From IMG/VR virus record IMGVR_UViG_3300036399_000097, positions 1-49,107 of that record: a DNA stretch of 49,107 bases; one strand, given 5' to 3'. The position numbers and the translations under genes are program-made. Origin of the DNA: a virus. Positions 1 through 49,107 of the stretch are shown here, in pieces. Position 1 is the first letter of the stretch. Each line of letters begins with the position of its first letter. The notes beneath the pieces are model-generated. The model was not told the origin of the DNA. It worked only from the letters and a program-made list of their open reading frames with translations, and ran no database searches.

Positions 1-471
1 ATTGTTACACTTACTAATAAGCTTATTGAGAAATACCCTGATGTATCAGCTGATAACACTCTTTTAGTGATGGTTAGTCCTGACTATTCTGCAACAGTAG
101 CTATGCACCTTGCTCATAATCTAAGCAAAGATGGAGATATGTGTGATATACTACCTATACACGTTCCCTATCCTGATGAAAATGAACACATCTATGTAAG
201 GAAAGCAGACCAAGATATAGATGCATGGTTTAAGTTTTCAGAAGACAATTATGAGTATTATCTTTTAGTAGAGGGAGGAGTTATTCGTGGAGGTAACTAT
301 ACATGGCTTACTAAGTTATTTAATAAAAAAGTCACTGGTAAAGTGATTACAGCTTCTCTATACGAAAATATAGGAAGTAGATTTCAAAGTGATGTTGTAG
401 CAGAATACTATGATAACACTAAACAAGACCTCACCTTTTATTTTGAAAGGGAAAATAAACACTGGAACTAA
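1..471 (+). CDS. Phosphoribosyltransferase-like protein, 5' end outside window
   Basis: The frame is open from the first base, so the true start lies upstream and 156 codons are visible. The order of elements resembles a type I phosphoribosyltransferase: a hydrophobic strand then a helix (LLVMVSPDYSATVAMHLAHN, nt 61-120), and later a strand and glycine loop, YYLLVEGGVIRGG (about nt 256-294), where the PRPP-binding motif (usually two acidic residues then TGGT) would lie. The acidic pair is only partly kept (E-G), so binding may be altered or lost. A last strand (KVITASLYE) follows. The stop overlaps the next ATG (taATG), which suggests translational coupling. The fold call is inference from pattern alone. 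Confidence 0.4.
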   Translation: MVTLTNKLIEKYPDVSADNTLLVMVSPDYSATVAMHLAHNLSKDGDMCDILPIHVPYPDENEHIYVRKADQDIDAWFKFSEDNYEYYLLVEGGVIRGGNYTWLTKLFNKKVTGKVITASLYENIGSRFQSDVVAEYYDNTKQDLTFYFERENKHWN

Positions 472-983
472 TGGTAAGATTATTTGATATACAGAATGGT
501 AAGGTTGTTCCAAGTGAGCATTGTTACACTCTAAATTCTTTAAAAAAGATTATGGATGAGTATGGTGAAGAAGCAGTGAAGGTGTATGCATATTTGTTTT
601 ATATGACCTGCCCTAGTCCAGATCTTAATCCGTTCTTTGATATGCCAGAACAAGATAAGGAAGAACTTATTTTAGTTGAGGTGGATGGTGACTTCTCAGG
701 AGAAGATGAAACAATAGTTGTTGCACTTAAGGTGTGTCAGAAAATGTATGAGACTCCTACGTATAGAGCATACAATGGAATCAAGATTGCTTTAGATAAT
801 ATGGCAACGTTTATGGCAACAGAAAAACCTACATCAGGACGTGATGGATCTGCTACAGCGTTACTACGCATAGCAGAAAGGTTTGATGCAGTGAGACAAA
901 GTTTTAAAGGAGTATATAGAGATTTACAAGAAGAGCAGCAATCTTCTGTAAGAGGTGGCCAGAGATTGGCATATGATCAATAG
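471..983 (+). CDS. Conserved phage protein upstream of the terminase
   Basis: A 170-residue acidic protein whose ATG overlaps the preceding stop by one base. The middle has a hydrophobic helix and a Pro-rich stretch (CPSPDLNPFF), then an acidic segment. The C-terminal third looks helical and ends in a Gln/Arg/Gly-rich tail (RGGQRLAYDQ). I do not recognise a named domain. Its place just before the tRNA cluster and terL makes it one candidate for a small terminase or other DNA-packaging partner, but no helix-turn-helix is obvious, so that is speculation. Its TAG stop (981-983) abuts the first base of tRNA-Cys, so gene and tRNA are probably on one transcript. Confidence 0.75.
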   Translation: MVRLFDIQNGKVVPSEHCYTLNSLKKIMDEYGEEAVKVYAYLFYMTCPSPDLNPFFDMPEQDKEELILVEVDGDFSGEDETIVVALKVCQKMYETPTYRAYNGIKIALDNMATFMATEKPTSGRDGSATALLRIAERFDAVRQSFKGVYRDLQEEQQSSVRGGQRLAYDQ

Positions 984-1054
984 GGTGAGTTGTTAGAGTG
1001 GTTATATAGCGGTTTGCAAAACCGTTCACACAAGTTCGAATCTTGTACTCACCT
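984..1054 (+). tRNA. tRNA-Cys (anticodon GCA)
   Basis: A complete cloverleaf. The acceptor stem 984-990/1047-1053 has seven perfect pairs. The anticodon stem is 1009-1013/1021-1025 with loop TTGCAAA, so the anticodon GCA is at 1016-1018. The T-arm is 1030-1034/1042-1046 with loop TTCGAAT. Base 73 is U (1054), as usual for tRNA-Cys. The CCA end is not encoded. The D-arm region is similar to bacterial tRNA-Cys. The tRNA begins on the base after a TAG stop, so its 5' end must be cut from a coding transcript. Confidence 0.95.
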
Positions 1055-1060
1055 CTATAT

Positions 1061-1230
1061 TGTAGAGTGGCGAAATTGGGTTGTCTCAGTTATGACCTTG
1101 GCATACGCACCCACCTGTCTCGTGGGCGGTGATAAAGAAATAGATTGATGATATGGGGTAGACCACCAGCTTGCAAGCGTACTGTCATCAATTGAATCTC
1201 ACCTTGGTGGTTCGAATCCATCCTCTACAG
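1061..1230 (+). tRNA. Expanded tRNA-like gene (170 nt), specificity unclear
   Basis: Both tRNA ends are clear: a perfect 7-bp acceptor stem (1061-1067/1223-1229), a T-arm (1206-1210/1218-1222, loop TTCGAAT) and G as base 73 (1230). A 3-bp D stem GCG/CGC (1070-1072/1106-1108) and a perfect anticodon stem (1110-1114/1122-1126) can also be drawn. Two expansions swell the molecule. The D loop is 33 nt and holds a 6-bp hairpin (1079-1084/1092-1097, two GU pairs) flanked by TTGG repeats. The variable region is 79 nt and forms GGTGA/TCACC (1128-1132/1199-1203) plus an 8-bp stem (1144-1151/1185-1192). The anticodon loop is CTGTCTC, which formally reads GUC but has an unusual U37. Removing both inserts leaves a normal class II tRNA of about 82 nt. 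It could be a functional oversized tRNA, an intron-bearing tRNA, a tRNA-derived small RNA or a decayed gene. Confidence 0.6.
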
Positions 1231-1296
1231 CAATATTAGGTTGACTGGAATGGCGTACTCTTAACTGTAGAAAGGGCAGTACGTGATCGGTTAGAA

Positions 1297-1641
1297 ATGC
1301 CAGTTGTAAAAGCAGATGTCCACGCACCCATCTTCTGCTTTCCTAAACTTATTAAATATAAAACTATGGTACAAGACGTTTACACAGATTATGAAATTAA
1401 AGAGTTTGCAGCAGTTGACCCTCTATCAGATATTGATGGTTATATGCATGATTGGGTTTTCCATTTTAATCCTTACACTAAACTATGGAATGCTATTCCT
1501 AGAGATTTGTATACTAAATATTGGGACAATTGTGAACTGGATGGCGTATTACGTAGTAAAGATTTTAACACTCTTTTACATTTACTACATAAATGTAAAG
1601 GGGATGTGATTGACATACATAAATTAACTTCAACTAAGTAA
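1297..1641 (+). CDS. Small conserved-type protein immediately upstream of TerL
   Basis: 114 residues. The central WVFHFNPYTKLW...IPRDLY...YW...VLRSKDFNTLLHLL pattern resembles small proteins I associate with terminase regions of Bacteroidota phages; the function is unknown. The frame is open back to a TAG at 1237-1239, but 1297 is the first ATG and no other usual start codon lies between. The gene is in the same reading frame as terL, separated only by the TAA at 1639-1641, so readthrough could in principle make a fused product. A possible hairpin (1254-1259/1278-1283 inside 1244-1248/1300-1304) covers the start codon. No Shine-Dalgarno sequence is visible. Confidence 0.75.
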   Translation: MPVVKADVHAPIFCFPKLIKYKTMVQDVYTDYEIKEFAAVDPLSDIDGYMHDWVFHFNPYTKLWNAIPRDLYTKYWDNCELDGVLRSKDFNTLLHLLHKCKGDVIDIHKLTSTK

Positions 1642-3846
1642 TTGGAACCTAACATATTTATAGAAGTACCCACTTATAATATTGATCACTGGACAGTAAC
1701 TACTTTTTATAGTAGAGAAGAGTTTAGAGATTTTTTATTATCTGTTTTTAAAGAACCGGGTGAGTATAACTTTGACGAGACTAGTCAAATCTTTAATATT
1801 GAAGCTCGTAAGTTTCATAAGCAAGGATACTATTGTCCAGCTCCAGTAAAGAGTAAAGACTTTATAACTTATTGGGATGACCAAAAAGCTAAGTGTCGTA
1901 AAGGTATAATTGTCAAGAGTGTAAATGGTACTTGGTATATTAGTAGAGACTACTACATGTGGTTAAACTTTTTACCTATATATGATAAAGAAGAAAAAAG
2001 ATTTGACTTTGCTAAGGTGAGAGATGCACAGTATCATATGGCACTATATGAGCATTTAGCTGAATTACATTATAAGCATGCTATTATACTAAAGAAACGT
2101 CAGATAGCATCTTCTTATTTCCATATGGCTAAACTAATTAACCAATGGGTATTTGAAGAAGGAGCTATTCTTAAAATAGGAGCTAGTCTTAAAGACTATA
2201 TCAATGAAAAAGGATCTTGGAAGTTTCTTAATGAATATCGTAACTTCTTAAATGAGCACACTGCATGGTATAGACCAGCTGAGCCTGATAAGGTGGGGGC
2301 GTGGAACCAGCAGATTAAAGTAAGAGTTAACAATCGTGATACGTATAGAGGATTAAAATCTACTATCAACTTATACTCATTTGAAAAAGATCCAACACAT
2401 GGTGTCGGTGGTCCTGTAACTTATTTCTTTCATGAGGAAGGAGGCATTGCTCCTAAGATGAATGACACCTATGGATTTATGAAACCAGCACTTAAGTCTG
2501 GACATATCATCACAGGTCAGTTTATTGCAGCAGGATCAGTTGGTGATCTTGATCAATGTGAACCAATGAAAGAGTATATCTATCATCCAGAAGAAAATGG
2601 ATTTTATGGTGTACAAAGTAATCTTATAGATAAAGACGGTGCTCCAGGTGTAATAGGACTTTTTATTCCTGAACAATGGTCTATGCCACCTTATATAGAT
2701 CAGTATGGTAACTCTTTAGTAAAAGAAGCCTTAGAAGCCCTAGATAAGGAGTTTGAGAAGATGAAGAAGGATCTTGATCCAGGAGCATACCAGCTTACCA
2801 TTTCTCAGCATCCTAGGACCCTTGAGGAGGCTTTTGCGACACGTAAGGTAAGTGTGTTCCCTCCACATCTAGTTGCCAAACAAATGCAGCGTATCCAAGA
2901 TAAGGAGTATCCAGTGGAATATCTTGAACTCTCTCGTAACGATGAGGGTAAGATTATAGATAAACCATCTAGGAAGATTCCTATTATGGAGTTTCCTTTG
3001 TCTAAAAAGACAGAAGATAAAGAGGGAGTGATATGCATATACGAAAGACCTTCTAAAGATCCTCAGTTTGGTACATACTATGCTTCTGTAGATCCAGTTA
3101 GTGAAGGAAAGACAACCACCTCAGATTCCCTATGTTCTATATACGTATATAAGAATCCAGTGGAAGTTATAAAAGATTCAGGCAATGGATCAGTGGAAAG
3201 TAGTATTGAGCGTGACGGTATAGTGGCATCTTGGTGTGGACGTTTTGACGATCTTAATAAAACTCATGAGCGTCTAGAGATTCTTATAGAGTGGTATAAT
3301 GCATGGACTATAGTGGAAAATAACGTAGCTTTGTTTATCCAGTATATGATATCTAAACGTAAACAAAGATATTTAGTACCTAAAGATATGATTTTGTTCT
3401 TAAAAGATATAGGAGCAAATCGTAATGTGTTCCAAGAATATGGTTGGAAAAACGTAGGTACGCTGTTCAAAGGAAACATTCTGTCCTATGGAATTGAATA
3501 TACTCAAGAAGAATTAGATCATGAGACAAAAGAAAATGGAGATATAGTAAAAACAATATATGGTATAGAACGAATACCAGATATAATGTTACTTAGAGAG
3601 ATGCAAGCATATAGAGATGGACTAAACGTGGATAGATTAGTAGCATTTTGTTCTTTAATAGCCTTTGCAAAAGTGCAACAATCTAACCGTGGTTTCTCTA
3701 AACGTATAGAAGTTACAAAAGAAAACTTGGATAACTCCCAAAAATTTAGTAAATTAAATTATAGTCCCTTTAGACATATTGGTAATTCTAAGGGTAACGG
3801 GCCAAGTATGAGACCACCTCGTAACCCTTTTAAAAATATGAGATAA
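1642..3846 (+). CDS. terL: Terminase large subunit
   Basis: A packaging ATPase-nuclease of 734 residues, the usual size for crAss-like phages. The P-loop is unusual: KKRQIASS (151-158) lacks GK[ST] and places Lys at the front, as in the lambda gpA type. The Walker B-like element is TYFFHEEGG (260-268), and a coupling motif follows (GQFIAAGS, about 292-299). The C-terminal RNase H-like nuclease keeps acidic residues at D484 (SVDPVSEG), E559 (IVENN) and D664 (LNVDRLVAF). The start is TTG, directly after the upstream stop; the next ATG is about residue 106 and would remove conserved-looking sequence. Followed by a 91-residue gene and the portal gene. Confidence 0.93.
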   Translation: MEPNIFIEVPTYNIDHWTVTTFYSREEFRDFLLSVFKEPGEYNFDETSQIFNIEARKFHKQGYYCPAPVKSKDFITYWDDQKAKCRKGIIVKSVNGTWYISRDYYMWLNFLPIYDKEEKRFDFAKVRDAQYHMALYEHLAELHYKHAIILKKRQIASSYFHMAKLINQWVFEEGAILKIGASLKDYINEKGSWKFLNEYRNFLNEHTAWYRPAEPDKVGAWNQQIKVRVNNRDTYRGLKSTINLYSFEKDPTHGVGGPVTYFFHEEGGIAPKMNDTYGFMKPALKSGHIITGQFIAAGSVGDLDQCEPMKEYIYHPEENGFYGVQSNLIDKDGAPGVIGLFIPEQWSMPPYIDQYGNSLVKEALEALDKEFEKMKKDLDPGAYQLTISQHPRTLEEAFATRKVSVFPPHLVAKQMQRIQDKEYPVEYLELSRNDEGKIIDKPSRKIPIMEFPLSKKTEDKEGVICIYERPSKDPQFGTYYASVDPVSEGKTTTSDSLCSIYVYKNPVEVIKDSGNGSVESSIERDGIVASWCGRFDDLNKTHERLEILIEWYNAWTIVENNVALFIQYMISKRKQRYLVPKDMILFLKDIGANRNVFQEYGWKNVGTLFKGNILSYGIEYTQEELDHETKENGDIVKTIYGIERIPDIMLLREMQAYRDGLNVDRLVAFCSLIAFAKVQQSNRGFSKRIEVTKENLDNSQKFSKLNYSPFRHIGNSKGNGPSMRPPRNPFKNMR

Positions 3847-3852
3847 AATAAT

Positions 3853-4128
3853 ATGGAAAATAAAGACTTACATGCCCAAAAGGTAACTATTCTTTCTAGA
3901 TTGATTAAAGAAAGCTCTCTCACATTTGAGGAAGCTTTACTTATTTTGAAGGAAGAAGAGCCAAAACAGTCACCTGCACAGTTTCTAACTAGTGGTAGTA
4001 CTGCATACATTCCTCCTTTAGGAACTTGGAGTTCAACAGGGATGCCAACTTTTTTATCTATGACTGACAGTGGTACTAGTTCTATTACAAATACAATTGC
4101 TGATAATTCAGCAGACTTAAATAACTAA
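3853..4128 (+). CDS. Small hypothetical protein between TerL and portal
   Basis: 91 residues, starting six bases after terL and ending just before the portal gene. The N-terminal half looks helical and charged (QKVTILSRLIKESSLTFEEA) and could form a small helix-turn-helix-like bundle. The C-terminal half is Ser/Thr/Gly-rich with low complexity. I do not recognise the family. Its position suggests a role in packaging or head assembly, but only by association. Confidence 0.65.
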   Translation: MENKDLHAQKVTILSRLIKESSLTFEEALLILKEEEPKQSPAQFLTSGSTAYIPPLGTWSSTGMPTFLSMTDSGTSSITNTIADNSADLNN

Positions 4129-4133
4129 ATATC

Positions 4134-6887
4134 ATGCAGATATATTCAGCAATGGATTTGAAAGCCGGTAAAAAGGCGGAACATAATAAGATGGGTACTC
4201 TTACCCAACCTATCCAATTTTTACCTGAGAAAGAGAAAGATGATGAATGGAGAGCTTGGAATCTAGACTGGTTAGAGTGGCAGGGTATGAAGCAACTTAG
4301 ACGTAACGCTCGTAGATTAATGAAAAACTACAAGCTTGCTAAGGGTATCATTGACAAGACAGATTATATTGTAGAAGAGGATAATGAGATGGCGGATCTA
4401 ATAGATACGCTAACTAAAGAAGATGAGTCTGCTTTAGAACTTAAGTTCTATCCTATTATTCCTAACGTTGTAAACGTATTATGTAATGAGTTTTCTAAAA
4501 GAAGCTCACGTATTATGTTTAAGGCTGTGGATGATATCTCTTATAATGAGCTTATAGAAGAAAAACGTAAGATGCTTGAGGATGTTCTTTTACAGGATGC
4601 TCAGCAAAAGATGATGATGGAAATCATGAATCAAGGTTTAGACCTTGAGGATGAGGAAGTTCAGAAACAAGTTCAAGAACAAACATCTCCTGATAATCTA
4701 AAGAAGCTTCCTGAGATAGAGTCTTTCTTTCGTAAAGACTATAGATCTATGATTGAAGAGTGGGCATCTCACCAAATGTCTGTAGATGAGGAACGTTTTA
4801 AATTACAAGAATTAGAAGAGCGTGGCTTTAGAGACATGCTTATTACAGATAGAGAGTTCTGGCATTTTAATATGATGGAGGATGACTATGAGCTAGAGCT
4901 TTGGAACCCATTGCTTACGTTCTATCATAAGTCTCCAGATGTTAGATACATCTCTCAAGGTAACTGGGTCGGTAAGATGGATATGATGTCTGTATCAGAC
5001 GTTATTGATAAGTTTGGATGGATGATGAACGAAGAACAAATGTATTCGTTAGAAGCCATCTATCCTGTTCGTTCTGCCGGCTATGCTGTACAAGGATACC
5101 AAAATGATGGTAGTTATTACGATGCTACAAAGTCACATGAGTGGAATACACAAATGCCAAGTCTTGGCTATAGACAGTTTTCGTCTTTATATGACACTAA
5201 GTTTGGTACAGGTGATATTGTAGAATGGATCCTATCTGATTCAGAGGATACAATAGATTTTGGTAAGTCACATTTATTACGTGTATCCCAAATTTATTGG
5301 AAGTCTCAACGTAAAGTGGGTCACTTAACTAAAATTACAGAAGAAGGAGAAATCTTACAAGATATTGTAACTGAGGAGTTTAAATTAACAGATAAGCCTC
5401 AATACAATACAACATTGTATAAACAAAAGACTAAAGAAAACTTAATCTTTGGAGAACATATTGATTGGATTTGGATTAACGAAACTTGGGGAGGTATTAA
5501 GATTGGACCTAACCGTCCCGCATTCTGGGGAAATAATAACGCAGGTGGTATCAATCCAATCTATTTAGGACTTAATGGTGGTAAGCCAGGAAGACTACCT
5601 TTCCAATTTAAAGGAGATGCTACACTCTATGGCTGCAAACTTCCAGTGGAAGGTTGTGTTTTTGGAGATAGAAATACTAGAAGTACTTCATTAGTTGATC
5701 TAATGAAGCCTTACCAAATAGGCTATAATATAGTGAATAACCAAATAGCAGATATCTTGGTTGATGAGCTAGGTACGGTTATCATGTTAGACCAGAACTC
5801 TTTGCCTCGTCACTCCATGGGAGAAGATTGGGGGAAAAATAATCTGGCTAAAGCCTATGTGGCAATGAAGAACTTCCAGATGTTACCGCTTGATACAAGC
5901 ATAACTAACACTGAGAACGCTCTTAACTTCCAACATTATCAAGTGTTGAACTTAGAGCAAACTAATCGTTTGCTTTCTCGTATACAATTGGCAGGTCATT
6001 TTAAAAACCAAGCCTTTGAAACTATTGGTCTTAACCCACAACGTATGGGCCAACAGATTGCTCAGCAGCAAACAGCCACTGGCGTAGAGCAAGCTATGAA
6101 TGCTTCTTATGCACAGACAGAGCAGTATTTTATTCAGCACTCTGATAACTTAATGCCTCGTGTACATCAGCTTAGAACAGACTTAGCTCAATACTATCAT
6201 TCTAAAAAACCTAGTGTTCGTCTTCAGTATATCACTGGTAAAGATGAAAAGGTTCATTTTGAAATGAATGGTACAGAGCTACTTATGAGAGATCTTAACA
6301 TCTTCTGTACAACAAAGACTAATGCTCGTTCTGTAATGGAGCAACTTAAACAGTTGGCTATAAATAATAATACTACAGGAGCATCTATATATGATCTTGG
6401 AAATGTTATTAAGTCTGAGTCTATTGCTGAGTTAACTGGTGTACTTAAGAATGCAGAAGAGAAGGTACAGTCTCAGAAAGAAGCAGAAATGCAGCAACAA
6501 CAGCAAATGCAGCAAGAGATGATACAGTCTCAGGAGAAGCAAAGACAAATGGATCTTGACTTTAGAACAGGCCAAGCAGATCTTGATAGACAAACTCAGA
6601 TCACTGTGGCTGAAATTAGAGCTGCAGGTTATGGAGCAGGCGTAGATATTAATGAAAATAAAGTGTCTGACTACCAAGATGCCTTGGAGACGATTCGTGG
6701 TGAACAACGTTACCAAGATCAAATGAATCTTAAGCGTGAGTCCGAGATGAATAAGAAGATGCAGGTAGATCAGAAGCTTAATATAGACCGTGAAAAGTTA
6801 CAAACACAGAAACAAATAGCAGATAAACAACTTCAGATTGCCAAAGAAAATAAGAATAAATACGACTCTGGTAAGAAAGCTAAATAA
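4134..6887 (+). CDS. Portal protein
   Basis: 917 residues, next after TerL, as in crAss-like phages where portals run to 800-900 residues. The portal would form the dodecameric ring at the capsid vertex through which DNA is packaged. The N-terminal third has Trp-rich (WNLDWLEWQG) and helical segments (YPIIPNVVNVLCNEF). The middle is mixed alpha/beta. From about residue 773 to the end there is a long Gln/Lys/Glu-rich coiled coil containing a run of five Gln, which matches the extended portal tails of this group. An alternative start is Met7 (ATG at 4152). The call rests on length, order and pattern. Confidence 0.85.
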   Translation: MQIYSAMDLKAGKKAEHNKMGTLTQPIQFLPEKEKDDEWRAWNLDWLEWQGMKQLRRNARRLMKNYKLAKGIIDKTDYIVEEDNEMADLIDTLTKEDESALELKFYPIIPNVVNVLCNEFSKRSSRIMFKAVDDISYNELIEEKRKMLEDVLLQDAQQKMMMEIMNQGLDLEDEEVQKQVQEQTSPDNLKKLPEIESFFRKDYRSMIEEWASHQMSVDEERFKLQELEERGFRDMLITDREFWHFNMMEDDYELELWNPLLTFYHKSPDVRYISQGNWVGKMDMMSVSDVIDKFGWMMNEEQMYSLEAIYPVRSAGYAVQGYQNDGSYYDATKSHEWNTQMPSLGYRQFSSLYDTKFGTGDIVEWILSDSEDTIDFGKSHLLRVSQIYWKSQRKVGHLTKITEEGEILQDIVTEEFKLTDKPQYNTTLYKQKTKENLIFGEHIDWIWINETWGGIKIGPNRPAFWGNNNAGGINPIYLGLNGGKPGRLPFQFKGDATLYGCKLPVEGCVFGDRNTRSTSLVDLMKPYQIGYNIVNNQIADILVDELGTVIMLDQNSLPRHSMGEDWGKNNLAKAYVAMKNFQMLPLDTSITNTENALNFQHYQVLNLEQTNRLLSRIQLAGHFKNQAFETIGLNPQRMGQQIAQQQTATGVEQAMNASYAQTEQYFIQHSDNLMPRVHQLRTDLAQYYHSKKPSVRLQYITGKDEKVHFEMNGTELLMRDLNIFCTTKTNARSVMEQLKQLAINNNTTGASIYDLGNVIKSESIAELTGVLKNAEEKVQSQKEAEMQQQQQMQQEMIQSQEKQRQMDLDFRTGQADLDRQTQITVAEIRAAGYGAGVDINENKVSDYQDALETIRGEQRYQDQMNLKRESEMNKKMQVDQKLNIDREKLQTQKQIADKQLQIAKENKNKYDSGKKAK

Positions 6888-6956
6888 TTATAGCTCTATT
6901 ATCCGTATCTTAGGTATATTTTTTTAGGAAAAGTAAATATTTAAAATTTAAAGTTG

Positions 6957-6964
6957 TATATTAT
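6957..6964 (+). promoter_or_regulatory. Possible promoter -7 element for the head gene unit
   Basis: TATATTAT, identical to the -7 box of the stronger promoters at 13706 and 34155, lies 33 nt before the scaffold-like gene in a 109-nt AT-rich gap. The expected TTTG box 20 nt upstream is absent (GTAA instead), so this may be weak, phage-polymerase dependent or not a promoter. Confidence 0.35.
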
Positions 6965-6996
6965 TTATGTAGAGATACACAAAAAACCAAACAAAT

Positions 6997-8256
6997 ATGA
7001 CTGATTCTCAAACCAGTGTACAAACAAACGTACAACAAGTTGATCTTGACATTGATAGTTGGCTAGGAGCCCCAGGTGCAGATAGTATAGTTACTCCTGC
7101 TAAAGATGAAAAACCTAGTATTTTTAGCCAAAAAGTTCAAGATTTTAGTTTCTTAGATGAAGAAGATAATGATGATTCAACATCTAGTGATGACACAAAA
7201 GATACAGGTGAAAAAAAGCTTGTAACAAAAGAAGATACAGATAGTCTTCTTAAAGAGTTAACTGATGATGAAGATGATTCATTTGAGTCTAAATCAAAAG
7301 GAGGACGTCCTAAGACAGAAAAGTCTGGATTAGTAGAGTTTCTTAAAAAGCGTATAGAGTCAAAGGAAATGTTTGCCTTTGATGACTATGATGAAAAGAA
7401 ACAAAGTCTTGATGACTACTTAGGTGGTCTTGGAGATAAAGACGTTGAAGAGTTGTGGCAAGCTAACGTAGACAATATGAAGTCTGAGGTGGCAGCTAAG
7501 ACTCCTCAAGAATTCTTTGAGTCTTTGCCAGATGAATTGCAATATGCAGCAAAGTATGTAGCAGACGGTGGGCAAGATCTTAAAGGTCTTTTCCAGGCTT
7601 TGGCTCAAGTAGAACAAGTTCGTGAGATGGACCCTACTGACGAGAATGACCAAGAAGGTATTGTAAGATCTTATTTACAAGCTACTGGTTTCGGTACAGC
7701 AGATGAAATTGAAGAAGAAGTTTCTACATGGAGAGAAATTGGATCTTTGGAAAAGAAAGCTAAACAGTTCAAACCAAAGTTAGATCAAATGCAAGAAGAG
7801 TTTGTACAAGCGACTCTTGCAGAACAAGAATCTAAGAAAGAACAGCAAGAGCAGGCAGCTCAAGCTTATATGCAAAATGTGTTTGAAGCACTTCGTCCAG
7901 CTGAGATTAATGGTCTTAAGCTAGATAAAAAGACTCAAGCTCAATTATATAGTGGATTGGTTCAACCTCAATATCCATCTATCAGTGGTCGTCCAACAAA
8001 CTTGTTGGGTCATCTTTTAGAGAAGTATCAGTTTGTAGAACCTAACTATCCATTGATTGCTGAAGCTCTATGGTTACTTTCAAGTCCTGATGAGTATCGC
8101 TCAAGCCTTACTAAGCAGGGAAAGAACCAGGCGGTAGAGCAAACTGTACGACAACTTAAGACTGAACAGTCACGTAAGAATGTTAGTACTTACCAAGAAG
8201 AAGAAGAGACTAGATCTAGAAAAATATCTAGACCTCAAAATATTTTTAAAAGATAA
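6997..8256 (+). CDS. Acidic scaffold-like head assembly protein
   Basis: 419 residues between portal and major capsid protein, the usual place for a scaffold. The first 100 residues or so are very acidic and disordered-looking, with runs of Asp, Glu, Ser and Thr. The middle and C-terminal parts are rich in Gln, Glu and Lys and predicted helical, with a coiled-coil segment around residues 245-290. Scaffolds are usually highly charged helical proteins that fill the procapsid and then leave, so composition and position agree; no sequence family is recognised. The start is preceded by the A-rich leader AAAACCAAACAAAT, also seen before the genes at 10099 and 14360. Confidence 0.7.
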   Translation: MTDSQTSVQTNVQQVDLDIDSWLGAPGADSIVTPAKDEKPSIFSQKVQDFSFLDEEDNDDSTSSDDTKDTGEKKLVTKEDTDSLLKELTDDEDDSFESKSKGGRPKTEKSGLVEFLKKRIESKEMFAFDDYDEKKQSLDDYLGGLGDKDVEELWQANVDNMKSEVAAKTPQEFFESLPDELQYAAKYVADGGQDLKGLFQALAQVEQVREMDPTDENDQEGIVRSYLQATGFGTADEIEEEVSTWREIGSLEKKAKQFKPKLDQMQEEFVQATLAEQESKKEQQEQAAQAYMQNVFEALRPAEINGLKLDKKTQAQLYSGLVQPQYPSISGRPTNLLGHLLEKYQFVEPNYPLIAEALWLLSSPDEYRSSLTKQGKNQAVEQTVRQLKTEQSRKNVSTYQEEEETRSRKISRPQNIFKR

Positions 8257-8287
8257 ATAATTTATTAACCCTTAAACTTTATGCCCT

Positions 8288-9907
8288 ATGGCAACTCCAG
8301 TTTTAAACAATGGTATATTTCTACGAGATACCAGCTATGCAACTAGCTCACATGTAGATTCTTACCACCTTTCTAACCTCTTAAAGTCTGCTGAACCTAC
8401 TGATTTAGGTCCAGTTGATTTATGGGCAATGGCACAAAAGGTAGAAATGCCTTTATACCAAATGTCTAGCTTTGGCGGTAAGAACGTTATCTCAGTAGAT
8501 AATGCACGTGGTGAGTACAAATGGCAGATCCCAGTAACTCAGGATCTACCTTACGTTATTGAAGACGTAGAATCCGCTAATGCTACAAAAGGTATTGACG
8601 GACAGAGTTTCAAAATTAAGATTAACAAGCGTTCTTTTGGACATGGTGATATCATCACTTATGACAAATACAACGGTGTTGAGATGTACATCACTGCTGA
8701 CGATATTATCCCAGCTGGTGACGGTTTTATCTACACAGTACAACTTGTTAATAATGACAACGCTAAGTATTTGGATAACAAATATCTTAAAGTTGGTACT
8801 AAGGTTTTCCGTAAAGGATCTGCTCGTGGTGAATACGGTGAGCGTTTCTCTGATATCGGTAACGTTAATGCAGGTTTCCGTGAATTCTACAACTATGTAG
8901 GTGGTGCTGAAGCTCACGTTCATTATTCTGTTAGCTCTCGTGCTGACTTGATGTTGAAAGGTGGATTGAAAGCTGATGGTACAGTTCCTGTAGTAGAGCT
9001 TTGGAGAAACTTTGACAAGTCTAGTGATCCTTCTATTACAAACCTAGAGGACATGGCTTCTAAAATGGGTAAAGATTATGTAAAGAAAGCTTACCAATCT
9101 GGTCAGTTGACTCGTACATTCTTAACCGCTATGGAAGCAGCTCATTTGACTAAGATTGCTAATGACATTGAGACTTACCTTATGTGGGGTCAAGGTGGTA
9201 AAGTTAAGCAAGATGGTCCAGATGATATTCGTTTATCTGTAGGTCTTTGGAAGCAGTTGGATAACTCTTACAAGCGTATCTACAACAAAGGCTCTTTCAA
9301 CTTGGATCTATTCAAGTCTGAGATTTTCAACTTCTTTAATGGTAAAGTTGAATTCCAAGGACCAGATCCTAAGCGTAGCTTAGTTGTACAAACAGGTCTT
9401 GGTGGTATGAAACTTGTTAATGAAGCTATTAAGCGTGAGGCTATTAACTCTGGCTTGGTAATTAATGCTTCTGAAGTTGGTGCTATCACTGGCAAAGGTA
9501 TGGACTTGAACTTTGGTTTTGCTTACACTCAATACGTTATTCCTTTCTTGGCTAACGTTAAGTTTGTATTGAACCCAGCGTTTGATAACATTCATACTAA
9601 TGACATTGAGAACCCAATCATTGATGGTTTCCCATTAAGTTCTTACAATTTTATTATCTTTGATGTAACTGAGAATACTAATGACAACATCTACTTGTTG
9701 AAGTTATCTTGGGATAATCAATTGAAATGGTTCTATCAGAACGGTACTATGGATTACATGGGACGTTCTCAAGGCTTCCAGTCTTCTGGAAACTTTAACG
9801 GTTACCGTGTATTCATGACACAAACAATGCCTGCTATTTGGGTTAAAGATCCAACTAAAGTGTTGAAGATTGTTATGAGAAACCCTGTAACTGGTGGATC
9901 ATTCTAA
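8288..9907 (+). CDS. Major capsid protein
   Basis: 539 residues following the scaffold-like gene. The N-terminal region (NNGIFLRDTSYATSSHVDSY) and overall pattern match what I know of crAss-like HK97-fold capsid proteins, with a beta-rich inserted region around residues 130-220, helices around 270-310 and a strand-rich end. Codon use is strongly biased to GGT, GCT, AAC and TAC, as expected for the most abundant virion protein. The leader ACCCTTAAACTTTATGCCCT before the ATG is nearly shared with the gene at 12288. An upstream out-of-frame ATG at 8281 is ignored. A long structured untranslated region follows. Confidence 0.88.
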   Translation: MATPVLNNGIFLRDTSYATSSHVDSYHLSNLLKSAEPTDLGPVDLWAMAQKVEMPLYQMSSFGGKNVISVDNARGEYKWQIPVTQDLPYVIEDVESANATKGIDGQSFKIKINKRSFGHGDIITYDKYNGVEMYITADDIIPAGDGFIYTVQLVNNDNAKYLDNKYLKVGTKVFRKGSARGEYGERFSDIGNVNAGFREFYNYVGGAEAHVHYSVSSRADLMLKGGLKADGTVPVVELWRNFDKSSDPSITNLEDMASKMGKDYVKKAYQSGQLTRTFLTAMEAAHLTKIANDIETYLMWGQGGKVKQDGPDDIRLSVGLWKQLDNSYKRIYNKGSFNLDLFKSEIFNFFNGKVEFQGPDPKRSLVVQTGLGGMKLVNEAIKREAINSGLVINASEVGAITGKGMDLNFGFAYTQYVIPFLANVKFVLNPAFDNIHTNDIENPIIDGFPLSSYNFIIFDVTENTNDNIYLLKLSWDNQLKWFYQNGTMDYMGRSQGFQSSGNFNGYRVFMTQTMPAIWVKDPTKVLKIVMRNPVTGGSF

Positions 9908-9910
9908 AAA

Positions 9911-10072
9911 ATAGTATCTAAAGCAGGGGGCTAAAATCCCCTGCTGAGGATACACTATCACCCTCCTGTAGATTTATCTGCAGGTTTCCTATCGTATGCG
10001 TACCATGAATGATCACATGGGAAGTTCGCAACTTCTGATAGGTTCTAAATATAAAAGGTTACATTTGTAACC
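9911..10072 (+). ncRNA. Multi-hairpin structured RNA element after the capsid gene
   Basis: The 191-nt gap behind the capsid gene contains at least four stems. First, an 8-bp stem AGCAGGGG/CCCCTGCT (9922-9929/9938-9945) is lengthened by outer pairs (9911-9919 with 9948-9959). Second, an 8-bp stem 9965-9972/9977-9984 has a TTTA loop. Third, a 6-bp closing stem 9988-9993/10037-10042 encloses two hairpins, CCATG/CATGG (10003-10007/10016-10020) and GAAGTT/AACTTC (10021-10026/10030-10035). Fourth, there is GGTTAC/GTAACC (10057-10062/10067-10072). No U-tract follows, so a simple terminator is unlikely. It may be a processing or stability element, an attenuator or a small RNA. Confidence 0.6.
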
Positions 10073-10098
10073 AATTATAAAAACCAAACAAACCAAAT

Positions 10099-11118
10099 AT
10101 GAGTAGCAGTGTATCAATGATTGAAAAGTATCCACAAAACAAACGTTCAAGTATAGCAATCCGACCATACTTTGATCCTTTAGTGGATAACATGGGACTT
10201 CAGAAGTACGGATTGAGTCTTTTTGACGGAGCGTTCCACGAGGAACCTATTGCTTGTTTAGAGATTAATGGAATCAAAAGATTCATTACAGGTCTAAATG
10301 AATATGCTCCTGATGTTAAAGACTTACCATTGGAAGAACAAGAAGCTAAGATAAAGCAGATTCGTGCTGTTATTGCTCAACTTGAGAAAGAATTAGCTTC
10401 AAATGTAGTGGATGCTGCAGATGAGCAATTCTGGAATAAGTTAAAACTTCTTAAACCAGACAATAATGAGTTCTGGGATAGAATTAAGATTAGATGTGGT
10501 AATGAACCAGTATATTTAGAGCCTGATAAAGATCCTTATGATTTAATTAGGTTATATGCTATAGAAGCCGGTGGGTTTAGTATTGTTGCTAAGAGTCTTG
10601 AAGAAGCTCGTAGAATGTCAGTACCGCCTAAGTTTTATCTAGATAAGCTAGAAGAAACTGCTTCTATACAAACAGAAGTTAAGAAGCTTCGTAACAGAGC
10701 TTTATCAGAACTTCAAAAGTTATTTGACAAGAACCAGAATAAGCTTCTTTATGTAGCTAAAGTGTTGGATGCAAATAGTGCTCAATATAAGAAGTCAACA
10801 CCTAATGACGTTATCTATGATAATATGGATAAGTTTATTAATGGAGACTTAGTAGAGAAGGATAAGCGTAAAACCGCTCAAAGATTTTTGGATGCTGCTA
10901 ATCTAGACATGGAAACATTAAAGATTAGATGTATTGTAAAAGATAGTAACTACTTTAAGTTCATTGCTCCAAAATCAGATGGTTTTATTTATCATATGCA
11001 AACTACTACTATGATGGGTAGAACTTCTACAGATGTAGTTGAATTCTTAAAAAATCCTTTAAACGAGGAGCTTTTAATAGACTTAACTAAAAAGGTTGAA
11101 AAATACTGGATGCAGTAA
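10099..11118 (+). CDS. Probable structural protein following the capsid gene
   Basis: 339 residues, no recognised domain. A beta-rich N-terminus with RSSIAIRPYFDPL and EINGIKRF is followed by a charged helical hairpin (about 75-100), an acidic middle and a helical segment. The end (TTTMMGRTSTDVVEFL) could be a small folded domain. Lying between the capsid protein and a ring-like protein, it is probably a conserved head or connector component. The start follows the leader AAAACCAAACAAACC, and the structured RNA lies directly upstream, so expression relative to the capsid gene may be tuned there. Confidence 0.75.
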   Translation: MSSSVSMIEKYPQNKRSSIAIRPYFDPLVDNMGLQKYGLSLFDGAFHEEPIACLEINGIKRFITGLNEYAPDVKDLPLEEQEAKIKQIRAVIAQLEKELASNVVDAADEQFWNKLKLLKPDNNEFWDRIKIRCGNEPVYLEPDKDPYDLIRLYAIEAGGFSIVAKSLEEARRMSVPPKFYLDKLEETASIQTEVKKLRNRALSELQKLFDKNQNKLLYVAKVLDANSAQYKKSTPNDVIYDNMDKFINGDLVEKDKRKTAQRFLDAANLDMETLKIRCIVKDSNYFKFIAPKSDGFIYHMQTTTMMGRTSTDVVEFLKNPLNEELLIDLTKKVEKYWMQ

Positions 11119-11126
11119 AATAGTAT

Positions 11127-11828
11127 ATGAATAATAATCTCTTACAAATTAAGATAAAACAGAGGCTTAATAAACTAGCATCTTTTGATTATGACAACAT
11201 AGAATGTTGGATGATCCAAGAAGCTTTTAATAAAGCTCAGTTAGAGTGGGTGCGTAGACGCCTCCACGGTCTTAATGCATCTAGAGAAGCATCAGAGCAA
11301 AGTGTAACAATAGTTGATGATGTACAAATTCTTTTAACAGAAACACCTTTAGGTAGAACAATAAAAGATAAGTTTGTAGAATCAGATTCTTTACCTACTA
11401 ACTTTTTACATTTTGTAAGAGTTAGCGGTAACGCCAAGACTGAATGTTGTCCAGAAAGAGCTCTTTCTATATATCAAGCTGAAGAAGCTAACGTAGACAT
11501 TCTTTTGAGTGACAAGTTTAAATCTCCAAGCTTTGATTGGGCAGAGACTTTTTGTACGATAGCTTCTGATAAAATTAGGTTATATACTAATAATGAGTTT
11601 GATATAGAAGATATTAAACTTACATATTATAGGCTTCCTAGAGATGTGCAGTTTAATGGTTGTACTAATATATCTACTGGAGTAGTATTTAGAGCTGATC
11701 AGACATGTGAACTTAAAGAAGACATATGTGAAATATTAGCAGACGAAACAGCAGCTATTTTAGCTGGAGACATAGAATCTATAACTCAGTATCAGAGAGA
11801 TATACAAAACGCTCAAAGAAATAGCTAA
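11127..11828 (+). CDS. Ring/head-completion-like protein
   Basis: 233 residues. The N-terminal helices (KIKQRLNKLASFDYDNIECW, then EAFNKAQLEWVRRR), a beta-rich core and a C-terminal helical stretch (ICEILADETAAILAGDI) recall the ring/connector proteins that stack under the portal in crAss-like virions and head-completion proteins of podoviruses. It contains a Cys pair (TECCPERA). Two proteins of similar design lie at 41404 and 42078. The stop overlaps the next start by one base (taATG), so it is probably translationally coupled to the Dps-like gene. The ring assignment is inference. Confidence 0.6.
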   Translation: MNNNLLQIKIKQRLNKLASFDYDNIECWMIQEAFNKAQLEWVRRRLHGLNASREASEQSVTIVDDVQILLTETPLGRTIKDKFVESDSLPTNFLHFVRVSGNAKTECCPERALSIYQAEEANVDILLSDKFKSPSFDWAETFCTIASDKIRLYTNNEFDIEDIKLTYYRLPRDVQFNGCTNISTGVVFRADQTCELKEDICEILADETAAILAGDIESITQYQRDIQNAQRNS

Positions 11829-12241
11829 TGATGCAGAAACTACAAAGACCTAGTCCAATGGGACCATGTAAAGAAACAGCAGCAATGTTAGCACATGCTC
11901 AAGCTCTTACAACTAGTATGCACCAGTTGCATTTAAAAATTACTGGTCCTGGTTCTTTTTCAGCACATAAAGCTCTTAATGAGTTTTATGATGGAATGCC
12001 AGATTTAGTAGATGCTGTAGCTGAACAATACCAAGGAGCTCGTGAGAAGCTTCTAGATTTCCCGGCAGTGAGCCCATATAAATGTGGTTCTGTACAGGAA
12101 GCAATATCTCACATGAAAGAACTATATACAGAAGTTAATGAGTTACAAAAGATTATGCCTTTTTCAGAAGTTGTAAACCAACTAGATGAGGTTAAGAGTT
12201 TGATTGCTTCAACCAAGTATAAGTTAATGTTCTTAAGTTAA
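11828..12241 (+). CDS. Dps/ferritin-like protein with ferroxidase-type residues
   Basis: 137 residues. The segment MHQLHLKITGPGSFSAHKAL...YDGMPDLVDAVAEQYQG looks like the helix A to helix B region of Dps-like ferritins. His35, His47, Asp62 and Glu66 are spaced 12, 15 and 4 apart, exactly the spacing of the Dps ferroxidase ligands (His51, His63, Asp78, Glu82 in E. coli Dps). The C-terminus (VVNQLDEVKSLIASTKYKLM) suits the last helix. It is shorter than typical Dps (about 155-170). Dps proteins bind DNA and oxidise iron in 12-mer shells; a related phage family (DUF5856) is ferritin-like. Its place in the head cluster suggests a virion or genome-associated role, which is inference. Confidence 0.6.
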   Translation: MMQKLQRPSPMGPCKETAAMLAHAQALTTSMHQLHLKITGPGSFSAHKALNEFYDGMPDLVDAVAEQYQGAREKLLDFPAVSPYKCGSVQEAISHMKELYTEVNELQKIMPFSEVVNQLDEVKSLIASTKYKLMFLS

Positions 12242-12287
12242 ATTTGTTTTTTATTTATTTATTTATAACCCTTTAAATTAAAGCCCT

Positions 12288-13646
12288 ATGTATTTTCCTA
12301 ATGCATTCCGCAAGTCATTCTTGCCTGCTAGTACAACACTAGCAACCACTGGTGGAACTGATGCTTTGACTGCTGGACAGATTGGTTTCTTTGATGCCAA
12401 GTCTTTTCAAGTAGTTTCTGCTCAAGCTGCACCTTTTATCATGGCTCAAGGTAGTTACTTTGCTGCTGACAAAATTGGCCCCACTCATGGTGGTTACAAA
12501 GAGTCAGTTAAGTCTAAAGTGATTAACCCTAAGTACATCAGTCGTTTGATTAAAGTGACATCTGATGTTGCTCAAAATCAAATTGTATCTGTAGATCCTT
12601 CTACATGTACACTTAATTGTGATTCTACTTATCGTCTACGTCTAGATGTTAAAGGTTCACCTGCTTTACGTTTCGTAAGCCATAACCTTTATGACACCTT
12701 GGACGGATTCACAGGTTGTTGCACTGTACCTGGTACTACTAACACAGTAGACCAAAACGTAGTGTTACTTCAGTGGAAAGATCAGATTAATGAATCTCTT
12801 TTGTTGAAAGAGCTTGTTCAAGCTAAGGTTTGGAACTTAACTACAGCTTCTGTAGCTATTGATCCAACTGCTGCTTCTGCAACTATTGCTGTAGCTAACG
12901 CTGATGCTGCTCTTTTCCAAGTTGGAGAGAAAGTAGTTCATGCTTCTTTGGCTCCTAACTCAATCGTAGTATCTATTGGTGCTGCTGATTCAGCTAGTTC
13001 TGGTAATGCAAACGTAGTTCTTTCTGTTGCTGCTGTATCTTCTACAAACGGTAATGCTAAGATCTATAGTGAAATTGCAACTAGTACTTATGTTCCTGTA
13101 ACTTCTTCTGCAAATAATATTGCTGCTGTAGATTCTCATTTAGCTATTGCTGCTGCTTATGTAGAGACTAAGTTTGGTACATGTACCTTTACTCCTACAG
13201 ATTTCTATGGTTTAGAGCCTTTATTCATCTACACTTCTTTTGTAGAAGAGTCTGGTGAGCCTTGTGCTGTAAACTGTTTTGTATCTGCAGAAATTCAAGC
13301 TCCTAAGCAAGCTTCTGGTTTGGGTGAAACTGTACTTCGTGAATTGATCTTAGATGGTCGTTATTTACAAAACGCATATCCTGATAGCTCTCGTGTAGAT
13401 AGCTTACGTATGCGTGAGATCGAAGCTGATCCAGCTTTGAACACTGTAAATAAGGCTGCTTTGTATGATCAAGTTTTGATCTTGCACAATGTACCTCGTT
13501 TTAACAACCCAACAAGTACTTTTGATAATGATCAGTATTTGATCGTAGTTCACGTACCGGCTGGTACTGCAACCACTTCAATTACTAACTTCATTGTATC
13601 TAGTGCTAGTGCTGCTGGTAATGCGGTTGCTGTAGAGACTTACTAA
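12288..13646 (+). CDS. Abundant-type virion structural protein
   Basis: 452 residues, similar in pattern to proteins starting MYFPNAF found in phages of Bacteroidota; the exact role is unknown to me. The N-terminal part (GQIGFFDAKSF, KVINPKYISRLIKV) and C-terminal part (LILHNVPRFNNPTSTFDNDQ) look like a conserved core. Residues about 180-270 are an Ala/Val/Ser-rich beta domain that may be an inserted Ig-like fold. Codon bias equals that of the capsid gene, suggesting high copy number, and the leader before the ATG (ACCCTTTAAATTAAAGCCCT) closely matches the capsid leader. A strong terminator follows. Auxiliary capsid or tail tube-like roles are possible. Confidence 0.7.
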   Translation: MYFPNAFRKSFLPASTTLATTGGTDALTAGQIGFFDAKSFQVVSAQAAPFIMAQGSYFAADKIGPTHGGYKESVKSKVINPKYISRLIKVTSDVAQNQIVSVDPSTCTLNCDSTYRLRLDVKGSPALRFVSHNLYDTLDGFTGCCTVPGTTNTVDQNVVLLQWKDQINESLLLKELVQAKVWNLTTASVAIDPTAASATIAVANADAALFQVGEKVVHASLAPNSIVVSIGAADSASSGNANVVLSVAAVSSTNGNAKIYSEIATSTYVPVTSSANNIAAVDSHLAIAAAYVETKFGTCTFTPTDFYGLEPLFIYTSFVEESGEPCAVNCFVSAEIQAPKQASGLGETVLRELILDGRYLQNAYPDSSRVDSLRMREIEADPALNTVNKAALYDQVLILHNVPRFNNPTSTFDNDQYLIVVHVPAGTATTSITNFIVSSASAAGNAVAVETY

Positions 13647-13670
13647 GAGATTTTAGTAAATATTAAGAAG

Positions 13671-13703
13671 AGGGAGTGGACTATAATGTCCCTCCCTTTT
13701 TTT
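13671..13703 (+). terminator. Intrinsic terminator ending the head gene unit
   Basis: A GC-rich hairpin AGGGAG-T-GGAC (13671-13681) pairs with GTCCCTCCCT (13688-13697) around a TATAAT loop, with one bulged T, followed by seven T residues (13697-13703). It lies 25 nt after the stop of the preceding gene, and the -33 box of the next promoter begins only three bases later. Confidence 0.9.
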
Positions 13704-13705
13704 GT

Positions 13706-13737
13706 TTTGGAAAAGTCCTAAAAAATGGGTATATTAT
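13706..13737 (+). promoter_or_regulatory. Bacteroidota-type promoter for the fibre unit
   Basis: TTTG (13706-13709), a 20-nt spacer, then TATATTAT (13730-13737). This matches the Bacteroidota housekeeping promoter layout (TTTG near -33, TAnnTTTG near -7), with two mismatches in the second box. The layout is identical at 34155. It follows a terminator directly and lies 50 nt before the first gene of the fibre unit. Confidence 0.7.
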
Positions 13738-13787
13738 TATTGAGAACGTGTATATAAAATTCATATAAATATTTAAAGTTTACTATA

Positions 13788-14336
13788 ATGGCAAGCAAAC
13801 ATCAGTTAAGTTTAGAACTACCTGATACCAATAATATCAAGGTTTTACGTCTATTTGACACAAGTTTATATGCTGAAGATTTAGCTATAGACTGCGGTAC
13901 GCTCAGGATAACATCCCCAGGTTTTAACTTACCTGTAGCTATAGAAATTCTAAAAGGCTTTAATATAGTATTAAACGCCTGTAGCTTAGGGTTACAACGT
14001 ACAAACTGTCAAGATGCTTCTCAACCTATTCCTGACGGTGTTTATGTGATTAACTATTCAGTGGCTCCAAACACTTCTGTATTTGTGGAGTATAATCATT
14101 TACGCACAACACAAACAACTAATAAATATTTTAACTTACTTTGTGATCTAGAAATGTCAAGTTGTGAACCAGATGCTGATGTAAAAGAGAAACTTGAAGA
14201 ACTAAGACTTATTAAAAGTTTTATTGATGCAGCTAAAGCTAAAGTGGAATATTGCCATGAACCTCAAGCTGGAATGGAGCTTTTAATCTATGCTCAAAAA
14301 AGATTAAACAAGTATGCCACAGAGTGTGCATGCTAG
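13788..14336 (+). CDS. Conserved phage protein at head of the fibre unit
   Basis: 182 residues. Residues 1-115 look like a beta-sandwich (DCGTLRITSPGFNLPVAI, IPDGVYVINYSVAP, SVFVEYNHLR); the remainder is helical and charged (KEKLEELRLIKSFIDAAKAK) and ends in CAC. Similar two-part proteins occur in phages of flavobacteria, but no function is known to me. A virion adaptor to which fibres attach is one possibility, given that it is the first gene of the promoter-led fibre transcript. Confidence 0.72.
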   Translation: MASKHQLSLELPDTNNIKVLRLFDTSLYAEDLAIDCGTLRITSPGFNLPVAIEILKGFNIVLNACSLGLQRTNCQDASQPIPDGVYVINYSVAPNTSVFVEYNHLRTTQTTNKYFNLLCDLEMSSCEPDADVKEKLEELRLIKSFIDAAKAKVEYCHEPQAGMELLIYAQKRLNKYATECAC

Positions 14337-14359
14337 TATTGTAATAAAACCAAACATAT

Positions 14360-14539
14360 ATGAGATCATGTAACAATTGTGGAGCTACGATTACATGTGG
14401 CTGCCAAGACAGAATTGCATCAGATGGTAAACAAGTTTGTACGCAATGTTCTGTACCATACGAGCAACAGCTTATTTTAGCTAATGCTCAATCTATCCTA
14501 CAAAATAATATAGAACAAAATGAGAACTCTGCTTCCTAA
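14360..14539 (+). CDS. Zinc-knuckle miniprotein
   Basis: A 59-residue protein starting at ATG 14360 behind the leader AAAACCAAACATAT and ending at TAA 14537-14539. Six Cys residues at 4, 7, 13, 15, 27 and 30 (CNNCG...CGC...CTQC) suggest a small zinc-binding fold, followed by a helix (EQQLILANAQSILQNN). It overlaps the next gene by 20 nt. The CNxCG-x(5,6)-CxC pattern recurs inside the ring-like protein at 42078. It may be a zinc-stabilised virion or assembly factor; function unknown. The leader and motif make it more convincing than its length alone. Confidence 0.65.
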   Translation: MRSCNNCGATITCGCQDRIASDGKQVCTQCSVPYEQQLILANAQSILQNNIEQNENSAS

Positions 14540-15137
14540 AAAAGAAAAATACTATAAAGAATTTGCTGATGTGGTTAACAAAACCTATCGTCAAATGCGT
14601 TACGGTATTGCTGCTTGTAAACCAAGTGTTAGTGAAGACTTAGCTTTTATGAGAAAGCATATTGTTGATTGGCAAGATTTAGAAGATGAAGATGCATTAT
14701 GCAAATCTAATATCAACTATACAACATGGTTACCTGTTACTTACAGAAACGATAACTCAGTACAATATGACCAAAGTGTAGATTTATGGGGAGCTGGTTA
14801 CTTACGTGGTAATGTACCAAACTCACCACAACAAATTGGTGTAGGTTTTGCTTACGGTGCAAACAACCAAAACATTATTGAGGTGAACACTGGAGGTTGT
14901 GTAACTAGAATCAATCTTAATCCAGCTATCACTTTTAATAATAATAGTTCTTTTGAATTTGTACAGCAAACTGCTGCTACAGTATGGAACATTAGTCATA
15001 ACATGGGGTTAAAACCAAATATTAAGACTGAAGATTTACAGGGTAATGATATTGTAGGAGTTGTTGATTATATAGATAACAATACAGTTAGACTTACTTT
15101 TAATCAGGCTGTAGCCGGTAAAGCATATTTATCATAA
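14520..15137 (+). CDS. Virion fibre/adaptor protein with C-terminal knob-like domain
   Basis: 205 residues. The N-terminal 60 residues are helical and basic (LLPKKEKYYKEFADVVNKTY), probably a virion-binding part. A Gly/Asn-rich beta middle follows. The last 55 residues (TVWNISHNMG...IDNNTVRLTF...GKAYLS) form a beta domain that is clearly related to the ends of the next two proteins. The start overlaps the zinc-knuckle gene by 20 nt; Met26 (14595) is an alternative. The stop overlaps the next ATG (taATG). Probably a short fibre or spike component. Confidence 0.7.
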   Translation: MRTLLPKKEKYYKEFADVVNKTYRQMRYGIAACKPSVSEDLAFMRKHIVDWQDLEDEDALCKSNINYTTWLPVTYRNDNSVQYDQSVDLWGAGYLRGNVPNSPQQIGVGFAYGANNQNIIEVNTGGCVTRINLNPAITFNNNSSFEFVQQTAATVWNISHNMGLKPNIKTEDLQGNDIVGVVDYIDNNTVRLTFNQAVAGKAYLS

Positions 15138-15664
15138 TGGCAGTACAGAAGATATATGTAGACTACGATTTTAATAAGAATCAGATTCTTAATGCTAAGT
15201 TACAACCTGTAACTACTGCACAAAGAAATGCTTTAGCGTCTGGATATAATTCTAATGATGCTGGTATTCTTGTATATGATACTACATTACAACTTCTATT
15301 TACATGGGACGGTAATCAATGGGATCAAGCAAGTATATCATCAGAACAAATAACTCAAATTGCAGAAGCTTTTAACAAAACAGTAGTTGATATTGACATA
15401 ACTGCTAATACCACTACAAGAACAATAACATTAACCTATAGAGATGGATTTAGTATATCAGACTCATTTACATTTTCTTATATTCACAATCAAACTGGGT
15501 CAAGTACAACATGGACTGTAAATCATAACTTGAATAAATATCCATCTGTATCTATTGTAGATTCAGCAAATACTGAAGTGATTGGTGAGGTGGAACACAT
15601 AGATACTAATAACCTCACTATAAAATTTTCAGCAGCTTTTAGTGGAAAAGCATATATAAACTAA
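15137..15664 (+). CDS. Short fibre protein with shared N- and C-terminal modules
   Basis: 175 residues. The N-terminal module (DFNKNQILNAKLQPV, then GILVYDTTLQLLFTWDGNQW) is the common phage fibre pattern also seen at the start of the next protein. The C-terminal module (TTWTVNHNLNKYPSV...IDTNNLTIKF...GKAYIN, about 118-175) matches the preceding protein. A short beta linker joins them. The gene is coupled to its neighbour by a one-base overlap. It looks like a minimal fibre made of an attachment module and a knob module. Confidence 0.72.
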   Translation: MAVQKIYVDYDFNKNQILNAKLQPVTTAQRNALASGYNSNDAGILVYDTTLQLLFTWDGNQWDQASISSEQITQIAEAFNKTVVDIDITANTTTRTITLTYRDGFSISDSFTFSYIHNQTGSSTTWTVNHNLNKYPSVSIVDSANTEVIGEVEHIDTNNLTIKFSAAFSGKAYIN

Positions 15665-15682
15665 TTATAAAAAATAAAAATT

Positions 15683-16882
15683 ATGTCTAAAAAGTTTCTA
15701 ACCAATCTGGACCTGACCAAAAACCAGATTTTGAATGTGGCAATCCACAATTTAAGCAGTGCTCCGGCATCACCTGTACTTGGTCAAGTGTATTTTGATA
15801 CGACAGATAAACGTATTTATTTCTGGGATGGTTTAGCCTGGGTAGATATGTCTGGTGATATCCAAGATGTATTGGGTGGAGCAGGTCTTACAGCATCTAG
15901 TTCAAATGATGTTGTAACCTTAGATGTTAACGTAGATAGTGCTACAATTGAGATTAATGCTGACTCACTAAGAATTAAAGATCTTGGTGTAACCACTGGT
16001 AAATTAGCAGATTCTGCAGTTACTACATTAAAGATTAATCCCAATGCAGTAACATTTGCTAAAATTCAACAGCTTAATAACTTAACAGTTATTGGTAATG
16101 TATCTGGAGCATCAGCTAACGCAGCTGAGGTGACAATCATTACAGATATGGCTAACTCTAGTTCTAGTTCATTAGCTACATCTACAGCAATCAAAACATA
16201 CATTGATGCTAACGTAGGTAGTCTTGGTAATTTAGAAGGAGCTTGGGATGCATCTAGTGGTTCATTTCCTGTAGGATCAGCTCCAGTAGCTGGCACTAAA
16301 GCTGGTGACTATTGGTACGTATCAGTAGCAGGAACAGTAAACAGTGTTGCTTTTAATGTAGGTGATGTAATTATTGCTAAGATTAACGCAGCTTCTACAT
16401 CTCTAGCTACAGACTGGATTCAATTAGAGGTTAACCGTGATCAAGCTACTACAACTGTATTAGGTTTAGTATTTCTTGCTACAAACGCAGAAACACAAAC
16501 TGGTACAGATGCTAACAAAGCAGTTACGCCAGCTAGTTTATCAGCTCGTACTGCTACAGAAACTCGTACAGGTATTGCAGAGATTGCAACAGATGCTGAA
16601 TTAACAACTGGTACAGATGATACTCGTATTGTTACTCCTCTTAAATTAAAAACTTATTTAGATAACAGAACTGGTGGTTACGCTGCAAACATTGGAGGTG
16701 CTGGCACTTCTTATGCATTGACACATGGCTTAAGTACTATTGATGTAATCGTGATGATTAAAGATAACACTACATTAGAAGAAGTTATAACAGATGTAGT
16801 AATTACAGATGCTAACACAGTAACTGTAAGTTTTGCAACAGCTCCTGGAGCTAATGCATATCGTGTAATTATCAAGAAATAA
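15683..16882 (+). CDS. Fibre protein with phage-fibre repeats
   Basis: 399 residues. The N-terminus (NLDLTKNQILNVAIHNL, VYFDTTDKRIYFWDG) is the same attachment module as in the gene at 15137. The middle has beta-rich fibre sequence, then repeats of the tail-fibre type (LGLVFLATNAETQTGTDANK and GIAEIATDAELTTGTDDTR, about 255-325). The C-terminal 60 residues (YALTHGLS...VVITDANTVTVSF) are a diverged copy of the knob-like module of the two preceding proteins. It is probably a trimeric fibre of the virion surface. Confidence 0.78.
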   Translation: MSKKFLTNLDLTKNQILNVAIHNLSSAPASPVLGQVYFDTTDKRIYFWDGLAWVDMSGDIQDVLGGAGLTASSSNDVVTLDVNVDSATIEINADSLRIKDLGVTTGKLADSAVTTLKINPNAVTFAKIQQLNNLTVIGNVSGASANAAEVTIITDMANSSSSSLATSTAIKTYIDANVGSLGNLEGAWDASSGSFPVGSAPVAGTKAGDYWYVSVAGTVNSVAFNVGDVIIAKINAASTSLATDWIQLEVNRDQATTTVLGLVFLATNAETQTGTDANKAVTPASLSARTATETRTGIAEIATDAELTTGTDDTRIVTPLKLKTYLDNRTGGYAANIGGAGTSYALTHGLSTIDVIVMIKDNTTLEEVITDVVITDANTVTVSFATAPGANAYRVIIKK

Positions 16883-16894
16883 TAAACAACCTGA

Positions 16895-19800
16895 ATGAAG
16901 TTTCTATCTGACATACTAGCTAAAGCTGGTCTGACAGTAGATGGTGTAGTTACACTTAACAATACTGCTACTGGTCAAACACCTGCTTCTAATGATAACT
17001 CTACCAAGTTAGCAACTACTGCTTGGGTTAGAACCTTTGTTCAGCCCTACAGTTTACCTATTGCCTCTACAAGTATACTTGGAGGTATTAAAGTTGGTAC
17101 TGGTCTGTCAATAGATGCTGGAAGTGGTATATTATCTGTAACCGGTGGTGGTGCAGCATCTATTAAATCTACACAAACTTTTACAGCTACAGGAGGTCAA
17201 ACAGTATTCACTATAACAGGTGGTTATATTGTTGGACTTATTGATATATTCTTAAATGGAGTATACCTATCTCCTAATCAAACTACAGCTACTAATGGCA
17301 CTAGTATTACATTAGGTGATGCAGCTTTAGCTGGAGATATCATAGATGTAATTATAGCTAGTCCTGTTTTTCAAGGAGCTACAACTACTACAGATCAACT
17401 TTCTGAAGGAACTACAAATTTATATTTTACTAATGCTCGTGCAAGAGCAGCAATTAGTGAAACAGTTACAGGATTAGATTATAACTCAAGCACAGGCGTA
17501 CTTAGTATAACTACAGGATATGGTATTCCTACAACTGCTAGTCAAACAACTTGGGATGCAGCATACAATGATAAGATTAATAGTGCAGCCGTAACAGGAA
17601 CAACTACTAAAACATTAACATTAACTCAGCAAGATGGAGGAACAGTAACTGCTACTTGGACAGATGATAATACAGATGCTGTTACTTCAGTCTTTGGTAG
17701 AACAGGAGTAGTAGTTGCAGTGAGTGGTGATTATACCACTACACTAGTAACTGAAGGTACTAATCTTTATTACACAGATGCAAGAGCTCGTGCTGCTATT
17801 AGTGTAACAGGTTCTGGTTCTTATGATTCCGCCACTGGTGTCATCACTGTAACAGGAGGTGTAACTAGTGTAAACACTTTAACAGGTGCTGTTGTTCTTA
17901 CAACAACTAATATAGCTGAAGGAACAAACTTATACTATACTCAAGCAAGATTTGACACTGCGTTTACAGCTAAGTCAACAACAAACTTAACAGAAGGAAC
18001 TAATCTATATTATACTAGTGCTAGAGCAAATGCAGACTTTGATACAAGACTTGCTACTAAGTCAACTAGTAACTTATCTGAGGGTACAAATTTATATTAC
18101 ACGGACACACGTGTAGGAACCTATCTTACAAACAACTCTTACGCTACTCAAACTTATGTAAATACAGCAGTTTCTAATTTAGTAGATGCTGCTCCTGGTA
18201 CATTAGATACATTGAATGAGTTAGCGGCTGCTCTTGGAGACGATCCTAACTTTGCTACTACGGTGGCAACAAGTATAGGTACAAAAGAACCTGCAATCAC
18301 TGCTGGTACAACAGGTCAATATTGGAGAGGTGACAAGTCATGGCAGACGCTTCCTATATATACGTTATCAGGATTGGGCGGTGTCCCTACTACAAGAACT
18401 ATTACCATCAATGGTACAGCACAAGACTTATCTGCAGATAGAACCTTTACTATAAACTCTATGGTATATCCTGGAGCTGGTATTGCTCTATCTACAGGAT
18501 CAGCTTGGGGAACATCAATCACTGACAATAGTGCAAACTGGAACACAGCATTTGGATGGGGTAACCATGCAAGCGGTGGTTATTTAACCACCGCTTCTGC
18601 TGCTAGTACATACGTAAGTCTATCTGGATCTTACGCTAATCCATCTTGGATTACAAGTTTAGCTTATTCTAAAATAACAGGCGTACCTGCTTTCTTAACT
18701 TCTTATACAGAAACAGATCCTTATAGAGTAACATCAGTAGCAGTTAGTGGTACATCTACTAAGACTATAACACTAACAAGAGCAGACGCTTCTACAGTGA
18801 CTACCACTTGGACAGACTATGATACTGATACAAACACTTATCTAACATCTGCTGGATTCAGTGGTGGAACATTGACTCTAACTAGAAATGATGCAGGTAC
18901 AGTTACAGTTAGTTTAGATGGTAGATATTATTTAGCTACAAATCCAAGTAGTTATATATCTAGTTATACAGAAACAGATACACTTGCTTCTGTTACAGGT
19001 AGAGGAGCTACTACTACTGCAAGTATTTCAGCTGCAAACTTTCAGAACGGATATCAAGTATTAAGTTTAAATAATATTAAGACTCCTGGTCTTTACAATT
19101 ATGATGGTGGAATTACTGGTACACAACCTTTAGGTACAGAATGGTATAATGTTAGAACAATAGAAGTTGGTGCAGATTCTAGATATAGTCAGTTTGTAAT
19201 GCCTTATAATGTAGATAGAATATTTTATAGAAGAAAATCAGATGCAGGATTTGCAGCTTATGTTGAATTATATCATACAGGTAACTTACCAACTATACCC
19301 ACTAATAACAATCAGCTTACAAATGGTGCTGGGTATATAACAGGTATTTCATTTGCTAATGTATCTAGTAAACCAACTACACTTAGTGGTTATGGTATTA
19401 CTGATGCAGTATATACTACAACTTCATCTTTTACAACAGCTGGTACTGGTTGGTATAGAGTTGCAACTACAGCAGGTGATGGTAGAGGTTATTATTATAT
19501 AGAAGTTTATACCACAGGTGGTAATCATAACCCATCTTATCTTCGTATTGAAGCTATGGGTGATTGGGGTAATGATAAACTTATTGCGGCTTATACAGAT
19601 TTAGGATTTCCAGCTAGTGCTGTAAGAATTACAAGAAGTGCTAGTACTACTTTTATAGAAGTGAATTTTAGTACTACTATTCTTGGTGCCTCTATGAGAG
19701 TAGTTCGTCTTGGTTTTGACTCAACGGTTTCAGTACTAAGTGATTCATTATCAGTAGGTGGTGGTACAGTTCAAGAAACATTAAGTATAACAAGTAAAAT

Positions 19801-22369
19801 TAATACTGCTTCATTAAGTATTAATGGCAATACTGTTTTACATGCAGGTAACTACACATCATATTCACCATCATTAACAGGAACAGGAGCAAGTGGTACT
19901 TGGGGTATTAGTATATCAGGATCTGCTGCTAACGCCACTGATTTAAATGCCGCAGATGCCACTCAAATTAATTTTAATAGTGTAACAAATACAGACTATA
20001 GCACTATGACATTTATGTCTCGTGCTTGGTCTGCCGTGCAAGGTGCTAATGGATTAGCCTATAACTTTACTACCCACACTAATGCTGGTAGTGGTGGTTA
20101 TGGAGCTTTACAAATATATTATGGTGAGTCGGGATATGTATTAGCTCCAACTTCTTTTAGATCACCATATTTTTATGATAGTACAAATACTGCATTCTAT
20201 TTAAGACCAGCAAGTACATCTGTATTAAACTCTGCTACATTTAGTGGTGCAGTAACAGCTTCAAATTTATCAGGTACAAATACAGGAGATCAAACTAATA
20301 TAAGTGGTACAGCTTTAAATATTACACAATATACAATTAACCAAAGTGTTGGTACAGGTAATGGTCCTACGTTTGCAGATGTTTATACTAATGGATGGTT
20401 TAGAAATAACAATGTTAATACAGGATTATATAACCAATCAAGTGGTAATCATTTCTATTCAGGTTCTGCATCAATTTGGAATATAACAGCTGCAAGTAAT
20501 TCTTCTGTAAAATTAAATTTTAGAACTACACATGAATCTACAATATTTGGGACAGTTTATGCTGATAGTAGTCTAAATGTTGGATTTTTAACACAAGATC
20601 AAAACTGGGGATTAAGAGTTGATTCAAGTAAAAATATATTTACATATGGTACAGATTTAACTGTTGGTAATTCTACTAGCAGTAATATCTATATGACTGA
20701 TACTGATGAAAGTACGAGAAGAATACATTGTAATAGTGGTAGAATTGGTTTTTTAACTACAGCTAATGGTTGGGGAGCTTATTGTGACAATAGTGGTAAT
20801 TGGTTTGCTAACAACTTAAGTGGTACTAATACAGGAGACCAAACAAATATATCAGGTAATGCTGGTACAGTTTCTGATGGCGTATATTTAAGTAGTACTC
20901 AAAGTATATCAGGAATAAAATATTTTGTATCAAATAGAAATACATCATCAGACTCACCTCCTTTACAAGCATATTCAAGTAATGGAAGTGGTGCAATAAT
21001 GTCTTTTCATAGAGGAGGATATTATGCTGTAAATATGGGTCTTGATTCTGATAACGTATTTAGAATAGGTGGATGGAGTGCGGCTGCAAATAGATTACAA
21101 CTTGATATGAGTGGTAATCTTACTGTTGCAGGAGCAATAGCAGGAAGTAACTTTAGTGGTTCTCATTCAGGTTCATCATCAGGTACAAATACCGGTGATC
21201 AAACAAACATAAGTGGTTCAGCAGGTAGTGCTGGTTATGCAGGTTATTTATCAACTGCTTATGCAGGGGGTCAACAAACTAATCCTCAAGTATATTTTAA
21301 TAATGGTGTTGGATTAAAAGCTGCTATGACAGGAGCTTGGTCAGTATGGTCAGATACACTTTGGATAAATGGTTATGCTGGTGGTGATGTACTTCAAATG
21401 TGTGCATTACATACATTAAGAAATGGAACACCAAGAATGTCTATCAGTGTTCAAGCTTCTACATCTACATCATATGGTGCATTCTATGAATTTATTACTG
21501 AATATAATAAAGATACTACAATTACTACACTAGCTTATGGTGGGGCTACAAGACTTTATACAGGTTCAGATGGTACAAGAAATTCTGGTTGGGCATATCA
21601 TAATGATAATGGAACAGGACTTCATTGGCCAAACAACGGATGGCATTTTTATCCTAAAGATGCATCTGACATGTATGTTCGTTCAGGTGATTCTGGAGCA
21701 TCAGCTTTAGTTATGAATACTGCAGGTACTACTAGAGGATATGTATATGCTAACAGTTCTAATCAAATAGGATTTCTTAGTAATGGAAGAGGTTGGACTT
21801 TTAGAGTACATAGTGATGGTAGAACAGATCTTGGGGGTGATACAGCAGCTTCTATTTATATTCCAAGACATTTAGAGGCAAGTACTACTTGGGGTACTTG
21901 TGGTTGTTTAAGTTTATTTTTAGGATGGAGTAGTAGTAAAGTTGTAATAGGTAATGGTAATAGTGGAGGTCATGATTATGCAAATGGATTAGGATCTAAT
22001 TCTGTAGTAGCAACTAATCCTTTTTATTGTTATCAAGATATTACAGCATATTCTGATTCTCGTGTTAAAGAAAATGTAGAAGTAGTAGATAATGCAGTAG
22101 AAAAAGTTAAAGCAATACGTGGTGTAACATTTACACGTAATGATGTAGAAGATAAAAATAAGCGTCATGCTGGGGTTATTGCACAAGAAGTATTGGCTGT
22201 TTTACCAGAAGTAGTAAGTGAAGATCTTAATGGTCATTACTCTGTAGCTTATGGTAATTTAAATGCATTACTTATTGAAGCTATTAAAGAACAACAGACT
22301 CAAATAGAATCTCAGAAGAGTGAGATAGATGTATTAAAAGATTTAGTACAACAACTTATAAATAGATAA
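16895..22369 (+). CDS. Giant tail fibre 1 with C-terminal S74 self-cleaving chaperone
   Basis: 1,824 residues. The first 200 residues are fibre attachment and beta modules ([31 protein letters not shown]). Five copies of an EGTNLYYT-x-AR repeat follow (nt 17403-18130), then a cassette with [18 protein letters not shown] (about residue 430), triple-helix-like Gly/Ser/Thr sequence and three SGTNTGDQTNISG repeats. The last 105 residues are a Peptidase_S74 intramolecular chaperone: SDSRVK starts at residue 1720, keeping the Ser-Lys pair five apart that is needed for self-cleavage in endosialidase-type fibres. The end is a coiled coil (IKEQQTQIESQ). The mature fibre would have about 1,719 residues. 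Confidence 0.9.
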   Translation: MKFLSDILAKAGLTVDGVVTLNNTATGQTPASNDNSTKLATTAWVRTFVQPYSLPIASTSILGGIKVGTGLSIDAGSGILSVTGGGAASIKSTQTFTATGGQTVFTITGGYIVGLIDIFLNGVYLSPNQTTATNGTSITLGDAALAGDIIDVIIASPVFQGATTTTDQLSEGTTNLYFTNARARAAISETVTGLDYNSSTGVLSITTGYGIPTTASQTTWDAAYNDKINSAAVTGTTTKTLTLTQQDGGTVTATWTDDNTDAVTSVFGRTGVVVAVSGDYTTTLVTEGTNLYYTDARARAAISVTGSGSYDSATGVITVTGGVTSVNTLTGAVVLTTTNIAEGTNLYYTQARFDTAFTAKSTTNLTEGTNLYYTSARANADFDTRLATKSTSNLSEGTNLYYTDTRVGTYLTNNSYATQTYVNTAVSNLVDAAPGTLDTLNELAAALGDDPNFATTVATSIGTKEPAITAGTTGQYWRGDKSWQTLPIYTLSGLGGVPTTRTITINGTAQDLSADRTFTINSMVYPGAGIALSTGSAWGTSITDNSANWNTAFGWGNHASGGYLTTASAASTYVSLSGSYANPSWITSLAYSKITGVPAFLTSYTETDPYRVTSVAVSGTSTKTITLTRADASTVTTTWTDYDTDTNTYLTSAGFSGGTLTLTRNDAGTVTVSLDGRYYLATNPSSYISSYTETDTLASVTGRGATTTASISAANFQNGYQVLSLNNIKTPGLYNYDGGITGTQPLGTEWYNVRTIEVGADSRYSQFVMPYNVDRIFYRRKSDAGFAAYVELYHTGNLPTIPTNNNQLTNGAGYITGISFANVSSKPTTLSGYGITDAVYTTTSSFTTAGTGWYRVATTAGDGRGYYYIEVYTTGGNHNPSYLRIEAMGDWGNDKLIAAYTDLGFPASAVRITRSASTTFIEVNFSTTILGASMRVVRLGFDSTVSVLSDSLSVGGGTVQETLSITSKINTASLSINGNTVLHAGNYTSYSPSLTGTGASGTWGISISGSAANATDLNAADATQINFNSVTNTDYSTMTFMSRAWSAVQGANGLAYNFTTHTNAGSGGYGALQIYYGESGYVLAPTSFRSPYFYDSTNTAFYLRPASTSVLNSATFSGAVTASNLSGTNTGDQTNISGTALNITQYTINQSVGTGNGPTFADVYTNGWFRNNNVNTGLYNQSSGNHFYSGSASIWNITAASNSSVKLNFRTTHESTIFGTVYADSSLNVGFLTQDQNWGLRVDSSKNIFTYGTDLTVGNSTSSNIYMTDTDESTRRIHCNSGRIGFLTTANGWGAYCDNSGNWFANNLSGTNTGDQTNISGNAGTVSDGVYLSSTQSISGIKYFVSNRNTSSDSPPLQAYSSNGSGAIMSFHRGGYYAVNMGLDSDNVFRIGGWSAAANRLQLDMSGNLTVAGAIAGSNFSGSHSGSSSGTNTGDQTNISGSAGSAGYAGYLSTAYAGGQQTNPQVYFNNGVGLKAAMTGAWSVWSDTLWINGYAGGDVLQMCALHTLRNGTPRMSISVQASTSTSYGAFYEFITEYNKDTTITTLAYGGATRLYTGSDGTRNSGWAYHNDNGTGLHWPNNGWHFYPKDASDMYVRSGDSGASALVMNTAGTTRGYVYANSSNQIGFLSNGRGWTFRVHSDGRTDLGGDTAASIYIPRHLEASTTWGTCGCLSLFLGWSSSKVVIGNGNSGGHDYANGLGSNSVVATNPFYCYQDITAYSDSRVKENVEVVDNAVEKVKAIRGVTFTRNDVEDKNKRHAGVIAQEVLAVLPEVVSEDLNGHYSVAYGNLNALLIEAIKEQQTQIESQKSEIDVLKDLVQQLINR
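17403..18130 (+). repeat. Tandem EGTNLYYT repeats in fibre 1
   Basis: Five degenerate in-frame copies of a unit beginning (E/T)GTNLYYT and followed by an Ala-Arg-rich segment start near 17405, 17753, 17920, 17993 and 18080. Spacing is irregular. Single related copies occur in fibre 2 (about 22907) and fibre 3 (about 27031), so the unit moves between paralogues. Confidence 0.75.
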
Positions 22370-22380
22370 TAGTATAGATA

Positions 22381-25300
22381 ATGAACAAACAAAGGAAGAC
22401 CTCCCATATACTTAACGTATTTCAGTATGATGCTGATGGACACGTTGTTCTACCAGCAAGTCTTACTTTAACTGTACCTCCTGCTAGTAATGATAATAGT
22501 GGTAAGGTGGGTACTACGGCATGGGTGCGTACATATGTAAGCGGTCTTAGTTATCTTACAGGTAATCAGTCTATCACAGTTAGCGGTGATGCTACAGGAT
22601 CTGGTACTACATCTATTGCTCTTACACTTGCTAATACAACAGTGACGCCCGGTACTTACGGGTCAACTACTCTTGTACCTGTAGTAACAGTTGATTCTAA
22701 AGGACGTATTACTTCTGTAACAACAGCTGCTATATCAGGATCACTCACCTTTACAGGAGATGTAACTGGATCTGGAACAACCGGAACTAGTACAGCTATG
22801 ACATTAGCTGCATCTGGTGTAACAGCTGGAACATACACTAAGGTGACAGTAGACACTAAAGGTAGAGTTACCGTAGGAGCTAGTGCAACAACCTCTGATA
22901 TATCAGAAGGTACAAATCTATACTATACAGATGCTAGAGTGTTATCATATCTTAGTGCTAATACTTATGCAACACAATCATATGTAGGTACACAGATAGC
23001 TAATTTAGTAGCTAGTTCACCAGCAGCTCTTGATACTCTTAACGAGTTAGCAGCGGCTTTGGGTAATGACCCTAGTTTTGCTACAACTATATCTACAGCT
23101 CTTGGTAATAGATTAAGAGTGGATATAAACACTCAAGGATTAAGTGCAACACAACAAGGATATGGTAGAACTAACTTAGGTTTAGGAACCGCTGCTACTT
23201 CTAATACAGGAGACTTTGTTGCATATAGAACTTTTGGTACAGCAGCAAACTCAGCTGTAGGAGATTTTGTAGCTTATCGTACATTCGGTACAGCTGCTAA
23301 TAATAACACAGGAGATTTTGCATTAGCTAGTCATACACATAGTATAGCTGATGTAACAGGATTACAAACAGCACTAGATGGCAAGCAAGCATCAGGTTCA
23401 TATGCTGCTGCAACACATAGTCATATCATTTCTGATGTAACAGGTTTACAGACAGCTCTTGATGGTAAACAAGCTTCTCTTGGATTCACTCCTTATAACT
23501 CTACTAATCCTTCAGGATATATTACATCAGCTGCATTAAGTTCATATGTACCTACTTCTGGATATGCGTTTGGAACAGCTTTTACATTAGGTACAATGTA
23601 TGTAGGAACTGGAGAACAATTTACTCCATCTTTCTTACTAGGTGTTTACAGTAATGGATATGCATATAAGTTTCCTGTTGCAGGTATTCAATCTTGGTTA
23701 GGACTAGGATCTTTAGCTTATAGTTCAGCTACAATACCTACTAATAATAATCAGTTAACTAATGGTGCAGGGTATATTACATCATCTGGAAATATTTCTG
23801 GTTATGCCATGTCTTTAAACGGATATGTTGGTCAAACAGAGTATATTATATTAACGGGTCCTGCAAACGGTCCAGTTATTAAAGTTAGATATGATGGTGC
23901 CACTGCAAATAGATATATAGATATTGGAAGTAAAGACGGTAATGGTGTTTATAGTGAAGGATTAAAAATATATAATGGTAGTGCATTAACTTTTGCAGGG
24001 TACACAATTTATCATACAGGTAATATACCTACATGGAATCAAAATACTACAGGTACAGCTGCATCTATATCAGGGTATAATAATCCTACAACTGCAGCTA
24101 CACCTAATACTATAGCATATAGAGATGCTAGTGGAGATTTAACAGTTAGAGAATTAGTTCTTAATGTAGCTGTTCAAAGTTTTACACCTTCCTCAATGGT
24201 TGCTATTTATCCAACAACTAATCAAGCTGTAAAAGTAAATGCTGCTGGAGTACAAGCATTCTTAGGTCTTGGTTCTTTAGCATATAGCTCTGCTACTATT
24301 CCTACAAATAATAATCAACTAACAAATGGTGCTGGTTATATTACTAGTGCAGGTAATGCCGCTACAGCTACTACAGCACCTTCTGGTATAAATAGAGGAG
24401 ATCAAATTCATGGTACTGTTAGTGTTACCCCTGCAACATCATTTGCTTCTATGCCATCTGGTATGTCTGGATTTACAGATAACTGGGGAGCTGGTGATTT
24501 ACCTTCTGGTATGGGTCATGTACATGGAATAGCTTGTCGTCACTACAATAATACAAGTAATTTATGGGGATGGCACATGGTTGGTCAATATGATATACCT
24601 GGTGATTTAAGAGTTAGATGGGTAAATGCAGGTACATGGACCGCTTATTATCAATTATTAAGTAGTTCAAATTACAATAATTATTCTCCAACCCTAACGG
24701 GCGGAGGCGCTAGTGGTACTTGGGGCATTAGTATTTCTGGCAATGCTGCTACAGCAACAGCTGCACAAAATGCAACTTTTTTAACTCAACCTAATGCTAA
24801 TTGGGCTGGAAGAATACAATTAGGTGGTAATGGGGGTGGTGGTTCTGCTTTAATTGCAGTGGTTCAATCTACCAATGGTAATTTACATATGGATGCAGGA
24901 AGTGGTAACGTAATGTATTTAAATTATTATAATAATGGTACAATTTGGTTAAATGGATCTACATATTATATTAGTTCTAATGGTTCACAATATAATGGTA
25001 ATTCTGCAACAGCTACATCAGCTACAACTGCAACTACAGCTACAAATGCACTTGGTTTAGGAAATTCAGGAGATGTAAGTTCTCTTTCATCAGCAGGGCA
25101 AGTATCAGGATGGGATTCAAGACCTGGAGGTAATGCAGCTTACTCAATAGGCTATCATACAGGATTAACATTACATGGATATGGAGGATATGGTGGTGTA
25201 AGACTTTATTCAGCTGGCTATCCAACATTATCAAGTTCTGTATTAAGACTTGAAGCTTCAGATTCAGTAAAAACTTATGGTATATTATATAATGATACAA

Positions 25301-26808
25301 GTGTTAGAGCTCCTATTTATTATGACTCTGATGACACAGCATACTACTTAAATCCGGCAGGAGGTTCTCGTTTAAGAAACCTTTATGTTGGTGATAGCGG
25401 TGATGATTGGTCAGATCCAGGAGGATGGGGAACACAAATTAGATTTAGTAATGGTCCTCACGTGAAATTTGTATTACATGCTAGAACACCTGGCATTGAA
25501 GCAGGTATGTATGTACATACTCCTAGTTCTGTTTATATAGGAAGTTATACTTCACACGATGTTAGTTTAATGTTTGGTGGAACTAGAAAAATGGGCTTTA
25601 ATGCAAGTTACATATACACTGATGTATATTTACAAGCTGCAGGTTCAGTACGTGCTCCTTTATTTTATGATTCTGAAGACACTGCATATTATTTAGATCC
25701 TAATGGTACTTCTAATCTAAATAAGCTTAGTGGTCAAACAATGGCTTATAATGATATGAATCCAATGTCTGCTAACTCTCCATATGTTGCTAGATATAAC
25801 GGTTCTGCTGGTTATCGTAATGGAACAATGGGTAGTGGTCAAACAGATTTCAATACTATATTTTCTAACTGGGGTTCAGGATTTATTGATTCTTGGAGTA
25901 GTCCAGGTAATGCTCCTGGTGGATCAAGTCACTATGTAGGATTACAAGGACTTCACTATTCTGAGTTAAATACTAATACTGTATATGGTTTCCAAATGGC
26001 TTGTGCTGGTGAAGCTGATAACAGATATTTTTGGAGAAATTCTTGGCCAACTAAAAGATCTTGGGTAGAAATGATTCACTCTGGTACTATTGGTTCACAA
26101 TCAGTATCTTATGCAACTACAGCAGGTAGTGCAACTACTGCAACTACTGCAAGTAATCTTGCAGCAAATACCTCTCCAACAATACAGGTACTTAACTTTA
26201 CAGGAGTTGGTACTAACTCTGGTAATGCTAATCAGAGTTATGCAATATATCAAGAAGGAGGATCATGGGCTCCACCATTTCCAGACTTATGCATAGGTTT
26301 CCATACAGGTATTAAAATAGGTGCATATTTTGGTTATAATGGAACTAGATTTTATAATAACTCTGACTTTGCAACCTTAACATTTTCTGTTAATGATGGA
26401 GATAATAACACACGTGGGTATTATGATATTATTGCATATGCATCAGACAGAAGATTAAAACATAATGTAAAGCCAATTGAGAATGCATTATCTAAAGTTA
26501 CGTCTTTAGTAGGTATGACTTATGAGTGGAACTCTGTTGGTGATCAATATGGATGGACTCCATCTAAAGAAAGAGAAGCAGGTGTTTTTGCTCAAGATGT
26601 TAAAGCTGTTCTTCCTGAAGCTGTTAAGTTAGCTCCATTTGATCAAGGTCATGATGAACATGGTAATATGTTTTCTAAATCAGGTGAAAACTTCTTAACA
26701 GTTAAATATGAGAAGATAGTGCCATTACTTATTGAAGCTATTAAAGAACAACAATTACAGATTGAAGAACTTAAAAACAAACTAGATAATGTCTTATCAA
26801 GTAGATAG
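22381..26808 (+). CDS. Giant tail fibre 2 with C-terminal S74 self-cleaving chaperone
   Basis: 1,475 residues, a paralogue of fibre 1. It shares the N-terminal [20 protein letters not shown] module, one EGTNLYYT unit, the [18 protein letters not shown] cassette (about residue 215), two copies of a [15 protein letters not shown] unit (nt 23740 and 24297) and long Gly/Tyr-rich beta sequence. The S74 domain starts at S1355 in SDRRLK, with the catalytic Ser and Lys in place, and ends in a coiled coil ([15 protein letters not shown]). The product of cleavage would have about 1,354 residues. The end overlaps fibre 3 by 20 nt. Confidence 0.88.
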
Positions 26809-29800
26809 TTATGGTAATGCTTATTTTCCCGCAGGCGTATCTGTAGCTTCTATACCTGCTACTACTGGTACACAGGCTAAAGTTCTTGTGCCAGGAGCTA
26901 ATGGTAGGATATCATCTGCCACTATAGCTCAACTTGTTACACAGAGTGGTGGTAATCTTGTTAGTTCTATATTTGGTAGAACAGGTGCAGTTGTTGCAAA
27001 ACAAGGAGACTATACCACAGATCAAATAACAGAAGGTAGAAATGGTTTATATTTTAGTAATGATAGAGTTAGAAAAGCTATAGCATTAACTACATTTAAT
27101 ACATCTGGCCCGGCCACTTATGATAGTATTACAGGTATACTTAATATACCACAGTATGGATCAGGAGCAAGTGGTAACTTTGTTCCTCTTACAAGAAAAA
27201 TTACTATTAATAATCAGACAGCTGATTTATCTATAGATAGAATATTTAGTGTTAAAGAAATGGTTTACCCAGCTGCAGGTATACCTTTATCAAATGGTGT
27301 TTCATGGCAACCAAGTATAGTTAATAACTCTGTTAATTGGAATACAGCTTTTAGTTGGGGAAATCATGCTGGTCTATATTCTTTACTAGGTCATACTCAT
27401 ACGTTTGCTTCATTAACTTCTAAACCTACTACTCTTGCTGGTTATGGAATAACAGATGCCGCAACATCTGCACAAGGAGCTAATGCTGACACTGCATTTG
27501 GGTGGGGTAATCACGCACTTGCTGGATACTTAACATCATTTACTGAAACTGATCCTACAGTTCCATCTCATGTTAAAGCTATTACCACTACAAATATTAC
27601 TAATTGGAACACAGCATATTCTTGGGGCAACCATGCATTAGCTGGTTATCTAACTTCTTTTACAGAAACAGATCCAATCTGGACTTCTGAGAAAGCTAAC
27701 TATGCGTTAAAGACATATGTAGATACAAGTATATCTAATTTAATAGACACTGCTCCAACAACACTTAATACTCTTAATGAGTTGGCAGCTGCATTAGGAG
27801 ATGACGCTAACTTTAGTACAACTGTTACTGATTTAATAGGTACTAAAGAACCAGCTATTACTCCAGGTACTACAGCACAATACTGGCGTGGTGACAAGAC
27901 TTGGCAAACATTACCTAGTTATTCTTTACCTACTGCTAGTACAACTGTACTTGGTGGTATAAAGGTGGGTACTAATCTTTCTATAGATGCTAATGGTGTA
28001 TTATCAGCTAATGATACATCAGTTGCTTGGAGTGAACTTACAAGTGTACCTACTACATTTACTCCATCAGCTCATACACATGCTATATCAGATATTACTT
28101 CAATTGTTATTACTTCTGTTGCTAATAATCAGTTATTAAAATATAATTCTATTTCTGCTAAATGGGAAAACTGGACACCTACTTATATTAGTTCTTACAC
28201 AGATACTAATACAACTTATAGTTTAACTATACCAGTATCAACAACTAAAATTAGACTTACTGGTTCAGATGCTTCTACAAGTGATATTACATTTACAGGA
28301 GGTGGAGCAACAACTATAACTAGAACTAGTGCTACAGAATTTACAATTAGTTCAACAGACACAGATACAAATACTACTTATGCAAATTTTACAAGAACAG
28401 TAGCAGGTCTTGTACCTAATCCTGGAGCAGCAACCACTAATCGTTATTTACGAGAAGATGGTACGTGGGTAATCCCACCAGATACCGATACTGACACAAT
28501 TTATGTTCACCCAACTACTGCTGGTAACAAACACATTCCTGCAGGAGGAGCAGCTGGTCAGATATTAAGATATTCATCAGATGGTACAGCAGTATGGGGA
28601 GCAGATAATGATACTACTTATGTAGTTTTTACAAGAAGTGCTAATGGATTAGCTCCAGCAGCTCCAGCAGGAGCAGGAACTACTAAGTATTTGAGAGAAG
28701 ATGGAACATGGCAAGTTCCTCCTGATACAGACACTGATACTAATACATGGAATGCTAACTCTTTAAACGTAGCAGGTTATGTTGCAGCTCCTGGAGCAGT
28801 AGCTAACAAGGTGTGGAAGACAGACGCATCTGGTAATCCAGCTTGGCGTGATGACGCTGATACTGACACTATAGTAACAAGTTTACCATGGTCAAGTATT
28901 ACAAGTAGACCAGGATGGTTATCAGGCGGTTCTTATATAGAAACACAAAGTAATGCTAACTCACAAGTTAATAGTGGATTTTATGAAAATGCTGGTGGTG
29001 GTTCTAACTGGCCATCTGTCACATGGTATAATTCATTAAACATTAGACATAGTAATCAAGGTAACTATCATGGTTTTCAAGTGGCTATGAGTTATTATGA
29101 TAACTTATTATGGTTTAGAAGTTATCAAGGAACTGGTACATTTCAGTCATGGGTTCACGCAATATCTAGTGCTAATATAAGTACTCAATCAGTTCTTTAT
29201 GCAGATTCTGCTGGTGCAGTAGCATGGACAAATGTTACAGGACGTCCTACATCTTTATCTCAATTTACTAATAATCTTGGTAACTATGGTGGGTGGTATT
29301 CTGCTAGTGGTGGTACTATATCTGGTGATGTAACTATTAATGGTGCATCTAATACACCATTAACTATTAACCAAGTACAACCTTATGTAGATTTAAATGC
29401 AACCGGAGCTACAAATAAATCTGGTATTAGAATATATCCATCACTAGGATATGATGCAGAGATTGGTAACTATAGAGGAGGAGCATTATGTTTGATAGCA
29501 GATAGCTATGTAGTTGCTAAGGTTACAAAGAATGCAGGTGTAATATTCTATACATCAAGTACAGGACCAATAACTTCAGTGGGTAGTAATACTAGTGCTT
29601 CTATGGTATTCATCAATGGAGACTCAAGTAATAAAACATGGGATATTTCCATGTTTAATAATGATTGGATATTAAATGAAAGTAATGTTACTACAAGATT
29701 TAAAGTGTTGGCAGGTGGTGGCGTTTATGCAGATGCCTATTATGAATTTTCAGATAAGAGATTTAAAACACTTCTTAAAGAAAATCCTGTTATTGCTGGT

Positions 29801-30004
29801 ATAGAAACAATAACAGCTAAGTCGTATATAAAAGAAGGAAAAGAAGAATTAGGTTATTTTGCTCAAGACTTTGAGGGGGTATTAGATAGTGCCCTACTTA
29901 AAGATAAAGATGGTATATTAAGTTTATCTTATCGTCAAATACATACAGCTAAAATAGCAGCATTAGAAAAGCGTATTGCAGAACTTGAAGCTAAATTAAA
30001 ATAA
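26789..30004 (+). CDS. Giant tail fibre 3 with C-terminal S74 self-cleaving chaperone
   Basis: 1,071 residues, third of the paralogous set. It shares with fibre 1 the [19 protein letters not shown] region, the [18 protein letters not shown] cassette (about residue 330) with the [11 protein letters not shown] follow-on, and [11 protein letters not shown]. Several GWGNHA units and Asp/Thr-rich linkers fill the middle. The S74 domain is shorter (84 residues) and starts at S988 in SDKRFK, with the Ser-Lys pair kept. The end is a coiled coil ([13 protein letters not shown]). The start lies inside the end of fibre 2, implying coupled translation. Confidence 0.88.
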
Positions 30005-30006
30005 TA

Positions 30007-32481
30007 ATGGCTTATAGTGATTTACAAAATAATCAAACTGTTAGCTATACTAATTTACAAAGTGGTGTAGCACAAGGAGCCTTTACTGCTAAAACTAGTA
30101 TACCAACTAGTAATAGACAAGTTACTAAAGCTGAAGCTAACACATACATAAATATTAATACTTCTCTTCCTTCATATGTTGCTAAAGCATCTAATAGATT
30201 AATTACCAAACAGGACTTATCAGGTATTACTGTGGTATCTCCATATATAATGTATGGGGTGGCACAGTTATCAGGATATAAGTCAATAGATGGTGGTAAT
30301 ACTTTTACTCAGTTAACAGGATTGCCTTCATTTTTTTGGAATGGTATAGCTGGAGATAGTACAGGAACATATATAGCTGCTGTAGCTGGATTTGAAAATA
30401 ATACAATATATGTATCTAGCGATGGTGGTTCATCTTTTACAGCTAGAACATTAAGTTTTGTAGTGGCAGGGTTTTATCCTTTTGGTGTTTCAATGTCTGC
30501 TAATGGTCAATACGTTGCTGTTTCTGGACTTTCTACAACTGCAGCTGGTAATAGAAATGCAAGAGTAGTTGCTTCATCAGATTATGGAAGTTCATTTTCT
30601 GGAGTTTATGCAGATCCAACTGGATATGAATTATATGGTGCACCATCAGCAAAAGTAGCTGTATCAGGAAATGGTCAATATATAACTGCTGTTTTTGCTT
30701 ATAATGTAACTCCTGGATTTCCTAATAATATTAGACCTTGGTCTTTTAGAATTTATTCAAGTAACTATGGAGCTACATGGACAAAAAGTGGTGGTAGTGA
30801 GTTTGCTGGATTTGCTGATATAGCTATAGACTATACTGGACAAAATCAGTTTATAACTTCTGATTGGCATAAACCTGGTCTTTTTGGTTCAGTAGGAGTA
30901 AAAGCATATGTTTCTAATAACTATGGTGTAAGTTGGTCTGAAAAGTTTTCAAATACAACTGCTTTTTTTGCAGGTGGTAGATCACATGTAGGTTTTATTT
31001 CTGCTACAATAACAGATGATGGTAAAACCATGGTGGGTGCAACTAATGAAAATGATTGGGTATTTAATGGTGAGCCAGGATTACCACCTTTAGTAATTAC
31101 TTCTTCTAATTATGGAGCTAACTTTACATTAACAGAAGGTTATACTGGTAATAAGGGTATAGCTGGCGGTAATGCTGTTACTACAGGTATTACAAATAAC
31201 TATATAGCAATGATGTTATATGGAATAGGACAGTTTAATTATAGTAATAATGGTGGTATAATTTTTATACCAAAAGCTACTACTACTTATTATTGGAATC
31301 AAATATATAGAAAAGCTTATGTCTATTCAGCTCCACCACCTCCTTGTCTTGGTGCAAACTGGGTAGCTTCTGGATCTTATTATTATACATGTAGTGCAGG
31401 ATCTGTAACATCAACTATAGTTTATATAGATGATAGATCTTGTTCAAGTACATATAATCAATATAAGTTAAATGATATAATTTATGTAACTAGTCCTGCT
31501 AATGCTTCTCCAAGTACTACTCAAACTTGGGTAGATACAGAAGTTACTAGATGTGAAAGTTGTGTAAATCAAAAAGAACAAGTACAAACTAATGTATGTG
31601 CTACAGGATATAATACTACAAGATGGGTTGCCGGAGGATCAGCTTGTAGCACTGCAGCAGACTGGACACTAATATTTTTTAGTTACACTTGTAGTGGATG
31701 TAATAAGTATTATAACGAAATAGATCTTAACACTTGTTCTGCCACTTATAACCAAATAAGAATAAGTTCTGTACTAGCTGAATCTAATAGCACATATTGT
31801 GGAGGATGCTGTGGTCAATCAACCACTCAAGTGTGGACAGCTACTGGTGAGGGAAGATGTCTTGATTGTGTAAGTCAAATAGAACAACAACAAACTAACT
31901 CATGTGCTTCTGGTTATACCACTTTACGTTGGGTGAGTGGAGGTTCAAACTGTAGTGCATGTTGTGGTCAGTCTACAGCTGCTGATTGGACTTTATTATT
32001 TGGTAGTTATACTTGTTCAGGTTGTGATAAATATTATGATGAAATAGATCTAAATACTTGTTCACCAACTTATAATGAAATAAGAATAAGTGCTACCTTA
32101 GCAGAATCAAATAGTACTTATTGTGGTGGTACTTGTGGTCAAAACACAAGTCCTGATTGGACTATACTATTTGGAAGCTACGGATGCTCTGGTTGTGACA
32201 AGTATTACATGGAAATAGACTTAAATGAAAACTCTGCTACATATAATCAAACAAGAGTGAGCGGTTCATTAGTTGAAGCTAATAGTAGTTACTGCTGTAC
32301 TCCTCCTCCTACTTGTTTGCAGTATTATGTAACTGATTATGGTTGGGTATATTATACAGATTGTTTAGGTCATTTCTATTCTGAATATTTGTATCCATTT
32401 GATACTTTCTGTGCAACAAGTGTAAGTGGTGGTATGGTTTATACAGAATCATTTTGTAGTGGTTATGAAACTCCACAATAA
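30007..32481 (+). CDS. Adhesin with Asp-box propeller and Cys-rich repeats
   Basis: 824 residues. Residues about 93-420 carry seven Asp-box-like motifs (SIDGGNTF 93, SSDGGSSF 137, SSDYGSSF 190, SSNYGATW 251, SNNYGVSW 303, SSNYGANF 366, SNNGGIIF 413), the signature of BNR/sortilin-type beta-propellers. After a Pro linker (PPPP, 443-446) comes a Cys-rich part with three repeats beginning CSGC(N/D)KYY and ending ESNSTYC or similar, alternating with C(E/L)(S/D)C units. There is no S74 domain. It probably binds host surface glycans or proteins as a fibre tip; no sialidase catalytic set was looked for in detail. The N-terminus should contain the virion-binding part. Confidence 0.72.
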   Translation: MAYSDLQNNQTVSYTNLQSGVAQGAFTAKTSIPTSNRQVTKAEANTYININTSLPSYVAKASNRLITKQDLSGITVVSPYIMYGVAQLSGYKSIDGGNTFTQLTGLPSFFWNGIAGDSTGTYIAAVAGFENNTIYVSSDGGSSFTARTLSFVVAGFYPFGVSMSANGQYVAVSGLSTTAAGNRNARVVASSDYGSSFSGVYADPTGYELYGAPSAKVAVSGNGQYITAVFAYNVTPGFPNNIRPWSFRIYSSNYGATWTKSGGSEFAGFADIAIDYTGQNQFITSDWHKPGLFGSVGVKAYVSNNYGVSWSEKFSNTTAFFAGGRSHVGFISATITDDGKTMVGATNENDWVFNGEPGLPPLVITSSNYGANFTLTEGYTGNKGIAGGNAVTTGITNNYIAMMLYGIGQFNYSNNGGIIFIPKATTTYYWNQIYRKAYVYSAPPPPCLGANWVASGSYYYTCSAGSVTSTIVYIDDRSCSSTYNQYKLNDIIYVTSPANASPSTTQTWVDTEVTRCESCVNQKEQVQTNVCATGYNTTRWVAGGSACSTAADWTLIFFSYTCSGCNKYYNEIDLNTCSATYNQIRISSVLAESNSTYCGGCCGQSTTQVWTATGEGRCLDCVSQIEQQQTNSCASGYTTLRWVSGGSNCSACCGQSTAADWTLLFGSYTCSGCDKYYDEIDLNTCSPTYNEIRISATLAESNSTYCGGTCGQNTSPDWTILFGSYGCSGCDKYYMEIDLNENSATYNQTRVSGSLVEANSSYCCTPPPTCLQYYVTDYGWVYYTDCLGHFYSEYLYPFDTFCATSVSGGMVYTESFCSGYETPQ
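31687..32293 (+). repeat. Cys-rich tandem repeats in the propeller adhesin
   Basis: Three in-frame copies begin at about 31690 (CSGCNKYYNEIDLNTCSATY), 32014 (CSGCDKYYDEIDLNTCSPTY) and 32185 (CSGCDKYYMEIDLNENSATY). The third has lost one Cys. Linkers with CGQ and DWTLLFGSY also recur. The pattern suggests recent internal duplication. Confidence 0.75.
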
Positions 32482-32502
32482 TAAATATAAAAATAAAATA
32501 AT

Positions 32503-32733
32503 ATGAACACGTATTACAAATTCAGAGTGAGTCATTTTAAACTAGATGACGAGTTAAAAACAATAGAACAAGTTAATGATGCTGTAGATTCTAAATCAGT
32601 AAGTTATATTGGTTCTCCTGTAACTTATGACAGTATGATGGCTATTACCAACAGAGATGGTTGGGAAGTTATTACAGAAGAGCAATATACTGCTAAAAGA
32701 GTAGAAGTATTAGGTATACTAAGTTCTATGTAA
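32503..32733 (+). CDS. Small fibre-companion protein A
   Basis: 76 residues, directly after the propeller adhesin. The end (GWEVITEEQYTAKRVEVLGIL) is similar to the end of the 75-residue protein at 33273, which follows another small virion protein. The repeated arrangement (surface protein then about 75 residues) suggests a fibre chaperone, assembly or capping role. No known domain is recognised. The start is behind an A-rich leader (AAATAAAATAAT). Confidence 0.62.
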   Translation: MNTYYKFRVSHFKLDDELKTIEQVNDAVDSKSVSYIGSPVTYDSMMAITNRDGWEVITEEQYTAKRVEVLGILSSM

Positions 32734-32766
32734 TATAATATTAAAAATAATTAATACCTTTATAAT

Positions 32767-33255
32767 ATGGCTTTACAATCATCAGGTGCTATAAGCATCA
32801 GTGAAATAAATGCAGAAGTTACTGCTATAAATAGTAACAGCTTAACAGATCTTAGTACAGCAGTGAGTTTTACAGCTCCTCATGCTATGAGTGAGTTCTA
32901 TGGCTATAGTGCATCAACCACTGTTTATATTAATGCGTATATTCCAAACTATGCTGGTTGTTATAACTACTATACATTTGCTGCTACAGCAACAAATGCC
33001 TCAGCTACTTCTTCAATACCTGTAAATACAACCCTAACTGTTTCAATAGGTTGGAATGGAGATTTAGGAGGCTATTTTTCAGGATATCTATATATAACAG
33101 CAGGAAGTTCTTGTGGAAGTACAGGTGCTTATTCAGGTGGCATATACTGTGGTGGTGAATATGTATCAATAGTAAACTGGAGTATATCACCACAGTCAAG
33201 TGGTAATCAAAGCTATGTTTCTAACATTGATTTCTACGGCACCGCCCCTTGTTAA
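32767..33255 (+). CDS. Small virion surface protein with SISEINAEV N-terminal module
   Basis: 162 residues. The first 50 residues (MALQSSGAISISEINAEV... PHAMSEFYGYSA) are an attachment module common in phage structural proteins. The rest is beta-rich with aromatic and Gly residues and several Cys (SSCGS, IYCGGEY, TAPC), which looks like a compact carbohydrate- or surface-binding domain. Probably a small fibre or decoration protein; the ligand is unknown. Confidence 0.68.
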   Translation: MALQSSGAISISEINAEVTAINSNSLTDLSTAVSFTAPHAMSEFYGYSASTTVYINAYIPNYAGCYNYYTFAATATNASATSSIPVNTTLTVSIGWNGDLGGYFSGYLYITAGSSCGSTGAYSGGIYCGGEYVSIVNWSISPQSSGNQSYVSNIDFYGTAPC

Positions 33256-33272
33256 TTATTAAATAAAAAAAT

Positions 33273-33500
33273 ATGATAACTTACAAACAAAGACCTGATT
33301 CAATTCCAGTAAGAATTGATAGTGACGCTAAGACCGTTACTAATGTAGTAAACAAACCTGATCAAAAGATTTTAGGGTTTATGACTAATGAAGATTACTA
33401 CACAAAGTTTGCAGCTGATGCCGAAGCTTGGCCTTCTATTACAGAAGAAGAGTTTAATACAGCTAAAGCAGCAGTAGCAGCAGCCCTATCTGTTATCTAG
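33273..33500 (+). CDS. Small fibre-companion protein B
   Basis: 75 residues, related at its end (WPSITEEEFNTAKAAVAAAL) to companion A at 32503. The N-terminus is strand-like (YKQRPDSIPVRIDSDAKTV). It follows the SISEINAEV protein as companion A follows the propeller adhesin. It is the last gene before a new promoter; no terminator is seen between them, so the long fibre transcript may continue into the next gene. Confidence 0.62.
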   Translation: MITYKQRPDSIPVRIDSDAKTVTNVVNKPDQKILGFMTNEDYYTKFAADAEAWPSITEEEFNTAKAAVAAALSVI

Positions 33501-33524
33501 TAATTAACAGGTGTGGAAAACTAT

Positions 33525-33556
33525 TTTGGTTATATAATTGCATCTATGTATATTTG
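33525..33556 (+). promoter_or_regulatory. Bacteroidota-type promoter
   Basis: TTTG (33525-33528), a 20-nt spacer, then TATATTTG (33549-33556), a perfect match to the Bacteroidota TTTG/TAnnTTTG consensus. It lies 29 nt before the start of the 171-residue gene. It is the best host-type promoter in the window and supports a Bacteroidota host. Confidence 0.8.
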
Positions 33557-33585
33557 TAACAGATTAATCTAAAATTTAAAAACAC

Positions 33586-34101
33586 ATGGAAAAAATTTCT
33601 TTGAAACTGTTTGAGTTCTACAATCTAGATGCAGAGCTTAACGGTTTGACAAACCAGCAAACTGGTGAAAAAATTGCTTCTGGTCTTATCCAGGAGAAAC
33701 TATCTTTAGTTACTAAGTACTGGTTAACAGACTTAGGTAAGAAAGTGGCTGCTGAAAAAGCTGCTGTAGAGGAACTAAAGAATGACCTTATCAAGAAGTA
33801 TGGTAAGGAAGATGACAAGGGTGGTATTTCTATCCCTATGGTCATTGATCAAGTTGATGCAGATGGAGCTGTAGTATATGCAGAGCCTGACGCTGAAGGA
33901 AAAACTGGTCCTAAAAAGATGATCAACCCTGACTACCAATCTTTTGAAAAGGAGTTTAACGACTTGCTTCAAACCGAGAAGGAACTAGAGTATAAAGTGT
34001 TTACACTTGATGACTTTGAGAAGGTTGAGACATCTGAAAACTATGGAACTTTCTTTAAACTTGTAAAAGTTGAAGAAACTAAAGTGGTTCCTTTGAACTA
34101 A
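33586..34101 (+). CDS. Single-gene unit, helical phage protein of unknown role
   Basis: 171 residues, acidic, mostly helical at the N-terminus (LKLFEFYNLDAELNGL, KVAAEKAAVEELKNDLIKKY), with a beta-rich end. The pattern recalls DUF1617-type phage proteins, but this is uncertain. It has its own consensus promoter (33525-33556) and its own terminator (34128-34157), which sets it apart from the operons on both sides. Codon use resembles the well-expressed structural genes. An abundant assembly factor or chaperone is possible; no function is shown. Confidence 0.68.
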   Translation: MEKISLKLFEFYNLDAELNGLTNQQTGEKIASGLIQEKLSLVTKYWLTDLGKKVAAEKAAVEELKNDLIKKYGKEDDKGGISIPMVIDQVDADGAVVYAEPDAEGKTGPKKMINPDYQSFEKEFNDLLQTEKELEYKVFTLDDFEKVETSENYGTFFKLVKVEETKVVPLN

Positions 34102-34127
34102 ACCTCCTGTTTTTCTTTTTTATATTG

Positions 34128-34157
34128 AACCACTCCATTAATTGGGGTGGTTTTTTT
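34128..34157 (+). terminator. Intrinsic terminator after the 171-residue gene
   Basis: A 9-bp stem AACCACTCC (34128-34136) pairs with GGGGTGGTT (34144-34152), one GU pair, loop ATTAATT, followed by a T run to 34157. The last T residues are also the start of the next promoter's TTTG box. Confidence 0.88.
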
Positions 34158-34186
34158 GTTAATTAGCCAAAAATAATGTATATTAT
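34155..34186 (+). promoter_or_regulatory. Bacteroidota-type promoter fused to terminator
   Basis: TTTG (34155-34158), a 20-nt spacer, then TATATTAT (34179-34186), the same arrangement as at 13706. It lies 35 nt before the next gene and shares bases with the T-tract of the upstream terminator. It should start the transcript running to the terminator near 39355. Confidence 0.68.
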
Positions 34187-34220
34187 ATTGTAGACTACTT
34201 AAAACTTAAACACAAATATT

Positions 34221-34727
34221 ATGGCACTTAAGATTACAGCTCAGATTGGAACCGACAAAGGAATCACTTCTGAGGCATATGTACGTATCGCTGATTATCA
34301 GATCTCTAAGTATGGATCTGCTAACTTTAGACTTGAATTATTTCAAAGTGAAGCAGATGTAGCTAGTCCAGGTGCTCCTGGAATTTACCCAGGTATGGGC
34401 GGTGGTATTGCTCGTAATCAACAAATTGGTGAAAGTTTGTATGTAGCTATGACTAAACAAGTTGAAGAGGTTATTACTGTTAAGCGTATGGTTTCAGTAG
34501 AAACTACAGAAGAAGTTAGTGTGCCGGCAGCTACAGCAGGCGGTGAACCAACTACTCAAACTGTTACAAGAAACATTATGCAAGAGCAAGATGTAGAAGA
34601 AACAATCACTAAGACTGTTCCTGACTTGTCTTCTGCAGAAGGTATTGATGTATTTGAGTTTGGGTATGCCCATTTAAAGACAAAACTAGAAGGTCTGTTT
34701 GGTGCAGACAAAGTGGTTGATTGTTAA
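34221..34727 (+). CDS. Conserved-type phage protein, probably structural
   Basis: 168 residues. The N-terminal part (MALKITAQIGTDKGITSEAY, ISKYGSANFRLELF) looks like a small beta-sandwich; a Gly/Pro loop follows, then a Val/Thr/Glu-rich middle (VKRMVSVETTEEVSVPA) and a helical end. Similar N-termini occur in Bacteroidota phages as far as I recall, without known function. First gene of the adhesin/decoration unit. Confidence 0.68.
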   Translation: MALKITAQIGTDKGITSEAYVRIADYQISKYGSANFRLELFQSEADVASPGAPGIYPGMGGGIARNQQIGESLYVAMTKQVEEVITVKRMVSVETTEEVSVPAATAGGEPTTQTVTRNIMQEQDVEETITKTVPDLSSAEGIDVFEFGYAHLKTKLEGLFGADKVVDC

Positions 34728-34751
34728 TAACTCATTGATATATAATTAATT

Positions 34752-35987
34752 ATGTTACCTACGAAATCTAATACTGCTGATCAGGGTTGTTCTCCCGTAT
34801 CTTCTAACTGTGTCATATGGCAAGGTCCAGACTTGTCATGTATTAACCTCTGCAATGGTGACACGATATCTAGTGTAGTACACAAGGTAGCAACGGATCT
34901 TTGTGCAATTAAGACATCTTTTGATTTAACATCTTTGGACTTAACTTGTCTTGTATCTTTTTGCAATTCCGTAAACCCAGCTCCAACTACTAAGACCCTA
35001 TCAGCGGTATTGGATTTCATTATTAAGAAAGTTTGTTGTTTAAATACAACCATTCAAAACTTACCAGCTGGAGGTGCATCAGCATATACAGAACCTAATA
35101 TTGCACTACCTACGTGTCTTCAATATACAGATCCAGGTACAGGTCAAACTGTTGCTGTTCTTCAACATAGTGCTTATACATTAAGACTTGCTAATCAGCA
35201 TTGTACTCTTAAAGCAACTGTAGATAGTCATACTACTACTCTTGCTACTTATAATACAAGAATCACAGCTCTTGAAAGTTCTGTTGGTTATGTGCCTCCA
35301 ACCGTAACGCCTAACTGTTTATTGACTCCAGGAACTCCTGTAGCAATGCACACTTTGTTAGACGAAGTTGAATCTCAATTCTGTTTACTAAGAACTGTAT
35401 TAGGAACTAACCAAGTTCTTACAGCTGGTATTGCTCAACAGTGTCAAAATCTTGGAGCTGCTCCAGCATTAAGTAGTTCTGGTACAATTAGTTCTTTAAC
35501 TGGTTGGAACGTTACATCAAGTACTGTTGGTTCAGCAATTCAAAATCTTTGGGTTGTCTTATGTGATATGCGTCAAACTATTTATGATCTTAAAGTTGCT
35601 GGTGGTCAAACAGATTGTTCTTCTTTCTTACTTGGATTTACCGCTGCTGCAAATGAAGCTCGTACTCAAGTTACAGTGTTCTTTAATGGTGGCGGTACAG
35701 TAATTCCTGCAGGCTTTGCTAACTGTACAGCTCAAGGATCTAAGATTACTATTAAAGATACTTCAGGACATGTTTATACAGACTACGTAAATCTTTTAAC
35801 AGCTGTTACAGATACAGATGGTATTACATATACTGTTACTGGTGCTGCTCTTAATGCTTCTCAGGCTTACACAATAACAGTGGAAGGATGTCTTAGCAAG
35901 AGTGGTAGCTCATGTTCTAAGACAGCTGATTTTGTAGTGTCTGTACCTTGTCCAATTATTTCATCAGTAACTGCAACATTAACATAG
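34752..35987 (+). CDS. Cys-rich structural/adhesin protein
   Basis: 411 residues. The N-terminal 100 residues are rich in Cys (SSNCVIWQGPDLSCINLCNG, DLCAIK, KKVCCLN) and resemble the start of the protein at 36584. A central helical segment (NTRITALESSV) could trimerise. The C-terminal 110 residues are beta-rich (ARTQVTVFFNGGGTVIPAGF, YTITVEGC) and FN3-like. Followed after one base by a pure FN3-type protein, so the pair may have come from splitting one long adhesin. No signal peptide. Probably part of the virion surface. Confidence 0.65.
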   Translation: MLPTKSNTADQGCSPVSSNCVIWQGPDLSCINLCNGDTISSVVHKVATDLCAIKTSFDLTSLDLTCLVSFCNSVNPAPTTKTLSAVLDFIIKKVCCLNTTIQNLPAGGASAYTEPNIALPTCLQYTDPGTGQTVAVLQHSAYTLRLANQHCTLKATVDSHTTTLATYNTRITALESSVGYVPPTVTPNCLLTPGTPVAMHTLLDEVESQFCLLRTVLGTNQVLTAGIAQQCQNLGAAPALSSSGTISSLTGWNVTSSTVGSAIQNLWVVLCDMRQTIYDLKVAGGQTDCSSFLLGFTAAANEARTQVTVFFNGGGTVIPAGFANCTAQGSKITIKDTSGHVYTDYVNLLTAVTDTDGITYTVTGAALNASQAYTITVEGCLSKSGSSCSKTADFVVSVPCPIISSVTATLT

Positions 35988-35988
35988 T

Positions 35989-36552
35989 ATGAACGTAACA
36001 CTAAACTGGACTCCTGGTGCAGGATCTACATCTCAGACTGTGCAATTTAAGCTTGCATCAGCTTCTACATATACTGCATTCAGTACTTTAAGTGGAACAG
36101 CTGCAACAGAAACTGTTACAGGACTTAGTGATAACGTAATTTATGATTTTAGAATTTCTACTGCTTGTAATGGTGGAACAAGTACAACAAGTCCTGTTGT
36201 ACAAAAGATTAATATTATCTGTCCTACCGTAACTGTAACTGCAACATCAACAACTCTTGCCTATAGTTTTCCAGAGATTGGTGGATCAGTTGGTACTTAT
36301 TCAGTAAAACTATTTAACTCAGCTGGTACATCAGAATTAGCTGCTCAAACACCTGTAGGAACTACAACTCTTTCAGGAACCTTCACTGCACTTACTGCTA
36401 GTACAGTTTATAAAATTAGAGTTGTGCCTACAGCTGGAACAATTACTAAAACTGATTGTGCTTTTGTAACTGGTACAACTTCTGCTCCTCCTGTGTGTAA
36501 CGCACCTACTGGAGTAACTGCTGACTTAGCAGCTGAAGTAAATGCTAGTTAA
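35989..36552 (+). CDS. Tandem FN3-like domain protein
   Basis: 187 residues with two fibronectin type III-like beta-sandwich domains (about 1-75 and 78-165). The first shows the typical NVTLNWTPG start and TVTGLSDNVIYDFRI strand; the second TGTYSVKLF-like and TALTASTVYKIRVVP strands. A short Pro-rich tail follows. FN3 domains on phage virions are thought to give weak binding to cell-surface carbohydrates. It starts one base after the preceding stop. Confidence 0.72.
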   Translation: MNVTLNWTPGAGSTSQTVQFKLASASTYTAFSTLSGTAATETVTGLSDNVIYDFRISTACNGGTSTTSPVVQKINIICPTVTVTATSTTLAYSFPEIGGSVGTYSVKLFNSAGTSELAAQTPVGTTTLSGTFTALTASTVYKIRVVPTAGTITKTDCAFVTGTTSAPPVCNAPTGVTADLAAEVNAS

Positions 36553-36583
36553 AACTTAATATAAACATTTAATAATATAACAT

Positions 36584-37246
36584 ATGTCTTGCGGTTGTAA
36601 CGATACTCCTCTACCTCTAGGTAACTGTAATGATGGTTGTGCAGATTGCTCACCAACTAACGCTACTAATTTAACACCTTGTATAGGTGGTGAAACATGT
36701 GATGAAATTATTACATCTAATTGTACCAAATTAGTTGGATCAAATTTTCCAGCATTAGGTATATTAGACGGTGATAGATTAACCACTATACTAAGTAAGT
36801 TACATAAACTTATTAATAGTAATAGTACATTTCTTACCCCAATCACTAGAGCTACTTATGTAGCTACATCTACAACAACTGTACCTATGGTTGTAAGATA
36901 TTTAGGACTTGGACCTGTATATACATCAACACCTGGAGCAACTGGTACTACCACTGCTATTACTGTTGGTTCTACAGCTGGTCTTGTTGTAGGTATGACT
37001 TTAGAAGTTACTGCTGGTCTAGGAGCTTTTCCTGCTGGGGCAACTGTTGCAGCTATTACAAGTGCTACAATTTTTGCAGCTTCTGTTGCACCTTCTACAG
37101 CCTTATCTGGAGGAGCTTCAGTTATTACAGCTACTGGAACTGATCATCAAGTATTTAGTATTACAGTGACTCAAGGAACACCAAAAACATTTAAAGCATT
37201 TGTTGGCTCAGTGGTTAAAGTGAGCGGCACAGGTACAATTGTATAA
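36584..37246 (+). CDS. Cys-rich N-terminus structural protein
   Basis: 220 residues. The first 55 residues contain about ten Cys (MSCGCNDTPLPLGNCNDGCA, PCIGGETCDEI), possibly metal-binding or disulphide-linked. A helical linker (RLTTILSKLHKLINSN) leads to a Thr/Ala/Gly-rich beta domain (AITVGSTAGLVVGMTLEV). The layout parallels the gene at 34752. Probably a decoration or fibre protein; function unknown. Confidence 0.65.
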   Translation: MSCGCNDTPLPLGNCNDGCADCSPTNATNLTPCIGGETCDEIITSNCTKLVGSNFPALGILDGDRLTTILSKLHKLINSNSTFLTPITRATYVATSTTTVPMVVRYLGLGPVYTSTPGATGTTTAITVGSTAGLVVGMTLEVTAGLGAFPAGATVAAITSATIFAASVAPSTALSGGASVITATGTDHQVFSITVTQGTPKTFKAFVGSVVKVSGTGTIV

Positions 37247-37257
37247 TTAATAATCAT

Positions 37258-37713
37258 ATGCCAGTAGCACCTTGTAATACATTAAAAACTTTAACTATAG
37301 ATTATAGTACAACTAGTATAACACCTAGTGGTGGTTACACTGTTAAGTGGCGTGCCGTAGGAGACGATGTATGGCATTTAGAACCTAATAAAAGAGCTAA
37401 TCCAATTGTTATATCTGGTGTTCCTTCTTGCTATCCATTAGAAGTTCAACTATTAGTTGACTGTGGTACAGGATTACAAGTTGTTGAAACATTTGGTGTA
37501 CAAGGTTCAGGATCTAGTTCATGTTATGAGTTTGGTCTTCTAGACACAGCACAATATACATATACACCATGCGGTACTTCAAGTTCTGTAACTATATATA
37601 ATACCAGCACTATAGGTATACAAGAAGTAAATCCAACGATATGTGCAGTAGATGGTTCAGTGAGTGGTGGTGGATATACTCGTTTGCAACAATGTTTAGG
37701 AACTCAAGCATAA
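37258..37713 (+). CDS. FN3-like adhesin domain protein
   Basis: 151 residues. The N-terminal 85 residues have an FN3-like pattern (KTLTIDYSTTSITPSGGYTV, KWRAVGDDVW, VISGVPSCYPLEVQLLV) related to the starts of the proteins at 37718 and 39045. The C-terminal 60 residues are Cys- and Gly-containing beta sequence. Part of a row of short beta-sandwich proteins. Confidence 0.65.
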   Translation: MPVAPCNTLKTLTIDYSTTSITPSGGYTVKWRAVGDDVWHLEPNKRANPIVISGVPSCYPLEVQLLVDCGTGLQVVETFGVQGSGSSSCYEFGLLDTAQYTYTPCGTSSSVTIYNTSTIGIQEVNPTICAVDGSVSGGGYTRLQQCLGTQA

Positions 37714-37717
37714 TTAA

Positions 37718-38842
37718 ATGGCTAATCAACTAACTATAAACTTTACTGCAGCAGTACCAGCACCTTCTAGTGGATATCTAGTTAGGTATTGGGAAACTTC
37801 TACGCCTGGAACAGTTTTAACAACAACTGTTACAAGTAGTCCTGCTGTTATTACTGGTTTAGCTGGTTATAACTATACAGGTACAATTGAATCTGTATGT
37901 AGTTTTGGTAACTCTACAAGAGTGAATTTTACAGATGCAGTTTGTAATGTAACATTTAATGTTTCTTCTACTTCTCCAACTAACCAAGGTGGTACTAATG
38001 GTACAGCTACAATTAGTAATATTGTAGGAGGATCTGGAACATATACATACAGTTGGAATACAGTTCCAGCTCAGACAACAATTACAGCTACTGGATTAAC
38101 AGCTGGTCAAACCTATGTAGCTACAGTTACTGATACGATTACTGGTTGTGTAACTACAGGAAATATTGTAATTGGTCAGACAAACTTTACGTTTGATGCT
38201 GACTACATGGTGATTACTTATCAGTTTAGTGATGGAGTAGATTTAGATACACGTACAAGAATTGTATCTATTGATGGTACAACATATCCAGATCAAAATG
38301 GTCAAGATAAGCATATTGGATTTGATCAGTATAATGCAACACCATCAAATGCAACTTATCCAGGAGAAGAAACTGTAGCTAATATGTGCGGTTTAGGTAC
38401 TCAACCATTAGCAGTATGGGGTGGAGATAATAGAGGTCAAGGGTTTGAAACTGTAATGATTGACTTTACTCAACTTGGTGCAGGACAAAATCAAGTGGTG
38501 ATAGACTGCCGTGCTTTATGGTGGGTGAATGTTGGTACTAATCCTGTTAATATAGGTTTTACACTTTATAAAGGTGGTTGTATGGTTAAGCAAGGTCGCA
38601 ATGGTTCTCCAGCATATAGTTTTACAAATATTGGATATACGGCAACTTTAACACAAGCTTCTGCTAGTAAAGTGATTACAGCTTTTAATAATAATAGTGT
38701 AGCTACAGGATCTTCTGATTTAGAAAACCCTAATATTTATGCTGGTACATCAAGAGGTCAGCGTTTAGCTGTTATTACATATAACAGAAGTACAAACGTA
38801 GGTAATATAAATATTAATGATACAACAACTCCTGTAGTATAA
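37718..38842 (+). CDS. Adhesin with FN3-like domain and SprB-type repeat
   Basis: 374 residues in three parts. Residues 1-75 are an FN3-like domain (PAPSSGYLVRYWETSTPGTV). Residues about 80-148 are a SprB-type repeat (TNQGGTNGTATISNIVGGSG, YTYSWN, GLTAGQTYVATVTD, TGC), a family named for the flavobacterial gliding adhesin SprB. Residues 150-374 are a distinct beta-rich C-terminal domain (MVITYQFSDGVDLDTRTRIV, LAVWGGDNRGQGFETV) likely to be the binding head. The stop overlaps the next ATG. Strong hint of a gliding flavobacterial host; receptor unknown. Confidence 0.75.
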   Translation: MANQLTINFTAAVPAPSSGYLVRYWETSTPGTVLTTTVTSSPAVITGLAGYNYTGTIESVCSFGNSTRVNFTDAVCNVTFNVSSTSPTNQGGTNGTATISNIVGGSGTYTYSWNTVPAQTTITATGLTAGQTYVATVTDTITGCVTTGNIVIGQTNFTFDADYMVITYQFSDGVDLDTRTRIVSIDGTTYPDQNGQDKHIGFDQYNATPSNATYPGEETVANMCGLGTQPLAVWGGDNRGQGFETVMIDFTQLGAGQNQVVIDCRALWWVNVGTNPVNIGFTLYKGGCMVKQGRNGSPAYSFTNIGYTATLTQASASKVITAFNNNSVATGSSDLENPNIYAGTSRGQRLAVITYNRSTNVGNININDTTTPVV

Positions 38843-39045
38843 TGAAAGATTTAATAGACATAATAAATAATAATTTAGGTTCAGACCGTATAGTGCATGC
38901 TAAATATGAACTTAACAATAGTCATTTTAGTATTTATAAAGAACATGATGGTACTAGATGTGTAGTGATTAAAGATCATAATACTCTTAGTCCATTCTTT
39001 AACAATCTTATTGAAGCAGATACTTGGATAAATACTAATTCATAA
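38842..39045 (+). CDS. Small hypothetical protein after the SprB-type adhesin
   Basis: 67 residues, coupled by one-base overlaps to both neighbours. It has an N-terminal helix (MKDLIDIINNNLG) and strands (HFSIYKEHDG, RCVVIKDHN). Not recognised. Its size and its place after a binding protein are like the fibre companions at 32503 and 33273, but the sequence is not obviously related to them. Confidence 0.6.
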   Translation: MKDLIDIINNNLGSDRIVHAKYELNNSHFSIYKEHDGTRCVVIKDHNTLSPFFNNLIEADTWINTNS

Positions 39046-39272
39046 TGGCAACATTAACTGTAACTTTTCCGGCAGCAACGCCTGCCCCTTCATTGGGGTA
39101 TAGGATAAAGTATTGGCCTACTAGTGATCCTACAAATATAACTACTGCTACTTCAGCTACTAATACATTTGTAGCTGCAGGAATAACAGGTACAGGATTT
39201 GCAGGCACTGTAGAAGCAATTTGTGGCGGTGGTGTTTATGGAGCACCAAGACCCTTTATAGCAACAGTTTAA
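39045..39272 (+). CDS. Single FN3-like domain protein
   Basis: 75 residues, almost exactly one domain. TVTFPAATPAPSLGYRIKYW and FAGTVEAICGGGVYG align by eye with the first 75 residues of the SprB-type adhesin, so it is a stand-alone paralogue of that domain. Last gene of its unit, followed by a terminator. Possibly a decoration protein or a decaying copy. Confidence 0.65.
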   Translation: MATLTVTFPAATPAPSLGYRIKYWPTSDPTNITTATSATNTFVAAGITGTGFAGTVEAICGGGVYGAPRPFIATV

Positions 39273-39285
39273 AATATAAAAAAAA

Positions 39286-39355
39286 GTCAGTGGTTTTGTT
39301 GGTTTCCCTGACATTACAAAACCCCTGGTGTTTCTACATCGGGGGTTTCTTTTTA
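39286..39355 (+). terminator. Terminator with possible competing hairpin
   Basis: The terminator stem AAACCCC (39319-39325) pairs with GGGGTTT (39342-39348), extended inwards by GGTG/CATC, followed by a T-rich tract (39346-39354, one C). An upstream segment GGTTTTG (39292-39298) can pair with CAAAACC (39317-39323), which uses part of the terminator's 5' arm, so the two stems exclude each other. A further small stem GTCAG/CTGAC (39286-39290/39308-39312) lies upstream. Confidence 0.78.
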
Positions 39356-39382
39356 ACATTGTTAGAAAATTGTGTATAAAAT
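39351..39382 (+). promoter_or_regulatory. Weak candidate promoter for the tail unit
   Basis: TTTT (39351-39354), 20 nt, then TATAAAAT (39375-39382). It has the same spacing and the same overlap with a terminator T-tract as the promoters at 13706 and 34155, but both boxes deviate. It would serve the metallophosphoesterase gene at 39431. Confidence 0.3.
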
Positions 39383-39430
39383 ATTAAAATATTAAAAATT
39401 TTGCTATAGCTTTATATACCATATACTAAA

Positions 39431-40756
39431 ATGCATTATATGAACCTTATCAATCAGGTGTATGGCTCCCTTAAATGGAAAAAAACAGATGACTTCTGTG
39501 CCTCTAAGTTAGGTGTTTCTTTACAAAAATACCAAGAAATCAAAAAACAAATTTCTCAAACTAAAGATCTCTTACAAACTGAACTTGACAGTAGTCTGAT
39601 AGACATTGTGGGTAAAAGGATGCTTGAGTTAATAGATGATGAAACTATTAAGAATCAGTATATTTCTGATTTAGAAAATCAATTAGTAGATGCCGTCAAC
39701 CAAAATAAGGAAAAGGTTGTTGAATTTAAAGAAAACTTAGAAGACGGTACAGCTGAGATTAAAGGTATAGCATTTGCTGAACCTAAAAGTCCAGAAGAGA
39801 TTATTAGAATCCTTAAGATAGACACTGAGAAGTGGAAGCTTAGTTCATATTGGAACAAGCAACATAAAGACTACTGGTTGATTTCAGCCATGATTACTCA
39901 GAAGACCTTGGAAGTCAAGGACTTACTAAAAGAAACAATAGATAATTTTAATCCGTCATATAAACCCATTGCAGAGGTTTTTATAAATGACAATTATTCT
40001 GATCCCACTGTGGGGGTCTTGAGTATTCAAGATCTTCACTTTGGTAAAGAAGGTAATGATGATATAGTAAAAGAGTTTAGAGAAGCAGTATCTACGCTTG
40101 TAGTGAAGACTTATCATAGCCACAAAGTGGATAAGATGATATATGTGATTGGAGGGGACCTTCTTAACATGGATACCTTCAGTGGACTAACTACCAAGGG
40201 TACACCAGTAGACAACGACTACAGGGCTCAGGATGCTTATAACATGGCATTTGATTCTCTTTACTGGAGTATTAACTTTATTAAGCAGTTTTGTGACACT
40301 TTACATATCGTATACTTGCCAGGCAACCATGATAGATTAAGTTCCTATCACATGGCTCATGCCTTGTCTAAATGTTTTAATGGTTCTACGAATATAATCT
40401 TTGATGTGGAATATGCTGAAAGAAAAGTTATTACTTATGGTAGTAACTTTTTTGCATTTGAGCATGGGGATGTAACTAAGAAAATGACAGCTTTAGTTTA
40501 TGCTACAGAATTCCCAGAACAATGGGGAACCACGTTGTATAGAACTTGTTACACAGGACACTTCCATAGTAAGAAGGTCACCGAGTTTGTAACAGACAAT
40601 GAGGTTCATGGTTTTGCTATTAAGCATTTACCAAGTCTTTGTAAGTCAGATTACTGGCATTATCACAATAAATTCATTGGGGCCAAGCGTCAAGCTATTA
40701 TGGAAATACATCATGGAACAAAGGGAAAGATTTCTGAATTTATATACACTGTTTAA
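39431..40756 (+). CDS. Calcineurin-like metallophosphoesterase
   Basis: 441 residues. Residues about 195-385 contain the full metal-binding set of calcineurin-like phosphoesterases: D201 and H203 (QDLHFG), D243 and N246 (GGDLLN), N299, H300 and D301 (PGNHDR), H345 (FEHGD), H377 and H379 (GHFH). The N-terminal 190 residues are helical; a small helix-turn-helix-like segment lies near residues 20-45 (DDFCASKLGVSLQKYQEIKK). Such proteins occur in Bacteroidota phages; they could act on nucleic acid ends, nucleotides or phosphoproteins. The substrate is unknown. Start alternatives are Met1 and Met4. Confidence 0.88.
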   Translation: MHYMNLINQVYGSLKWKKTDDFCASKLGVSLQKYQEIKKQISQTKDLLQTELDSSLIDIVGKRMLELIDDETIKNQYISDLENQLVDAVNQNKEKVVEFKENLEDGTAEIKGIAFAEPKSPEEIIRILKIDTEKWKLSSYWNKQHKDYWLISAMITQKTLEVKDLLKETIDNFNPSYKPIAEVFINDNYSDPTVGVLSIQDLHFGKEGNDDIVKEFREAVSTLVVKTYHSHKVDKMIYVIGGDLLNMDTFSGLTTKGTPVDNDYRAQDAYNMAFDSLYWSINFIKQFCDTLHIVYLPGNHDRLSSYHMAHALSKCFNGSTNIIFDVEYAERKVITYGSNFFAFEHGDVTKKMTALVYATEFPEQWGTTLYRTCYTGHFHSKKVTEFVTDNEVHGFAIKHLPSLCKSDYWHYHNKFIGAKRQAIMEIHHGTKGKISEFIYTV

Positions 40757-40817
40757 ACTTTAAAAGTTTACCTAGGAAACCTCATAGATTTTTCGTAAAT
40801 TATTAATGTAGAACATT

Positions 40818-41402
40818 GTGACAAGAGTATTTAAAAAACCAGATCTTACAGCTCCAAGGTATAGACCCAAAAAGCTAAACTTAACTAATATAGACTCATA
40901 TAGGAAATTCGTAGAAGAAAATCCAAGATATGCTAATATTACTTTAGAGAAGTTTAAAGAGGTTATATCTTTATTTAATGGTAAGATTTGGCAGACAGTT
41001 ATTGATGAAAGAGATGGCGTAGAGCTACCAGAACAGTTAGGATATATCTTTATAGGATCATGTGGTCGTAAAAAGAGTAATGTGGATTTTAATAAAAGTA
41101 GAGAACACGGAGTTATTATTCAACATCAGAACTGGGATTCAGATCAATACATGGCTAAAATATTCTATACAAACTTTGAAACTAAGTATAGATTCAAGCA
41201 CAATGACATGTGGAGCTTTGTTGGTATAAGAGATTTTAAAAGAACAGTTGGTAAGACCTATCCAGAAGAGTGGAAGAAGTATGTTGTGGTTGATGATCTG
41301 GTAAGAGTTAGTAAAGTGTTTAGAATACAGAAATATAAAGATTATAAGAAACAAGAAGTTGTCAAACTACTAGATGAGTATGACGAGTTTAATTTAGACT
41401 AA
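40818..41402 (+). CDS. Conserved phage protein before ring-like genes
   Basis: 194 residues, basic N-terminus (MTRVFKKPDLTAPRYRPKKL), then a folded domain with GVELPEQLGYIFIGSCG, HGVIIQHQNW and MWSFVGIRDFKRTV. The start is GTG; an in-frame TAG at 40809-40811 rules out a much longer form, and ATT at 40815 is the only other choice. I associate this pattern with Bacteroidota phages but know no function. The basic character would suit DNA or connector binding. The 61-nt gap upstream holds a small AAACT/AGTTT repeat and a CCTAGG palindrome. Confidence 0.7.
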   Translation: MTRVFKKPDLTAPRYRPKKLNLTNIDSYRKFVEENPRYANITLEKFKEVISLFNGKIWQTVIDERDGVELPEQLGYIFIGSCGRKKSNVDFNKSREHGVIIQHQNWDSDQYMAKIFYTNFETKYRFKHNDMWSFVGIRDFKRTVGKTYPEEWKKYVVVDDLVRVSKVFRIQKYKDYKKQEVVKLLDEYDEFNLD

Positions 41403-41403
41403 A

Positions 41404-42078
41404 ATGGCTAAAAGCACAATAGGAGATATTACTTCAAGAATTAGAAGTCAGGTTAAAGCAGTGAAACAAGATTCAATGCTTACTGATCGTTTAATCTATA
41501 GTATCATTCTTAAACATTCCAAATGGTTAATGAAGCGTGAAGACTCTAAGAATAGACTTATGAGTTTTTCTGGCGTTATGCAAACTATGGACTTTGTTGA
41601 GCTTATAGAAATTGATAAAGTGGAAGCATGCTGTACAGGTTTAAAATCTGATTGTAAGATTAAACGTACTAAAGATAAGATGCCTATCTTTTTACAAGGA
41701 TATTATGGACCCCTTATCCGTACTATATCTTCTATAGATGGTTCAGAAGAATTACAACCAACACTTCCTAGTGTATATTTAGGTTTATCAAAGTCTAAAA
41801 ACTTTAGATTTAATAAAGCTAAGTATTATTGGTACTTAGATGACTATCTATACTTTCCTAATTTAGAATGGGATGCTATACGTATAGAAGGAATCTTTGA
41901 AGAAGATATCAGTATGTACACTTGTGCTCCTGATAGTTGTATACAGAAGATAGATTTACTATTCAATGTTCCTGATTATTTATTTGGGGAACTAGAAGCT
42001 GCTGTATTAAAAGATATTATTGCTATGTATCAGATACCTTCTGACGCATCTCCTGATAAACAAAATGTTGCTCGTTAA
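41404..42078 (+). CDS. Ring/connector-like protein
   Basis: 224 residues with N-terminal helices (TIGDITSRIRSQVKAVKQDS, TDRLIYSIILKHSKWLMKRE), a beta core with Cys (VEACCTGLKSDCKI), a Tyr/Trp-rich stretch (AKYYWYLDDYLYFPNLEWD) and a C-terminal helix (FGELEAAVLKDIIAMYQIP). This is the design of crAss-like ring proteins that link portal to muzzle. The location just before the muzzle-like gene agrees. The stop overlaps the next ATG (taATG). Confidence 0.65.
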   Translation: MAKSTIGDITSRIRSQVKAVKQDSMLTDRLIYSIILKHSKWLMKREDSKNRLMSFSGVMQTMDFVELIEIDKVEACCTGLKSDCKIKRTKDKMPIFLQGYYGPLIRTISSIDGSEELQPTLPSVYLGLSKSKNFRFNKAKYYWYLDDYLYFPNLEWDAIRIEGIFEEDISMYTCAPDSCIQKIDLLFNVPDYLFGELEAAVLKDIIAMYQIPSDASPDKQNVAR

Positions 42079-42971
42079 TGAAAACAGAACCAAAATATAG
42101 GACATTTGATGAGCTTCTGAATGAGGTTAGTACAGACTTTGTTATGTATAATAATGAAGGCTTGATTGAACCTGCACAGCTTATTAAAGTGGCACAACGT
42201 GTTAGTTACGATCTAGGTGTTAGAATTCACGGTACAAAAGAAAAAGTATTAGATGTAGAAAAGAAAAAGACTAAACTTCCTGATGATTTTTATATTCTTA
42301 ACTATGCTTACTTATGTGGCGAGACTACCCACAGTGATTCCGTAATGCATGGTCGTCACACTGAAAATGTTATTCTTGACCCTACACATTGTAAAAATGT
42401 AAGTGGTCAAAACACATGTAATAAATGTGGGCAGGTTGACACTACATGTATATGTGAGAGAACATATAGTGTAGAATGTAAGACGGGGGAAAAGATTTAT
42501 GTTCAAGTTGTAGAAAAGCGTAAGTATGAAACTAGAACATATACAAGCTTTCAGAAACTTGATATATCCACTTCTACAGGAAGAAAGGATGCTTTAGATA
42601 ATTCTGGTAATGGAGCCTACATAAAGAATGGTTTTGTTTATACAAACTTTGAGACAGGTAAAATATATATTTCATACCAAGGTGCATTAGAAGATGATGA
42701 TGGTAACTTATTAGTCCTTGATCATCCAATGATTAATGAGTATTATGAGTATGCTATGAAACAGCGTATTCTAGAAAACTTGTATATGAATGGAGAAGAC
42801 GTGGCTCAGAAGATGAGCATGGTTGAGCAAAGATTAAGAGGTGCTAGAAATAACGCTCTTAGTATTGTAAACACTCCAGACTTTGCAGAAATGAAAAAGC
42901 TATGGGAAACAAATCGTAAAGCTCAATATAATAAGTATTACGATATGTTTAAATCATCAGAAGGATACTAA
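42078..42971 (+). CDS. Ring/connector-like protein with zinc-knuckle insert
   Basis: 297 residues. The N-terminal helices (FDELLNEVSTDF, EPAQLIKVAQRVSYDLG), a beta core and a long helical end (KMSMVEQRLRGARNNALSI) fit a ring/connector protein. Inserted at 105-134 are Cys at 105, 114, 117, 124, 126 and 134 (CNKCGQVDTTCIC), a likely zinc site with the same CNxCG...CxC signature as the miniprotein at 14360. Translationally coupled to the gene before it. Confidence 0.65.
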   Translation: MKTEPKYRTFDELLNEVSTDFVMYNNEGLIEPAQLIKVAQRVSYDLGVRIHGTKEKVLDVEKKKTKLPDDFYILNYAYLCGETTHSDSVMHGRHTENVILDPTHCKNVSGQNTCNKCGQVDTTCICERTYSVECKTGEKIYVQVVEKRKYETRTYTSFQKLDISTSTGRKDALDNSGNGAYIKNGFVYTNFETGKIYISYQGALEDDDGNLLVLDHPMINEYYEYAMKQRILENLYMNGEDVAQKMSMVEQRLRGARNNALSIVNTPDFAEMKKLWETNRKAQYNKYYDMFKSSEGY

Positions 42972-42973
42972 AA

Positions 42974-43333
42974 ATGAGTCTAAGTACCACCATAAAATTA
43001 CCTACTTATAGCTGTAAAATTATTATAAGTGTAGTTGATAGTGTTACTATCGAAGCAGACAGAATATATAAAAGACATAAAGTAAAAGAAACATTCGGTG
43101 ATGAAGCAGAAGGTGCTTTAGTTATGCCAGATTCAGATGTTTACTATTTACTAATAGGAGTAAAGTATCTAACTCATAATACAATAGCTCATGAAATATT
43201 TCATGCTGCGGTTAGAGTGACTGAAGATAGAGGAGTGGTAGATGAAGAAGCACAAGCTTGGTTAGCAGGACACTTAACTGGGGTTACATATAAATTTTTA
43301 GAAAAGAAGAAGCTTGAAATAAAACATGGCTGA
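42974..43333 (+). CDS. Minimal HExxH zinc metallopeptidase
   Basis: 119 residues. H73-E74-x-x-H77 (IAHEIFHAAV) is the zinc-binding and catalytic motif of zincins; DEEAQAWLAGHL (90-101) resembles the glutamate-bearing helix that supplies the third ligand in ImmA/IrrE-like (M78) peptidases, with Glu91 or Glu92 as candidates. The N-terminal 65 residues are beta-rich. There is no signal peptide or transmembrane helix. It is placed between a ring-like gene and the muzzle-like gene and overlaps the latter by eight bases, so a role in tail or head maturation, or in cutting a host protein after ejection, is plausible. Activity is not shown. Confidence 0.72.
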   Translation: MSLSTTIKLPTYSCKIIISVVDSVTIEADRIYKRHKVKETFGDEAEGALVMPDSDVYYLLIGVKYLTHNTIAHEIFHAAVRVTEDRGVVDEEAQAWLAGHLTGVTYKFLEKKKLEIKHG

Positions 43334-46300
43334 ACAAACACAAACACCTGGATCTAATACTACTAATACTTTTACTAAAGGTATGGTAAAGGATTTTAAT
43401 GATACCTTCATTGGAGAGGGGTTGTGGACTCATGCACGCAATGCAGTTAATAACTCACATGACGGTCAGATTGGAGTTATTGGTAATGAACCTGCTAATT
43501 TATTTTGCGTACAGCTTCCTTATACCGTTATCGGATGCATTCACTTATCAGAAGATCAGTGGGCTGTATTCACAACAGATGATGTAAACTCAGAGATAGG
43601 TGTATTTGACGAGTCTGCCTGTACTTATAAAAAAGTTATAAACGATCCATGTTTAAACTTTAATCGTTCAAGTTTAATAACTGGTGCCTACCGTAAGCGT
43701 TACGATTGTGAGAGATTAGTATATTGGGATGATGCTCGTAATCCTTCTAGATTTATTGATATAGATAATCCTCCACTAAAAACTAGGAACGTTGTTGTTG
43801 ATGGTTGCATCACAGAAGTTCCGTTAACTCCTATACAACTAGACTGTGAGGCTATTAGAATAGCTTCATTAGTCACTACGCCTTGTATAAACCTTGCTAA
43901 AGGTAAAGTTGGTGGTATGCTTCCTAATGGATCTTACCAGGCTGTAATAGCCTATACAATAGCAGGAGTTAAAGTGACAGACTATTTAGGTATATCTGAG
44001 GTTCAGTCATTGTTTTCACATGAGAATACAAGTTTGTCTTTAGAGATAACTATTACTAGTATTGATAAAAACTTTGATGAGTTTGAACTTGCAATACTAT
44101 CTAACATTAATAATCAAAGTACAGCCAAGAAGATTGGTGTTTACTCAACTGCTCAAGGAACTATTTATTTAGATAAGTGGAGTACAGAGTATGAAACTAT
44201 TCCTGTAAGTCAGATAGTTGTAAGAAAAGAATCTGTTGAGAAAACAGATGATATGTACACTGTTAATGACTATCTTATCAGGATTGGTACAACCAGTAAG
44301 TTTAAGTTTAACTATCAGCCACAAGCTAATAGTATAAAAACTAACTGGGTCTCTGTGCAATATCCTGCAAATTATTATTACAAAGGTGGTAATAATACAG
44401 GGTATATGAGAGATGAGCAGTATGCTTTCTTTATTAGATGGATTTATAATACAGGAGATAAGTCTGAGTCTTATCATATTCCAGGTAGATTACCCTTAGC
44501 TACAGATAGAGATTCTATGGTTGGCGGTGATGCATTTGAAACTATTGGATCATCTGCTGTAAGTCGTCAGCGTTGGCAGGTAGAAAACACAGCTACCATT
44601 GATAGTGTTACAACTTCAACCCTACCTGATGGTGGTGTAATGGTAGCTACAGGTCAAATGGGATATTGGGAAAGTGAAGAAAAATATCCTGATAGAGCAT
44701 TCAATATATGGGGACCATTATGTGGTAAAAAGATTAGACATCATAAGATGCCTGATAATACTATTATTGGCGGTGATGTAATTAATCACTTCTCAGCTAA
44801 TGGTGCAAGTATAAATGTTTTAGGTGTTAAGTTTAATAACATAACCCATCCTTTAGATAATGCGGGTAATCCTATATTATCTATTATAGGCTACGAAATA
44901 CTTAGAGGCTCAAGAGAAGGTAATAAAAGTGTTATAGCAAAAGGTATGCTTAATAACATGAGAGAGTATAATCTTCCTGGAACTACAACAGTAAAAGGAT
45001 TATATCAAAACTATCCTTATAATGATTTACGCCCAGACCAGTATTTAACATCAAATAAAGATATTGCTTATAAAGGATATTCAACTGATAAAAAAGAGGA
45101 CCCTTTAACTGTATATAAGAATAATACTTTTTCTTTTCATTCACCAGAGACTACTTTTAGTAATCCTTTTATGAATGTTCAAGAGCTTAAAGTGTATCAA
45201 GAAATACACGGAAAAGTTGAAGGTAAGTTTACTGAACCATTTAAACATCCAAAGTTTAAAATGGCTAATAACTTCTTGAGTACTATTACAGATGTATTAG
45301 TAATTATTGATAGTATTAATAGGTTACAAGCATTATTTTCAGGACAAGGAGGAGTAAAGATTGCTGCCACTGATGACTTTCCTATTGAACTTAATTATGG
45401 AATACCAAAAAATCCAGAACCTGCTGCAGGAATTGGAGGAGCTATAGTATTTGGTATTCAATTAGCTTTAAAAATAGCTACTACTGCTGCTGTATTAGTA
45501 TTAGAAAAAAGACTTGCCGATCTTAAAAAAGAGAAGCTTATTAGTATGTTCTTATACTTAGTACCAAAGAAGCAATATGCTCTGCAGTATTTATCTCATG
45601 CTTTCTATAATAACTCTACTAGAAATATAAGAGGTAATATTAGAAAAGAGATTACTGATTCTTCTTATATAAGAACTGGTGTTCATGGGTTTGGTGCAAA
45701 CTATAGAGTTAATAACTTCTATAGAAACCAATATGTAATCTTAGAAACATCTACAGATCTTTTAAAGACCGGTACACAATCAGGTATAACAGATGACAGT
45801 AGACAATTATATCATGATGCAAATGTAAATATAAACGATACGTTTGTTACTAATACTGTTGCTTATTACGGTGCCATTAAGATTCCTATGGTGTCACAGT
45901 ATGGTCAGCTAGATTCTATAAAGCAGTTACCACTATCTAGTTGTGTTGAATTTACTCAACCTGATAAAACTAAAAAGTATACTAGTGAGATATGCTTTGG
46001 CGGTGATGTTTATATTAATAGATTCACGGAGAGAAACACCATGTTTTATTTTAATACATGGTTAATGGGTGAGCCTGATGAAATAGAGTTTGACTATCGT
46101 AACCATTTTGCCACAACCTATCCTAGATATTGGGTAAACTCTAAAAGAATTGATGGAGAGCTTTTAAAAGACGTAGCTAGAGAACATAGACATTTAAATG
46201 GTAATAGCTCACAAGGAGTCAGCTTCTATGTTAAGAATAGACATTTTTATTTATTTAACTCTGGTGTACGTGACTTCTTTGTAGAAAGTGAGATTAATGT

Positions 46301-47909
46301 AGGCTACCGTGATCATGATGATCAGATAGAACGTAGGTTCTATGATCCATATGGGTATGCCGATATAGATATGATGTTTAGAAGTGACACTATTAAGAGT
46401 GGGGAAATATATAAGTATGACTATTCTTTAAGTGTATCTAAACTATTCAATAGTCACATCTCTTGGGGAAACATCCTACCTAGAGATTATGATCCTAAAG
46501 TTGCTGAAAAGTGTTATGTATATAATCCTAACCGTGTAATATATTCTTTACCACAGTTTAGTGAATCTAAAAAAGATAACTGGAGATTATACTTAGCCAA
46601 TAACTATAAAGAGTTCTTATCACCTGTAACATCTATTAAGTCAATTAATAGAACAGGTGCCTTGTTTATGATGAAGCGTCAAAGTCCTATGCAGTTTATG
46701 GGCGTAGAGGAACTTAAGCTTGACGGTACAGGAGCTAAGATTACTATTGGTGACGGAGCATTGTTTAATGATAGAGGCACTCAACAGTTACAAGCTGTAG
46801 TCAATGCAGAAGAGTCATTTGAATATGGCTCAAACCAAAGTAGGTATGCTTCAATGAATACTTCTTATGGTGTATTTTGGGTTTCTCAAGATCAGGGTAA
46901 AGTGTTTGTATATGGTGGTGGTATTAAAGAGATTTCTAAGGATGGTTTAAAATGGTGGTTTGCTAGATATTTACCTAGTGAACTTCTTAAATCATTCCCT
47001 TCTTTTCCATTATCAGATAATCCTGTAAAAGGAGTTGGCGTACAGATGATCTTTGATAATACTAATGAGATATTGTACATCACTAAAAAGGATTACAAGC
47101 CATTATTTACAGACTTAGTTCTAGAGGGTGAAAGATTTTATCGTATAGTAAATGGAGCTAAGACTTATTATAACTTAGAGTCAGAAGCTTTTCAACCGGC
47201 ATCTTTTACAATATCATATGATCCTAAGTCTCAAGTTTGGTTGTCATTCCATGATTGGATTCCAACATTCTTGTTGCCAGGTAAGGCTCATTTCATGAGT
47301 GTTAATAAAGACACTATATGGAAGCATAACATCCGTTGTGATAAATACACTAACTTCTATGGTATAGACTATCCATTTGAGATAGAGTTTGTATCTTCAA
47401 CTGGTCAAAGTGTTAACTCAATGAGAAGTGTTGAATATATATTAGAAGCTTATAAGTCTCACAATAATTGTTCAGATAGGTTCCATGTATTAGATGAAAA
47501 CTTTGATCAAGCTATTGTTTATAACTCAGAACAAGTATCTGGTTTACTAGAACTTGTTATAAAGAGTAAAACTAATCCTTTAGATATGCTTACATATCCA
47601 CAGGTGGGAGCTCAGTCAATAAAGATTAACTTCTCTAAAGAAGAAAATAAATATAGATTTAATCAGTTTTGGGATGTGACTAAAAACCGTGGAGAGTTTA
47701 CAGGCGGCAATGTTCCTATGTTTGTAACTAAACCTAATGGTTACCAATTTGATATTAACGCTCAGTATGTTAACTATCAAAAGCCAGCATTAGAACATAA
47801 GAAGTTTAGACATCATTCTAACAGAGTGTTTCTTCGTAAACTTAAAAGCAATGACGTTAAGTTCTTGTTTAAAATATCTAACTTAAAACTCTTACAATCA
47901 CCTAGGTAA
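43326..47909 (+). CDS. Muzzle (stabilization)-like tail protein
   Basis: 1,527 residues. The N-terminal region (NTTNTFTKGMVKDFND, ARNAVNNSHDGQIGVIGNE, YTVIGCIHLSEDQWAVFTTD, RLVYWDDARNPSRFIDID) matches the crAss-like stabilization/muzzle protein family as I know it: a large beta-propeller-containing tail nozzle that caps the ring stack (gp44 in phage crAss001). A hydrophobic helix lies at about residues 703-730 (GGAIVFGIQLALKIATTAAV), possibly a fusion- or pore-related segment or a buried core helix. A further beta region occupies 780-1450, with a basic end. The start overlaps the metallopeptidase gene and the stop overlaps the next ATG. Confidence 0.82.
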   Translation: MAEQTQTPGSNTTNTFTKGMVKDFNDTFIGEGLWTHARNAVNNSHDGQIGVIGNEPANLFCVQLPYTVIGCIHLSEDQWAVFTTDDVNSEIGVFDESACTYKKVINDPCLNFNRSSLITGAYRKRYDCERLVYWDDARNPSRFIDIDNPPLKTRNVVVDGCITEVPLTPIQLDCEAIRIASLVTTPCINLAKGKVGGMLPNGSYQAVIAYTIAGVKVTDYLGISEVQSLFSHENTSLSLEITITSIDKNFDEFELAILSNINNQSTAKKIGVYSTAQGTIYLDKWSTEYETIPVSQIVVRKESVEKTDDMYTVNDYLIRIGTTSKFKFNYQPQANSIKTNWVSVQYPANYYYKGGNNTGYMRDEQYAFFIRWIYNTGDKSESYHIPGRLPLATDRDSMVGGDAFETIGSSAVSRQRWQVENTATIDSVTTSTLPDGGVMVATGQMGYWESEEKYPDRAFNIWGPLCGKKIRHHKMPDNTIIGGDVINHFSANGASINVLGVKFNNITHPLDNAGNPILSIIGYEILRGSREGNKSVIAKGMLNNMREYNLPGTTTVKGLYQNYPYNDLRPDQYLTSNKDIAYKGYSTDKKEDPLTVYKNNTFSFHSPETTFSNPFMNVQELKVYQEIHGKVEGKFTEPFKHPKFKMANNFLSTITDVLVIIDSINRLQALFSGQGGVKIAATDDFPIELNYGIPKNPEPAAGIGGAIVFGIQLALKIATTAAVLVLEKRLADLKKEKLISMFLYLVPKKQYALQYLSHAFYNNSTRNIRGNIRKEITDSSYIRTGVHGFGANYRVNNFYRNQYVILETSTDLLKTGTQSGITDDSRQLYHDANVNINDTFVTNTVAYYGAIKIPMVSQYGQLDSIKQLPLSSCVEFTQPDKTKKYTSEICFGGDVYINRFTERNTMFYFNTWLMGEPDEIEFDYRNHFATTYPRYWVNSKRIDGELLKDVAREHRHLNGNSSQGVSFYVKNRHFYLFNSGVRDFFVESEINVGYRDHDDQIERRFYDPYGYADIDMMFRSDTIKSGEIYKYDYSLSVSKLFNSHISWGNILPRDYDPKVAEKCYVYNPNRVIYSLPQFSESKKDNWRLYLANNYKEFLSPVTSIKSINRTGALFMMKRQSPMQFMGVEELKLDGTGAKITIGDGALFNDRGTQQLQAVVNAEESFEYGSNQSRYASMNTSYGVFWVSQDQGKVFVYGGGIKEISKDGLKWWFARYLPSELLKSFPSFPLSDNPVKGVGVQMIFDNTNEILYITKKDYKPLFTDLVLEGERFYRIVNGAKTYYNLESEAFQPASFTISYDPKSQVWLSFHDWIPTFLLPGKAHFMSVNKDTIWKHNIRCDKYTNFYGIDYPFEIEFVSSTGQSVNSMRSVEYILEAYKSHNNCSDRFHVLDENFDQAIVYNSEQVSGLLELVIKSKTNPLDMLTYPQVGAQSIKINFSKEENKYRFNQFWDVTKNRGEFTGGNVPMFVTKPNGYQFDINAQYVNYQKPALEHKKFRHHSNRVFLRKLKSNDVKFLFKISNLKLLQSPR

Positions 47910-49107
47910 TGAATAAGTTATTAATACATATGATGAATGCTGGTGATATAGATCACCGAATCCTTCCTGGTTTGCAGAAGATGCAAAAGGCTGGGCAGGT
48001 ACGTAGGTTTACTATGCCGGCAATACAACAAGATTTTAGTAGTAATGATAATTTAGCTAACCCAATTGCGGTTAGGAAAAGAATGGAAGCTGACTTTATA
48101 ACTAAACGAAATATAGATAAAAGAAATGCTCTTCAAGCTGCTCAAGATAGGCAAGGATATATTAGACAAGCAGAAGCTCCAAGATCTGCAGCTTCTAAAG
48201 CTTGGGCTATTATGACTAATCCTATGACTGCATTAAAATATAAAGTTCAAGGAAGAGATATACCTGATAATTTTGAGAGAGGAGAAAAAAACTCTTTAGA
48301 TTTAGCTGCTAATATAGTTAATCCTTTTTTCTATATTAATGAAGGAAAAGAGTTTCTTAAAGGTGTCGGTAATATAGGATATAAAGCAGTTACTGATCCA
48401 TTTAGTTTAAGTGGGATGGATTTTTTAAATACTGCAATGCATGGCGTAGGAGCTCTTCCTGCTGTAGGGGAAGCTGTTCAAGGAACCAACTTAGTTTCTA
48501 AAGGACTAAGAGGAGCTACTAAAGCTTATAAGGGTACAGCAGGTATGACTAGTAAGTTAGGCAGAGTAAAAAATGCAGCTAATGCTGGAGCTATTGAACT
48601 TGGTTATACACCAGGTGATATAACTGGTCACTCATATTTTAATATACCAGCTGATGAAGTGTCTAAAATGATGTCTCAAGAAATGGGTTCACTACCTAAA
48701 GGAGCATTTACTTTTGATGGAAATATGAGTAAAAACTCAGCTCCATTGTTTTGGACACAAGCTGCTAGATCTCCAAAAGGATTTACTGTAGTTAATCCTG
48801 GTACAACTCAAGGATTAAACTGGTCAGGTACTATGGGTAAAAGAGTTAGTAACGCTCTACCAAAAAACATAGAAAAGATTATGCCTGATGCAGCTAATTA
48901 TGCAGAAGAATTAAAAAATCGTATTGATTATTTAAAGAAATTAGGAGATCCCAAATCTTTACAAAATGCTGCTCAGTTAGAAAGAGATGGTATAAGTTCT
49001 CAAATTGTAAGTGATCTTCCAAATGCTGCTATGACAGATTATAATGTTAAAAACTCTTTTACAGACTTTTTAAATAGTTATAAAACTACATTAGATAATC
49101 CTATTAT
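47909..49107 (+). CDS. Cargo/ejection-like virion protein, 3' end outside window
   Basis: An open frame from ATG 47909 (overlapping the muzzle stop, taATG) runs to the window edge with no stop, giving at least 399 residues. The N-terminal 120 residues are basic and Gln-rich (KRMEADFITKRNIDKRNALQ), then come amphipathic Gly/Ala stretches (GVGALPAVGEAV, LGRVKNAANAGAIEL). In crAss-like phages the gene after the muzzle encodes cargo protein C1 (gp45 in crAss001), followed by giant virion RNA polymerase genes. Position and composition agree with a cargo protein; no catalytic motif is seen in this part. Confidence 0.72.
   Translation, partial: MNKLLIHMMNAGDIDHRILPGLQKMQKAGQVRRFTMPAIQQDFSSNDNLANPIAVRKRMEADFITKRNIDKRNALQAAQDRQGYIRQAEAPRSAASKAWAIMTNPMTALKYKVQGRDIPDNFERGEKNSLDLAANIVNPFFYINEGKEFLKGVGNIGYKAVTDPFSLSGMDFLNTAMHGVGALPAVGEAVQGTNLVSKGLRGATKAYKGTAGMTSKLGRVKNAANAGAIELGYTPGDITGHSYFNIPADEVSKMMSQEMGSLPKGAFTFDGNMSKNSAPLFWTQAARSPKGFTVVNPGTTQGLNWSGTMGKRVSNALPKNIEKIMPDAANYAEELKNRIDYLKKLGDPKSLQNAAQLERDGISSQIVSDLPNAAMTDYNVKNSFTDFLNSYKTTLDNPI

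Follow-up and report, generated by a model that had tools for sequence, protein, structure and literature searches.

The window analysed here, a stretch of 49,107 nucleotides, derives from a freshwater crAss-like phage and encodes, among its head and tail-barrel genes, a Dps-like mini-ferritin whose predicted ferroxidase residues are invariant in all relatives examined. The gene holds a fixed position behind the ring gene, is exchanged for a full-length ferritin in related phages, and its product begins with a leader peptide resembling the C-terminal tail of a putative scaffold protein; each of these points, like the fold class of the protein, was shown by computation. The interpretation we favour, with a probability of roughly 0.5, is that a peptide mimicking the scaffold docks a ferroxidase cage into the head during its assembly, and that the cage is carried in the particle. 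The features concerned are collected in Table 1.

Table 1. Location of the mini-ferritin gene, its predicted functional residues and the neighbouring structural genes within the window.
Feature	Position	Strand	Basis
Dps-like mini-ferritin (DUF5856 / PHROG_858), 137 aa	11828..12241	+	Pfam, PHROG, phmmer against PDB, AlphaFold, Foldseek against PDB
N-terminal leader MQKLQRPS, residues 2-9, core K-[I/L]-x-R-P	11831..11854	+	Leader scan, matrix ranking, model confidence
H32 and H35 (H-x-x-H, helix A); H35 a predicted ferroxidase ligand	11921..11932	+	Invariant in all homologues examined
H47, predicted ferroxidase ligand, helix B	11966..11968	+	Conservation
D62 and E66, predicted ferroxidase ligands, helix B	12011..12025	+	Conservation
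Ring (tail-barrel adaptor) protein gene	11127..11828	+	PHROG_29507; csAssE-Sib ring protein, 32%; adjacency
Putative scaffold-like protein, 419 aa, pI 4.5, in the portal-capsid interval	6997..8256	+	Position and composition; role inferred
C-terminal peptide KISRPQNIF of the scaffold-like protein, leader-like	8221..8247	+	Motif comparison
Major capsid protein (Crass_capsid)	8288..9907	+	Pfam, 3.8e-30
Portal protein	4134..6887	+	PHROG_6547, 3.3e-89
Next gene of the structural cluster, downstream border of the slot	12288..13646	+	Same order in related loci

The open reading frame is real and had been placed correctly by an earlier sequence-only reading, which took its product for a Dps-like ferritin-fold protein encoded in the phage head cluster. 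The genes around it are of crAss-like type and run in the order terminase, portal, a 419-aa acidic protein, major capsid protein, a 339-aa protein (ORF10099), ring and mini-ferritin; with the terminase (PHROG_6681), the portal and the Crass_capsid genes following one another just upstream, the description as a head cluster is accurate. The preceding gene, which had been called ring-like, deserves that name, with matches to the annotated ring protein of csAssE-Sib (E 6e-14) and to PHROG_29507, ‘virion structural protein’; against the PDB its product gave only lectin matches that look like chance. Its TAA stop codon (11826-11828) overlaps the ATG of the mini-ferritin gene by one nucleotide, making the translational coupling that had been claimed for the two genes plausible. 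Elsewhere in the window, a tRNA-Cys (gca) gene is present at 984-1055, between a short open reading frame and the terminase gene. Among isolates, Leptolyngbya phage Lbo-JY46, a cyanobacterial phage with crAss-like gene order, has the closest capsid protein (28.5% over 99%), and a protein of the fibre region (37718-38842) gave weak SprB-repeat and fn3 matches below the cut-off, a hint of a Bacteroidota host.

The Pfam profile DUF5856 (PF19174) matched residues 43-133 of the mini-ferritin with an E-value of 1.6e-18 (68 bits against a cut-off of 34.6), which settles a family membership that had been put forward for checking, and PHROG_858 matched at 6e-23. The name of the latter, ‘starvation-inducible transcriptional regulator’, is found on many records and in our reading reflects the resemblance to Dps. 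Likewise, a phmmer search of the PDB returned chains of the Dps family (best E 7.5e-6) with the four proposed ligands in register. The structure predicted by AlphaFold from an alignment of 42 sequences (pLDDT 92.3, pTM 0.86) is a four-helix bundle with helices at residues 14-37, 43-72, 89-109 and 113-135; a run without alignment reached a pLDDT of 48.6 and was discarded. When this model was compared with the PDB using Foldseek, all 50 of the 50 matches listed were Dps or Dps-like cages (best E 3.9e-3, probability 1.00), with TM-scores by query length mostly between 0.55 and 0.77. The structure matches in BFVD included ‘prohead protease’ proteins of 333-763 aa from uncultured phages (A0A6J7WPK9, A0A6J7WIS1 and A0A6J7XDU5), which suggest Dps-like domains fused to head-maturation proteins.

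His35, His47, Asp62 and Glu66 occupy the positions assigned to them in the sequence-only reading, with the 12/15/4 spacing given there, and the pattern H-x11-H-x14-D-x3-E occurs a single time when the window is translated in all six frames (98,210 residues), in this open reading frame. Together with His32 they are invariant in the window phage's group (70 of 70 distinct proteins), and the same five residues are invariant in homologues of unrelated phages at 24-36% identity, namely those of Methylophilaceae phage P19250A, Klebsiella phage KP27, Kuttervirus PM10, a spring-water myovirus and T4. This invariance and the shared register with Dps chains argue that the four-residue pattern is not a product of chance. 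The C-terminal helix is also strongly conserved in the Dps-like proteins. Two outcomes would have refuted the Dps-like reading, a fold other than a four-helix bundle and poor conservation of the four residues; neither was met, since a bundle is predicted, the matches listed are all Dps or Dps-like cages and the residues do not vary, and the reading is supported.

The protein has in common with bacterial Dps the four-helix bundle, the ligand set with its spacing and the fold matches in the PDB, but it is shorter and lacks two characteristic traits: the short helix between B and C that is typical of Dps was not modelled at residues 73-88, and the Trp that follows the second His of H-x-x-H in Dps is replaced by Leu36, which is invariant in the 70 group members. 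Moreover, the Pfam Ferritin profile (PF00210) remained below its gathering score (15.7 against 24.5 bits). For these reasons the protein was classed as a Dps-like mini-ferritin of DUF5856 and not as Dps proper. Assembly into a dodecamer, in which the ligands of Dps are shared across the two-fold interface, and oxidation of Fe2+ with H2O2 or O2 are inferred, the prediction being of a single chain. HP-NAP and E. coli Dps served as yardstick sequences; the HP-NAP alignment was duplicated from a database, and no conclusion rests on either. A search of genome contigs with the alignment returned no relative, so that no cellular origin can be named.

The position of the gene was followed in 80 loci collected via the capsid protein and not via the mini-ferritin gene. 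A Dps-like gene lies directly 3′ of the ring gene in 41 of the 43 decidable loci (those with a ring gene and enough downstream sequence); one of the two exceptions has a ferritin in this slot (L136) and the other (L143) has neither. Related loci keep the order major capsid protein, ORF10099, ring, Dps and next gene, and in some relatives, with up to 4.9 kb inserted between ORF10099 and the ring gene, ring and Dps remain together, at a distance of -1 to 155 nt that is mostly the one-base overlap. Three more distant crAss-like relatives of equal gene order (csAssE-Sib, Cellulophaga phage phi17:2 and Leptolyngbya phage Lbo-JY46) lack the Dps-like gene, suggesting that it probably joined the cluster later, in the ancestry of the window phage's group. 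The usual view of Dps genes in phages is that of metabolic passengers; in this large freshwater crAss-like group, such a gene belongs to the head/tail-barrel cluster almost without exception. In one of the loci (L161:35-3001), the terminase large subunit is enlarged to 988 aa in frame, with an internal intein-looking stretch near the GEGK...TTTS motif.

The ferritin occupying the slot (L136:12767-13366) is a full-length one (Pfam Ferritin PF00210, 1e-19, 71.3 bits), and its closest solved chains are bacterial non-heme ferritins. Searching with it led to further phages (L177-L195, L200-L203, L205 and L206), in which the ferritin gene starts -1 to +21 nt after the ring gene. The expected ferroxidase-centre residues (QE, EE..H, HE and EQ.EE) are invariant in 17 slot ferritins, and one locus (L185) carries ring, ferritin and Dps genes consecutively, both cage genes with the leader. 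A capsid-protein tree of 78 rows requires at least six exchanges between Dps and ferritin, five of them forced by well-supported branches; the tree includes rows obtained from the Dps and ferritin searches, and frequencies taken from it are not unbiased. The alternation of two iron-oxidising-cage proteins in one slot is our strongest argument that iron chemistry is the selected property. Furthermore, because related phages use a ferritin with the same leader, we propose that the slot requires a ferroxidase cage with leader and not one particular protein. The sequence-only reading had offered an open-ended list of functions, from which iron oxidation or uptake gains indirect support in that the full ferritin found in the same slot of sister phages keeps its ferroxidase residues; coating of DNA gained none, a judgement resting only on the pI of 6.2. 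That reading had included neither the leader peptide nor the ferritin exchange nor the relation to T4 RI.-1.

The Dps-like protein and the ferritin begin with a common leader, K-[I/L]-x-R-P, behind which lies a variable linker. The leader of the window reads MMQKLQRPSPMG; Dps leaders include MMQKLQRPSP, MALTKIPRP, MIKTIPRPSP and MQKISRTNIF, ferritin leaders include MQKIARPTIF, MAIQKIPRPTIF, MKTIPRPTVF and MEIKKISRPSVL, and the neighbouring genes of L185 specify MQKIVRPTVF (ferritin) and MQKIPRPSVL (Dps). The first ten residues of the mini-ferritin were modelled with low confidence (mean pLDDT 55), and the leader is probably flexible. The strict pattern was found at the N-terminus of 53 of the 1,623 open reading frames of the loci, comprising 46 Dps-like proteins, 6 ferritins and 1 other. 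The acidic protein encoded between portal and capsid ends in a similar peptide, RKISRPQNIFKR in the window (scaffold tail SRKISRPQNIFKR) and, for example, RKIARPTNIFKR and RKLVRPTNIFKR in relatives. It had no family match in the PHROG search, and its identity as a scaffold is putative, being inferred from position and acidity.

A matrix derived from the scaffold C-termini alone was scored on the N- and C-termini of every protein family that had five or more members (52 ends). Behind the scaffold C-terminus itself, the Dps N-terminus ranked 2nd and the ferritin N-terminus 3rd; the chance of two named ends taking those places is 1 in 1,275, uncorrected for the resemblance having been noticed post hoc. 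The reverse matrix, built from Dps leaders, placed the scaffold C-terminus and the ferritin N-terminus 2nd and 3rd. Most ferritin relatives outside the window phage's group have no leader, and about half of the 17 slot ferritins carry another basic leader (e.g. ILKRSLK) that scores under the 99th percentile. As the Dps and ferritin leaders could have a single leader as their ancestor, they do not count as fully independent. At the C-terminus of the terminase, single sequences (RPPRNPFKNMR in the window; MKIPRNPFKNLR in some relatives) resemble the motif, but this end was not among the top family ends and was not counted.

These observations can be joined in the following scheme. The gene product would be a Dps-type mini-ferritin that oxidises Fe2+ and stores iron in a small cage, encoded among head and tail proteins and probably produced together with them. 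Its leader may imitate the C-terminal peptide of the scaffold, and would compete for or share the site of the scaffold tail on the capsid or portal protein; such docking or binding is inferred. N-termini face outward in both Dps and ferritin cages, so that 12 or 24 leaders could meet a docking partner. The cage might thereby be built into the head, at the capsid or portal interior, and transported in the particle, where it could keep free iron and peroxide off the packaged DNA or deliver iron to the next infection, although both its presence in virions and any such benefit are likewise inferred. Against packaging it must be said that no virion of the window phage's group has been analysed, that the motif is short and its match to the scaffold was noticed post hoc, and that the other candidate virion cargo proteins of the group carry LPKAQ and not K-[I/L]-x-R-P.

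Virion evidence exists for a homologue only. Mass spectrometry of CsCl-purified virions detected gp217 of phage Sajous1 with 10 spectra, and the authors modelled this protein as a ferritin (PMC10892097); we found it to be a DUF5856 homologue with all five residues and without a leader. The same authors cautioned about cell debris, saw no TonB or FeoB dependence and proposed a tail-located ‘ferrojan horse’ (PMC10892097). The spectra are few, and Sajous1 belongs to another virus family; as far as a homologue can serve, gp217 lends independent support to presence in the virion.

A further homologue is RI.-1 (MobD.6; L061:2459-2845) of T4, which shares the five residues with the window protein but is only 24% identical, has no leader and is encoded behind rI. 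T4 rI.-1 is known only as a lysis-inhibition accessory, whose over-expression slightly delays the collapse of lysis inhibition (PMC6832632). That it falls into a mini-ferritin-like family in which the putative ferroxidase site is fully conserved offers a lead in a very well-studied virus. Elsewhere, the members of DUF5856/PHROG_858 examined have the same invariant H..H, H, D and E set but are encoded next to genes for lysis, nucleotide metabolism or the tail and carry no leader, whereas the window phage has a leader-bearing gene fixed in the head/tail-barrel cluster. In P19250A, the DUF5856 gene and the start of an annotated holin gene overlap (L059:11962-12803), which is reminiscent of rI.-1 beside rI in T4.

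The distribution of these homologues bears on a different explanation, which we regard as possible if rather doubtful, in which the ferroxidase is made late, remains unpackaged and acts only inside the cell. It would mop up iron set free as host proteins are degraded, consume peroxide and protect replicating phage DNA, with the leader serving as a DNA- or membrane-binding tail or persisting as a relic of the exchange. Gut-phage Dps and Mn-catalase have been assigned such a role in a published proposal (PMC8008677), and the DUF5856 homologues of T4-like phages lie outside the structural modules, beside rI, while that of P19250A adjoins a holin gene. Left unexplained, however, are the persistence of the gene beside the ring gene despite insertions and exchanges, the likeness of the leader to the scaffold C-terminus and its retention across the exchange. 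The neighbourhood of lysis genes, the five residues kept by T4 RI.-1 and the slight effect of rI.-1 over-expression (PMC6832632) would also suit a factor of lysis timing, as suggested for T4 rI.-1; yet in the window phage's group the gene sits in the head/tail-barrel cluster with no holin or antiholin identified beside it, and can be replaced by a ferritin, and this explanation is the one we can credit least.

Replacement by ferritin also counts against two further proposals. A Dps-like protein condensing DNA, coating the packaged genome with its basic leader as a DNA-binding tail, would accord with the Dps fold and with the K and R of the leader. It appears improbable, given that the protein has a pI of 6.2, that a swap for full-length ferritin, a family not defined by DNA binding, would be unexpected, and that a conserved, patterned leader resembles docking more than mere charge. 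Structural co-option, in which the four-helix protein became a connector or assembly factor without iron chemistry, could account for the very tight linkage to the ring gene and for the strong conservation of the C-terminal helix. We nevertheless hold it to be very improbable, as few residues besides the four ligands stay invariant down to 24% identity and the replacing ferritins retain intact ferroxidase residues.

For the favoured reading, that of a cage docked into the head and packaged, the nearest working analogy is the encapsulin with its ferritin-like cargo (IMEF system, PMC6668986), where a ferritin-family protein, a short terminal peptide and an HK97-fold shell are combined in the way proposed here. 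In encapsulins, the peptide is C-terminal and the shell is their own and empty, whereas the window phage has a DNA-packaging head and an N-terminal peptide whose docking is unproven. An encapsulin-like DNA phage head of HK97 fold, into which an N-terminal scaffold-mimic peptide brings an iron-oxidising cage, mini-ferritin or ferritin interchangeably, to act as an iron store or peroxide sink in each virion, is a tentative extension that we would put somewhat short of even odds.

Phage Dps genes are already known, e.g. from gut phages, and crAss-like phages with Dps can be found by database name (cr106_1 / ctDAq1). Like these, the window protein is a phage-encoded Dps-type protein, in a crAss-like genome as some of them are; for the Dps of the gut-phage ‘Gratiaviridae’, neither a ferritin exchange nor a leader is described in the accessible part of the source (PMC8008677). 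In the searchable literature, outside which many subscription papers lie, we came across no account of Dps and ferritin being exchanged within a structural cluster, of a peptide shared by leader and scaffold tail, or of T4 RI.-1 as a mini-ferritin. The interchange of mini-ferritin and ferritin, and the peptide in common with a putative scaffold, point to ferritin cages as virion cargo, and allow proteomics and elemental analysis to address directly whether phage particles contain iron (‘Ferrojan Horse’). Should the leader be a packaging signal, it would amount to a short tag by which protein cages could be brought into the heads of crAss-like phages.

The cargo-like proteins encoded downstream of position 47909 of the window were examined for the K-[I/L]-x-R-P leader, which is absent from them; they share the LPKAQ motif instead. 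In related loci (L229:26-8643, reverse complement, and L230, L232, L233 and L234), large cargo-like proteins encoded downstream of a muzzle-like gene begin with LPKAQ or a similar sequence (e.g. MKIRITKKGLPKAQ and ..MSRLPKAQMG), possibly a second packaging or docking tag.

Ferritin genes also occur among the structural genes of two other crAss-like groups. In one (L197:5486-9810), the gene follows the portal gene by 4 nt and precedes the gene upstream of the capsid gene; the ‘KNPF’ of this ferritin recalls the terminal ‘NPF’ of the protein encoded upstream of the capsid, and no claim is made of it, the stretch being the ferritin family's own pre-helix segment. In the other (L204:7977-13923), the ferritin gene is situated between a muzzle-like gene and two large cargo-like genes, and the ferritin and the two cargo-like proteins begin alike, with MKTLKR, MKKLKR and MKKLKK.
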